DNA from: a virus
Reading direction: 5' to 3' (one strand)
Length of the DNA: 38,183 nt
IMG/VR virus record: IMGVR_UViG_3300047666_000890
Location: 1-38,183 of that record
Positions 1 through 38,183 of the stretch are shown one piece after another. The position numbers and the translations under genes were made by a program. The notes under the pieces are model-generated. The model was not told where the DNA came from and made no database searches. It worked only from the letters and a program-made list of their open reading frames with translations. Positions within the stretch are counted from its first letter, which is position 1. Every line of letters begins with the position of its first letter.

Positions 1-122
1 CTAACTGTGTTTTTGTATTTATATTCCTCTTTTATATTTAGATAGTTTGAGGCTAAACCAATAAATGCTCCTGCGTTTGCGTTAGTAGTTAGAATTAAGA
101 ATGTTATAATAAATTTAATCAT
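1..122 (-). CDS. Secreted or outer-membrane protein, N-terminal part only
   Basis: The gene is cut by the left window edge; about 40 residues are visible. They begin with a classic signal peptide: Lys3, a hydrophobic core (FIITFLILT) and a likely signal peptidase I site after NANA, followed by GAFIGLASNY, a glycine/aromatic pattern like the first strand of a small outer-membrane barrel. Its ATG at 120-122 overlaps the stop of the upstream gene (115-117), so it is co-translated with the left-end cassette. Function is not known. An envelope protein made late in infection, or a host-modifying protein, are guesses from the signal peptide alone. Confidence 0.6.
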   Translation of the reverse strand, partial: MIKFIITFLILTTNANAGAFIGLASNYLNIKEEYKYKNTV

Positions 123-423
123 ATAAATTATCCAACATTTTAGGGTCAATCTTGTCAGCAATTCGAGCAAGTTTTGATGATATTCTGTCCAAAGTATCAA
201 CTGAAAGTTTTTTATGATCCAAGTTTAAACTAGATTTAAAAGATTCTAATTCTTTAGTAAAATCATTTCTAATTTTTGCAGAGTCTTCCACGCACTCTTT
301 TCTAATTTTGGCTTCTGATAATAATATTGTTTGATTAATATTTTTTTGGAACAATATTAAAATCACAGGTAAAGACACCACGCTAAAAGCTAAAGCAGCA
401 CCCAATAATGATGTAGTTTCCAT
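115..423 (-). CDS. Small membrane-anchored coiled-coil protein (possible holin or spanin)
   Basis: The 102-residue product has one hydrophobic segment at about residues 5-27 and then a charged, heptad-like helical region (about 35-95) rich in K, E, L and I. This is the layout of a membrane anchor with a coiled coil on one side, as in Rz-type inner-membrane spanins and some holin-associated proteins. No specific family was recognised. It starts 1 nt after the stop of the 425-976 gene and overlaps the next gene by 8 nt, so four or more genes here form one tightly coupled unit with a predicted papain-like hydrolase. A lysis role is inference from layout and context. Confidence 0.6.
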   Translation of the reverse strand: METTSLLGAALAFSVVSLPVILILFQKNINQTILLSEAKIRKECVEDSAKIRNDFTKELESFKSSLNLDHKKLSVDTLDRISSKLARIADKIDPKMLDNLYD

Positions 424-424
424 T

Positions 425-976
425 TTATATGTCGTTTAAGATTCTTTTGGCTGAATCGTTGCAATATTTCTTAGGTTCAGAAGTTGTGATTATAAATATC
501 TTTTTTATTTTATCACTCTTCCAATATGTTTTAAACCATATTTTTTTTAAAGGCTTTAAAGTAGAACTAAATAATTTATATATTGATGGATATTGTGATA
601 AATTAGAAATATCAAGATCCGTTACAGTTTTATTCTTTGGTTGTGATTTTAACATAGACAAAGAAAGCTCGTCAAGAGGATGAGTTCTATTATAAAAATT
701 ATTAACCCTAGAATCTTTTACAGAATACACGCAAGTCATGCTTTTTTCGTTTTCTCTGCAACCAGTAACATCATCAAAACTGTAAGAATTTCCTTCTATA
801 ACAAGCGAGCTGTAAAAATAGTTCTTTCCGCAATTATTTATAAATTCTTCTATCGGTCTAATTGCTCCAAACCAACCTGACATGTAAGCAATAGTTGCGG
901 TTACTGATAAGCTGTAGAACAAAAACCAACAGCATAAGCATAGATGTAAAATTCTTTTATTTTCTTTTATACTCAT
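425..976 (-). CDS. Unknown membrane-anchored protein with exported cysteine-containing domain
   Basis: The 183-residue product has a basic N-terminus (KENKR) followed by a hydrophobic stretch at about residues 9-34, best read as a signal anchor. The remainder is polar and holds several cysteines (near residues 49, 73, 82 and 173) that could form disulfides outside the cytoplasm. It was not recognised as any family. Its ATG overlaps the TGA of the upstream papain-like gene in an ATGA junction. The neighbours are membrane or envelope proteins, so it probably belongs to a lysis or envelope-interaction cassette; that is inference. Confidence 0.6.
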   Translation of the reverse strand: MSIKENKRILHLCLCCWFLFYSLSVTATIAYMSGWFGAIRPIEEFINNCGKNYFYSSLVIEGNSYSFDDVTGCRENEKSMTCVYSVKDSRVNNFYNRTHPLDELSLSMLKSQPKNKTVTDLDISNLSQYPSIYKLFSSTLKPLKKIWFKTYWKSDKIKKIFIITTSEPKKYCNDSAKRILNDI

Positions 977-1491
977 TTAATTCTCCTTTTTGTGAACAAG
1001 CCTGACTTAATCAAAATTTGTTTTAATTCGGCAGGACTTACTTTGTCTTTTTGTTTAGGAAAGATACCGGCAGCGACAAAACCATTAAATACTTGCTGAG
1101 AGCAAAATAGACCTTTTGATTTATAATCTAAGCTTCTAATTTGTTTGATCTCGTCAAGAGCTGAAAAGGCGGCATCTAAGGCATCATATTTTAAACTAAT
1201 GCAGGATTTATTATATTTCTTAATCTTGCTAATCTGAGCTTTAGTAAAAGGGCTTATTGGCTCATAAATATGAATCTTTGCATCACTAATTGCATAATTC
1301 TTCATCCACTTTCTAATGGTAAACTTTTCAAAGCCATCTCCACTCATATTCATGACGTGTCCAGCGTAATATCCCGCGGCGTGCTCTGTTGGATCCCAAG
1401 TAAAGATTTGGATAATATATTTCAATGGCTTTGTGAAAAGCGTTCTAAATCTAAAAGGGCTTGATACTGTTAATACTGAGTTATTTTTCAT
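973..1491 (-). CDS. Permuted papain-fold (YiiX/NlpC-P60-like) hydrolase
   Basis: The 172-residue protein shows the two signature blocks of circularly permuted papain-fold amidases: an early histidine block (WDPTEHAAGYYAGHVMNMSG, His about 37) and a later cysteine block (GLFCSQQVFNGF, Cys about 130) followed by a conserved SPAEL segment (about 152-156). In permuted members the His precedes the Cys, as here. Family members cleave amide or thioester bonds, often in peptidoglycan peptides or lipids. No signal peptide is evident. It starts in a TAATG overlap with the upstream gene and precedes membrane protein genes, so a role as lysin or cell-wall peptidase is plausible. The alternative is a virion-associated or host-modifying amidase. 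Confidence 0.65.
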   Translation of the reverse strand: MKNNSVLTVSSPFRFRTLFTKPLKYIIQIFTWDPTEHAAGYYAGHVMNMSGDGFEKFTIRKWMKNYAISDAKIHIYEPISPFTKAQISKIKKYNKSCISLKYDALDAAFSALDEIKQIRSLDYKSKGLFCSQQVFNGFVAAGIFPKQKDKVSPAELKQILIKSGLFTKRRIK

Positions 1492-1793
1492 TATTCTTCT
1501 AAAAATTGAAAGTTTGATTCGTCCGTTTCAGGCCAAGTAATATTTAATTTTAATTGCTCCGCTGTGAAACTATTCCACGCTTTGCCGTGAGGTTTATTTT
1601 CAGGAACTGGCGAGGCATAAATTCCTTCGACTGTTGTTTTTCTTGGTAAAACCACAGGAGTTTCCCCTTCTCCCGACATCGCCCAATTTAGTGTGCCTAG
1701 TTGATTAGGGATTTCAGCATTGAAACGAATTGTAACTTCAGTATTGTCCCAAAGCTGTTGTAAAGTGCCTAACCACCATTTTTCTTGAATCAT
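1491..1793 (-). CDS. Unknown 100-residue protein after tail-fibre gene
   Basis: The product is acidic and tryptophan-rich (WW, LNWAMSGEGETPVV, AWNSF, ITWPETDESNF) with no hydrophobic segment or motif I can name. It starts in an ATGA overlap with the Ig/LamG fibre gene and ends in a TAATG overlap with the papain-like gene, so it is translated with both. Position directly after a fibre tip gene is where fibre-assembly or tip-attachment proteins often lie, but nothing in the sequence proves this. Confidence 0.6.
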   Translation of the reverse strand: MIQEKWWLGTLQQLWDNTEVTIRFNAEIPNQLGTLNWAMSGEGETPVVLPRKTTVEGIYASPVPENKPHGKAWNSFTAEQLKLNITWPETDESNFQFLEE

Positions 1794-2824
1794 ATCGTTA
1801 TGTTGTGTTTGTTGCTTAAATAAGTTTCTATGTCTGATATTTGCCCAGTAGTCAGTGCTGTGTCATAAATTATAACTTCTGCTATTTCTCCGTCTAAAGA
1901 GAATCCTATTCCAGCACTATTTCCCCCTATGCTGACCGAATCTACATCATTAGCATCTGAGCCATTGTTATTTGAAACAGGGGTTGAGCCGTTCACTGAC
2001 ATAGTTAAAGCCGAACCATCTCTTTGAGTTCTAATTATGTTTAAATCTGAAGGAGTAAAAGAAGTGCTTAATGCCCCTGCACCGCTGGACGAGCTTCTAA
2101 ATTCTAGATAATTTGATGACTCTATATATCCAATATTTAATCTTGGACTTGTCCCGTTTCCAAAAGCAATAATTCTCCTAAGAAAAGAATCTTGACTCGT
2201 GGCTTTTACAACAACAAAAATTGTACTATTTCCAGAGGGAAGATAATTTAATGTAGATGGAAGGTACAAGTTATCATTTTGAAAAAATAATGTATTCAAT
2301 CCATTTTCGGACGTTGTACCAGTCGATGGCTGCAATACAGCGGAAATTTGCACTGCATTTATGCCATTCTCGTTAGCACTAATCCAGTCAGAAACTGAAC
2401 TAGAAGCCGAACTAGATCTAGGTATTATTGAAGTTGTGTCGCTAGCAATACCCCAAAATGCCAAATTAGTGCCTGAAATTTGGGAAACAATAGGTAGGTC
2501 GTTAGAATTGGCAGGACTTAAACCTTGCTCACTTAACGCTGTAACTACACATCTAACACTATCTCCAATATCAGTGTATGCCGTTAAATATGTCTTGGAA
2601 GTTGCTAAATTAATATTAACGCCATTATTCTGCCATTGATATGTGAATGTTGTTGGAGTGTAATCCCAAGTTCCATTAGTAGTCGTTAATGTTTCTCCAT
2701 TTTTCGCAATTCCAGAGACAATAGGGTTTATGGTATTTTCTGGAGCAGGCGAAGCTAATAAGGAGCCAAGTAATGATCCTGCTAGTAATGATCCTAATAA
2801 TGTATTTTCACTTGACTGAACCAC
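1790..2824 (-). CDS. Tail fibre / receptor-binding protein with Ig-like and LamG-like domains
   Basis: The 344-residue protein opens with a low-complexity repeat (SLLAGSLLGSLLAS, about residues 11-24). Residues about 30-112 match the bacterial Ig-like pattern (PIVSGIAKNGETLTTTNGTW, YQWQNNGVNI, AYTDIGDSVRCVVTALSEQG). Residues about 120-344 look like a concanavalin-A/LamG_3 jelly roll ending in the typical EVIIYDTALTTGQISDIETY tail. Such domains bind glycans. It is the last large gene of the tail-fibre set and is followed by an overlapping small gene. The role as distal adhesin is inferred from domains and position. Confidence 0.75.
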   Translation of the reverse strand: MVQSSENTLLGSLLAGSLLGSLLASPAPENTINPIVSGIAKNGETLTTTNGTWDYTPTTFTYQWQNNGVNINLATSKTYLTAYTDIGDSVRCVVTALSEQGLSPANSNDLPIVSQISGTNLAFWGIASDTTSIIPRSSSASSSVSDWISANENGINAVQISAVLQPSTGTTSENGLNTLFFQNDNLYLPSTLNYLPSGNSTIFVVVKATSQDSFLRRIIAFGNGTSPRLNIGYIESSNYLEFRSSSSGAGALSTSFTPSDLNIIRTQRDGSALTMSVNGSTPVSNNNGSDANDVDSVSIGGNSAGIGFSLDGEIAEVIIYDTALTTGQISDIETYLSNKHNITI

Positions 2825-2848
2825 CTACGCAATATTTTTAAGATTGAT

Positions 2849-3847
2849 TTATATATCTATTAAGACTTGTTCAATTTCAGGGAAAATATTCAAATCTACG
2901 GCGCTTAAATCCGAACTTGCCAAACAAGCATTTATATCAACAATTTTGTCTTCTTTCAAAATTAAATTAGAAAATGAAATTCTTTTAGCAACTAAGAAGA
3001 ATTTTTCCCATTCAGAATAAGGGATGTCTATTAAAGTTTGAATATTTTTGTCAATATCTGGCGCTCTTAAACTAGCTGAACCATTAACTTTCGCAGCCAA
3101 AACTTGATTAGCAACTACTACATTAAAAAATTCGCCTTTTAATGGGATCATAAAAGTGTGTCCATTTTTGACTTTAATCCATTGAGCATCTGAATATAAA
3201 GATTCTAGTTCTTTTATTTTTTCATTTTTAGCTTCCTGTAAAAGCTCTTCGGCGCTAGGTAATAAATCGTCTTCTTTTTGAGATTGACTTTTATAATCTG
3301 ACTGTGCAAAAACAAGCTCTGCAAATTGCAAATCAATAACATATTTTTGCGCAATATAGATATTTAGATTAGTTTCATTCTGTAGATTTATGCTTTCAAC
3401 TTCTAATTTTAAGGCGGCTAGCTCCGCAGAATAAGTATTTTGGTTAGTTTCATTTTGCAAATTAATACTGTCAACCTCTTGAGCATACTCCGCCAAGCTT
3501 TCTAAATAGGCTAAATACCCTGCGCTTTCTAAATATTCTTGTTCTGACAAATTCCAAGTATTAGGTGCTTGTGGCTTTAAAGGTAAAAGAATTATTGCAG
3601 GTGCTTGTGGTAATAGAGGTGAAGGAATTATCGCAGGGGCTTCAGGGTACGGGGCGAAATATTGATTTCTTTCTACCAATACAGCTTCCCAATCTTTTCT
3701 TAAATCTAAAAGGCAAACTTTAACTCTACTGCGAATAACTTCCTCTTCTTTTTCTGCAAAAAGCCCGCAGTTGTTTACATTATCAATCCAATCATCTGCC
3801 GATGATATTTCAGCTCCAAGTATTTGCTTTTCTAATTCTGTTATCAT
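2849..3847 (-). CDS. Coiled-coil, DUF4376-like tail-fibre-associated protein
   Basis: The 332-residue protein has an acidic N-terminus, a proline repeat region (residues about 70-95, APAII..PL.PQAP twice), and a coiled-coil part with two near copies of SINLQNETN (about 127-136 and 152-160). The C-terminal part (about 205-330) resembles DUF4376-type domains found in tail-fibre assembly proteins (an AKNEKIKELES helix, then a short beta region and SLRAPDIDKNIQTLIDIPY). It sits between two fibre genes, the usual place for a fibre chaperone. The coiled-coil insert is longer than expected for a plain chaperone and it could also be a structural fibre shaft. Confidence 0.6.
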   Translation of the reverse strand: MITELEKQILGAEISSADDWIDNVNNCGLFAEKEEEVIRSRVKVCLLDLRKDWEAVLVERNQYFAPYPEAPAIIPSPLLPQAPAIILLPLKPQAPNTWNLSEQEYLESAGYLAYLESLAEYAQEVDSINLQNETNQNTYSAELAALKLEVESINLQNETNLNIYIAQKYVIDLQFAELVFAQSDYKSQSQKEDDLLPSAEELLQEAKNEKIKELESLYSDAQWIKVKNGHTFMIPLKGEFFNVVVANQVLAAKVNGSASLRAPDIDKNIQTLIDIPYSEWEKFFLVAKRISFSNLILKEDKIVDINACLASSDLSAVDLNIFPEIEQVLIDI

Positions 3848-3848
3848 C

Positions 3849-5345
3849 TTAATTTCCTGTTTTTGTTATTGAGAAGTTGCCGCCGATTGCGAGGTCAGTG
3901 AAAAGAGTTATACCAGATCCTTGGTAAGCTAAAATCCTCACATTATCACCAGCGTTTAAATAAATTCCCGCTGAAGCATTCATTCCTGCCCTATCGTTAG
4001 AAACTGGAGCTATGTTTTGATAACCGACAAGAGCCGAATTGTTGACCCTTATATTAGCTGATCTCGCTCCAGCACCGTTTGTCGTAAAGCTAAAACTACC
4101 TGTTATTTGATAAAAACCAGCGGTTGAAACGGTGAACACTCCCGATGCAAAAGATACTCCACCGCTTAATGTGGGAGTTCCGTTCCAATATGTTGTTAAA
4201 TTAACACCTGTAGCGTTAGGGATAGACTGAGTCGTAATTCCTGTAACGTGTCCGTAAGCAGCATCAATGCTCACAATATTTTTTTGAGCATCTAATCCTA
4301 GATTAGTTAATGATGTAAGAGATGAAAGATTTATATTGGTTGGAAATTCTATGTCTCCGGAAGTTGTATTGACTTTATAAACATTTGTTCCATTGAATGA
4401 TCCGACTGAACATTTAAACGATTGAGAATCTGATGTGTGAATTCCCATTGCAACTGCTGCGTTGCCAGCCCCAAGAAGCGCATATCTTGTGAATGCGCTT
4501 CCACCATTACTCCCGCCAGCGACAATTTCTTGGTATGCGTTGGCGTTGCTTGTGTTGCTAGTGTTAGTTAAGTTAATTCTTAGTTCCCCTAAAGTATTGT
4601 CACTTGTGAAAATATTACCGCCACCAATTACCGTTGAAGAACTACCTTGTTGGATTTGAAGAAAAACTGCCTTAAGATCCGAAGCGATTAACTGATTAAC
4701 ACCTGAAATATTTCCAGAATCATCGATGATAATTGAGCTGTTTTTAATATTTCCGGACACACCGTCTGCCCTAACTAGAGCATTGTCGGTCATTACAACT
4801 TTTGAAACTAAGCCAGATAAATCTTGATCGCCTGTGTTCGTGTTTGAGGTGTCTCCTAAAACTGCTAATTCCGCATCATTAACATATCTTTTATTCAAAC
4901 TATCTGCAATGTCAGCAGTTGTAGCATCAACCCCAGAAACCACAAGTCCATCAGCGTCATAAGTTATTTTAGTTTTTGTTTCTCCAGTTATTGCTGTATT
5001 TTTATCTATTTTTAGATTTAACTGATCCTTAACTGCTTTAACGCTAGGATAAAGAGTGTTGTTTTCCGTTGAAAAGGTAGTTGCTTTATTTGCAACATCT
5101 TCTGGCACATAATTAACGCCACCTTCTATTTTTTGCCAGATCGTTCCATTGTATCTGACATCATCGCCTGAGGTAAAATCAATTGATCCAGAGCCTAGAT
5201 CCTGAGTACCAGCAATAGAGACTAAGTAATAATCTCCATTTACTCCCGAACCATCGGCAATGTTTGGCGTGTTGGTTGATGCGTCCCAAGCTCCTTTGTA
5301 AGAAGTTCCTGAATTGCCGTCTAGTAAAGATCCTGTTAATGACAT
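3849..5345 (-). CDS. Tail fibre protein with C1q-like C-terminal domain
   Basis: The 498-residue protein has an N-terminal module (about residues 14-75) of the phage fibre type: YKGAWDASTNTP, GDYYLVSIAGTQDLG, DDVRYNGTIWQKIEG. A repetitive, Ser/Asn/Gly-rich beta shaft with VKAVKDQLNLK and DGVSGNIKNSSIIIDDSGNI follows. The last ~130 residues (from about AYGHVTGITTQSIPNATG) form a C1q/TNF-like jelly roll with FTVSTAGFYQITGSFSF and LNAGDNVRILAYQGSG, typical of trimeric receptor-binding tips. It is followed 1 nt later by the coiled-coil gene and preceded by a chaperone-like gene. The adhesin role is well supported; the receptor is unknown. Confidence 0.8.
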   Translation of the reverse strand: MSLTGSLLDGNSGTSYKGAWDASTNTPNIADGSGVNGDYYLVSIAGTQDLGSGSIDFTSGDDVRYNGTIWQKIEGGVNYVPEDVANKATTFSTENNTLYPSVKAVKDQLNLKIDKNTAITGETKTKITYDADGLVVSGVDATTADIADSLNKRYVNDAELAVLGDTSNTNTGDQDLSGLVSKVVMTDNALVRADGVSGNIKNSSIIIDDSGNISGVNQLIASDLKAVFLQIQQGSSSTVIGGGNIFTSDNTLGELRINLTNTSNTSNANAYQEIVAGGSNGGSAFTRYALLGAGNAAVAMGIHTSDSQSFKCSVGSFNGTNVYKVNTTSGDIEFPTNINLSSLTSLTNLGLDAQKNIVSIDAAYGHVTGITTQSIPNATGVNLTTYWNGTPTLSGGVSFASGVFTVSTAGFYQITGSFSFTTNGAGARSANIRVNNSALVGYQNIAPVSNDRAGMNASAGIYLNAGDNVRILAYQGSGITLFTDLAIGGNFSITKTGN

Positions 5346-5893
5346 TAGAAATTTATGTTTATTGCGTTGACAGCTTCAACTGGCGTAATTGATTGAGGCT
5401 CTTCTTGATCGTCAAAATATTCACCGTTTACGACTATTGCATTAATTTGAGCCTTTAAATCTCTTCTAGTCTCTCTTGAGGTAAATTCCCTAGTTTGAAT
5501 TAAGGACTCGATAGATTTAAAATTGGCTTTAGTTAATGAGATAAGATCATCTTCAGGATAATTTGGATAACCTACGGTGGTTGCTAAAGTTGCTAAACTG
5601 TTAGCTAAAGAGATTATTGCTGTTTTTGCTTCTGAAGTTGTCGCAAAAGTATTTCCTGAAAATTCCATTGGAACTAGGCAGAAGTCGTTTCTATTCTGGT
5701 TTAATTGAGCAAGTTTTAGATCTTTTGCATTTTGTAACAATTCCGAGCTAGTGAATTCATCCTCAACAATTCCACCGGCTGCGATCCATTTTTGAATTGC
5801 TTGATAGTCTGAATTATTAAGAGAATTTGGGACAAAAATTGAGCTATTTACTAGAAAATTTAATCCTGATTTTTTTACCGTGTTTATTTGCAT
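5345..5893 (-). CDS. Tail-fibre assembly chaperone-like protein (DUF4376-like)
   Basis: The C-terminal half contains the pattern of tail-fibre assembly proteins: KDLKLAQLNQNRNDFCLVPM, FSGNTFATTSEAKTAIISLA, then helical SIESLIQTREF. The chosen start is the ATG at 5891-5893 (MQINTVKKSG, 182 residues), 11 nt after the upstream stop and preceded by an A-rich leader. An in-frame ATG at 5935 would overlap the upstream fibre gene by 31 nt and add an arginine-rich tail unlike the rest. Its stop overlaps the ATG region of the C1q fibre gene, so it is co-expressed with fibres. Folding or trimerising fibres is inferred from family and place. Confidence 0.65.
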   Translation of the reverse strand: MQINTVKKSGLNFLVNSSIFVPNSLNNSDYQAIQKWIAAGGIVEDEFTSSELLQNAKDLKLAQLNQNRNDFCLVPMEFSGNTFATTSEAKTAIISLANSLATLATTVGYPNYPEDDLISLTKANFKSIESLIQTREFTSRETRRDLKAQINAIVVNGEYFDDQEEPQSITPVEAVNAININF

Positions 5894-5904
5894 GTTATTT
5901 TTAT

Positions 5905-7398
5905 TTAAAGTTCTGCGTCTGCTGTGTGATGCCAAAGTATAGTATTCCCAATTGTCATACCTGAACCAGTAATTCTATATCCTGTTTCTGACAAAGTTGA
6001 TATTGTCGGGTTTATGTCTACTCCTGCGGTATCATCTTCTAACTTTCCCGCCGCTCCAGTTTGAACGCTGTAAGTTATTATTGAGGGGTCATCTCTCATT
6101 CTCTGTATAAACTTAGTATCTCCGAGTAATGTGATGTCATTTACAAATTCTACCCTAGAAAGGAACATCCCCCTAGAATTTGTGACTGTTCCAGGGGGCG
6201 TGTCTATATTATATGTTTTTTGAAAATATCTTTGACACAGTTCTATTTCATCTCCAATTGACCTGATTTGAAAAGGAGTTGCAATAGATCCAGCTTCGAC
6301 TTGAACACCTGCTAACCTGAAATTGTTGGAGGCAGAATCGCAGGCATTGACTTGGTTTGTTGTGGCTGTGAAAGTTCCAGTTTGCCAAGTGCCAGCTGTT
6401 GTCGTTTCGTCACTGCCACGGGCAAGAATGAATGATACAAAAAGACCTATTCCATTTTCATAATCCCAAGTCCCTACGGAAGGTGAGGCGTCAACTGTGA
6501 TTGTTTTAAATTCCCAAGTATCAGTAGTATTGATAGTATATTCCGAAACAAAAGATCTATCATTTCCACCATTCCTAAAATTGGCACAATAAATTCCTGT
6601 CTTTGTGGCTTTAACCCAGAAAGATAATGTAAATACTTTTTCTGCTATTGATTTAAAATTGTAACCCTCAATTTTCTGCTCAAAACCAGCAGAATCAGCA
6701 GCCCCTATGGATCCCTGCGCAGTTGTGCAATCTATTAGAACCGAGTTTATAATTTTTCTTCCTGCTTGGGCTACTGTTGGAACATCAGATGATTGTGATA
6801 TATCATGAACCATAGTACCAGATTTTCCATAATACCACCTATCCAGCGAATATGTCGCGTTTGCCACGCTAGTAAAAGAAGTTCCTCTTTGAGAAATGTC
6901 CATATCACCATTGATGATGGCGTTTTTGTTTGAGAAAGTTGATGGATAGTTTGTGACTCTTCTAAATAGATTTCCATCAAATCTAAATACAGAATCTTCT
7001 GTAGTTGATATAAATGTTGGATTAGTAGTTCCATCGGATTCTTTTAGGCTTTTATTGCCAGCATTACCAACATTAACGACTGCCGCAATTCCAGTTCCTG
7101 CGTTCCCAGCTCTAAATTTAATTTCCATTCCAGTGAAATATCCAACTGTTGCGCTAACAGGGCTAGTAAAGGAAGAGGATAGAGTTAAAACATAAGCATT
7201 AGCCGATCCACTATCTATGTAGAAGTTATTAGCCGATTGTTGAGCTATACTAATAGCTGCTTGATTATCAATCGCATCGTTTAGAGTTTGACCAGTTCCT
7301 GTGATAATATTGTTGGTCTCTTTGCGATAAAGATTAAGATAAGCTGAATCAGCACTAGGTGGTTGGTTGTCTTCGAATACACTATTTTTTCCTGCCAT
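5905..7398 (-). CDS. Tail fibre / carbohydrate-binding receptor protein
   Basis: The 497-residue protein has an N-terminal beta region (residues 1-155) with a common fibre motif (VNVGNAGNKSLKESDGT, EDSVFRFDGNLFRRV). From about residue 157 to 395 it carries the widely spread phage tail-fibre receptor domain, recognised by NAIINGDMDISQRGTSF, LDRWYYG, VFTLSFWVKATKTGIY, a WEFKTITVDASPSVGTWDY block and AGVQVEAGSIATPFQIRS ending in ELCQRYFQKTYN. That family is a galactose-binding-like sandwich. It starts 3 nt after the gp48-like baseplate gene, as expected for the first fibre gene after the baseplate. Confidence 0.8.
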   Translation of the reverse strand: MAGKNSVFEDNQPPSADSAYLNLYRKETNNIITGTGQTLNDAIDNQAAISIAQQSANNFYIDSGSANAYVLTLSSSFTSPVSATVGYFTGMEIKFRAGNAGTGIAAVVNVGNAGNKSLKESDGTTNPTFISTTEDSVFRFDGNLFRRVTNYPSTFSNKNAIINGDMDISQRGTSFTSVANATYSLDRWYYGKSGTMVHDISQSSDVPTVAQAGRKIINSVLIDCTTAQGSIGAADSAGFEQKIEGYNFKSIAEKVFTLSFWVKATKTGIYCANFRNGGNDRSFVSEYTINTTDTWEFKTITVDASPSVGTWDYENGIGLFVSFILARGSDETTTAGTWQTGTFTATTNQVNACDSASNNFRLAGVQVEAGSIATPFQIRSIGDEIELCQRYFQKTYNIDTPPGTVTNSRGMFLSRVEFVNDITLLGDTKFIQRMRDDPSIITYSVQTGAAGKLEDDTAGVDINPTISTLSETGYRITGSGMTIGNTILWHHTADAEL

Positions 7399-7401
7399 AT
7401 T

Positions 7402-8013
7402 TTATAAATTTTGAAAAATTAAAGTTGTCATTGTCGGTTTTAAAGCCTCGAACAAACCACTAAGTTGAGAACTAGGACTACTAGGAAAAAAAGGAACATT
7501 ATACGGCGGATAAGATGCCAAATCCAAATTTTCTCCTTGAATAATCCAAATAAACCTAGCGGATTTTGAATTCCTAATTGGAATAAAGGGCGGAGTGTAA
7601 GGAGGGTAAGCAACCTCAATTCCGTGTTTTATTGTTATAGATTGACCAAGTATAGCCGCCAAATCAATAAAATCCTGTTCCGTTAATACATTTAAACTTC
7701 TTAATTTAAGAAGAACATTTTTTCTTCTTTCTTCAATATCTGAAGACGTACCAACAAATATATCATCTGGTATTCCAACAGCGCCTTCCCACAAAGCCAT
7801 ATAATTAGGATCATTTGTAGTTAGAATATTAGTTCCGTCCCAAACACTTTGAAATAAATCATCAACTCTTTTAAACTCTCCTGCTAAACCAAGAAACATC
7901 TTATAAAGATTAGAGCCTGCAATATTTTTATTTGTGGCAGTCCTATCATTAAGGAAATACTGCCCTAATACTTGTTGGTTTTCCTCTATTGTGTGCGCTT
8001 GAAAATCAACCAT
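7402..8013 (-). CDS. Baseplate protein, Mu gp48-like (DUF2313/YmfQ)
   Basis: The 203-residue protein has the order typical of the gp48/YmfQ family: a helical N-terminus (EENQQVLGQYFLND, GLAGEFKRVDDLFQSV), the segment NYMALWEGAVGIPDD, then RRKNVLLKLRSLNVLTEQDF and a beta C-terminal domain. The family links the baseplate wedge to the fibres. Two proline/tyrosine segments, YPPYTPPFIP and YPPYNVPFFP, are internal near-repeats. It overlaps the stop of the baseplate J-like gene by 1 nt and precedes the first tail fibre, the same order as in phage Mu. Confidence 0.8.
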   Translation of the reverse strand: MVDFQAHTIEENQQVLGQYFLNDRTATNKNIAGSNLYKMFLGLAGEFKRVDDLFQSVWDGTNILTTNDPNYMALWEGAVGIPDDIFVGTSSDIEERRKNVLLKLRSLNVLTEQDFIDLAAILGQSITIKHGIEVAYPPYTPPFIPIRNSKSARFIWIIQGENLDLASYPPYNVPFFPSSPSSQLSGLFEALKPTMTTLIFQNL

Positions 8014-9554
8014 TATATATAAGTTGGCGTTACATAAGTTCCTAATTCGTTTAATCCAATCACAGTGTCCACAGTAGGAGCAGACAGCGTGTAAATTGGT
8101 ATATTTCCAGTAGAATCTATTGTTCCTTTAATGACAGCATCCAAATCAGCTTTTTTAATATTTTCACCAATATTGTTAGAGATCTTGAAAAAATCTTTAA
8201 GGGAATTATTAATAGCTGTTTGCATCGTAGTCGTGTTAGGACTAAGGTTTGAGAATGTGATATTAATTGGAACTGATGTTGGTGAAAAAACAATAACATC
8301 ATCTGGTGAAACATGAGCTGGTTTAACTTCTAAGATCTTATCTTTAACAACATTAACTTCGGCAGAACTTGGAATGATGGAGTCTTCGTTATCTGTTGTA
8401 AAACCAATTCTAACTTGCCCTTCTTCCACATAAGAGTAAGAAGTGTTAATTGTTCCAGTTGCTGGAGTTGTCGGGCTTCCACTCACTACATAAGCAAAAT
8501 AATCAGCGTCAATAACAATAACTCTTTTTTCAATTACATTATACTCCGCTTGTACTGCTCCAGTCGGGCTAATATAGTTTCCATCAACAAGTCCATGAGC
8601 AATTGAATTAGCTGTAGCAATTTGACCATTTCTAGTAAGGGAGGAAATTAAGATTGAGGCAGAAGTAGTAGAAGGAGAAAATATCCAAACCCTAGTAACG
8701 CCATTAATTTTTTTAGCCTGATTAATTAAAAAATTCTCATTAAAGAAAGAAAAAGGAAATTGAATACGAAACAGAACTCTCGCACGATAAGATTCAGCAC
8801 TTTCTTGGTCAGCTCCGCCAGATATTTCACCAAAAGAAACATAAGCATTGTCGTCAGCGCCAGAGGCAGATAAAGTTAAAACTCCACCAGATGTAATATT
8901 GGTGTTTAATCCTTGAGAAGAGGAAGAGACAGGCACAAGAGCAGTAGTCCATTGCGCCACTAAAGTTCCGCTTGCAGATCCAGCAGTCCCAGCTTGAGTA
9001 AATTGAATTTGGTTAGCAGAAGTCGCAGTAATTCTAACGCTAGTAGCATTAAAATCAGCGGGTGAAGCACCTGTAATAGAGTCAATAATAATTCCACTTG
9101 CTTGATTATGCTCTGCTGTAAAATTAACCGTAACAGTCGTTCCTATTCTTGACATAGAAGCAATAGAAGTTGTGGCTTGGGAAATGGTCGCAGCAGCTTG
9201 AGTTGTATATGTAATTCCAGAAGAGCTTTGTAGAGTAGTGCCAAGAGGAACTATAGTAGTAGCCGTTCCAGATAAAACTATATTTCCAGTTGATCCAACA
9301 GCGGGGCTTCTGACTATTCCGTAAGTATCACCCCATCTTCTAATATAAGCTTCAGAGGCAGTTTGAGGAAAGAACTCCTTAATCATCAAAAGAATTTTCT
9401 TGTAATTATCGTAAATTCTTCTTGATAAAGCTTTAAGTAAGGATGATAAATATGAGGTAGGTAAAGATGCTCCGCTATCAGGTATCTGTGCGGTAAAGTC
9501 TGATGTTATTCTATTGTATACTTCCTTCTCATTAGAAGGTAAATTTAAAGACAT
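8013..9554 (-). CDS. Baseplate J-like wedge protein (Mu gp47-like)
   Basis: The 513-residue protein begins like the gp47/gpJ family (VYNRITSDFTAQIPDSGASL, LSSLLKALSRRIYDNYKKIL, EAYIRRWGDTYGIVR) and continues with the barrel segment IVLSGTATTIVPLGTTL and the conserved GADQESAESYRARVLFRIQF and VTRVWIF. It is longer than a usual gp47 because two beta cassettes of the form ..SxTRxGTxATVxxxxHGLxxG.. are inserted (about residues 140-205 and 295-375). The second shares DNA-level identity with the gene at 19204-20565. It precedes the gp48-like gene with 1 nt overlap. Role: wedge subunit of the contractile baseplate. Confidence 0.85.
   Translation of the reverse strand: MSLNLPSNEKEVYNRITSDFTAQIPDSGASLPTSYLSSLLKALSRRIYDNYKKILLMIKEFFPQTASEAYIRRWGDTYGIVRSPAVGSTGNIVLSGTATTIVPLGTTLQSSSGITYTTQAAATISQATTSIASMSRIGTTVTVNFTAEHNQASGIIIDSITGASPADFNATSVRITATSANQIQFTQAGTAGSASGTLVAQWTTALVPVSSSSQGLNTNITSGGVLTLSASGADDNAYVSFGEISGGADQESAESYRARVLFRIQFPFSFFNENFLINQAKKINGVTRVWIFSPSTTSASILISSLTRNGQIATANSIAHGLVDGNYISPTGAVQAEYNVIEKRVIVIDADYFAYVVSGSPTTPATGTINTSYSYVEEGQVRIGFTTDNEDSIIPSSAEVNVVKDKILEVKPAHVSPDDVIVFSPTSVPINITFSNLSPNTTTMQTAINNSLKDFFKISNNIGENIKKADLDAVIKGTIDSTGNIPIYTLSAPTVDTVIGLNELGTYVTPTYI
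8626..8648. repeat. 23-bp direct repeat, copy 1 (coding ISSLTRNG)
   Basis: This stretch is identical over 23 bases to 20354-20376, 12 kb away in the tail-terminator-like gene. Both are read on the minus strand in the same frame as ISSLTRNG. In the same two genes a second block, encoding SGSPTTPATG (near 8450-8490 and 19909-19940), is also nearly identical. The pair shows a beta domain shared by recombination or duplication. Confidence 0.85.
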
Positions 9555-9568
9555 TTGCCGTGGTAAAG

Positions 9569-10021
9569 CTATGTATTGTTAATAGTATTTGTCCAAAGGT
9601 CATAATATTGCACAAATTCCGTGTTATCATTCCTTGTGGCAATGATTGTGGCTTTCAAAGAATCTATGTCAAGTGTTTTTTCAACTACAATATCAATTTC
9701 TTTTGCAATACCTCTATCTATATACCACTGGAAAGCATCCTCTAGGTAGTTTTGGCAAGTATTAATTGTATCATCGTCTAAATTAGCTTGGAATTGTGTC
9801 CAGATTAAAGATCCTTGCTCAAATCCATCTTCATTTAATTCATTGCCAATCCAACCACCTCTTGAGCGGGGGTCTTCAATAGAGTCATCTCGTTGTTGAC
9901 AGAAAATCGTCATAATAAATGAAGTTTCCAATCCTTCAGTTAATGCAAAATCTCCATTCTCAAAAGAAATATCAAAATTTCCGTTGGAATCTTTAGCTAG
10001 TTTTAAATCTTTTATTGACAT
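9569..10021 (-). CDS. Baseplate protein, Mu gp46-like
   Basis: The 150-residue protein carries the marks of the phage GP46 family: N-terminal DLKLAKDSNGNFDISFENGD, then IFCQQRDDSIEDPRSRGGWIGNEL with the conserved RGGWxG turn, and a C-terminal beta segment DIDSLKATIIATRNDN. gp46 is the T4 gp25-like first wedge component that joins baseplate to sheath. It lies between the gp45-like and gp47-like genes exactly as in Mu. It is preceded by an unusual 85-nt gap with a hairpin. Confidence 0.85.
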   Translation of the reverse strand: MSIKDLKLAKDSNGNFDISFENGDFALTEGLETSFIMTIFCQQRDDSIEDPRSRGGWIGNELNEDGFEQGSLIWTQFQANLDDDTINTCQNYLEDAFQWYIDRGIAKEIDIVVEKTLDIDSLKATIIATRNDNTEFVQYYDLWTNTINNT

Positions 10022-10081
10022 AAAGAAAAATTATATTAAATTATAATAAATAAAATTTATTTTGTGGTGAATTTTAGGTAG

Positions 10082-10112
10082 TCATAGCAGTTTTTCATAA
10101 TTTCTGCTATGA
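10082..10112 (-). repeat. 9-bp inverted repeat at the end of the gp45-like gene
   Basis: TCATAGCAG (10082-10090) and CTGCTATGA (10104-10112) are perfectly complementary around a 13-nt loop. The right arm covers the stop codon of the gp45-like gene. No T-run follows on the minus strand, so an intrinsic terminator is unlikely. A processing or stabilising hairpin between gp45 and gp46, or an operator, are alternatives. The loop contains an ATG preceded by AAATT, opening a 13-codon ORF (10057-10098, MKNCYDYLKFTTK). Confidence 0.55.
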
Positions 10113-10643
10113 TGCTATTAACCCATGAGTTCTGACAGCCGCAAGTAATAAATTGAGTTGAGATATTGCTGTAATTAAGTTTGTTGCGTCAACAACAGTT
10201 GCGCCCTGACTTCCAACTACCTGAGTATCACCAACCTTCAATACTCCTCCCAAATTTACATCTTGGCTAAAATCTGTTTGAGGAGTGGTGACAGTTATAT
10301 TTTTAGAATCACCAGTTTCAATCAAAATAGAACCATCTGCTTTGAGATAAACTTTGTTTCCATTCCCATAAATGATTTTTTCCTTTTCTTGGATTAAAGG
10401 GGCTTTATCTATGTCGTAAGGCATCACATAATTCAAACCATAGTCTTTTCCGATTTGGAAAACCATACATTGATCCCCAACAGCAGGGCAGGCATTATCA
10501 CCTGTCTCATAAATTAAAACTCCCTCTTCTATGGCAGGAGCATCAGGATCTTGGAATTGGACTCTGATTCTTCCATATTCTCCAACGTAGATTAATTTTT
10601 TAATTTCGGCAGTTCTTATATAATTGTACATACTAGAGTTCAT
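10107..10643 (-). CDS. Baseplate spike protein, Mu gp45-like (gpV family)
   Basis: The 178-residue protein has the gpV/gp45 layout: an OB-fold-like N-terminal region (EYGRIRVQFQDPDAP, VGDQCMVFQIGKDYGLNYVM), then a beta-helical spike (IIYGNGNKVYLKADGSILIETGDSKNITVTTPQ, read from about residue 88) and the terminal segment VNLGGVLKVGDTQVV. This family forms the cell-piercing needle hub. Two starts are possible: ATG at 10643, overlapping the upstream gene by 11 nt, or ATG at 10631, 1 nt after its TAG; the second gives a cleaner junction. Confidence 0.8.
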   Translation of the reverse strand: MNSSMYNYIRTAEIKKLIYVGEYGRIRVQFQDPDAPAIEEGVLIYETGDNACPAVGDQCMVFQIGKDYGLNYVMPYDIDKAPLIQEKEKIIYGNGNKVYLKADGSILIETGDSKNITVTTPQTDFSQDVNLGGVLKVGDTQVVGSQGATVVDATNLITAISQLNLLLAAVRTHGLIAS

Positions 10644-11859
10644 TTATTGGGGAGAAATCAATAGCCAAACTTCTTTTACTTTTCTTAATTAATGGTTTAA
10701 ACACTGATTTAGTATAAGATAAAGGATCAACTAGTTTCATATCACATATAGTGCCAGACAGGCTTTTTCGGTACTTAACTGACTTAATAAGTAACTCATC
10801 TTCTATTCCAGCTTGTTTATCAGAAACATAGACTAATTGATTAATCTTCCAGAGTTGGTTTCCGCCAAAACTAAAATCTTTAGTCTCACTTAAATTTTGT
10901 CTAAATCCAAAAACTGAACAATTATATTCAAATGACTTAGACCTTCTAATATTAGCTTCCCATTCCGCTCTTTCTGTGCATTGCTTGCTACTTAAAGAAG
11001 AAATATTATCTAGAAACCTTCTAGTCTTCCTGATATTATTATCATAAAACACTCCTGAGCGCTGTGTGGTATTTTTACTTAAGGCGTCTTTTATTGCCCC
11101 TAATCCTGTTTTATCTGAATCAGGTTCACTAGTTTTCCCGCTAGAAAATATCTTATACTCATAAAACATTTTTGACTCATCTCTTTTCATCGAAGCGTTT
11201 TTAATATTATTGGAAGAATTGGGGCTATTGAATAAATTATTATTTTGGAGAATAGTTCTACATCTTTCTTGTCCAATTTTCCTAATAACAATATTTCCGT
11301 CTCCATTTGTTCCTATGACAAGCTGTCTTTTATCTGCTAATCTTTGGATCAAACTGAAAGCCTTTTCATCTTTCCCAAATGAGATACTTTCGTTAGTCTC
11401 AAACTTATCAATACTCCCATATTCATTTATGATAGCAACTTGATTATCACCTAGTTTTTTTTGCAATCCAATTAACCTATTGGGAGAAACAACTTGGTAA
11501 CCAGTTTCTTTTAGCAGGTCTGTTAGAATCTCTACAAATCCTATTGGTGTTTTGAATATTTTATTGGAAACCCTACTGTCAACAAAGTCGCATAATTTAT
11601 CTCTTCCAGAAACTTTAAGATTTGCTGTGTCAGAAAAATAAGTCAAATCAGTAGCTTCGATAAATCCTGTAAGCATAGTCTTGCCGTCAATATTGATTTT
11701 AATTGCCTCCCCAAGAGTTCTAAATTCACTTTCTTCAATCGGAATGTTGATCTCTAAGTCAAAATCAAAACCAAAATCATCTAAATTGGTGTCAATACCA
11801 GCGCTTATAACAGTTTTAAAGGTTTTGTTGTTTATTTCTACAGTGACTATATTTACCAT
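10633..11859 (-). CDS. Baseplate hub protein, Mu P (gp44)-like / late control gpD family
   Basis: The 408-residue protein fits the gpD/Mu gp44 hub family: VEINNKTFKTVISAGIDTNLDD, FGFDFDLEINIP at the start, GKTMLTGFIEATDLTY and NLKVSGRDKLCDFVDS (the conserved sGRd.t..l.Ds pattern), SFGKDEKAFSLIQRLADKRQ, and late ECYN-like hub strands ending in VYVSDKQAGIEDELLIKSVKY. It shares a 1-nt overlap with the N-like gene and 11 nt with the spike gene. It forms the central baseplate hub on which the spike sits. Confidence 0.8.
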   Translation of the reverse strand: MVNIVTVEINNKTFKTVISAGIDTNLDDFGFDFDLEINIPIEESEFRTLGEAIKINIDGKTMLTGFIEATDLTYFSDTANLKVSGRDKLCDFVDSRVSNKIFKTPIGFVEILTDLLKETGYQVVSPNRLIGLQKKLGDNQVAIINEYGSIDKFETNESISFGKDEKAFSLIQRLADKRQLVIGTNGDGNIVIRKIGQERCRTILQNNNLFNSPNSSNNIKNASMKRDESKMFYEYKIFSSGKTSEPDSDKTGLGAIKDALSKNTTQRSGVFYDNNIRKTRRFLDNISSLSSKQCTERAEWEANIRRSKSFEYNCSVFGFRQNLSETKDFSFGGNQLWKINQLVYVSDKQAGIEDELLIKSVKYRKSLSGTICDMKLVDPLSYTKSVFKPLIKKSKRSLAIDFSPINEL

Positions 11860-13067
11860 TAGCTAGATAAAACAATTATATTACCAGACACGAATGCTGG
11901 ATCTTCAATTCCATTCAAACTTTCAATCTCTCCCGCCCTAGAGCTATCGCCATAAAGATTGTAAGATAAAACAGAGCTAGGAATAGAGTTCGTTCTTATA
12001 GATACATAGAAAGGTAGAGTTGTTTGTAAATCTTGAAGAAGAAGCCTGTTCTGTGTTCTCATTTCCTGAAGGTCGTAATAAACAGCCTCATCGACAGAAT
12101 CAGGGTCTAAAGTATTAAAAGCATCGTTTAATCTTGATAGAATTTCATCTATTTGATCTTGTGAAGTATAATCAATATTAGTGGTAGCTAAATAAGCAAC
12201 CGTCAAACAAGCTACGTCAATATAATCAGCAGTAGCAATTTTATTAGCGCTTAGTTGGGTAGACAATGCAGAACTTCCATTGGTTTTCGTCCTATCTCCT
12301 GAACCGAATATCTGTAAAACGATATTGGTCATTATTTGAAAGTCGTCTGTAATACTAGCGACATTGTTAAAGATAGTTGTAAATCTTCTTGCTAAATCAG
12401 CAGGGGTTTGCATTAATGTAATGATCGAAGACGAGAAGTCTTTAATATCAGCACTAAAAGCAGCCACTTCGTCAGTAATTCCATTAGCAGTAGAAACAAC
12501 ATCATCAATATTACCAGTTGCTTCTTGCAAAGTGTCTTTTCCCTCAGTCCAAAGTGCGATCCCTTTGTTATAATAATTTTGAGCTTTGCTAAAAAATTCT
12601 TCATTTTTTTTGAACAATTCGTCATACTTACTAGCCAAAAACCCTTTATTACCAGTCGTAGACTCAGGGAAAATATTTAAAGTGCTTTCTAAGAAAGTTA
12701 TCTGGAATACGACAAGACCATTTTCATTAATAAAATCCTCAGTCATTGAAGCTGGTTGAGGAACTACTTTTTTCTTTCCTAGGGTTGGGTGAATTAAAGA
12801 GCCTATTCCTTGTTGCTCAAGGGCGGTCATCAGCGCATTTCTTGATCTTTTATAAGAAGATGCGGTAGTTTCTTGAATTTCAATTTCTAGTTTAAATTTA
12901 CCAGATATTTTACCAAAATCTTCAACATATCTATTTGATGAATTAGGAAATTCGTGGGGAACTGTCTTTCTTCCAAGTTCAGGCATCTCTGCTCTTCTTG
13001 AATAGAATTTTGCTGTTTTGCCGTTAATTGAATAACTTGATCTAAAAAATCCACTTAATACGCTCAT
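11859..13067 (-). CDS. Mu N-like tail/DNA circularisation protein
   Basis: The 402-residue protein starts like the DNA_circ_N family: F.SSYSINGKTAKFYSRRAE, LGRKTVPHEFPNSSNRYVED, FKLEIEIQ, then RSRNALMTALEQQGIGSLIHPTLGKKKV, which is the family's P.G.....HP..G motif. The rest is a long helical region. In Mu the gene N product sits at the tail tip between tape measure and P, the same order as here. It starts in an ATGA overlap with the tape-measure gene. The historic name (DNA circularisation) comes from Mu-like and SfV genes; a structural role in the tail tip is more likely. Confidence 0.75.
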   Translation of the reverse strand: MSVLSGFFRSSYSINGKTAKFYSRRAEMPELGRKTVPHEFPNSSNRYVEDFGKISGKFKLEIEIQETTASSYKRSRNALMTALEQQGIGSLIHPTLGKKKVVPQPASMTEDFINENGLVVFQITFLESTLNIFPESTTGNKGFLASKYDELFKKNEEFFSKAQNYYNKGIALWTEGKDTLQEATGNIDDVVSTANGITDEVAAFSADIKDFSSSIITLMQTPADLARRFTTIFNNVASITDDFQIMTNIVLQIFGSGDRTKTNGSSALSTQLSANKIATADYIDVACLTVAYLATTNIDYTSQDQIDEILSRLNDAFNTLDPDSVDEAVYYDLQEMRTQNRLLLQDLQTTLPFYVSIRTNSIPSSVLSYNLYGDSSRAGEIESLNGIEDPAFVSGNIIVLSS

Positions 13068-14692
13068 CTTGTTCCTGCTATTACGGTTTGTGGTCTATTC
13101 CAAGTTGACATATTTTGTTCTTGCTTGACTGAGAACATATCTGGAAGATTACTTGTTATATTAACATCTACTTTTTGTTGGTTTGTTTCTCTTTGAATAA
13201 GAAGGTTTATTAATCTATTTAAAGGATCTCCAAAAGATTTATCAAAAAGACCAGCAAGGGCGTTGACACTACCATCAAAAATACTGGCGCCAAATTTATT
13301 AAATTCTTGTGCTGGCGCTCCAATGTTAGACCAGTCGCCAGTCATCATTCCCATTGTTGCTTCATAAGCGGTGTTGAGCGGGAGTTTTACTATTTGGCTT
13401 GATGTTTCTAATATTCCCCTTCCTACTGGAGTAAATCCATAAGGATCAGGATTTTCTTTTCGTAGCTTCTCTATTTCTTTTTTTGGTGTTCCTAGGTTAT
13501 TTATGTAATCTGATACTATTCCAGCATCGTCACCAAGTTTGCCTATACTATTTATAAGACCAGTTAATCCTCTAACAGTTCCAATTTGCATTTCATAAGT
13601 CAGGTCACCAAATTTAGTAGATAATTCTTGTGTTGCGTTAGATAGCCTAGCTTCTTCATTTCTAAGTTTAAATGATTTTTCGAGCATTTTTGCACCAAAT
13701 TGCTCCTCAAGAACTTTGACTAATTCTTTCAGTATAATGACCGATGGTAATTTACCAGTCGCCATCGCCTTAACGAACATCATTGATGCGTTGTCTTTAT
13801 TCACTTCCTTAATGCCAGCTCTTTTAGACACCCTAAGAAACGCCTCATGCAACAAAGGTTTAACACCTGGTAATTGTTGCATCTGAAGGTTTACCTCTTG
13901 GGCGTTCAGTACTTGTTTAGTAAGCATATCTTGGAAACCACGCATAGTATCTGCTAGTGCAGGGCTACTCAAACCAAGCAAACCACCATATCCACCAACT
14001 TTCTCTACAAGTCCCCTAGCTAAAGGTGCATCAACCTTTCCGCCAGCGGCGAGCATTTTAATATAAGCAGGAGCTATGTCGTTAAATTTAAGACCATATT
14101 TATCTACAGCTCCTCTTAAATACTGTATTTCTTTTTCAGGAGTAGATCCTTCAAGACCTTTAACTTTTGGGATAAGGGCAGAAAGTGAGGCTCTAAAAGA
14201 ATCCATTTCAACAGTAGTACTATGAATAGATTTGAGAGATTTTCCGACTATATAAGCTCCGCCCATAACTCCCATAGGAGCCATCATTGCTTTAGCAGTT
14301 GACATTCCACCGAAAGCTCCGGCCATACCATATCCTATAGCAGAAGGTGGTTTTTGGAATTTACCAACATATTTTCCTGCGTATGGGTCGAATTTAACAG
14401 GGGTGTAAGCTCCAGCGAAAGTTCTTTTTCCAGCTCTTTTAGATATTGCAACTGACCTAACATTAGCTTGATTAACCCTGTCTATACTTCTTGCAAGATT
14501 GTTGGTTTGAACGGATGTTCTGTTTAGTCTGGATAAAGAGGCTAATCTGGAGAATGAAGAGCTAGTCTTAAGAATTTGCTTATCAAGCCTTCTAAATAGA
14601 GTATTTAGAGATCTGACTTCTGTTTTAAATTTCTTAGTATGTTTGGAATAGCCGTCTAAGACTTGTAAAACATAGGATATTTTGTCGCTCAT
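13064..14692 (-). CDS. Tail tape measure protein
   Basis: The 542-residue protein has a basic coiled N-terminus (SYVLQVLDGYSKHTKKFKTE), a hydrophobic glycine/methionine-rich segment at about residues 125-155 (GAFGGMSTAKAMMAPMGVMG), and then the N-terminal tape-measure domain with LIPKVKGLEGSTPEKEIQYL, AVDKYGLKFNDIAPAYIKML, LSSPALADTMRGFQDMLTK and LPGVKPLLHEAFLRVSKRAG. It follows the frameshifted chaperone in an ATGA overlap, the classic position. It is shorter than many tape measures, consistent with a rather short contractile tail. Confidence 0.85.
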   Translation of the reverse strand: MSDKISYVLQVLDGYSKHTKKFKTEVRSLNTLFRRLDKQILKTSSSFSRLASLSRLNRTSVQTNNLARSIDRVNQANVRSVAISKRAGKRTFAGAYTPVKFDPYAGKYVGKFQKPPSAIGYGMAGAFGGMSTAKAMMAPMGVMGGAYIVGKSLKSIHSTTVEMDSFRASLSALIPKVKGLEGSTPEKEIQYLRGAVDKYGLKFNDIAPAYIKMLAAGGKVDAPLARGLVEKVGGYGGLLGLSSPALADTMRGFQDMLTKQVLNAQEVNLQMQQLPGVKPLLHEAFLRVSKRAGIKEVNKDNASMMFVKAMATGKLPSVIILKELVKVLEEQFGAKMLEKSFKLRNEEARLSNATQELSTKFGDLTYEMQIGTVRGLTGLINSIGKLGDDAGIVSDYINNLGTPKKEIEKLRKENPDPYGFTPVGRGILETSSQIVKLPLNTAYEATMGMMTGDWSNIGAPAQEFNKFGASIFDGSVNALAGLFDKSFGDPLNRLINLLIQRETNQQKVDVNITSNLPDMFSVKQEQNMSTWNRPQTVIAGTR

Positions 14693-15197
14693 CTAGTTCT
14701 CCTTTTGGATTTTTCTTCAGCTCTTTTATTAGCAGATTCAGCTTCTCTGACTTTAATTTTATTGCGATCCGAACCAACGTCAGCCCATTCAAAAAGTTCA
14801 GGAAAAGGCATATCTTTAATATCATTATATGAAAAAGGGCTATTCTCCAAGAAGCTGTAGATAGAATCTAAAAACTTCAGCCTTTCTACTTTGTTGGTAA
14901 GAAAGGCAATAGATCCAAAAAACTTCTACTATATTCTATAAGCAAAATTTCTGCGGTTCTAACATCTAAGCTGTCAATATTCAATTTGCCTTCTGAAGGG
15001 GCAATATAGCCTTTCTCACAAAGAGATTTAAGCATATTGTATTCGTCAGAACCTTCTTTAACCAAGTCTCTATCAACAAATTTTAGAGCATACATCTTTA
15101 CCTTTTTAATAGGCGTAGAGGAGATGTGTCCGTTCTTATCAAAACAAGAACATTCAGACAATAACTCGTATTCTTTTTCTTTTATCATTTCAATCAT
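14689..15197 (-). CDS. Tail assembly chaperone, long -1 frameshift product
   Basis: Translation of the 103-residue upstream gene can slip -1 on T TTT TTG (14922-14916) and continue as GSIAFLTNKVERLKFLDS... for 75 more codons to a TGA at 14691-14689, giving about 169 residues. The extension contains a basic, helical C-terminus (EAESANKRAEEKSKRRTR). The reading frame is open through a stretch that would otherwise be a 190-nt gap, and its stop overlaps the tape-measure ATG (ATGA). This is the G/GT arrangement conserved in lambda, P2 and Mu-like tails, where the long form recruits tube subunits to the tape measure. Slippage itself is inferred, not shown. Confidence 0.85.
14886..15197 (-). CDS. 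Tail assembly chaperone, short product (gpG/Mu gp41-like)
   Basis: The 103-residue unslipped product starts MIEMIKEKEYE; the second Met at codon 4 is an alternative start. It is helical with a small beta N-terminus and ends FLDLLPFLPTK at a TAG (14888-14886) shortly after the slippery sequence. It lies between the tube gene and the tape measure, the fixed place for tail assembly chaperones. The short form is expected in excess over the long form and should coat the tape measure during assembly. Sequence similarity alone is weak; the call rests on position plus the frameshift signal. Confidence 0.8.
   Translation of the reverse strand: MIEMIKEKEYELLSECSCFDKNGHISSTPIKKVKMYALKFVDRDLVKEGSDEYNMLKSLCEKGYIAPSEGKLNIDSLDVRTAEILLIEYSRSFLDLLPFLPTK
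14916..14922 (-). other. Programmed -1 ribosomal frameshift site T TTT TTG
   Basis: On the minus strand the zero-frame codons are AGT TTT TTG GAT, so the heptamer T TTT TTG fits the X XXY YYZ rule exactly. After slipping, reading continues as GGA TCT ATT. It lies 9 codons before the zero-frame stop. The same type of heptamer is used in P2-like chaperone genes. I did not identify a clear stimulatory stem-loop downstream. Confidence 0.85.
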
Positions 15198-15206
15198 ATT
15201 GATTAT

Positions 15207-15608
15207 TTAGTCGGTTAAGATCATCGGATCAGATTGAAACATAAGTGAGATTACTCCATCTGGAGACTCGTCTACTTCAGTTGGATTAGTCAAAGAAGCA
15301 TTATTATATAATTGACTCTTTCCAACGCCATCAGGTATAAGCATAATTTGATTTGCTCCAATATTTTTTGACCAATCTAAAGCCAAAACTCTTGGGTCAG
15401 AATCAGAATCAGAATCTGAGGTGATAACATCAAAATTAACTTCAGCAATCTTTGTTTCAAGATTTTCAGCAGGAATAATTTTAGTGCTTCTGCCAGAAAC
15501 TTGAACTCTATTAGTAATCTCAGGATTGCCTAATTTAGTCTTTAAAGTAGACTGAATATAAGCAACTTCTTTTCCATTAACGAGAATTCTTTTTGGTGTA
15601 AAGGCCAT
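15207..15608 (-). CDS. Tail tube protein (Mu gp40-like)
   Basis: The 133-residue protein follows the sheath by 4 nt and precedes the chaperone by 9 nt, as in Mu-like phages. It has the small beta-rich layout of tubes: PKRILVNGKEVAYIQSTLKT, IIPAENLETKIAEVNFDVIT, DGVISLMFQSDPMI at the end. An (SD)4 tract at about residues 64-71 is encoded by a TCAGAA repeat (about 15397-15418) and is not usual in tubes; it probably sits in a surface loop. The call rests on size and gene order with modest sequence support. Confidence 0.75.
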   Translation of the reverse strand: MAFTPKRILVNGKEVAYIQSTLKTKLGNPEITNRVQVSGRSTKIIPAENLETKIAEVNFDVITSDSDSDSDPRVLALDWSKNIGANQIMLIPDGVGKSQLYNNASLTNPTEVDESPDGVISLMFQSDPMILTD

Positions 15609-15612
15609 ATAA

Positions 15613-17148
15613 TTATAATTGTGGTGTTAAGTCAAAAGTAAATGAATCTAACTGACCCATTAGGTTAAATTTCATAGATCCGCTTACTCCACCAGTTGAA
15701 GTATTTACAACAACAACTAGGTTTTCTTTAAATTCAGCTAACAAAGCGTCAGAGATCTGAAGAACATTATAAGGGAAATCAGTAAGGTTTAAAAACAAAC
15801 TTACAATATAAGCTCTAATTGATTTTTCAGAAGCATAGCGAGCTAAAGGATTGTTTGGTAAATCACCAGCAGTTAATCCAGCTTGAGCATAATAGTTTTT
15901 CATATTACGAAATATGTACTCACGAGAGATAGTCGCACAATCGCTCTTGTTTAAAGATTGGTAAGTGAAGCCATCAGCAGTAGGACTAGCTTTTTTGAAA
16001 GCCGTCATCCAAAGTTTATTGGTAACTGCGAATATTCCACTATCATCCATACTAAGAGTAGACCCGCCCAAATCACCAAGTCCTTCAATCTCATCGAGGT
16101 CAAAACCTTTACCAGCAGGTATAATGGCGAAGTTATTTAACTTCATATTTGCATAAGGCAAACCAGCGGTAAAAAATCCGCCTCGATTGTTTTCGCTCAT
16201 CATGAATGAACTGATAGAAGCATTATCTTTTAATCTTAATGTTCTAAGAGCCGCAATGTAAGCAGAAATCGTGTAATCTAATTCTCTCATTGCTCCACCT
16301 TTAAAGTCAGCATCGGCAACAAGTTTGTTACATACATAAACAATAACTTTAGAAGCTAATGTCGCAGGAGCTAAGGCAGTTTGGTGGTTAGCATAAGTGT
16401 CAGTCTTAGTAAAGATGCCAACACCATCTAAGATTTGATTTCTAGTGTTAAATTTAGCTTCTAAGTGAGTCTTAATACTAGATAAGAAAGCAGTAGGAGC
16501 GATAATATCATATCTTGAAGTATCAATCTTATTTAAGATACCAGTCAAAACAGGGTCAGTAGCACCAGAAGCAAAAACTGCGGTAGTTTGAGTAACTCCA
16601 CTTGGAAGAGACTCTACTTGAATTAAGATTCTGTTTCCTTCAGTTCCTTTACTTTTTGCTGTGAAGGTTACTAGACCAGCTGCATTTACAGCAGTTACAG
16701 GAGAGCTAGTATCGGCATTAATAAACGCTACTAAATCAACAGCAATAGTTGTGGCGGTAGAAGTCGCACTTACCGCAATAGCATATCTATTTTTAGTATA
16801 AGATCCGACAGACACATAGATAGTTCCTGATTTTGGAGTACTAGCAACAAAAGTTACTGTTCCAACGGCAGGTACTCCAGTTCCATTGTCAGAAACGATA
16901 ATTGCGTCAAGTCTTGAAGAGGGATTAAGAGATTTAAAAGTATCAATCATCAAATGACCAATAGATCCAGATCCACAAAGGGCTTCTCCAGTTCCTAATT
17001 CATTTGAAATACTTGAAACTAAAGCACCAGAAGTAAAGCTTCCAGCGGAAGTTCCTTGTGCTAAAATAAGTGGAATACGATCACTAGCTCCAATTTTTTG
17101 AAGGGATGATAATAAATTAAATTCTGTGATAGGGTTAGTGCCTGCCAT
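15613..17148 (-). CDS. Tail sheath protein (Mu L/gp39-like)
   Basis: The 511-residue protein fits the Mu-type sheath: N-terminal DRIPLILAQGTSAGSFTSGA, GSGSIGHLMIDTFKSLNPSS, an inserted beta domain (about residues 85-190, TVTFVASTPKSGTIYVSVGSY..), then LNKIDTSRYDIIAPTAFLSS and the conserved C-terminal core LGDLGGSTLSMDD, SDCATISREYIFRNMKNYYA, where family members contract around the tube. It is followed by the tube gene 4 nt later. The length and order match contractile-tailed Mu-like phages. Confidence 0.85.
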   Translation of the reverse strand: MAGTNPITEFNLLSSLQKIGASDRIPLILAQGTSAGSFTSGALVSSISNELGTGEALCGSGSIGHLMIDTFKSLNPSSRLDAIIVSDNGTGVPAVGTVTFVASTPKSGTIYVSVGSYTKNRYAIAVSATSTATTIAVDLVAFINADTSSPVTAVNAAGLVTFTAKSKGTEGNRILIQVESLPSGVTQTTAVFASGATDPVLTGILNKIDTSRYDIIAPTAFLSSIKTHLEAKFNTRNQILDGVGIFTKTDTYANHQTALAPATLASKVIVYVCNKLVADADFKGGAMRELDYTISAYIAALRTLRLKDNASISSFMMSENNRGGFFTAGLPYANMKLNNFAIIPAGKGFDLDEIEGLGDLGGSTLSMDDSGIFAVTNKLWMTAFKKASPTADGFTYQSLNKSDCATISREYIFRNMKNYYAQAGLTAGDLPNNPLARYASEKSIRAYIVSLFLNLTDFPYNVLQISDALLAEFKENLVVVVNTSTGGVSGSMKFNLMGQLDSFTFDLTPQL

Positions 17149-17181
17149 AATAAGGGTTTGTTTTTTGGTGAAAAACGATCT

Positions 17182-17370
17182 CTATTTATTTTTTTGAGTA
17201 AGAGATTTTAACTCAAAGTAATCTTTATTCTTTTCAAATCTTAACTGCTCATACCAAACAGAATCCATAGGAGTTCCTTCTTGGTCGACATCAATTAGAA
17301 TTGAGGAATTTGCTTTATGCCATTTCTTCTTAATATAGAATTCTTTTAAAAATTTTAATTCTGCTTGCAT
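17182..17370 (-). CDS. Small protein before sheath (possible DUF2635/Mu gp38-like)
   Basis: The 62-residue protein reads SILIDVDQEGTPMDSVWYEQLRFEKNKDY in its middle, resembling the DUF2635 pattern of a short segment followed by yW.RRL.dGDV. DUF2635 genes precede the sheath in Mu-like phages, as this one does. The match is partial. It is the first gene of the leftward tail operon and lies about 100 nt from the shared 19-bp motif in the divergent region with the large terminase. Confidence 0.5.
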   Translation of the reverse strand: MQAELKFLKEFYIKKKWHKANSSILIDVDQEGTPMDSVWYEQLRFEKNKDYFELKSLTQKNK

Positions 17371-17423
17371 ATTTTTATATTTTTAGCGGCAGTGTGGTGA
17401 ACTGCCTAACAGTGGTGATGTTC

Positions 17424-17452
17424 TTGACATTACAAATCTTTTTTACTATACT
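17424..17452 (+). promoter_or_regulatory. Sigma-70-type promoter for large terminase
   Basis: TTGACA (17424-17429), 17-nt spacer, TATACT (17447-17452), followed by a CTTGCAAG palindrome (17451-17458). Transcription would begin near 17459, leaving a leader of about 30 nt that contains the 19-bp shared motif just before the terminase ATG. Confidence 0.7.
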
Positions 17453-17471
17453 TGCAAGATCTAATTACCCT

Positions 17472-17490
17472 TAGTCATAACATACCACTA
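17472..17490. promoter_or_regulatory. Shared 19-bp motif, copy 1 (terminase leader)
   Basis: TAGTCATAACATACCACTA differs at one base from the other two copies (28735-28753 and 33083-33101). The ends form a weak dyad (TAGT..ACTA). Here its last A is the first base of the terminase start codon. It lies 102 nt upstream of the leftward gene at 17370. Confidence 0.75.
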
Positions 17491-18962
17491 TGGATCACAG
17501 AAACCTCGCATTAATTGCCGAAGCAGAAGCTAATGAGTCACTACGATTAAGTTTTAGAGACTATTTCAAGAAATATGCTTACCCATTTATCCATCCTGGC
17601 AGCCCACTAATTCAAACTTGGAGCATTGACTTGATGTGTGAATATGCACAAGCTTTTGCAGATGGGGAAATACCGAGGCTAATAGTAAATATACCACCTG
17701 GGTTAATGAAATCCACGATCTGGTCATCAGCTCTCCCCTCTTATATTTTAGGACATAGACCCCATGATAAAAACTTCGCAATTTCAAATAAAGAAAACCT
17801 AGTCAATAGAAATATTGGCTGGACTAAAAGAATCACCGAGACACCTAGATATAAAAGTATATTTCCAGATTTTAAAATAGATGATAGGAAAAACACAGAG
17901 ACACATTTTAGAACTACTAAGGGCGGAGAGATGCAGGGTTTTGCTACAGAAGGAAATATCACAGGAGAAAGGGGAAACAACCTAATCTTTGATGATTATA
18001 TGTCTTCCACGATGATCCAATCAGAAACAACCAAATTAAGATTACTGGGTAAATTTGATGACACTTTTGAACGAAGAGCAGACGTTATCAGGAACGCTAT
18101 TGCAATAGTAGAGCAAAGATTAGATCCCAGTGATTTAACTGGCTTCATTCTAAGGTCAAGACCAGGAGAATATGAACATCTTTGCCTTCCAGTCGAGTTT
18201 GAGAAAAAAGAATTTTACTATATGGGCAACTTTAAAAAAGAAGTAAATAAAGGAGATTTACTAGCCCCAGAGCTTCCATCTTTTACCAGAGCCAAGGTAG
18301 ATCAATTAAAGAATAGGATTGTTGATCCCGATACAGGAATAGCCAACGGTAAGCAGATATATTTCACTCAGTATATGCAAAAGCCAATCGCAGAGGGTGG
18401 AAATATGGTTGATATGAAGTGGTTTCAACGCTTCGACCTTGCTCAAGTTCCTTTTATGCAGTTTGATTCTGTTTATGTGGTTGCAGATACCGCTCAAAAA
18501 GTAAAAGAAATAAATGATCCTTCTGGATTTCTTAAATTTGCCGTAAAAGGTAGTGCGACTTACTTAATTGATAGATATAATAAAAGAGCCATCTACCAAG
18601 ACACAAAAGCAAACCTATTAGCTTTTGCGGGTAAATATCCTTCGGCAGATAAGATACTTATTGAAGATGCTAATACTGGGTCTTCACTAATCCAAGAGCT
18701 TCAAAAAGAATGTGGTTATGGAATAATTGCTCTGTCTCACAAAGGAATAAAAAAAGAAATAAGATTTTACAACTCAACTGGAGCAATGGCAAATGGTAAT
18801 ATCTATCTTCCTAAAGAAGCGACTTGGTTATCTGAATTTGAAGAATCGTTAATGCAGTTTCCAAATGGATCTCACGATGAAGATCCAGATTGTTTAGCTC
18901 ATTTTCTTAATTGGTTTAAAAATAATTCAGTTGATTGGGATAAGATGTTTGCGGTGTTTTAG
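17490..18962 (+). CDS. terL: Terminase large subunit (packaging ATPase and nuclease)
   Basis: The 490-residue protein has a Walker A-like motif (IVNIPPGLMKST, about residues 66-77), Walker B (NLIFDDY, about 165-171) and nuclease acidic motifs: VVADTAQK (Asp about 334), ILIEDANTG (about 391-398) and GSHDEDPDCLAHFLNWF (about 461-477). It pumps DNA into the prohead and cuts the concatemer. The gene is on the plus strand while terS, portal, capsid and tail genes are on the minus strand, and terS is 15 kb away. It has its own promoter and the shared 19-bp motif touches its ATG. No Shine-Dalgarno sequence precedes the start. Confidence 0.93.
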   Translation: MDHRNLALIAEAEANESLRLSFRDYFKKYAYPFIHPGSPLIQTWSIDLMCEYAQAFADGEIPRLIVNIPPGLMKSTIWSSALPSYILGHRPHDKNFAISNKENLVNRNIGWTKRITETPRYKSIFPDFKIDDRKNTETHFRTTKGGEMQGFATEGNITGERGNNLIFDDYMSSTMIQSETTKLRLLGKFDDTFERRADVIRNAIAIVEQRLDPSDLTGFILRSRPGEYEHLCLPVEFEKKEFYYMGNFKKEVNKGDLLAPELPSFTRAKVDQLKNRIVDPDTGIANGKQIYFTQYMQKPIAEGGNMVDMKWFQRFDLAQVPFMQFDSVYVVADTAQKVKEINDPSGFLKFAVKGSATYLIDRYNKRAIYQDTKANLLAFAGKYPSADKILIEDANTGSSLIQELQKECGYGIIALSHKGIKKEIRFYNSTGAMANGNIYLPKEATWLSEFEESLMQFPNGSHDEDPDCLAHFLNWFKNNSVDWDKMFAVF

Positions 18963-18966
18963 TTTT

Positions 18967-19197
18967 TTATTGAAATTTAAAATCAGGAAGCGGTTTAGGG
19001 AGTTTTACTCCATGTCGAATGCAACTTCTTATTAACTCGCTATGCAAAAATTCAATTCTTGTTGTGTCACCGCCTTTTTCATAAACTAATTCATGTTTTC
19101 CATTTACCATAGCGTATAGTTTGTTGTCAACAATAGGTAAATAATATGTGTCATATTCAGGTAAAGAACAAAAGATATTTTTTAAAAATTGTTTCAT
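18967..19197 (-). CDS. Unknown 76-residue protein
   Basis: The protein reads as a small globular, aromatic-rich polypeptide (YDTYYLPIVDNKLYAMVNGK, KLPKPLPDFKFQ) with no family I recognise. It begins 6 nt after the tail-terminator-like gene and ends 4 nt from the convergent terL stop, so it is the last gene of the leftward head-tail connector operon. No terminator hairpin was seen in the convergent junction. Confidence 0.5.
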   Translation of the reverse strand: MKQFLKNIFCSLPEYDTYYLPIVDNKLYAMVNGKHELVYEKGGDTTRIEFLHSELIRSCIRHGVKLPKPLPDFKFQ

Positions 19198-19203
19198 AAT
19201 TAT

Positions 19204-20565
19204 TTAGTTTAGTTGGTCAACATCACCCGCAATTTCCATTACAGACGTTTCAAATCCTTCATTATCCAAGACATCAAAGTCAAAAGTTCTAAAGGCAAAA
19301 GCATCATCAGCATCAACCGCATCAGATTGATTATACCAGCAAGAAGCTTGAAAGGTGTATTGATGAACATAATAAGAGCCATTAAAATCAAACTTCCCAT
19401 TACTAATAGGCATTAAACTAGAATATCTTATATCTGTCAAGTCGCTTGAAGGTTTAAATCCTAATAAAGCTTTAAAAATAAATGGTTTATAAGAATAAGC
19501 AACGTCTCTGGTTTTAGAATAAAGTAATTGATCGTTAGTTGCCCCACAAGGAATAAATATATAAAGAGTCACATTCTGGTAAGCATTTTCTCTTATCTCA
19601 TTCCCTGTTTGATTAGTGGTTAGCCCATCAGTTCTTGTTGCTTGGTTTTTACTAGAAGTTTCATCACCAACAACAATAAAAGCCCAGTTGGTTGCTTGTC
19701 CATCCGTATTTGCACTTTGGAAAACATTTGTTGCCATGTCATAATCAATAGCTCCAGTAATTGCTTGGTAAATTCTAGCACTCATAGTTCCTTGTGCGGG
19801 AGTTCCTAAAGTATCACAAGCATAGGTAAATGTCGCGGTAGATGGAACAGATGCAACAACTTTATATCCATTATAACCAGCTTTTAAACTAGATAATTGA
19901 GTTATCGAACCAGTCGCTGGGGTTGTTGGGCTTCCAGAAACTTTAAAAATAAATGTTCGAGAATTTATCAACTGCTTAACTTTCAAATACTGTCCAGACT
20001 CAGGAGAAGCACTTTCAGTTGCCCCATGAACTGTGTAAGTAAAAATCCTAGCTGTTGGAACGCTATCAAGACCTGTGTTTTTATTGTAGTTTGGATTACT
20101 AGCCCCACCAACTTGAACTTCAACATTTGAATCATCAACAAATCCGTGGTCTGTTTTTGTTGTTACGGTTGCAGTAGTTCCAGAAATTGTAATGGATAAA
20201 ATCTCAATCAAAGGTGCAGACAAAAGATGATTCTTATCAGTTAATAAAGTTTGCACTCCATTATAATCACTTTGGTCAGATCCAGCAATTTCAACTGTAG
20301 CATTTCCTCTAATTAAAGGGTGGTCACTCGAAGTAATAGCTAAAGCATAAGTTCCATTTCTAGTAAGGGAGGAAATAACAACAGGAACTTTCGCACCATT
20401 AACCAAAACTTGATCTCCAACTTCTAGCTCGTGATCCAATAAGGTTGCGGCAGTTGCAACACTTCCAACTCTAGTGATTGAAGATATTTCTAGGTTAGTT
20501 GTGAAGTCTCCTGTGTATCTAGGGAGAACTGCTTTAAGTTGATTTACTAATTGTTCTGTTTGCAT
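19204..20565 (-). CDS. Tail terminator-like protein with inserted beta-repeat cassettes (Mu gp37-like)
   Basis: The start (MQTEQLVNQLKAVLPRY) and the C-terminal ~185 residues (NWAFIVVGDETSSKNQATRTDG, ENAYQNVTLYIFIPCGATN, SYYVHQYTFQASCWY) look like a tail terminator of the Mu gp37/DUF1834 kind, normally 150-200 residues. Between them (about residues 27-265) lie three or four copies of a beta cassette of the form ISSLTRNGTxAxxxTxxDHxLxxGxxVxVxG...YNG, raising it to 453 residues. One copy shares 23 identical bases with the baseplate J-like gene. Position between the gp10-like gene and the sheath region supports the call. The role is to cap the tail tube and meet the neck. Confidence 0.65.
   Translation of the reverse strand: MQTEQLVNQLKAVLPRYTGDFTTNLEISSITRVGSVATAATLLDHELEVGDQVLVNGAKVPVVISSLTRNGTYALAITSSDHPLIRGNATVEIAGSDQSDYNGVQTLLTDKNHLLSAPLIEILSITISGTTATVTTKTDHGFVDDSNVEVQVGGASNPNYNKNTGLDSVPTARIFTYTVHGATESASPESGQYLKVKQLINSRTFIFKVSGSPTTPATGSITQLSSLKAGYNGYKVVASVPSTATFTYACDTLGTPAQGTMSARIYQAITGAIDYDMATNVFQSANTDGQATNWAFIVVGDETSSKNQATRTDGLTTNQTGNEIRENAYQNVTLYIFIPCGATNDQLLYSKTRDVAYSYKPFIFKALLGFKPSSDLTDIRYSSLMPISNGKFDFNGSYYVHQYTFQASCWYNQSDAVDADDAFAFRTFDFDVLDNEGFETSVMEIAGDVDQLN
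20354..20376. repeat. 23-bp direct repeat, copy 2 (coding ISSLTRNG)
   Basis: Identical to 8626-8648 in the baseplate J-like gene, in the same strand and frame. It lies in the second inserted beta cassette of the tail-terminator-like gene. Confidence 0.85.
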
Positions 20566-20581
20566 AGTTTTTAAAAATCAA

Positions 20582-21043
20582 TTATTTTATATTGTTCTTA
20601 ATATTGTTAATAATATTTCCACGAGATTGTTGAACAGGTCGGCGAAGGTTGTTTCTTGGCGCAACTCTGTTTCCTTGGCTATTAACTCCTCCATCTTCTT
20701 GAAGTTTTGCATAAGGGGTGTTGGCACTAATTTCTAACCTAGAAGATCCAAGTGTTTTACCACGAACGCTTTTTGCTAAATCTCCAGCTAAAACAGCAGA
20801 GCTTTCCATCCCAGTTAAGTTTGAGGCTTGGTGATTAATGTATTTTCTTCTTTTTTTTATGATGATTGGATAAATTCTGCCGCTTTTAGGCTTATTCATT
20901 TCATTTTTAATCAGTCCGCCACTTGTAGTGTTTGGAATTCCAGCTAATGCGATTGAGCTTGTTTGTAGTCCTTTTCTTATTCCTGCTTTGATTCGTTTGT
21001 CAAGATTTAATAAAGATTGCGGTATTTTTATTTTAGACTTCAT
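20582..21043 (-). CDS. Tail completion / neck protein, HK97 gp10-like
   Basis: The 153-residue basic protein ends its core with DLAKSVRGKTLGSSRLEISANTPYAKLQEDGG, the pattern seen in HK97 gp10-type proteins (a beta strand, then a.YA..vE.G). The N-terminal half is helical and lysine-rich. It starts in an ATGA overlap with the head-tail joining gene and precedes the tail terminator, the normal neck gene order. It should act at the head-tail interface. The C-terminus is Asn/Lys-rich and of low complexity. Confidence 0.7.
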   Translation of the reverse strand: MKSKIKIPQSLLNLDKRIKAGIRKGLQTSSIALAGIPNTTSGGLIKNEMNKPKSGRIYPIIIKKRRKYINHQASNLTGMESSAVLAGDLAKSVRGKTLGSSRLEISANTPYAKLQEDGGVNSQGNRVAPRNNLRRPVQQSRGNIINNIKNNIK

Positions 21044-21435
21044 ATTCTTGTATTAATCAAAGTTGAATCTCCACGAACAGAACATTTTAGAACCATAAAC
21101 TCATACATTCCCTCAAGGTTGGGAATAACTTCCACAATCTCGTAATTATTGCCATCGAATTGTAGGAGGTGAGTTTTATTCACTTTAACAGAGCCGTGCC
21201 TAACATAAAAATGGTCAGTAATCTTTCCAATCATATTAACGCCATCAAAAATTTCCTCTCCATTGACGGATCTTTGCATAGCCCACATTGAAATAACTAG
21301 GGTAAGGTTTAAGTTAGGATCAACAACACTTGTGTTTGTAGCTTGCTTGGTCTTCTTGTAGATAGAAATAAAAGACTTCATATCTCCTATACAAACTTTA
21401 GAAGCTCTTGGTTTTATCCTTTTACAGTTTCCCAT
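21040..21435 (-). CDS. Head-tail joining protein, SPP1 gp16-like
   Basis: The 131-residue protein contains the features of the gp16 stopper family: KSFISIYKKTKQATNTSVVD, a W in LVISMWAMQRSVNGEEIFDG, then ITDHFYVRHGSVKVNKTHLL and FDGNNYEIVEVIPNLEG with final strand YEFMVLKCSV. The family forms a beta-barrel ring closing the head exit channel. It overlaps the connector gene by 1 nt. An upstream extension (MGNCKRIKPRASKVCIG) precedes the conserved part; M19 (MKSFIS) is an alternative start. Confidence 0.75.
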   Translation of the reverse strand: MGNCKRIKPRASKVCIGDMKSFISIYKKTKQATNTSVVDPNLNLTLVISMWAMQRSVNGEEIFDGVNMIGKITDHFYVRHGSVKVNKTHLLQFDGNNYEIVEVIPNLEGMYEFMVLKCSVRGDSTLINTRI

Positions 21436-22079
21436 TAGAAGTCTACAATTTTAAATTGACCGAATAATTGAGTGGCGGCATTCATATCGTCAGAATTGGC
21501 GCAATCGCCTCTATTTTCATAAAGATAGCTAATCATTTGCAAAAGTGCTTGTTTCACATCATCAGGAACAAAATCAGAATCTGCACCATATCCAGCAACA
21601 AATGTAATTTTAACAGCTTGTTTTCTAGTGTCGACTATAGGGAAAGTTCCATCTTCGATAAGGTAGATAGCCGAATAATCAGGCAAATCCGTAAAGTAAT
21701 AATTGGAAGAATTTAAAGTAGTCAAAACGCCACCAATATAATATTCAATCGAAGTAATAGATTGTAGTTGCGATTTCCTTAATTTGATTCCATTGTCTTT
21801 ATATTGAGGACTTATAGGGCTAACACCTGAATAATAAGAAATGCCATCAGCACAAGGAAAGTTATCAAGATATGTTTTGTAAGTCTTGTTAATCAAATCT
21901 CTTCCTGTTATTTTCTCAAAATATCCAGAAGCAGCTTTAATGACCGCAGTTATTAGGGCGTGTTCAGATAAAATACATTGTGGTATTTTTAACCAATCTT
22001 GAACATCTGTAATTTTAATTGGCAGATTAGTTGTTCCAGATACAAACTTATAATTTAGAGGTTGTTCAAATATTGTCAT
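21435..22079 (-). CDS. Head-tail connector protein, gp6/gp15-like
   Basis: The 214-residue protein has the helical adaptor pattern: VQDWLKIP, HALITAVIKAASGYFEKITG, RDLINKTYKTYLDNFP, a beta part (LQSITSIEYYIGG), then VKITFVAGYGADSDFVPDDVKQALLQMISYLYENRGD read from about residue 160, which is the signature of gp6-like adaptors that bind the portal. It is the first gene of the neck set and is followed by the gp16-like gene with 1-nt overlap. Confidence 0.8.
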   Translation of the reverse strand: MTIFEQPLNYKFVSGTTNLPIKITDVQDWLKIPQCILSEHALITAVIKAASGYFEKITGRDLINKTYKTYLDNFPCADGISYYSGVSPISPQYKDNGIKLRKSQLQSITSIEYYIGGVLTTLNSSNYYFTDLPDYSAIYLIEDGTFPIVDTRKQAVKITFVAGYGADSDFVPDDVKQALLQMISYLYENRGDCANSDDMNAATQLFGQFKIVDF

Positions 22080-22096
22080 TTTATTATAAAATAAAT

Positions 22097-23476
22097 TTAA
22101 GCCACTCTAGTTAAACTAAAAATTCTATCACTTAATGATACGCTTCCTGAAATAACTCTCCACCTCACGTCAATAACTTGACCTCCAGTAGAAGGGATGA
22201 CAGATAGTAAAGAAATATCAGCCGAACTATTAAGATTGCTTCTAGTCCTGTCTGAGTAAGGAACTAATGCATTATTAATATAAAAACTTACATGAAAATG
22301 ACCTGATTTAGAAGTGGAGGTATATTGTTGTCCAGATACTGTTGAAGTCGTAAAGGTTACAAAAGCTCCTAAGTTAGTTCCGACATCACCAGTAATAATT
22401 GACGCTCCAGTGCTGGCAATATTGCCATTGCTTGTGAATATTGCAAAACTATCTAGCACTCCAATATCAAGATATGAGCAAGAAATAGGTGCGATGACGG
22501 TAGCAGTTGTCATATTTATTGCGCCTGCTGTAGAAAATAACCTTCCATTTACTGTAGTTCCCCCGCCAACGGTAACAATACCATTATTAGCAATAAAAGT
22601 TCCGTGCATAGTACTGGTTGCTGCAATATTCATTGCGCCATTAGTAATAAAAAAGACATTACAAGCAGAAGCTCCGTCAAATAGATTAATTATTGCTGAA
22701 GCCCCTGCTGTGAAAGTAGTGCTAAATCTAAATATGAAAATTGCATTAGAGTCGCCCTCGGCATCTAATGTTAAGGTTGATGATGCAGCTAGTGTGCCAG
22801 CGCCAGTAATATCATAAATCCCTGCTGTTAATGTTTCAGTAACAAATCCGATGGGGTGGGTAGCCGTTCCAGTTTCTCCACTAATAGTAGCATGAGCAAT
22901 AATTAAATCTGTCGCTCCTTGCGCTGTAATAAAATCAGAAGTTAAATCGAATTGTGAATTAAATTGTGCTTGATAAGTTCCTGCCTCTGTGGGCGTAAAA
23001 GCCAAACCAGTAATTAATGTATCAACATCAGATGAAGTTGATACTGCGGTGTCTGTTGCTATTGAGTTATGACCCCACGTAACTTTAGCCGCCTCATTTG
23101 CTTTTTCAGAGTGAAGATTAGTAACTGGAGTTGTCGAAGCCACGGTAAAAGGGGCAGTTCCTGTTGCTACAGTTGAAACTATTGTATTAAAACTTGGGTT
23201 ATCTGCATCGGTCAATCCTGCGACATTTCCTTTATTTAAAGTTTGGAAAGATTTATCTCCCCTTAAATATTGCGCTGTTGTTCCTGCTGGAATGTTAGGT
23301 TCTTTTGCTGCATTAACTGCGACAATCTCAGCATCTACAAATGCTTTATTTGTAAAATCAGTTGATAATACTGGTAAAGCAGAAGATCCCATACCGGAAG
23401 TTCCAGCTCCACCACCAACGATGATTGCAGTGTTTGGGGTGTTATTTTCTATTTGATTTACTTTTAATATGCTCAT
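22097..23476 (-). CDS. Fibre-like virion protein with permuted DUF3494 (ice-binding-like) domain inside a jelly roll
   Basis: Residues 1-120 are fibre-like (FVDAEIVAVNAAKEPNIPAG, TTAQYLRGDKSFQTLNKGNV). Residues about 140-178 (ITGLAFTPTEAGTYQAQFN) and 390-459 (HFHVSFYINNALVPYSD, VIDVRWRVISGSVSLSDRIF) look like two halves of one C1q/TNF-type jelly roll. Between them lie about 200 residues matching DUF3494 but in swapped order: the usual C-terminal part first (TLTLDAEGDSNAIFIFRF, SACNVFFITNGAMNIAATST, TVNGRLFSTAGAINMTTATV, about 184-333), then the usual N-terminal part (LDIGVLDSFAIF, STGASIITGDVGTNLGAFVT, about 335-382). DUF3494 proteins are beta-solenoids, some of which bind ice. Here it is probably an adhesive or decoration domain. 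It starts in an ATGA overlap with the 23473 gene. Confidence 0.75.
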   Translation of the reverse strand: MSILKVNQIENNTPNTAIIVGGGAGTSGMGSSALPVLSTDFTNKAFVDAEIVAVNAAKEPNIPAGTTAQYLRGDKSFQTLNKGNVAGLTDADNPSFNTIVSTVATGTAPFTVASTTPVTNLHSEKANEAAKVTWGHNSIATDTAVSTSSDVDTLITGLAFTPTEAGTYQAQFNSQFDLTSDFITAQGATDLIIAHATISGETGTATHPIGFVTETLTAGIYDITGAGTLAASSTLTLDAEGDSNAIFIFRFSTTFTAGASAIINLFDGASACNVFFITNGAMNIAATSTMHGTFIANNGIVTVGGGTTVNGRLFSTAGAINMTTATVIAPISCSYLDIGVLDSFAIFTSNGNIASTGASIITGDVGTNLGAFVTFTTSTVSGQQYTSTSKSGHFHVSFYINNALVPYSDRTRSNLNSSADISLLSVIPSTGGQVIDVRWRVISGSVSLSDRIFSLTRVA

Positions 23477-23712
23477 TGTATTTCCAATAAAGTTGTAGGA
23501 GGAATTGTGAGTGTAACTCCTGAATTTATAATCATCATGCCATTGCTAAAATAGTTCTTATTGGCATCTAATGTGGTATTAACCAAAACAGTATTGCGGT
23601 GACTTGTTAAAAAGTCTTTATTAGTGACCCTTAACTGGTTTTCAGAGGAGGATTCTACAACCCCTCCGCTTTTTCCGACAATGACTGCTTGAACCCAAGA
23701 AAAGAATCTCAT
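23473..23712 (-). CDS. Small virion-associated protein of head-fibre block
   Basis: The 79-residue protein ends in a short beta segment, GMMIINSGVTLTIPPTTLLEIQ by sense of its last 22 residues, with the TLTIPPTTLLEI pattern that is common at the end of small phage structural proteins. The start FFSWVQAVIVGKSGG is mildly hydrophobic. It overlaps the downstream DUF3494 gene by 4 nt (ATGA) and shares a 1-nt junction with the upstream gene, so it is co-translated with them. Function is not known; a base or partner of the fibre protein is inference. Confidence 0.5.
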   Translation of the reverse strand: MRFFSWVQAVIVGKSGGVVESSSENQLRVTNKDFLTSHRNTVLVNTTLDANKNYFSNGMMIINSGVTLTIPPTTLLEIQ

Positions 23713-23981
23713 TATGTTAAAGTATTTGTTAAATTATTTATAATTCCACCAGTATAATTTGGAGTAGTTGTTAATGTTTCGACAACCGATCCATCATCTA
23801 AATATGTTTTAGAAACAACATTTGTTGCTAATCCGCTAACATAAGTTATTACATCTTCTGACAACTTTTTTAACTTAGAGGCAGTTTTCCACTCGATTAT
23901 ATTAATAGGCTGATTGTTTCCATTATAAACAACTTCTACAAAACCAGACCTTCCAATGGAACTCTGCTTTTCTTTTAGCAT
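23712..23981 (-). CDS. Unknown 89-residue protein of head-fibre block
   Basis: The sequence is beta-rich with Thr/Val/Asn (FVEVVYNGNNQPINIIEWKT, DVITYVSGLATNVVSKTYLD, TTTPNYTGGIINNLTN). No family was recognised. It overlaps both neighbours by 1 nt, which ties it to the structural operon. The composition is that of virion surface proteins rather than enzymes. Confidence 0.5.
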   Translation of the reverse strand: MLKEKQSSIGRSGFVEVVYNGNNQPINIIEWKTASKLKKLSEDVITYVSGLATNVVSKTYLDDGSVVETLTTTPNYTGGIINNLTNTLT

Positions 23982-24685
23982 TAAGCCTCCAATGTGTTAT
24001 AGTGGGCGACAACATCATCAGTAGTTTCTAAATCATATCCTGCATTAGTAGCTGACCAAGTTAAAACTTTGCCAGATCTTGTAAATGCCTCGCTTGCTCC
24101 CTCAGTTTCAGATTTCCCATTAACATAAATAGAAATTGAGTTATCTATCGGGGTTTTAGCAGTTGTTGGGCTTGCAAAAGTATTTAATCCTGTGATTGTC
24201 AATTTTTCGTTTCTAATTGATCTACCAGACAAACTAGATGGGTCTTCTCCAACCATAACGCCATTAACACGAACCAAAATATCATTCGGCATTTTGTCAA
24301 ATGAGTAGTTGTAATTTACCCAAAAATCTATCGTAGAAGCAGGAAGAGTCACGGCGGTTTCAACACCAGCGACTAATGAGAAATAAGATAAAGTGTAAAC
24401 TCCAGCCGCTTCAGTTAATCTTCCATAAACTTCATTACCAAAACCGTCATCAATAGCTTGTTTAGAAGTTGAATCAATCATCAAAGCTTTATTATTAACG
24501 CCTGTGGTCTTAAAGCCTTGTGTAGTGGTTGAAGATGAAACTTGCACAGGAACATTATCACTTGATGCCGCTGAGGTAAGTTGCGTAGTGATAATATCAC
24601 TAACGCCAACTGCGGAAAATGCAAGAGCGCCTGTTCTTCCTAATTTATAATTCTCAATTTGTTTTGATTGTACTTTATTTGACAT
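23981..24685 (-). CDS. Unknown virion protein, 234 residues
   Basis: The protein is rich in Ser, Thr, Val and Asn and reads as beta-structure: IDFWVNYNYSFDKMPNDILV, RVNGVMVGEDPSSLSG, NSISIYVNGKSETEGASEAF. Two short RVNGxxxxE / YVNGKSETEG units may be related strands. The N-terminus QSKQIENYKLGRTGALAF is the polar, conserved-looking part and could be the attachment end. It precedes a 1-nt overlap with the 89-residue gene. Likely a head decoration or fibre subunit; no specific family recognised. Confidence 0.5.
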   Translation of the reverse strand: MSNKVQSKQIENYKLGRTGALAFSAVGVSDIITTQLTSAASSDNVPVQVSSSTTTQGFKTTGVNNKALMIDSTSKQAIDDGFGNEVYGRLTEAAGVYTLSYFSLVAGVETAVTLPASTIDFWVNYNYSFDKMPNDILVRVNGVMVGEDPSSLSGRSIRNEKLTITGLNTFASPTTAKTPIDNSISIYVNGKSETEGASEAFTRSGKVLTWSATNAGYDLETTDDVVAHYNTLEA

Positions 24686-24690
24686 TGTTT

Positions 24691-25095
24691 TTAATAATAA
24701 GTTTCTAAAATATCACTAACTTCCAAATCGTAAGGAAGGATAATTGTTAATTGACTGCCTGAAATTGAATAAGAATTAGGATAATTAATTTTTTGTCCAT
24801 TAACAAACACTTTTGATAAAAGGATTTCCGCTCCTGTGGATGTCGCAGATAATGTGAATATAGTCTGTCCATAAGTAGGAGTAAAAGTCTCATATCTACT
24901 ACCAATAGGCTCAACGGAAAAAATAACATCTGTTGCATTTATTCTTATCGCTTCTTTCGGTTCTTCGGTTACTTTTATTACATCTTTTACAGTCTTTATA
25001 GCAACTGTATTTTTTTCTTCTATTACCTCAAATACATCTTGATTAATTGCAATATCAATTATTTCTTTTTTTTCGGTAATTGTAACATTAGTCAT
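24691..25095 (-). CDS. Unknown virion protein with Val/Ile-Lys-Glu repeats
   Basis: Residues 1-60 form an imperfect series of short beta units (ITEKKEIIDIAINQDVFEVI, EEKNTVAIKTVKDVIKVTEE), as in fibre shafts. The C-terminal half (SRYETFTPTYGQTIFTLSAT ... KVFVNGQKINYPNSYSISGS) matches a small fibre/decoration module seen in many phages, where F...gq..F.l..tp......vfvNG..q....Y...g describes the pattern. It overlaps the upstream gene by 1 nt. The role as fibre or decoration protein is inferred. Confidence 0.55.
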   Translation of the reverse strand: MTNVTITEKKEIIDIAINQDVFEVIEEKNTVAIKTVKDVIKVTEEPKEAIRINATDVIFSVEPIGSRYETFTPTYGQTIFTLSATSTGAEILLSKVFVNGQKINYPNSYSISGSQLTIILPYDLEVSDILETYY

Positions 25096-25445
25096 TATTC
25101 AGTTACTGTTTGTTGTATCTGAACAGCCCCCTCCAGAATTGTTGTTACAATACCTAAATCAGTTGTCCATTTTAAATCATATACAGCTTGCTGCTCTACT
25201 AAAGTTGTCGTTACTGCATTAGAGATAGTAATAATTATATTACCATTCGCTACGTCGCTTATATCAATATTAGTCGGTGAAACTAAAGTAAGTATTGCTG
25301 TAGCATCACCTTTATTCTTTCTAATCTGCATTTTAAAAGAATACCCAGTCATATTAACAGGTACTTTTTTATTTGTTATTTCTAACAATTTACTAAAATC
25401 GTCACCAATTCTTATATTCAAACAAAGAGGATCTATGTTAGACAT
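25095..25445 (-). CDS. BppU-N-like beta-sandwich virion protein
   Basis: The 116-residue protein has a pattern shared with N-terminal domains of baseplate/head fibre proteins of the BppU kind: IRIGDDFSKLLEITNKKVPV, NMTGYSFKMQIRKNKGDATA, ILTLVSP..IDISDVANGNI, and VYDLKWTTDLGIVTTILEGA. Such domains serve as docking modules for fibres. It overlaps both neighbours by 1 nt. Position after the capsid genes suggests attachment to the head, but a tail location cannot be excluded. Confidence 0.6.
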   Translation of the reverse strand: MSNIDPLCLNIRIGDDFSKLLEITNKKVPVNMTGYSFKMQIRKNKGDATAILTLVSPTNIDISDVANGNIIITISNAVTTTLVEQQAVYDLKWTTDLGIVTTILEGAVQIQQTVTE

Positions 25446-25807
25446 TAGGCTACCTGCCTATTAACTATTCCTATAGTTGTGTCAACTCCTGCTTGATTAA
25501 CAGGAGAAACCAATTTTAAGAATCTTGTAGATGTAAAATCAGAAAGATTCGTTGGAGTTCTTCTGCTTGGAGCAACCACTGCTGTCATTATTGTTCCATC
25601 TACCATTTTGTGCATAGGTAAATACGCGCCATTTTTAGTATCACATCCTAAAAATGTAAAAGAAGTTGCTGTTAAATTTGCATCTGTCACAAGAGCTAAG
25701 AGGCAAGTTCCTATTAAATCAACTGCGTTAGAAGTGTTTTGTCCTACAGCGATAGTAAATGATAAATCGAAACTTAGAATTGGTTGTTGAAAACTTTCAG
25801 TAGACAT
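25445..25807 (-). CDS. Unknown 120-residue virion protein
   Basis: The protein reads FDLSFTIAVGQNTSNAVDLI, SFTFLGCDTKNGAYLPMHKM, STRFLKLVSPVNQAGVDTTI. This layout (a first strand after GQ.TS..vdl, then fxg...g..y, then aRflkl.S) resembles a family of small phage beta-proteins found near fibres, without an assigned function. It overlaps the 116-residue gene by 1 nt. A decoration or fibre-base role is likely from context. Confidence 0.55.
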   Translation of the reverse strand: MSTESFQQPILSFDLSFTIAVGQNTSNAVDLIGTCLLALVTDANLTATSFTFLGCDTKNGAYLPMHKMVDGTIMTAVVAPSRRTPTNLSDFTSTRFLKLVSPVNQAGVDTTIGIVNRQVA

Positions 25808-26070
25808 TATTTAGATTTATTTTTCTTTTTAAAAGATTTATTCTCAGGAGCAGATAAAATAGCTTTGTTTTCTGGAACTTGGACTATTGCTTTTTCTTCT
25901 ATTACTTTTGCAAAGTTTTCTTCTTTTAGATATTCACCTAAATCTGTGCAAGTAAAACAAAAATTAAATGTGTCTTCTGAACCGTATAATTTTATTAATT
26001 CTTCTTGTGAGTATTCGCCTTTTTTTAACGAAACTCCATTACCTGTGTAATCTTCTGATAATTTAAACAT
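25807..26070 (-). CDS. Small charged protein after head gene
   Basis: Start chosen at ATG 26068-26070 (MFKLSEDYTGNGVSLKKGEY, 87 residues). An in-frame ATG at 26097 lies inside the loop-side of a strong hairpin and would add MRGGLKDIY, so it is less likely. The N-terminal half is a small globular segment with a C.C-like FNFCFTCTD; the C-terminal half is Glu/Lys-rich, ending SFKKKNKSK, possibly a disordered basic tail. It overlaps the next gene's start by 1 nt. Function unknown. Confidence 0.55.
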   Translation of the reverse strand: MFKLSEDYTGNGVSLKKGEYSQEELIKLYGSEDTFNFCFTCTDLGEYLKEENFAKVIEEKAIVQVPENKAILSAPENKSFKKKNKSK

Positions 26071-26087
26071 ATATATATCTTTTAATC

Positions 26088-26110
26088 CTCCCCTCATTTT
26101 CAGAGGGGAG
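26088..26110 (-). repeat. GC-rich 8-bp inverted repeat downstream of capsid genes
   Basis: CTCCCCTC (26088-26095) and GAGGGGAG (26103-26110) pair perfectly around a 7-nt loop, a stable stem in a very AT-rich genome. On the minus strand it follows the 151-residue head gene by 10 nt and is followed by GATTAAAAGATATATATATG, without a proper T-run. It may slow transcription, process the message or protect the 3' end of the highly expressed capsid mRNA. It also carries a GGAGG-like stretch upstream of the next gene. Confidence 0.65.
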
Positions 26111-26119
26111 AGTTGTTGC

Positions 26120-26575
26120 TTAAGAAGCTATTTGAGGTTTATCACCGTAACTTAATACAGTTTGAACTTCGGCAGTCGTGTTTGGTGTTCCAGTAGAAGC
26201 TAAAGCTCTAACTCTGTACCATTTTTGATCGTTAAGAGCAAGGTTAGCTAATGACAATTTAACATCGCCAGCAGCGGTTAAGATAGTTTGGTCAATAGCT
26301 GATACTGCACTCATTCTATCGTTCTTATTAAGATAATCGTTAGATATGAATGTAGTTACATTTACTGAAAATCCAGAATCGTCCGCAAATTGAACATCTT
26401 GGATTTTAATAGATCCAGCCGCAACAACACTAGCAGAAAGAGAGTTTACAATTTCCTCTACTCCATCAATGTTGATTGCTGCGCCAACAACAACTTCGGC
26501 TGAAGTTGTGCGAGCGGCTAGTGGAATAGAGCGTTTTACTACTATTCCTGATAAAAAGTCTGTACTAAATGACAT
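26120..26575 (-). CDS. Head-associated protein after major capsid (possible decoration protein)
   Basis: The 151-residue protein is beta-rich (GIVVKRSIPLAARTTSAEVV, VVAAGSIKIQDVQFADDSGF, LNDQKWYRVRALASTGTPNT) with no charge-rich helices. It begins 25 nt after the capsid gene and is followed by a strong hairpin, so it is likely to be made at capsid-like levels. Decoration or head-completion proteins commonly take this place. No family was recognised with certainty. Confidence 0.6.
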   Translation of the reverse strand: MSFSTDFLSGIVVKRSIPLAARTTSAEVVVGAAINIDGVEEIVNSLSASVVAAGSIKIQDVQFADDSGFSVNVTTFISNDYLNKNDRMSAVSAIDQTILTAAGDVKLSLANLALNDQKWYRVRALASTGTPNTTAEVQTVLSYGDKPQIAS

Positions 26576-26600
26576 TGTATTTATTTATTTAAAGTTAAAA

Positions 26601-27905
26601 TTATTTTCCGTAAAAAACTTTTACGCCTTCTCTAAGAACAATTCCTTGAGCTGCATAAGAAGATTTTCCAGCTGGAACTGCGCCATCAAGAATATTGGTG
26701 ATGCTTGCATCATATCCAATAGTACCGATAGAACTAGGAATCAACTTATATGAAGTTTTGAAGTCAGCAATAATAGCTAGTAATTTACCAGTATTATCAG
26801 CTCCATCTACATAGTCAGTAGAAATAGTTGCAACTCCGTCTACAAGAGATTTGTAATTACCAATTTGATTATGCTCAAACACTCTAACAGCGAATGCTTT
26901 TTCTGGAGTTACAAATCTAGTAACGCCATCTGGAGTAGTTACAAATTGCTCAAGAGGAAGATGACCATCAGAAACAGTGGTAGAGAATAGAGTGTTTAAA
27001 AACTTTCTACTAACATACATGGTAGCTTCAGGAATATAATCTACTTTCAAGTTAGTTGATAACAATCTCAAATCTTTACGAGCGGCATTATCAGCAGGAG
27101 CATCATCAGTAGTTGAAGCAATTTTACCAATGTCGCCTTTAATAGCTGCATCAATGATGTTTTGGAAAACTTTAGCTGCCAACTTTCTTCTGTAACGAGA
27201 ATCAAGTGCTGTTAAGTTTTTTTGAAGAGTGCTTAATTGATTTCCACCAGCAAGAGCATTTTGAATAACTTTTGAAGACAAAATCATTTTAGCTTTAACT
27301 TCTTCCATTGACAATTTAATCAATGATTTCTTTACAGCTTCACTAAGTTGAGCGGCATCCATTTCGTTAGCTTCATACAAATCAACAAGTGATTCATCAA
27401 AACCTTCCCAAGCAACAGAACCGTCATTTGAACCAACAGCACCCATAAAATCAATATCATTCAAAATGATAGTGTTAGGTTGTTTGTTAATGTCAATTTC
27501 GCCCATTCTCAAAGGTGAGTCAATAAATCCACCAGTAGTAGTAGCATCAGAAAATCTGATAGCTTTTACTTCTTCTTGATTCAAATCAGCAGTTTCTTTG
27601 TTTTTGAATTTGCCAGCAATATATTCTAAAGATTTTTTAGTTTCAGCTTCATCAACTAGAGACTTAGAACCGTGAGATCCTGGTCTAAGTGACAATGCTT
27701 CACGAGCTTTAGCTTCAGTTTCAAACTCTTGACGAGCTTTCTTTTCAGCTACAATTTCTTGAGTCAAAGCTTCGTTTTTAACTTCCAAGTCTTTACTTTT
27801 GGTTTCTTGTTCAACCATTTTAGCATTTAAGCTTTCATTACTTTTGATAGTAGCTTCTTTAAGAGCAGCCACCTCATCAGTAAATTTCTTCATTTCTTCG
27901 GACAT
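26601..27905 (-). CDS. Major capsid protein, HK97 fold
   Basis: The 434-residue protein has an N-terminal coiled-coil delta domain (residues about 1-75, VAALKEATIKSNESLNAKMV, EIVAEKKARQEFETEAKARE) of the kind that acts as internal scaffold and is cut by the prohead protease, then SLRPGSHGSKSLVDE as the likely processing region. The core shows HK97-family features: TTTGGFIDSPLRMGEI, SVAWEGFDESLVDLYEANEM, IDAAIKGDIGKIAS, ATMYVSRKFLNTLF, VRVFEHNQIGNYKS. It starts 1 nt after the protease stop. An A-rich leader with no Shine-Dalgarno precedes the ATG. Confidence 0.87.
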   Translation of the reverse strand: MSEEMKKFTDEVAALKEATIKSNESLNAKMVEQETKSKDLEVKNEALTQEIVAEKKARQEFETEAKAREALSLRPGSHGSKSLVDEAETKKSLEYIAGKFKNKETADLNQEEVKAIRFSDATTTGGFIDSPLRMGEIDINKQPNTIILNDIDFMGAVGSNDGSVAWEGFDESLVDLYEANEMDAAQLSEAVKKSLIKLSMEEVKAKMILSSKVIQNALAGGNQLSTLQKNLTALDSRYRRKLAAKVFQNIIDAAIKGDIGKIASTTDDAPADNAARKDLRLLSTNLKVDYIPEATMYVSRKFLNTLFSTTVSDGHLPLEQFVTTPDGVTRFVTPEKAFAVRVFEHNQIGNYKSLVDGVATISTDYVDGADNTGKLLAIIADFKTSYKLIPSSIGTIGYDASITNILDGAVPAGKSSYAAQGIVLREGVKVFYGK

Positions 27906-27906
27906 T

Positions 27907-28662
27907 TTATTTGTTATTTTGATTTATAAAGTTAGTTAATTCTTTTAATGATGTTAATGCTGTTAAAGCATTAGCTTTTTCCTCTACTTCACGCAGAGCT
28001 TTTTTCTCTTCAGCATCACGCTGATTTGAAAATTCTTTTACCTTAGAGATAATAGTTTTACTAATAGTGTTAGTAATATCTTTCTCTCCAAGTTTTAATT
28101 GTTTTAAAAATGATTCCATATCGCTAAGTGAAGCGCATTCATCAAGGCTTTTCATTTCTTTAGCTTCGTTTGATTTGATTGATTCTAGTCTAGCTTTATC
28201 ATTCATTGGAAATGTTACAACAGAACCTTCCATTAATGTTGCCTTCTTAATAAGTCGGCAAGTTTTGTTCTCAATGCTTTTAGATTCACAATCAGAATGG
28301 CTCACTCCGTAACCAACAGAAAAACCAGAAATATCTCCGTTCTTAAGGTTAGCATATTTTTCAGCGGCTAATGGGACTAGGTAGTTTTTTGTTAATTCGT
28401 CTCTCATCAAGTTGAATTTAGCATCAACCATTTTTAATCCATGAGAGTCAGGTTGAACCCTGAATTTTCCGATAGCTTTTTTAGTATCGTGGTCAGCGAG
28501 AAGTGGGAAGAACTTATTTAGATCTTCGCCATCAAATGCTTTTGAGTCGAAAACATCGTTTCCAAAATCAATATTATTATAAACTGCAACATAACCCTCA
28601 AAAGAGCCATCGTTTTGCAAGTTCTTAATTTCTAAGTTAAACTGTTTGTAATTGATTTCCAT
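27907..28662 (-). CDS. Prohead protease, HK97 family (S78)
   Basis: The 251-residue protein carries FEGYVAVYNNIDFGNDVFDS and FFPLLADHDTKKAIGKF (His about 58) and the serine motif NGDISGFSVGYGV (Ser about 112-115), followed by KKATLMEGSVVTFPMND. These are the His and Ser blocks of the herpesvirus-like prohead protease fold. The C-terminal 80 residues are helical and charged (SNQRDAEEKKALREVEEKAN) and may act in scaffolding. It cleaves the capsid delta domain during maturation. First gene of a leftward operon after the divergent region with the accessory island. Confidence 0.87.
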   Translation of the reverse strand: MEINYKQFNLEIKNLQNDGSFEGYVAVYNNIDFGNDVFDSKAFDGEDLNKFFPLLADHDTKKAIGKFRVQPDSHGLKMVDAKFNLMRDELTKNYLVPLAAEKYANLKNGDISGFSVGYGVSHSDCESKSIENKTCRLIKKATLMEGSVVTFPMNDKARLESIKSNEAKEMKSLDECASLSDMESFLKQLKLGEKDITNTISKTIISKVKEFSNQRDAEEKKALREVEEKANALTALTSLKELTNFINQNNK

Positions 28663-28699
28663 AAGTGGTGATTATGAGTTAATATCTTTTAAATAAGGC

Positions 28700-28727
28700 T
28701 TGATTTAATTTAATTAGCAAGTAATAT
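28700..28727 (+). promoter_or_regulatory. Promoter for accessory island
   Basis: TTGATT (28700-28705), 16-nt spacer, TAATAT (28722-28727), then ACTT as in the other phage promoters. The start of transcription would fall near 28734, directly at the shared 19-bp motif. Confidence 0.55.
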
Positions 28728-28734
28728 ACTTCCA

Positions 28735-28753
28735 TAGTCATAACATACTACTA
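28735..28753. promoter_or_regulatory. Shared 19-bp motif, copy 2
   Basis: TAGTCATAACATACTACTA lies 4 nt before the ATG of the plus-strand gene at 28758 and 72 nt from the ATG of the leftward protease gene. It is identical to copy 3 (33083-33101) and one base different from copy 1 (17472-17490). Confidence 0.75.
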
Positions 28754-28757
28754 ACTC

Positions 28758-28982
28758 ATGCCAAGAAACGGATCAGACGGTTGCTTATTTATCAAGAAAA
28801 TGGAGAAATTTTATCCAAAGCTTTATAAAGAAGGAAAAATAAAAGAGCCAACCAGAGAGTCTTTTATGGTAGATTATCTTGAAATGGATAAGAACTCTTG
28901 GAAAAATTTTAATAATACTGGAATTAGAAAAATTTATTACAGGATTTTAGAATTATTAGAAAAAGCCTATCCTAAATGCTAG
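28758..28982 (+). CDS. Unknown 74-residue basic protein, end overlaps tRNA-Thr
   Basis: The protein is basic and helical: IKKMEKFYPKLYKEGKIKEP, DKNSWKNFNNTGIRKIYYRI, LELLEKAYPKC. The C-terminal half could be a small nucleic-acid-binding helix bundle, but no family was recognised. Its stop codon TAG (28980-28982) is inside the acceptor stem of the following tRNA, so gene and tRNA share 5 nt and are probably on one transcript. The shared 19-bp motif lies just before the ATG, with no Shine-Dalgarno sequence. Confidence 0.6.
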   Translation: MPRNGSDGCLFIKKMEKFYPKLYKEGKIKEPTRESFMVDYLEMDKNSWKNFNNTGIRKIYYRILELLEKAYPKC

Positions 28983-29053
28983 AATAGCTCAGTTGGTAGA
29001 GCGTTCGCCTTGTAAGCGATTGGTCGAGGGTTCGAATCCTTCTTCTAGCACCA
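28978..29053 (+). tRNA. tRNA-Thr(UGU)
   Basis: All arms are visible: acceptor GCTAGAA / TTCTAGC with A and encoded CCA; D arm GCTC / GAGC with loop AGTTGGTA; anticodon loop CTTGTAA (anticodon TGT, decoding ACA); T arm GAGGG TTCGAAT CCTTC. Length 76 nt. The outer pair of the anticodon stem is a T-T mismatch. ACA is a favoured Thr codon in this AT-rich genome. CCA is encoded, which is usual for phage tRNAs. Confidence 0.95.
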
Positions 29054-29088
29054 TAAGTTCAACAATCATATCTTTTCTGAACTTTTCC

Positions 29089-29116
29089 TTGACTTAATCA
29101 ATCCAACTAGTAGAAT
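29089..29116 (+). promoter_or_regulatory. Promoter for the tRNA-Leu-like RNA
   Basis: TTGACT (29089-29094), 16-nt spacer, TAGAAT (29111-29116). The predicted start, 7-8 nt downstream, is the G at 29124, exactly the first base of the tRNA-like acceptor stem. Confidence 0.65.
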
Positions 29117-29123
29117 CTTCTTT

Positions 29124-29269
29124 GACATAGTGGCGGAATCGTTAAAGACGCTCATAGAAAAAGAGGCAGATAGGAGTGGTGCAAGTCCAACGCTAACAAG
29201 TAATGTTGAGTGGGTTAGTGCTAGAATCTTTGCTCGTGCTAAGGTGGAAGTCCTTAGCCTATGTCACCA
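29124..29269 (+). ncRNA. tRNA-Leu-like structured RNA with long insertion
   Basis: The ends form a perfect 7-bp acceptor stem (GACATAG 29124-29130 with CTATGTC 29259-29265) followed by ACCA, and the first part matches a tRNA-Leu D arm (TGGCGGAA...GACGC), though the usual GG of the D loop is missing. The RNA is 146 nt, about 60 nt longer than a tRNA-Leu. A T-arm-like hairpin GCTAAGG-TGGAAGT-CCTTAGC (29238-29258) sits next to the acceptor; a second T-loop-like unit, TGG-TGCAAGT-CCA (29177-29189), and a stem CGCTAAC / GTTAGTG (29191-29197 / 29214-29220) lie in the insertion. No anticodon stem-loop could be placed. It could be a tRNA with an insertion, a tRNA mimic or a decayed tRNA. Confidence 0.55.
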
Positions 29270-29300
29270 AACAACAATTAAACAATAAACAATAAGCAAA

Positions 29301-29600
29301 ATGGAAGAATTAGATTTATTTAGATTAAAGCCTTATGAACTTACCGAAGCGCAAAAAGCGAAGGTGCAAGAAATTAAAGAAAAGGCAAAAGAGTTATTAG
29401 AAGTAATAAATAACGGCTACAGTTTAGTTGATGGAAAAACTAACTACCAACTAACTAGAGATCAAGATTGCCTTATGGCAGCTACATTCAAACTAGAGGA
29501 ATGTGTAATGTGGGCGGTTAAAGGAAATACTGCAAAAATGGTTGTTGAATCAAGACCAAACATTCCGTCAACTGGATGTATTGTAAAAGACGAATTATAA
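29301..29600 (+). CDS. Candidate Acb2-like cyclic-nucleotide sponge (anti-CBASS/Thoeris)
   Basis: The 99-residue protein follows the pattern of the small helical Acb2/Vs.4 family (DUF7681): KPYELTEAQKAKVQEIKEKA as first long helix (about residues 10-37) and CLMAATFKLEECVMWAVKGN as second (about 57-76), which mirrors the family's ..YreLt..e...i..ik..g..l and ..iA...lq.gfM..vrai. Acb2 proteins are hexamers that trap cyclic oligonucleotides made by bacterial CBASS and some Thoeris signals. The C-terminal ~20 residues (ESRPNIPSTGCIVKDEL) are extra. It is the first protein gene after the two RNA genes in an accessory island, a normal site for anti-defence genes. Similarity was judged by eye only. 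Confidence 0.5.
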   Translation: MEELDLFRLKPYELTEAQKAKVQEIKEKAKELLEVINNGYSLVDGKTNYQLTRDQDCLMAATFKLEECVMWAVKGNTAKMVVESRPNIPSTGCIVKDEL

Positions 29601-29615
29601 ACAAAAGGACAATTT

Positions 29616-29927
29616 ATGAATATTAAAAATGGGTGGTTAAAAATTAACCAGAACAACATTAGAATAAATACAATACAATCATTTTCAATCCAAAAAGGAT
29701 CTGAGACTTACAGAGAGTATGAAACTGATAGGTTTGGAAAGGAGATAACATCTTTTCGATCCATTGAGGAGGCGAGAAGAATGGAACGTACGGCTCATAC
29801 AGTTTCTATAGAAATAAATAGCATATTGTATGTTATTTTTGATAGTAAAAATGGCGGAACTTATGAGTTGGCGGTTAGAAATGCTGAAGAAATAATAGGT
29901 CAAATAGAGAAAGAATTAGGATTATAA
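29616..29927 (+). CDS. Unknown 103-residue accessory protein
   Basis: The protein has an opening beta segment (WLKINQNNIRINTIQSFSIQ), a charged middle (YETDRFGKEITSFRSIEEAR), then strands (AHTVSIEINSILYVIFDSKN) and a final helix (LAVRNAEEIIGQIEKELGL). This strand-rich body with a C-terminal helix recalls PH-like small domains, but I do not claim a family. A Shine-Dalgarno-like AAAGGA lies upstream of the ATG, unlike most genes in this window. It is 15 nt after the Acb2-like gene and part of the same unit. Confidence 0.6.
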   Translation: MNIKNGWLKINQNNIRINTIQSFSIQKGSETYREYETDRFGKEITSFRSIEEARRMERTAHTVSIEINSILYVIFDSKNGGTYELAVRNAEEIIGQIEKELGL

Positions 29928-29941
29928 ACAAAGGAGAGACA

Positions 29942-30406
29942 ATGGACTTAAAACTAGCAGAATACGATTTAGAAGGGAAGTTTAAGGGGTTTTTAGAGCT
30001 TGGCGCAGATGAAGGTTTTGCTTATTGTGGACATTTTATCTTTGCGAGTTGGTTAAAGGAAGAATATAGATTTCATTCAAACACAGATAGAAAAGAAACG
30101 TATTCTGATTATTATCTTTCGAGATATGATAAAGACCAAAAAGACCCCCTGAACCGCTTCGATGGCAGATTTAATAATCGAAGCTATGGGGAAGGGAGGT
30201 TTGTACTGATTAAAGACGATCAGGATAATGTTGAGTGCGTTGGGAATCTGCCTATTGCTCCATATTACGATCCGCCATGTCCTGAACAGAAATATGAGCT
30301 TAAAGAAGTAATTTTTAACCTACACGAAAACCCAGAGGCTTACAAGCTAAAAAGTTCCTATAATTTATTGAAGGATCTTTCAATGGGTTACAATAAAACA
30401 AAATAA
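29942..30406 (+). CDS. Unknown 154-residue accessory protein
   Basis: The protein begins MDLKLAEYDLEGKFKGFLEL and is rich in aromatic and charged residues (YSDYYLSRYDKDQKDPLNRF, IAPYYDPPCPEQKYELKEVI). The first half, with Y-D-..-G-.-..GF, resembles a loose group of small phage proteins of unknown function. It has a strong Shine-Dalgarno sequence (AAAGGAGAG) 5 nt before the ATG, in contrast to the structural genes. It starts 14 nt after the previous gene and ends 3 nt before the next. Confidence 0.6.
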   Translation: MDLKLAEYDLEGKFKGFLELGADEGFAYCGHFIFASWLKEEYRFHSNTDRKETYSDYYLSRYDKDQKDPLNRFDGRFNNRSYGEGRFVLIKDDQDNVECVGNLPIAPYYDPPCPEQKYELKEVIFNLHENPEAYKLKSSYNLLKDLSMGYNKTK

Positions 30407-30409
30407 ACA

Positions 30410-30724
30410 ATGATAGAATTTAAAGACATCTGCCAACTAATTAAAGACGGCAAGTTTAAGCGCAGAGAAAAGAGAAAAGGTTGGAGATATTTATTGTCTG
30501 ATAATTCTGAACACAAAAGGCATATTGATTATAAATCTGGTGATTCAGAAATATCAATACGAGGAGGGGCATATTGGAGATTAACTATCAATGGAATTAG
30601 ATTTCCGATGACAGATCAGATGGAATGGCAGATGGACATGGCTTTTTATTTTTTGCGTGAGCGCACGACTGAGGATTTAAGAAATAAACTTTTAAAGGAT
30701 ATTAATTTGGCAGTGGGATGGTGA
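30410..30724 (+). CDS. Unknown 104-residue basic accessory protein
   Basis: The protein opens with MIEFKDICQLIKDGKFKRRE, followed by GWRYLLSDNSEHKRHIDYKS and WQMDMAFYFLRERTTEDLRN. It is basic at the N-terminus and helical at the C-terminus. It was not recognised. Only 3 nt separate it from the preceding gene, so it is co-translated. No membrane segment or signal peptide is seen. Confidence 0.55.
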   Translation: MIEFKDICQLIKDGKFKRREKRKGWRYLLSDNSEHKRHIDYKSGDSEISIRGGAYWRLTINGIRFPMTDQMEWQMDMAFYFLRERTTEDLRNKLLKDINLAVGW

Positions 30725-30763
30725 GAATGAAATTTATGTTCCAGAATATAGCGATAAACAATT

Positions 30764-31060
30764 ATGACTTACAAGTTCAACAAACAACAACACTCTACCA
30801 AAATCAAAGAAGGTTTAGAGCGAGCTAAGAAGAACGGCAAGAAACTAGGCAGACCAAGTGGGAAGATTAAGGGTGAGGATGATGTTATCTATTATTATGA
30901 AGGGTGTTTGCAAGCTAGGATTGATTTAAAACTAAACTTTAAAATAAGATACCAACTAATTGCCGAAGCAGCCAGTGTTTCACTAAGCACAGTAAAGAGA
31001 ATAATCAAAAAACATAAAGCTACTCAGTCACATTCACTTGGTTCGCAGCAACTCCAATAG
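30764..31060 (+). CDS. Resolvase-tail helix-turn-helix protein (serine recombinase remnant)
   Basis: The 98-residue protein contains KEGLERAKKNGKKLGRPSGK, which is the hinge at the end of the catalytic domain of serine resolvases/invertases (..aRa.GkrlGRP), followed by a helix-turn-helix (IRYQLIAEAASVSLSTVKRI). The catalytic domain with its active-site serine is absent, and no fragment of it is seen upstream. It may bind DNA as a regulator. Its last 41 nt overlap the end of the portal gene on the other strand, a convergent overlap; the final SHSLGSQQLQ is encoded in antisense to the portal C-terminus. Confidence 0.65.
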   Translation: MTYKFNKQQHSTKIKEGLERAKKNGKKLGRPSGKIKGEDDVIYYYEGCLQARIDLKLNFKIRYQLIAEAASVSLSTVKRIIKKHKATQSHSLGSQQLQ

Positions 31061-32381
31061 TATCTGTCATATTCTGGTCGCCAGCAATAGCTACTTGGTT
31101 TCCATCAATATAAACTGCGTCACCACCTACATCAGTTTTACTCATACCGATATATTTCCTTATTTCATTTTTTGTTACGCTTTGAATCTTACTAAGAAGA
31201 ACTGAGTTATCAAGTGCGCGTTCTTGAAGAGCTGGTATCTCAGTAGTGTTGTAATCAATCTTAACAATGTTCCTGGTGGGAAAGAAATTTTTGTAGATGA
31301 AGTGATACTTAAAATCACAATATTTATCAAGTAAAGGAAGGATAGCTTTATCGTAGAAATTTAAGTTTGATTCCTTCATGTTTGAGTTAGAAGTGTATTC
31401 TCCTTCAACCATAGGAAGTGGAATATCGAAATTATTGTAAATAGCCACCCTCATTCTTCTCATTAGTTTTTCGAAATCCATATCTTTTAGATTCATATCT
31501 AAATTCTTAGCATCGAAAGGCATTCCAATCACTAAGTTTTTACCAGCATTGTTAGCTCCAGAATAATTCTCAGCCAAATATTTACGAATCTTATCCACCT
31601 GTTCAGCATTTGGAGGAGTTGAGCCATCTTTAGGAGTGAACATCATCCTAGCAGACATTCCATTATTCAGAAGATTTGTGTTGTGGATAGAAGCTTCTAG
31701 GTATTGTTTGATTTCCAGCTCTACATTTTGAAGAGGAGAGTCACCAACCAAAGCATTAAAGAAAGGATTCGTGCTTGGTTCTTTAGAATGCAACAAAATG
31801 CCAAATTTATTATCAACAAAAGCTTCCATCACTTTTCCGTTAATATTAGTTATTATTTTTTTTCTGAAAGTTTTTTGTGTTCCATTAGAAGAGTATTGGT
31901 AGTAATCAACATATCCATCAATTCCCGCAACAGCATTAACATAATCTGGCCTAAGATTAAAAACCTCACTAGGGCTGCTAATTATCTTTGTTCCTGCCGA
32001 GTTCATTACATTACTAAGATAGATGTAATTATTTCCAGTCGTAAGGTAGTGAATAAATGCTTCTTTCTTATAATCCAAACCAGTCTGTTGAAAGTTTGGT
32101 CTTGAAAAGAGAGTAACAAAAGCATCATCAGTAACCGCAACAGCACCCTCTTTTTCATTAGAATAAGGAAGGAGGGAAACAATAGATGCTGCGGACGCTA
32201 TAGTATGTATAGCATGACCCACAGGAGCAACCTTAGCGTAGTATTTGAGGTAAGTAGAGGAATCATTGGCAAATGAAAATTCAGTACCTGAATCTATAAT
32301 AAAAGCACCGCCAGACAAACCTTTCTCCTCAATAACAAGGTTATCGTTAGAGCGGAACTTACCTATAATTTTTTGAAACAT
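31020..32381 (-). CDS. Portal protein, HK97 gp3-like
   Basis: The 453-residue protein matches HK97-type portals: an N-terminal part with VAPVGHAIHTIASAASIVSL and LFSRPNFQQTGLDYKKEAFI, HYLTTGNNYIYLSN, then LLHSKEPSTNPFFNALVGDS, PLQNVELEIKQYLEASIHNT, LLNNGMSARMMFTPKDGSTP and a C-terminal clip/stem region (FDIPLPMVEGEYTSNSNMKE, NFYDKAILPLLDKYCDFKYH). It forms the dodecameric ring at the head vertex to which terminase and connector bind. It lies between the Ntn-hydrolase and, across the plus-strand island, the protease. Confidence 0.87.
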   Translation of the reverse strand: MFQKIIGKFRSNDNLVIEEKGLSGGAFIIDSGTEFSFANDSSTYLKYYAKVAPVGHAIHTIASAASIVSLLPYSNEKEGAVAVTDDAFVTLFSRPNFQQTGLDYKKEAFIHYLTTGNNYIYLSNVMNSAGTKIISSPSEVFNLRPDYVNAVAGIDGYVDYYQYSSNGTQKTFRKKIITNINGKVMEAFVDNKFGILLHSKEPSTNPFFNALVGDSPLQNVELEIKQYLEASIHNTNLLNNGMSARMMFTPKDGSTPPNAEQVDKIRKYLAENYSGANNAGKNLVIGMPFDAKNLDMNLKDMDFEKLMRRMRVAIYNNFDIPLPMVEGEYTSNSNMKESNLNFYDKAILPLLDKYCDFKYHFIYKNFFPTRNIVKIDYNTTEIPALQERALDNSVLLSKIQSVTKNEIRKYIGMSKTDVGGDAVYIDGNQVAIAGDQNMTDTIGVAANQVNVTE

Positions 32382-32454
32382 ATTTGAAATATTGATCGTG
32401 TGAAATCTTCAACTTCTAAGTTAGTAAGTATTTTTATTTTAAATGCAACTGTTT

Positions 32455-32973
32455 TTATTTAGTTATTTCTACAATTTGAGCTTCACCGCTAGTCCAGATA
32501 TTCATCTTAACTGTTAAATCAATAGCTTCTTTTGGAGTTTTACCAAGATACATTGCCATATAAGCCTCTTTAAATCCAGCCCCATCTGTTGCGTAATCAT
32601 CTTCAAAAATTTCACTAACCGCTCCAGAGTTAAAACTGAATAATTTCTTCTCAAAAACGAGGTAGTAGTTATTTCCAACTTGAGAAATTTCTTTAATTCC
32701 TTGATCTTTTAACCATTTACCAAAATCAACAAAGAACCTTTGGATTCCTAAAGGATTCGCAGATTCTGGTTTTCTAGTTTGGCAGAATAATCCAAAGTTA
32801 GTTAATTCCGAAACTGCTCCAGTAGATGAATAAGTAATATCGTTAATACTCATAATTTTCCTTATTCCTTTATGGTTGGTTATATCAATCTTATGATAAG
32901 ATCCGTAAAAAGCACCACTATCAGCAGCAAGAATAATTTTACCTTTTAGGTTTTGAGCAATAAGAACTGTCAT
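32455..32973 (-). CDS. HslV/proteasome-like Ntn-hydrolase
   Basis: The 172-residue protein aligns by eye with HslV along its length: MTVLIAQ with Thr2 exposed after Met removal (nucleophile), IILAADSG (Asp about 18, as HslV Asp17), GIRKIMSIND (Lys about 39, as HslV Lys33), YSSTGAVSELTNF (HslV FAGG..DAF), ATDGAGFKEAYMAMYLGKTP and the terminal strand WTSGEAQIVEI. HslV itself is about 175 residues. The conserved Ser in GSGG is replaced (TDGAG), so activity is uncertain. No HslU-like ATPase is visible. It lies directly upstream of the portal and could process head proteins, degrade host proteins or be a structural ring. Confidence 0.7.
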   Translation of the reverse strand: MTVLIAQNLKGKIILAADSGAFYGSYHKIDITNHKGIRKIMSINDITYSSTGAVSELTNFGLFCQTRKPESANPLGIQRFFVDFGKWLKDQGIKEISQVGNNYYLVFEKKLFSFNSGAVSEIFEDDYATDGAGFKEAYMAMYLGKTPKEAIDLTVKMNIWTSGEAQIVEITK

Positions 32974-33082
32974 AGTAATTTAATTAAGTTTTCGGTTTAT
33001 CGTGGTAAAAACTAATTTACCATAGGTACGTTTTATTATCAATATCTATTCCTTATTTTACATAATACGGCTATAAATCCCA

Positions 33083-33101
33083 TAGTCATAACATACTACT
33101 A
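33083..33101. promoter_or_regulatory. Shared 19-bp motif, copy 3
   Basis: TAGTCATAACATACTACTA lies 110 nt from the start of the leftward Ntn-hydrolase gene. On the plus side no gene follows: the next 450 nt lack any ATG on the plus strand. CATAAT at 33061-33066 could be the -10 of a weak rightward promoter. Confidence 0.7.
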
Positions 33102-33110
33102 AGCCATTTA

Positions 33111-33127
33111 AGCCTTTAAACATAAGG
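33111..33127. repeat. 17-bp direct repeat flanking terS, copy 1
   Basis: AGCCTTTAAACATAAGG is found again at 34327-34343. The two copies bracket the terS gene and the G-rich region, 1.2 kb apart. Confidence 0.75.
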
Positions 33128-33482
33128 ATAAAAAAAACACTTGACAATAAAACGTAAAAGAAATAGCTTGACAAGACCCTGAATTATTGGGGGAATTTAA
33201 GGGGGAGGCAGCAAACTTGCTAGCATTTCTCGGAGAGAAGCCGCAAAAATAAACTTGGGGTTTACTATATACGAGTTCAGTTTCCTTTTCTTTCTTCTTG
33301 TCAAAACTAAAAAATTTCCAAAAAATATAAAATCAAAACTGCTATTTAGGATAAGGTAAAATTCTGTGTGTTAAATAGGGGGTGGGTAAATTATTGGAAA
33401 AGCAAAAAGCAAAACTATTTTAATTGTGGTTGGGTAGGGTATTAGGATAGCGGCATAGGGGGGTCATCTGTTTTTCGCTTAT

Positions 33483-33503
33483 AGGGGTACACACAACACC
33501 CCT
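33483..33503. repeat. Inverted repeat downstream of terS
   Basis: AGGGGT (33483-33488) and ACCCCT (33498-33503) pair around a 9-nt loop, 54 nt after the terS stop on the minus strand. There is no following T-run, so it is at best a weak terminator or a structured element of the non-coding region. Confidence 0.45.
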
Positions 33504-33556
33504 CAGTTGTTTTCCATCACCACCCCCATCAATATACATCACAACCAATCAATCAG

Positions 33557-34231
33557 CTACTCAACAATCTTAGCATCAACCATTAACAAGCCTTCACATG
33601 AGTCAATTACAATCCTTAGCCCATCTTTATCAAGCTTCTTAATTAGAGACTTAATCGCAAGCAATGCAGTATCAGCACTTATGTTTGTTGCTATCGTGTC
33701 CCTGCTGTTCTCCAGACTAGAGCCGCTTAGCTTAGCTACATTCACAAGAGTACTTGAAACAACCTTAGCATCTCGCATCCTCCTAATTTCTCTAGAGTTT
33801 GCACCAACACCGACAACGTCAATTATTTCCTCTTGGTTGTAATCAATAACACGCTTGAAGTTTTTGGCTAGATAGTCCTCGTTTAAACCAGAATCATGAA
33901 AGGCTTGCTTAAGATTTTTCTCCTCTTTTGCAATTTGATCTTGTATCTTAACTTTACCTAAATTGACACTTGCAATCACTCCAGCGTTGTCCTTCTTGTA
34001 CCCCGCATCAATAGCCGCTTGAATATTAGTCTTTGCCGTTGGAATTAATTTACAAAATAAAGCTTCCTTCTTAGTCAATTCCTTCTTTACATACTTTACA
34101 TTACTTCGCCTAGTTTCTTTTCTCTTTGCGTCCTGCATTCTCTTGGCTTCTTTGGCTTCTTCTTCTGTCTTGTATTTCTTTGGAGGCATATAAATAATGG
34201 TTGTTTTCATTTTCGCCCGCAATTCGGACAT
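33557..34231 (-). CDS. terS: Terminase small subunit
   Basis: The protein carries the small-terminase DNA-binding pattern LTKKEALFCKLIPTAKTNIQ AAIDAGY followed by a segment that ends ASVNLGKVKIQDQIAKEE, the usual lt.kq..F...y....na..aA..AGYs....a...g..ll.n..v...I. The C-terminal half is helical and likely makes the oligomer. It recognises phage DNA and loads the large subunit. Start is uncertain: ATG 34231 (about 224 residues), ATG 34210 or ATG 34189 (MPPKKYKT). The first two ATGs each lie inside a GGCGAAAATG repeat, making the N-terminus read ..AKM..RAKM. No Shine-Dalgarno sequence is visible. Confidence 0.75.
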   Translation of the reverse strand: MSELRAKMKTTIIYMPPKKYKTEEEAKEAKRMQDAKRKETRRSNVKYVKKELTKKEALFCKLIPTAKTNIQAAIDAGYKKDNAGVIASVNLGKVKIQDQIAKEEKNLKQAFHDSGLNEDYLAKNFKRVIDYNQEEIIDVVGVGANSREIRRMRDAKVVSSTLVNVAKLSGSSLENSRDTIATNISADTALLAIKSLIKKLDKDGLRIVIDSCEGLLMVDAKIVE

Positions 34232-34389
34232 TTTCGCCACTTTTTACCATTTTCGCCCAATAATCAACAATTAATTTCCATTTTCGCCCACTTTATTATT
34301 GTGTTGTTTTCCCTTGACATCATTACAGCCTTTAAACATAAGGCTTTGAAGCTTCCATTTTCGGACTAAATTAAATTGCATTTTCGGCC
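34208..34389. repeat. Six GGCGAAAATG-type repeats at terS start
   Basis: On the plus strand CATTTTCG followed by CC or GG occurs at 34208, 34229, 34248, 34279, 34356 and 34379. Four copies read CATTTTCGCC; two read CATTTTCGG. Spacing is 19-31 nt within the first four, then 77 and 23. On the minus strand each unit ends in ATG. Two copies are inside the first codons of terS and the rest lie in the divergent terS/early-gene region. They may be TerS (pac) binding sites or operator sites. Confidence 0.75.
34327..34345. repeat. 17-bp direct repeat, copy 2, as an inverted repeat
   Basis: AGCCTTTAAACATAAGGCT includes the second copy of the repeat at 33111 and forms a perfect dyad AGCCTT / AAGGCT with a 7-nt centre. 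A TTGACA lies just before it (34314-34319), so it may overlap a promoter and work as an operator. Confidence 0.65.
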
Positions 34390-34407
34390 TTTTTATTGAA
34401 TAAAGTA

Positions 34408-34436
34408 TTGACTATATATAACTAATGCTTTACAAT
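34408..34436 (+). promoter_or_regulatory. Early promoter P1
   Basis: TTGACT (34408-34413), 17-nt spacer, TACAAT (34431-34436) followed by ACTT. It drives the rightward early genes starting at 34487. Its spacer lacks the AAAACTAT block of the later copies. Confidence 0.7.
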
Positions 34437-34486
34437 ACTTTTAATCATTTGAGCTTTTCAAGTGATTAACCAAACAGCTAAAAATT

Positions 34487-34681
34487 ATGACAAACCAATT
34501 AAAAACAAAATACCAATTAGCAATCTTCTTTAAAAAAACAGGCAATCATTTTGAATCTTACATTACCAATACAAAAAAAGAAGCTTTGCAAATTTTAAGA
34601 GATAGAAAATTAGAGATGAAAAACTGGGCGGATGAAGAGGAAAAACCAACAGGTTCACAAATAACCCTTGTTTTAATTTAA
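34487..34681 (+). CDS. Unknown 64-residue early protein
   Basis: First gene after promoter P1. The protein reads KYQLAIFFKKTGNHFESYIT, NTKKEALQILRDRKLEMKNW, ADEEEKPTGSQITLVLI: a strand, a helix beginning at the KKEAL.IL segment, then a strand, a small alpha/beta layout. Not recognised. The ATG follows GCTAAAAATT, the A/T-rich leader used by nearly all early genes here. Confidence 0.6.
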   Translation: MTNQLKTKYQLAIFFKKTGNHFESYITNTKKEALQILRDRKLEMKNWADEEEKPTGSQITLVLI

Positions 34682-34700
34682 TAACCTCAATCTAAAAATT

Positions 34701-34901
34701 ATGAACTTCGAAGAATTAAAAAAAGCAATAGAGTTAAATATTACCATCAATTGGAAGAATTCTCTTTTCAAAGTAATTAAAGATAATCTAGGTCAATATT
34801 TAATCATCTGCACTAAAAACGATAATTGTGTTGGTTTGCATTTACCAACTTATTTTCCTAATGGAATAGATCAGAGAAATTTTGATTTTATTATTAATTA
34901 A
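34701..34901 (+). CDS. Unknown 66-residue early protein
   Basis: The protein starts MNFEELKKAIELNITINWKN and continues SLFKVIKDNLGQYLIICTKN. The pattern (a helix, then the strand W.nslfkVikd..gqYlIicT..n..vGL) is one I have seen in small phage proteins of unknown function. The truncated gene at the right edge (38092) begins in a similar way (MNLKNLKELASKNNKNIKYN...GYQV), so the two may be paralogues. Leader: TCTAAAAATTATG. Confidence 0.6.
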   Translation: MNFEELKKAIELNITINWKNSLFKVIKDNLGQYLIICTKNDNCVGLHLPTYFPNGIDQRNFDFIIN

Positions 34902-34914
34902 ACAACTAAAAATT

Positions 34915-35130
34915 ATGAACTTATCAGATTTATTACCAGTAAAAATAAGCCTAGCTTACAAAAACAAAATTAGAAAAAGAATTTTTAATTCTATGAATGA
35001 TTTTGAATTTTACAGAAAAATATTGATAACAAGGGCGAGCCGTAGAATTTCTAGGAATACGGGAATTGTTCCTATTTGTTCAAATAGTAATTGTGGCTTT
35101 GTGGCTAATATGGGATATTATAAATATTAA
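34915..35130 (+). CDS. Unknown 71-residue early protein with cysteine pair
   Basis: Start chosen at ATG 34915, which follows the standard leader AACTAAAAATTATG; an upstream ATG at 34882 would overlap the previous gene by 20 nt and has no such leader. The product is basic (KISLAYKNKIRKRIFNSMND, ITRASRRISRNTG) and ends with CSNSNCGFVANMGYYKY. The C-x4-C might bind metal or be accidental. Function unknown. Confidence 0.55.
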   Translation: MNLSDLLPVKISLAYKNKIRKRIFNSMNDFEFYRKILITRASRRISRNTGIVPICSNSNCGFVANMGYYKY

Positions 35131-35147
35131 CCTTTAAAAAATAAATT

Positions 35148-35261
35148 ATGAACTTACAAAACCTACAAAAAGAAATAGACCAATTGAACAGAAGCACTTT
35201 TGAATTAAAGCTTGCTGCCTTATCAGTTGCATTCATGTTAGTAATATATTTAATTAATTAA
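35148..35261 (+). CDS. 37-residue single-pass membrane peptide
   Basis: The product reads MNLQNLQKEIDQLNRSTFEL then KLAALSVAFMLVIYLIN: a short coiled helix followed by one hydrophobic helix at the C-terminus (tail anchor). The start has the conserved AAATTATG leader and the frame is intact to a TAA at 35259-35261. Early small membrane peptides often affect host membrane or exclusion systems; nothing specific can be said here. Confidence 0.55.
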   Translation: MNLQNLQKEIDQLNRSTFELKLAALSVAFMLVIYLIN

Positions 35262-35270
35262 TCTTTTTTC

Positions 35271-35298
35271 TTTACTAATAAAACTATCATACTATAAT
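35271..35298 (+). promoter_or_regulatory. Early promoter P2
   Basis: TTTACT (35271-35276), 16-nt spacer containing AAAACTATC, TATAAT (35293-35298), then ACTT. It belongs to the repeated promoter family described in the findings and precedes the gene at 35333. Confidence 0.7.
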
Positions 35299-35332
35299 AC
35301 TTCTAATTAATAACCTTTAAAACAAACAAATT

Positions 35333-35563
35333 ATGACAATTCAAAACACAAACAAAGAGCTTTTTGATAATTTCGAAAATGATTTATCAAGCGGCATAAA
35401 ATACACAAAAAACAAAGAAGATCTTCTTTTTGATTTACAATATTTTACTAGTAGAGATGGCGATTATTTAGATTATCTTTATCAAGATGAAGAGGAAAAA
35501 GAAAAGAGTGTTTTAAATTCTGCTTTTAAATCATTAGATCAATTAATTAAAAACCTTAAATAA
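35333..35563 (+). CDS. Unknown acidic 76-residue early protein
   Basis: The protein is strongly acidic (ELFDNFENDLSSGIKYTKNK, FTSRDGDYLDYLYQDEEEKE) and probably helical. Highly acidic small phage proteins sometimes mimic DNA, as Ocr-like and other anti-restriction proteins do, but charge alone is weak evidence. First gene after promoter P2. No family recognised. Confidence 0.6.
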   Translation: MTIQNTNKELFDNFENDLSSGIKYTKNKEDLLFDLQYFTSRDGDYLDYLYQDEEEKEKSVLNSAFKSLDQLIKNLK

Positions 35564-35571
35564 AACAAATT

Positions 35572-35811
35572 ATGTCAAACGAAACAATAAACGAAATTAC
35601 ATTTACCAGAATAAACAGTGACACTTTTGGAAACCCTAGATATGTTTTTCACTTCCTAGACTTAGCGGACACTTACAGCGAAGCATTATTTTTAGCTAAA
35701 AAAATCGGAGGCAGAAAATTCAACAATAAACAATATGGTGGTGGAATTGCTATCCAATCCTATAACCTAGAGCAAGATTCAAAATCAATAAAAGAATTAG
35801 CAACCAATTAA
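35572..35811 (+). CDS. Conserved-looking 79-residue phage protein
   Basis: The segment GNPRYVFHFLDLADTYSEAL followed by FLAKKIGGRKFNNKQYGGGI, AIQSYNL matches a small protein type I have seen in many phages, with NPR...HF...., a helix, GGrk...k.yGGGivfqSYN, and no known function. The strand-helix-strand order and glycine loop suggest a compact fold. It follows the acidic gene by 8 nt. Confidence 0.65.
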   Translation: MSNETINEITFTRINSDTFGNPRYVFHFLDLADTYSEALFLAKKIGGRKFNNKQYGGGIAIQSYNLEQDSKSIKELATN

Positions 35812-35833
35812 TCAGCTCAAACAACTAAAAATT

Positions 35834-36082
35834 ATGACAGATTTAAACGAAATAATCAGAGAAGAAATAAAAAAAATTATCAAGGATGAGATAGGGGTTT
35901 TAATTGCTGCCGAGATAAAAAGCTATTTAAAAACAAACGACGAATTCATGCGGGAGGAATTAAAGGGAGCGATAGAAGATTACGCAAAAAACTCTAGCGT
36001 GGTAAATCTTCTATTTAATCGCGTTTTGCAAAAACAAGCAGGGGACTTTTTAAAAGATAAATTAACTATCACCATTAAATAA
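35834..36082 (+). CDS. Unknown helical 82-residue early protein
   Basis: The protein is helical throughout: DLNEIIREEIKKIIKDEIGV, LIAAEIKSYLKTNDEFMREE, LKGAIEDYAKNSSVVNLLFN, VLQKQAGDFLKDKL. The first 40 residues are amphipathic with a heptad-like pattern that suggests oligomerisation. Not recognised. It has the AACTAAAAATTATG leader. Confidence 0.6.
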   Translation: MTDLNEIIREEIKKIIKDEIGVLIAAEIKSYLKTNDEFMREELKGAIEDYAKNSSVVNLLFNRVLQKQAGDFLKDKLTITIK

Positions 36083-36095
36083 ATCAAAATAATAC

Positions 36096-36124
36096 TTGCA
36101 CTAATAAAACTATCGCATTATAAT
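36096..36124 (+). promoter_or_regulatory. Early promoter P3
   Basis: TTGCAC (36096-36101), 17-nt spacer with TAATAAAACTATC, TATAAT (36119-36124), then ACTTT. Member of the repeated promoter family; precedes the gene at 36165. Confidence 0.75.
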
Positions 36125-36164
36125 ACTTTCAGTTATTAACTTTATCAATTCAATTTAAAAAATT

Positions 36165-36407
36165 ATGCAAACTATAAAAACAAATTTTCTTCCAATTACC
36201 AACACAAAAGGCGCTAGGGTTAAGGCAACCGCAGAAGCTGGCTCAATTACGATTGACTGGGATGATTCTCTTCTACCAGAAGAAAACCACAGCGAGGCGG
36301 CAATAGCTCTTTGCCACAAATTCAAATGGACTGGCGAACTTGTCAGCGGTTGCTATAAAGACAACTACTATTTTAATTTTACTCATTCAACAACTTATAA
36401 AATCTAA
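36165..36407 (+). CDS. Conserved-looking 80-residue phage protein
   Basis: The protein reads TNTKGARVKATAEAGSITID, WDDSLLPEENHSEAAIALCH, KFKWTGELVSGCYKDNYYFN. The order G.Rikata.aG.sitv.yd..l..eenH..Aa..l..Kl.W.g.lv.G.l....Y.F.f is a familiar small phage protein without known function. It is the first gene after P3 and is followed 4 nt later by the next gene. Confidence 0.65.
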   Translation: MQTIKTNFLPITNTKGARVKATAEAGSITIDWDDSLLPEENHSEAAIALCHKFKWTGELVSGCYKDNYYFNFTHSTTYKI

Positions 36408-36411
36408 AACT

Positions 36412-36579
36412 ATGCAAATCAAAATAACATTAGAAACACAAAATCAAGCCTTTGAAGATGATCAAGAAATCGAAAGAATATTACAAGGAGTAGTTAAAAA
36501 AATCGTCAAAGGTATTGATTGTGGGGCTTTGTTTGATATTAACGGTAATAAAGTTGGTCATTTTACAACACAAGATTAA
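36412..36579 (+). CDS. Conserved-looking 55-residue phage protein
   Basis: Start chosen at ATG 36412 (MQIKITLETQNQAFEDDQEI), preceded by AATCTAAAACT; the longer in-frame start at 36340 would overlap the upstream gene and encode an unlikely hydrophobic lead. The remainder (RILQGVVKKIVKGIDCGALF, DINGNKVGHF) matches a common small phage protein of unknown function with the ending l.DiNGNkvG.f. Confidence 0.65.
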   Translation: MQIKITLETQNQAFEDDQEIERILQGVVKKIVKGIDCGALFDINGNKVGHFTTQD

Positions 36580-36608
36580 TTAAATTCATTAACTCAATTT
36601 AAAAAATT

Positions 36609-36908
36609 ATGAAAATCGGACAAAATGCTTTCTCAAAGACAGCCACAACAGAAATATTACTAGAAAACAACTTTATTATTGAAGTCTTAACAATGAAAAG
36701 ATATGGCGGAGCGGTTGCAACCTCTTTTATGATTTGGAAGAAATTAAAAGAAGGGATTAAGCAAAGCGCCATTAATTTTAAATGTCAATCAATCAATCAT
36801 GGGAAAGTAAGACTAACAGAAAAAAAACTAATTGAGCTGCATAATCTAGCACTCAAAGAAAAAGACAACTTTCAAAGCTTTTTTGAACAGGAAATAAAAA
36901 AATATTAA
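36609..36908 (+). CDS. Unknown 99-residue early protein
   Basis: The protein begins GQNAFSKTATTEILLENNFI, continues EVLTMKRYGGAVATSFMIWK and ends in a helix (LTEKKLIELHNLALKEKDNF). A beta N-terminus with a helical C-terminus suggests a small globular fold. Not recognised. It shares the CAATTTAAAAAATTATG leader with the gene at 36165. Confidence 0.6.
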   Translation: MKIGQNAFSKTATTEILLENNFIIEVLTMKRYGGAVATSFMIWKKLKEGIKQSAINFKCQSINHGKVRLTEKKLIELHNLALKEKDNFQSFFEQEIKKY

Positions 36909-36912
36909 TTAC

Positions 36913-36941
36913 TTGCATTACTTAAAACTATCATGTACAAT
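36913..36941 (+). promoter_or_regulatory. Early promoter P4
   Basis: TTGCAT (36913-36918), 17-nt spacer with TTAAAACTATC, TACAAT (36936-36941), then TACTTT. Repeated promoter family; precedes the gene at 36979. Confidence 0.7.
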
Positions 36942-36978
36942 TACTTTACCAAATAACTCTTTAACAACCAATTAAAAA

Positions 36979-37311
36979 ATGACATACTACATAATCAATA
37001 AAAATAATAATTATCTTGCTTCAAATATTACTGGATCTTTTTGCCAAGGAATTATTGGATTTTCAAAAAAAGCAGCGCTTAATTTCCAATCATTAGACGA
37101 AGCAAAAGAATATATTTCTTATTTAAAAAAAGAATTGGAAAAATGGTTTACTGAAGATATTCAAGATCAATCAAAAAATTGGAGCGATTCACCCCAAACG
37201 CCAGTCTTTAATCAAAGAAAAACCTTTTTAAAAAAGAGTGAGGAAAGATTTTTAAAAAATAAAAAAATAATTGAAAGTTTAAAAATTACAGAAAATCTTA
37301 ATCTTAATTAA
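36979..37311 (+). CDS. Unknown 110-residue early protein
   Basis: The protein starts MTYYIINKNNNYLASNITGS and continues IGFSKKAALNFQSLDEAKEY ISYLKKELEKWF. The beginning (yyii.....yl......g..gfs.k.alnF.s...A..y) resembles the gene at 37808, so both may share a small alpha/beta domain that presents a strand, a loop and a helix. The C-terminal third is lysine-rich (RKTFLKKSEERFLKNKKIIE). Unknown function. Confidence 0.6.
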   Translation: MTYYIINKNNNYLASNITGSFCQGIIGFSKKAALNFQSLDEAKEYISYLKKELEKWFTEDIQDQSKNWSDSPQTPVFNQRKTFLKKSEERFLKNKKIIESLKITENLNLN

Positions 37312-37316
37312 TCAAA

Positions 37317-37409
37317 ATGAAACTAATCAGAAAACTAATATCAAACTATCAAGAAAATCAACGCTTCAAAAGAGTTTTAGAGCGTGATATTTTATCAACT
37401 TTAAATTAA
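37317..37409 (+). CDS. 30-residue basic peptide
   Basis: The short frame reads MKLIRKLISNYQENQRFKRV LERDILSTLN and is an amphipathic basic helix. It starts 5 nt after the preceding stop with ATCAAAATG. Its intact frame and tight spacing support it as a gene, but at this length chance cannot be excluded. Confidence 0.4.
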   Translation: MKLIRKLISNYQENQRFKRVLERDILSTLN

Positions 37410-37418
37410 ATAATAATT

Positions 37419-37622
37419 ATGAAAACATTATTTTCCTCAGACTTTGTTATTGTCAAAAAAAACGAAACAATGAAAACATTTTTTAAAGATGATCAATTTA
37501 TAATTTTCGGGGACAAGCAAGAAGCAATTAAATCATGTTTGGGAAAAGAAAAAGTAATTTCAACGGATAAATTGAGTAAAAAAAATAGTAAATTATTAAA
37601 AAAACAAATTAAAAATTATTAA
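37419..37622 (+). CDS. Unknown 67-residue basic early protein
   Basis: The protein is lysine-rich (VIVKKNETMKTFFKDDQFII, KLSKKNSKLLKKQIKNY) with a short central strand-helix (FIIFGDKQEAIKSCLGKEKV). The middle recalls the strand-loop-helix of the neighbouring small genes. Leader AATAATAATTATG. Function unknown. Confidence 0.55.
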   Translation: MKTLFSSDFVIVKKNETMKTFFKDDQFIIFGDKQEAIKSCLGKEKVISTDKLSKKNSKLLKKQIKNY

Positions 37623-37639
37623 AAAATCAAAACAAAATC

Positions 37640-37798
37640 ATGCACAACAGAAAATTAAACATTCAAAAAGACTTCAACGCGGTAAATGAATTAGAAAATG
37701 TAATCATGCCAATTTGCGAAACCATAAAAGACGAGGAAGCAAGAAACGCTTTAAAGCTTTACATAAGAAAAATATTTAATAATCAATTTAAAAACTAA
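37640..37798 (+). CDS. Unknown 52-residue helical protein
   Basis: The frame reads MHNRKLNIQKDFNAVNELEN, VIMPICETIKDEEARNALKL, YIRKIFNNQFKN, all likely helical, and could form a small dimer. It starts 17 nt after the previous stop and ends 9 nt before the next ATG, which supports it as a real gene. No family recognised. Confidence 0.5.
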   Translation: MHNRKLNIQKDFNAVNELENVIMPICETIKDEEARNALKLYIRKIFNNQFKN

Positions 37799-37807
37799 TA
37801 AATAATT

Positions 37808-38023
37808 ATGAAAATAGAAATAAAAAAATTTAAAAAGAATCATTTTGTTTTGAATTATCCGCTTTTGAGTTTTTGTGGAACGATTAAACAAAAATATGCA
37901 AGGTTTTCAAGTTTAAAAGAAATAAAGCTTTTTATTGCAAATTTAGGTATTGAGCCACATAAAGAAAATAAAGAAGCGGTAAAAGTATGGAAAGAAACTT
38001 ATTCAAATTTTATAAATAATTAA
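37808..38023 (+). CDS. Unknown 71-residue early protein
   Basis: The protein reads MKIEIKKFKKNHFVLNYPLL, SFCGTIKQKYARFSSLKEIK, LFIANLGIEPHKENKEAVKV. The layout (strands, then r.fsslkEik.fi..l helix) resembles the gene at 36979 and suggests a shared small fold. Leader AATAAATAATTATG. Unknown function. Confidence 0.55.
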   Translation: MKIEIKKFKKNHFVLNYPLLSFCGTIKQKYARFSSLKEIKLFIANLGIEPHKENKEAVKVWKETYSNFINN

Positions 38024-38032
38024 TCTTTTCTA

Positions 38033-38060
38033 TTGACTTAAAACAAAACTATTGTATTAT
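38033..38060 (+). promoter_or_regulatory. Early promoter P5
   Basis: TTGACT (38033-38038), about 16-18-nt spacer with CAAAACTAT, TATTAT or TTATAT near 38055-38062, then TACTT. Repeated promoter family; precedes the partial gene at 38092. Confidence 0.65.
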
Positions 38061-38091
38061 ATTACTTCCTTAACAACTAAACAAAAAAATT

Positions 38092-38183
38092 ATGAACTTA
38101 AAAAATTTAAAAGAATTAGCTTCTAAAAATAACAAAAATATAAAATATAATAGAAATTTAGGAGGTTATCAGGTTATTAGTGG
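38092..38183 (+). CDS. Early protein, N-terminal part only
   Basis: The gene runs off the right edge. The visible 30 residues (MNLKNLKELASKNNKNIKYN RNLGGYQVIS) resemble the start of the gene at 34701 (MNFEELKKAIELNITINWKN), so it may be a paralogue. It follows promoter P5 and has the AAAAAAATTATG leader. Confidence 0.5.
   Translation, partial: MNLKNLKELASKNNKNIKYNRNLGGYQVIS

Follow-up and report, generated by a model that had tools for sequence, protein, structure and literature searches.

How can a fibre protein of a phage carry a DUF3494 (ice-binding-like) domain with its segments in swapped order, and what would such a domain do on a virion? The question is raised by a 459-aa reading frame at 22097-23476 on the minus strand of a 38-kb IMG/VR virus record, a single metagenomic contig that was analysed over its full length of 38,183 nt (the window). 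The frame has an ATG start and its coordinates include the stop codon. A sequence-only reading had proposed that a circularly permuted DUF3494 domain is inserted here into one C1q/TNF-like jelly roll, and had named structure prediction and a search of metagenomic phages as ways of checking this. The results below lead us to an explanation that, taken as a whole, is probably right: the protein is a virion fibre with a permuted DUF3494 domain nested in its jelly-roll tip, predicted to bind a surface or receptor, derived from a tandem protein and exchanged between phages and bacteria.

The structural genes of the window, identified by profile matches including PHROGs, form a myovirus set of portal, protease, connectors, sheath, tape measure and baseplate. 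The fibre gene (22097..23476, minus strand) is flanked by capsid-side genes and a head-tail adaptor gene (21435-22079; phrog_442, 1.4e-15). The presumed capsid gene (26601-27905) is without family match and was assigned from its position after the protease. Residues 1-117 of the fibre (23126..23476, minus strand) make up the N-terminal attachment or shaft part, with tblastn matches over residues 35-110, a match to phrog_38418 (2.7e-07) and, at residues 57-95, the fibre motif AGTTAQYLRGDKSFQTLNKGNVAGLTDADN, which is common to minor tail proteins of actinophages. A position in the structural cluster, judged by neighbours with PHROGs matches, and a modular C-terminal tip, seen in relatives as one C-terminal module behind unlike N-terminal parts, are the features of a receptor-binding fibre. 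The GC content of the insert is 40.5%, compared with 35-39% across other parts of the gene, and is no outlier.

Directly upstream, a 79-codon reading frame just under the usual length limit was read from the sequence at 23473..23712 (minus strand). Its stop overlaps the start of the fibre gene (ATGA) and its own start overlaps the stop of the preceding gene (TAATG). It is probably translationally coupled, and its product may assist the fibre in attachment or assembly.

A scan with the presumed capsid protein found no close relatives of the window phage, so that there is neither a sister genome with a different tip nor a host call. The terminase is less than 30% identical to phages of several hosts. 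The large terminase gene (17490-18962, plus strand) lies on the opposite strand amid the minus-strand structural cluster, between the neck and sheath genes. A short repeat domain, phrog_9998 ('ISSLTRNG...SGSPTTPATG'), is common to a putative tail-end protein and the baseplate J protein, encoded at 19204-20565 and 8013-9554 (BLASTP 2e-05), and a tRNA-Thr(TGT) gene (28978-29053, plus strand) separates the structural cluster from a block of small plus-strand genes.

The fibre protein matched PF11999 with an E value of 1.5e-26 and 93.8 bits, well above the curated cut-off of 28.7. This was a single forward-order match over residues 145-327, which masks the permutation. Read at face value, it would mean that the natural order is present and that the N-like segment further on resembles the family by chance or belongs to an incomplete second domain. 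C- and N-segment HMMs were trained solely on cellular proteins from the genome scan. The C-segment profile matched residues 184-328 (8.7e-40). The N-segment profile matched residues 335-385 (1.4e-14) and nowhere else; against the jelly-roll flank it gave no match at E 0.1. Joined in rotated order, the C-N profile scored 186.7 bits over residues 184-388 and covered model positions 1-205 of 207. The natural-order N-C profile scored 139.2 bits, 47.5 bits behind, and its match began at model position 53, beyond the N segment. Of 64 permuted-type sequences, counting near-duplicate loci, 62 likewise preferred the rotated profile, and all 8 cellular tandem controls outside the training set preferred the natural-order one. 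The flank itself, moreover, matches insert-free jelly rolls (below), and it is very improbable that the domain stands in its natural order.

The swapped order proposed from the sequence was thus borne out. The window protein holds one whole DUF3494 domain, rotated and with no part missing. In the family the chain runs from coil 1 through the helix to coils 2-6; here it runs from the helix through coils 2-6 to coil 1. The bracing α-helix comes first (residues 183-199; 22880..22930, minus strand), and the cellular C profile starts within it, at 184. Coils β2-β6 follow at residues 200-334 (22475..22879, minus strand) and the N-terminal coil, β1, comes last at residues 335-388 (22313..22474, minus strand). 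The start given earlier for the domain, residue 184, was correct; its end is at 388, as reached by the C-N profile, rather than at 382, and the second half of the jelly roll begins at about 391. The insert is a circular permutant of the DUF3494 family, not an ordinary member. In agreement with this, phmmer aligned query residues 181-403 with residues 54-282 of the tandem DUF3494 protein 5uyt_A, that is, with the C-part of its domain 1 and the N-part of its domain 2, and a separate alignment placed query residues 338-376 on residues 6-44, at the N-terminus of the chain.

The flanks were analysed with HMMs built without the window sequence. The first (residues 138-180, strands A-C; 22937..23065, minus strand) was matched over 138-179 (4.1e-13) and the second (residues 391-459, strands D-H; 22100..22306, minus strand) over 394-458 (6.6e-17). 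Three natural proteins that lack the insert were matched by a profile of the spliced flanks, each time across the junction. They are L034:3532-4203 (2.1e-24; entered under the name of its copy in L068), L086:1222-1887 (1.9e-22) and the phage protein L083:3827-4303 (3.4e-23). The L034 and L086 genes share their bacterial arrays with paralogues that do carry the insert, and the L083 gene sits in a phage structural cluster. By themselves the flanks gave no match in PDB, PHROGs or Pfam at cut-off. The insert-free L034 protein matched BclA_C in Pfam at 1.4e-05, under the cut-off, and the window protein gave no match to a named Pfam family of this fold. An AlphaFold2 model of the insert-free jelly roll from three sequences reached a pLDDT of 53 and was not taken into the fold search, so the argument from the empty site rests on sequence.

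The structure of residues 103-459 was predicted with AlphaFold2 as a monomer, from a 28-row alignment consisting entirely of permuted relatives. The model (pLDDT 89.1, pTM 0.76) shows jelly-roll strands, the helix at 183-199 (model residues 81-97), a solenoid with pLDDT mostly 91-98 in the coils after the helix, and further jelly-roll strands (model residues 291-356). The single solenoid between jelly-roll strands is as the sequence-only reading had anticipated. In the model, and by Foldseek, it is a β-solenoid braced by a helix as in DUF3494. It superposed on 7bwx with 1.3 Å over 132 columns and on 5b5h with 1.8 Å over 148. With 5uyt the value was 17 Å over 208 columns at 35% identity, as would be expected if the match spans C1 to N2 across two domains. 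The Foldseek neighbours of the flanks were the TNF-like lectins BC2L-C and PLTL, ExsFA and caprin-2 C1q. A viral 224-aa protein aligned with the model over 339 columns at 3.5 Å, which may be read as both flanks falling on one jelly roll. High-pLDDT strands on both sides of the insert, the PDB neighbours and the spliced-profile match to insert-free proteins all agree: the two flanks are halves of one TNF/C1q-like jelly roll, and insertion into such a domain, as originally proposed, is upheld. The model also matched a protein of the giant virus Hyperionvirus (A0A3G5A745 in BFVD), annotated DUF3494; the fold is thus present in another virus group.

The crystal structure of TisAFP7 suggests why a permuted domain could be seated in a loop. 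There the stacking order of the coils is 1-6-5-4-3-2, and the helix falls between coils 1 and 2 (PMC7966756). If the chain is cut between coil 1 and the helix and coil 6 is joined to coil 1, the permuted chain would run 2-3-4-5-6-1 in space, so that coils follow chain order and both ends lie together. This would permit a seat in a loop.

As the window is one metagenomic contig, the architecture might have been an assembly artefact or a single chance fusion. Viral scans were repeated with growing alignments; the initial single-sequence viral scan and a three-sequence genome scan had given no matches. The later scans yielded 15 distinct copies of the module, each reading flank-C-N-flank, from 13 other viral contigs, and two additional truncated viral contigs. 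The same architecture was found in several bacterial assemblies, and an artefact or isolated fusion is hardly credible. The phage search called for in the sequence-only reading thus gave the same domain order in many other phages. The viral module is always C-terminal, and the parts that precede it differ greatly in length and make-up, some being short linkers and others long repeats, collagen-like ones among them. No natural-order DUF3494 domain was found among the viral records searched. Among INPHARED phages only the N-terminal fibre motif was matched, with no relative of the DUF3494 domain or the flanks.

The module also occurs off virions, which the sequence-only reading had not foreseen. 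In Flavobacteriales chromosomes it is carried, with the same nesting site, by proteins with signal-peptide-like starts encoded in gene arrays. Three Flavobacteriales genomes gave 13, 11 and 5 PF11999 matches, additional module-bearing genomes were present in the family sample and the order sample, and one bacterial copy is part of a contig of 1.7 Mb. The canonical cellular ice-binding proteins that came up in these scans were N-C-N-C. In Bacteroidota/Flavobacteriaceae MAGs (L032, L033 and L034) and in G657 C20, as many as 13 genes for secreted fibre-like proteins bearing the permuted module make up an array, and the arrays adjoin repeat-rich (YadA-like) fibre genes and insert-free paralogues. 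No description of this diversified family of surface-protein arrays was found. At L007:9195-9650, beside a full module gene, a 151-aa gene encodes a helix-like stretch, the DUF3494 N segment and the second half of the jelly roll, without coils 2-6.

The permuted unit is likely to stem from an ice-binding protein with the tandem arrangement N1-C1-N2-C2: taking C1-N2 out of it would be a single step to the rotated order. The alignment that phmmer made with 5uyt passes straight through the insert, with a linker 8 residues shorter in the window protein. In a tree of C segments the phage and bacterial permuted forms were intermixed, and the window copy was on a long branch; in this tree the label canon_single covers some permuted genes that are cut off, and the label host_perm includes L084, which is a viral contig. 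The free tree requires 4 changes. A single permuted clade (p-AU 0.44) is not rejected, nor is it shown. The shared insertion site and the homologous flanks argue for one origin. Copies of the module appear to have moved between phages and bacteria, in a direction that the tree does not settle.

These features suggest how the tip may be built and used. The N-terminal part of the fibre would anchor and space a C-terminal tip formed by the jelly roll, which is probably trimeric. The whole solenoid would be seated in the C-D loop, between the third and fourth main strands, and with both of its ends at one spot it would be carried out of the loop on a two-stranded stalk. By jelly-roll topology the C-D loop should be far from the N-terminal shaft, making the solenoid the outermost part. 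The most likely function of the tip is receptor or surface binding, with the exposed faces of the solenoid most likely binding a cell-surface or polysaccharide ligand during adsorption. On the secreted fibre-like proteins of Flavobacteriales the same module would serve as an adhesion tip. DUF3494 proteins have been described as binding ice and substrates and as having roles in surface adhesion (PMC12337378).

The solenoid could instead bind ice, so that the virion adheres to ice crystals or to ice-associated hosts, in keeping with its nearest solved relatives, which are ice-binding proteins, and with cellular relatives that include Flavobacterium frigoris and Polaribacter. DUF3494 is, however, found also in habitats without ice and in proteins that act in adhesion (PMC12337378), and its ice-binding sites have no consensus motif (PMC7966756), so that sequence cannot reveal ice binding. 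Moreover, MAGs with bacterial copies carry April, May and November dates in their names, and arrays of 11-13 divergent paralogues resemble variable adhesins rather than antifreeze. Ice binding therefore looks unlikely. Adhesion appears to be the better reading, given that the module is C-terminal on fibres whose N-terminal parts vary, that it is present both in phages and in diversified arrays of secreted bacterial proteins, and that it has lectin-like structural neighbours.

Those neighbours, the sugar-binding lectins BC2L-C and PLTL, also allow a different division of labour, in which the ligand site is in the jelly roll, as in TNF-like lectins, and the solenoid has a passive role in spacing or stabilising the tip. 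Insert-free versions do occur, and the coils of the module are better conserved than its jelly roll, with mean pairwise identities of 0.46 and 0.35-0.38 respectively. Retention of a 205-residue insert at one site in many phages and bacteria would, however, be costly for a spacer, and the predicted topology puts the solenoid outermost. We regard a passive role as rather improbable, and favour a solenoid that itself contacts the ligand.

A more speculative extension, to which we give limited credence, is that the permuted DUF3494 domain, its solenoid straightened and loop-insertable, is an adhesion cassette shared by phages and their hosts. Flavobacteriales would then display up to 11-13 variants on secreted fibres, and phages the same cassette on virion tips. 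Both would draw on a single repertoire kept in exchange, and the ligands recognised might be the same, or might be the fibres of the other party.

The locus is a clear example, from nature, of circular permutation serving to nest one domain in another, and both the tandem type of parent and a receiving domain without the insert are at hand for comparison. It takes an 'ice-binding' fold beyond its usual setting, to virions and to the surface fibres of bacteria, so a PF11999 match in viral sequences should not be taken to mean an antifreeze gene. It also provides a candidate receptor-binding module, common to phages and Flavobacteriales, that is open to testing.

In the open-access literature (subscription papers lying outside this coverage) we found no paper that links DUF3494 to phages or to permutation. 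Phages and extracellular contractile injection systems have fibres whose C1q-type tip is used for target binding (PMC12923769). The window protein has a C1q-type fibre tip in common with these; a search of that paper's text found no nested DUF3494 domain and showed ice binding in the reference list only. With DUF3494/PF11999 ice-binding proteins (5uyt, FfIBP 4nu2, TisAFP 3vn3/5b5h and AnpIBP 7bwx) it shares a complete domain (205/207 positions) and, in the model, the helix and β-solenoid; it differs in its rotated order and in being nested in another domain. The tandem proteins of Bacteroidota (Flavobacterium, Polaribacter; N-C-N-C) come closest in order, their internal C1-N2 (5uyt 54-282) aligning through the phage insert. 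There, however, C1 and N2 belong to two domains, whereas in the phage protein they must close on each other. The joined flanks have the same fold as TNF/C1q-like jelly rolls (BC2L-C N-terminal domain, PLTL, BclA/ExsFA and caprin-2 C1q), but are broken after strand C by 205-210 residues, and matches to the Pfam families are all under cut-off. Thus both parent folds are known, and it is their permuted, nested combination and its distribution over phages and bacteria that appear to be new.
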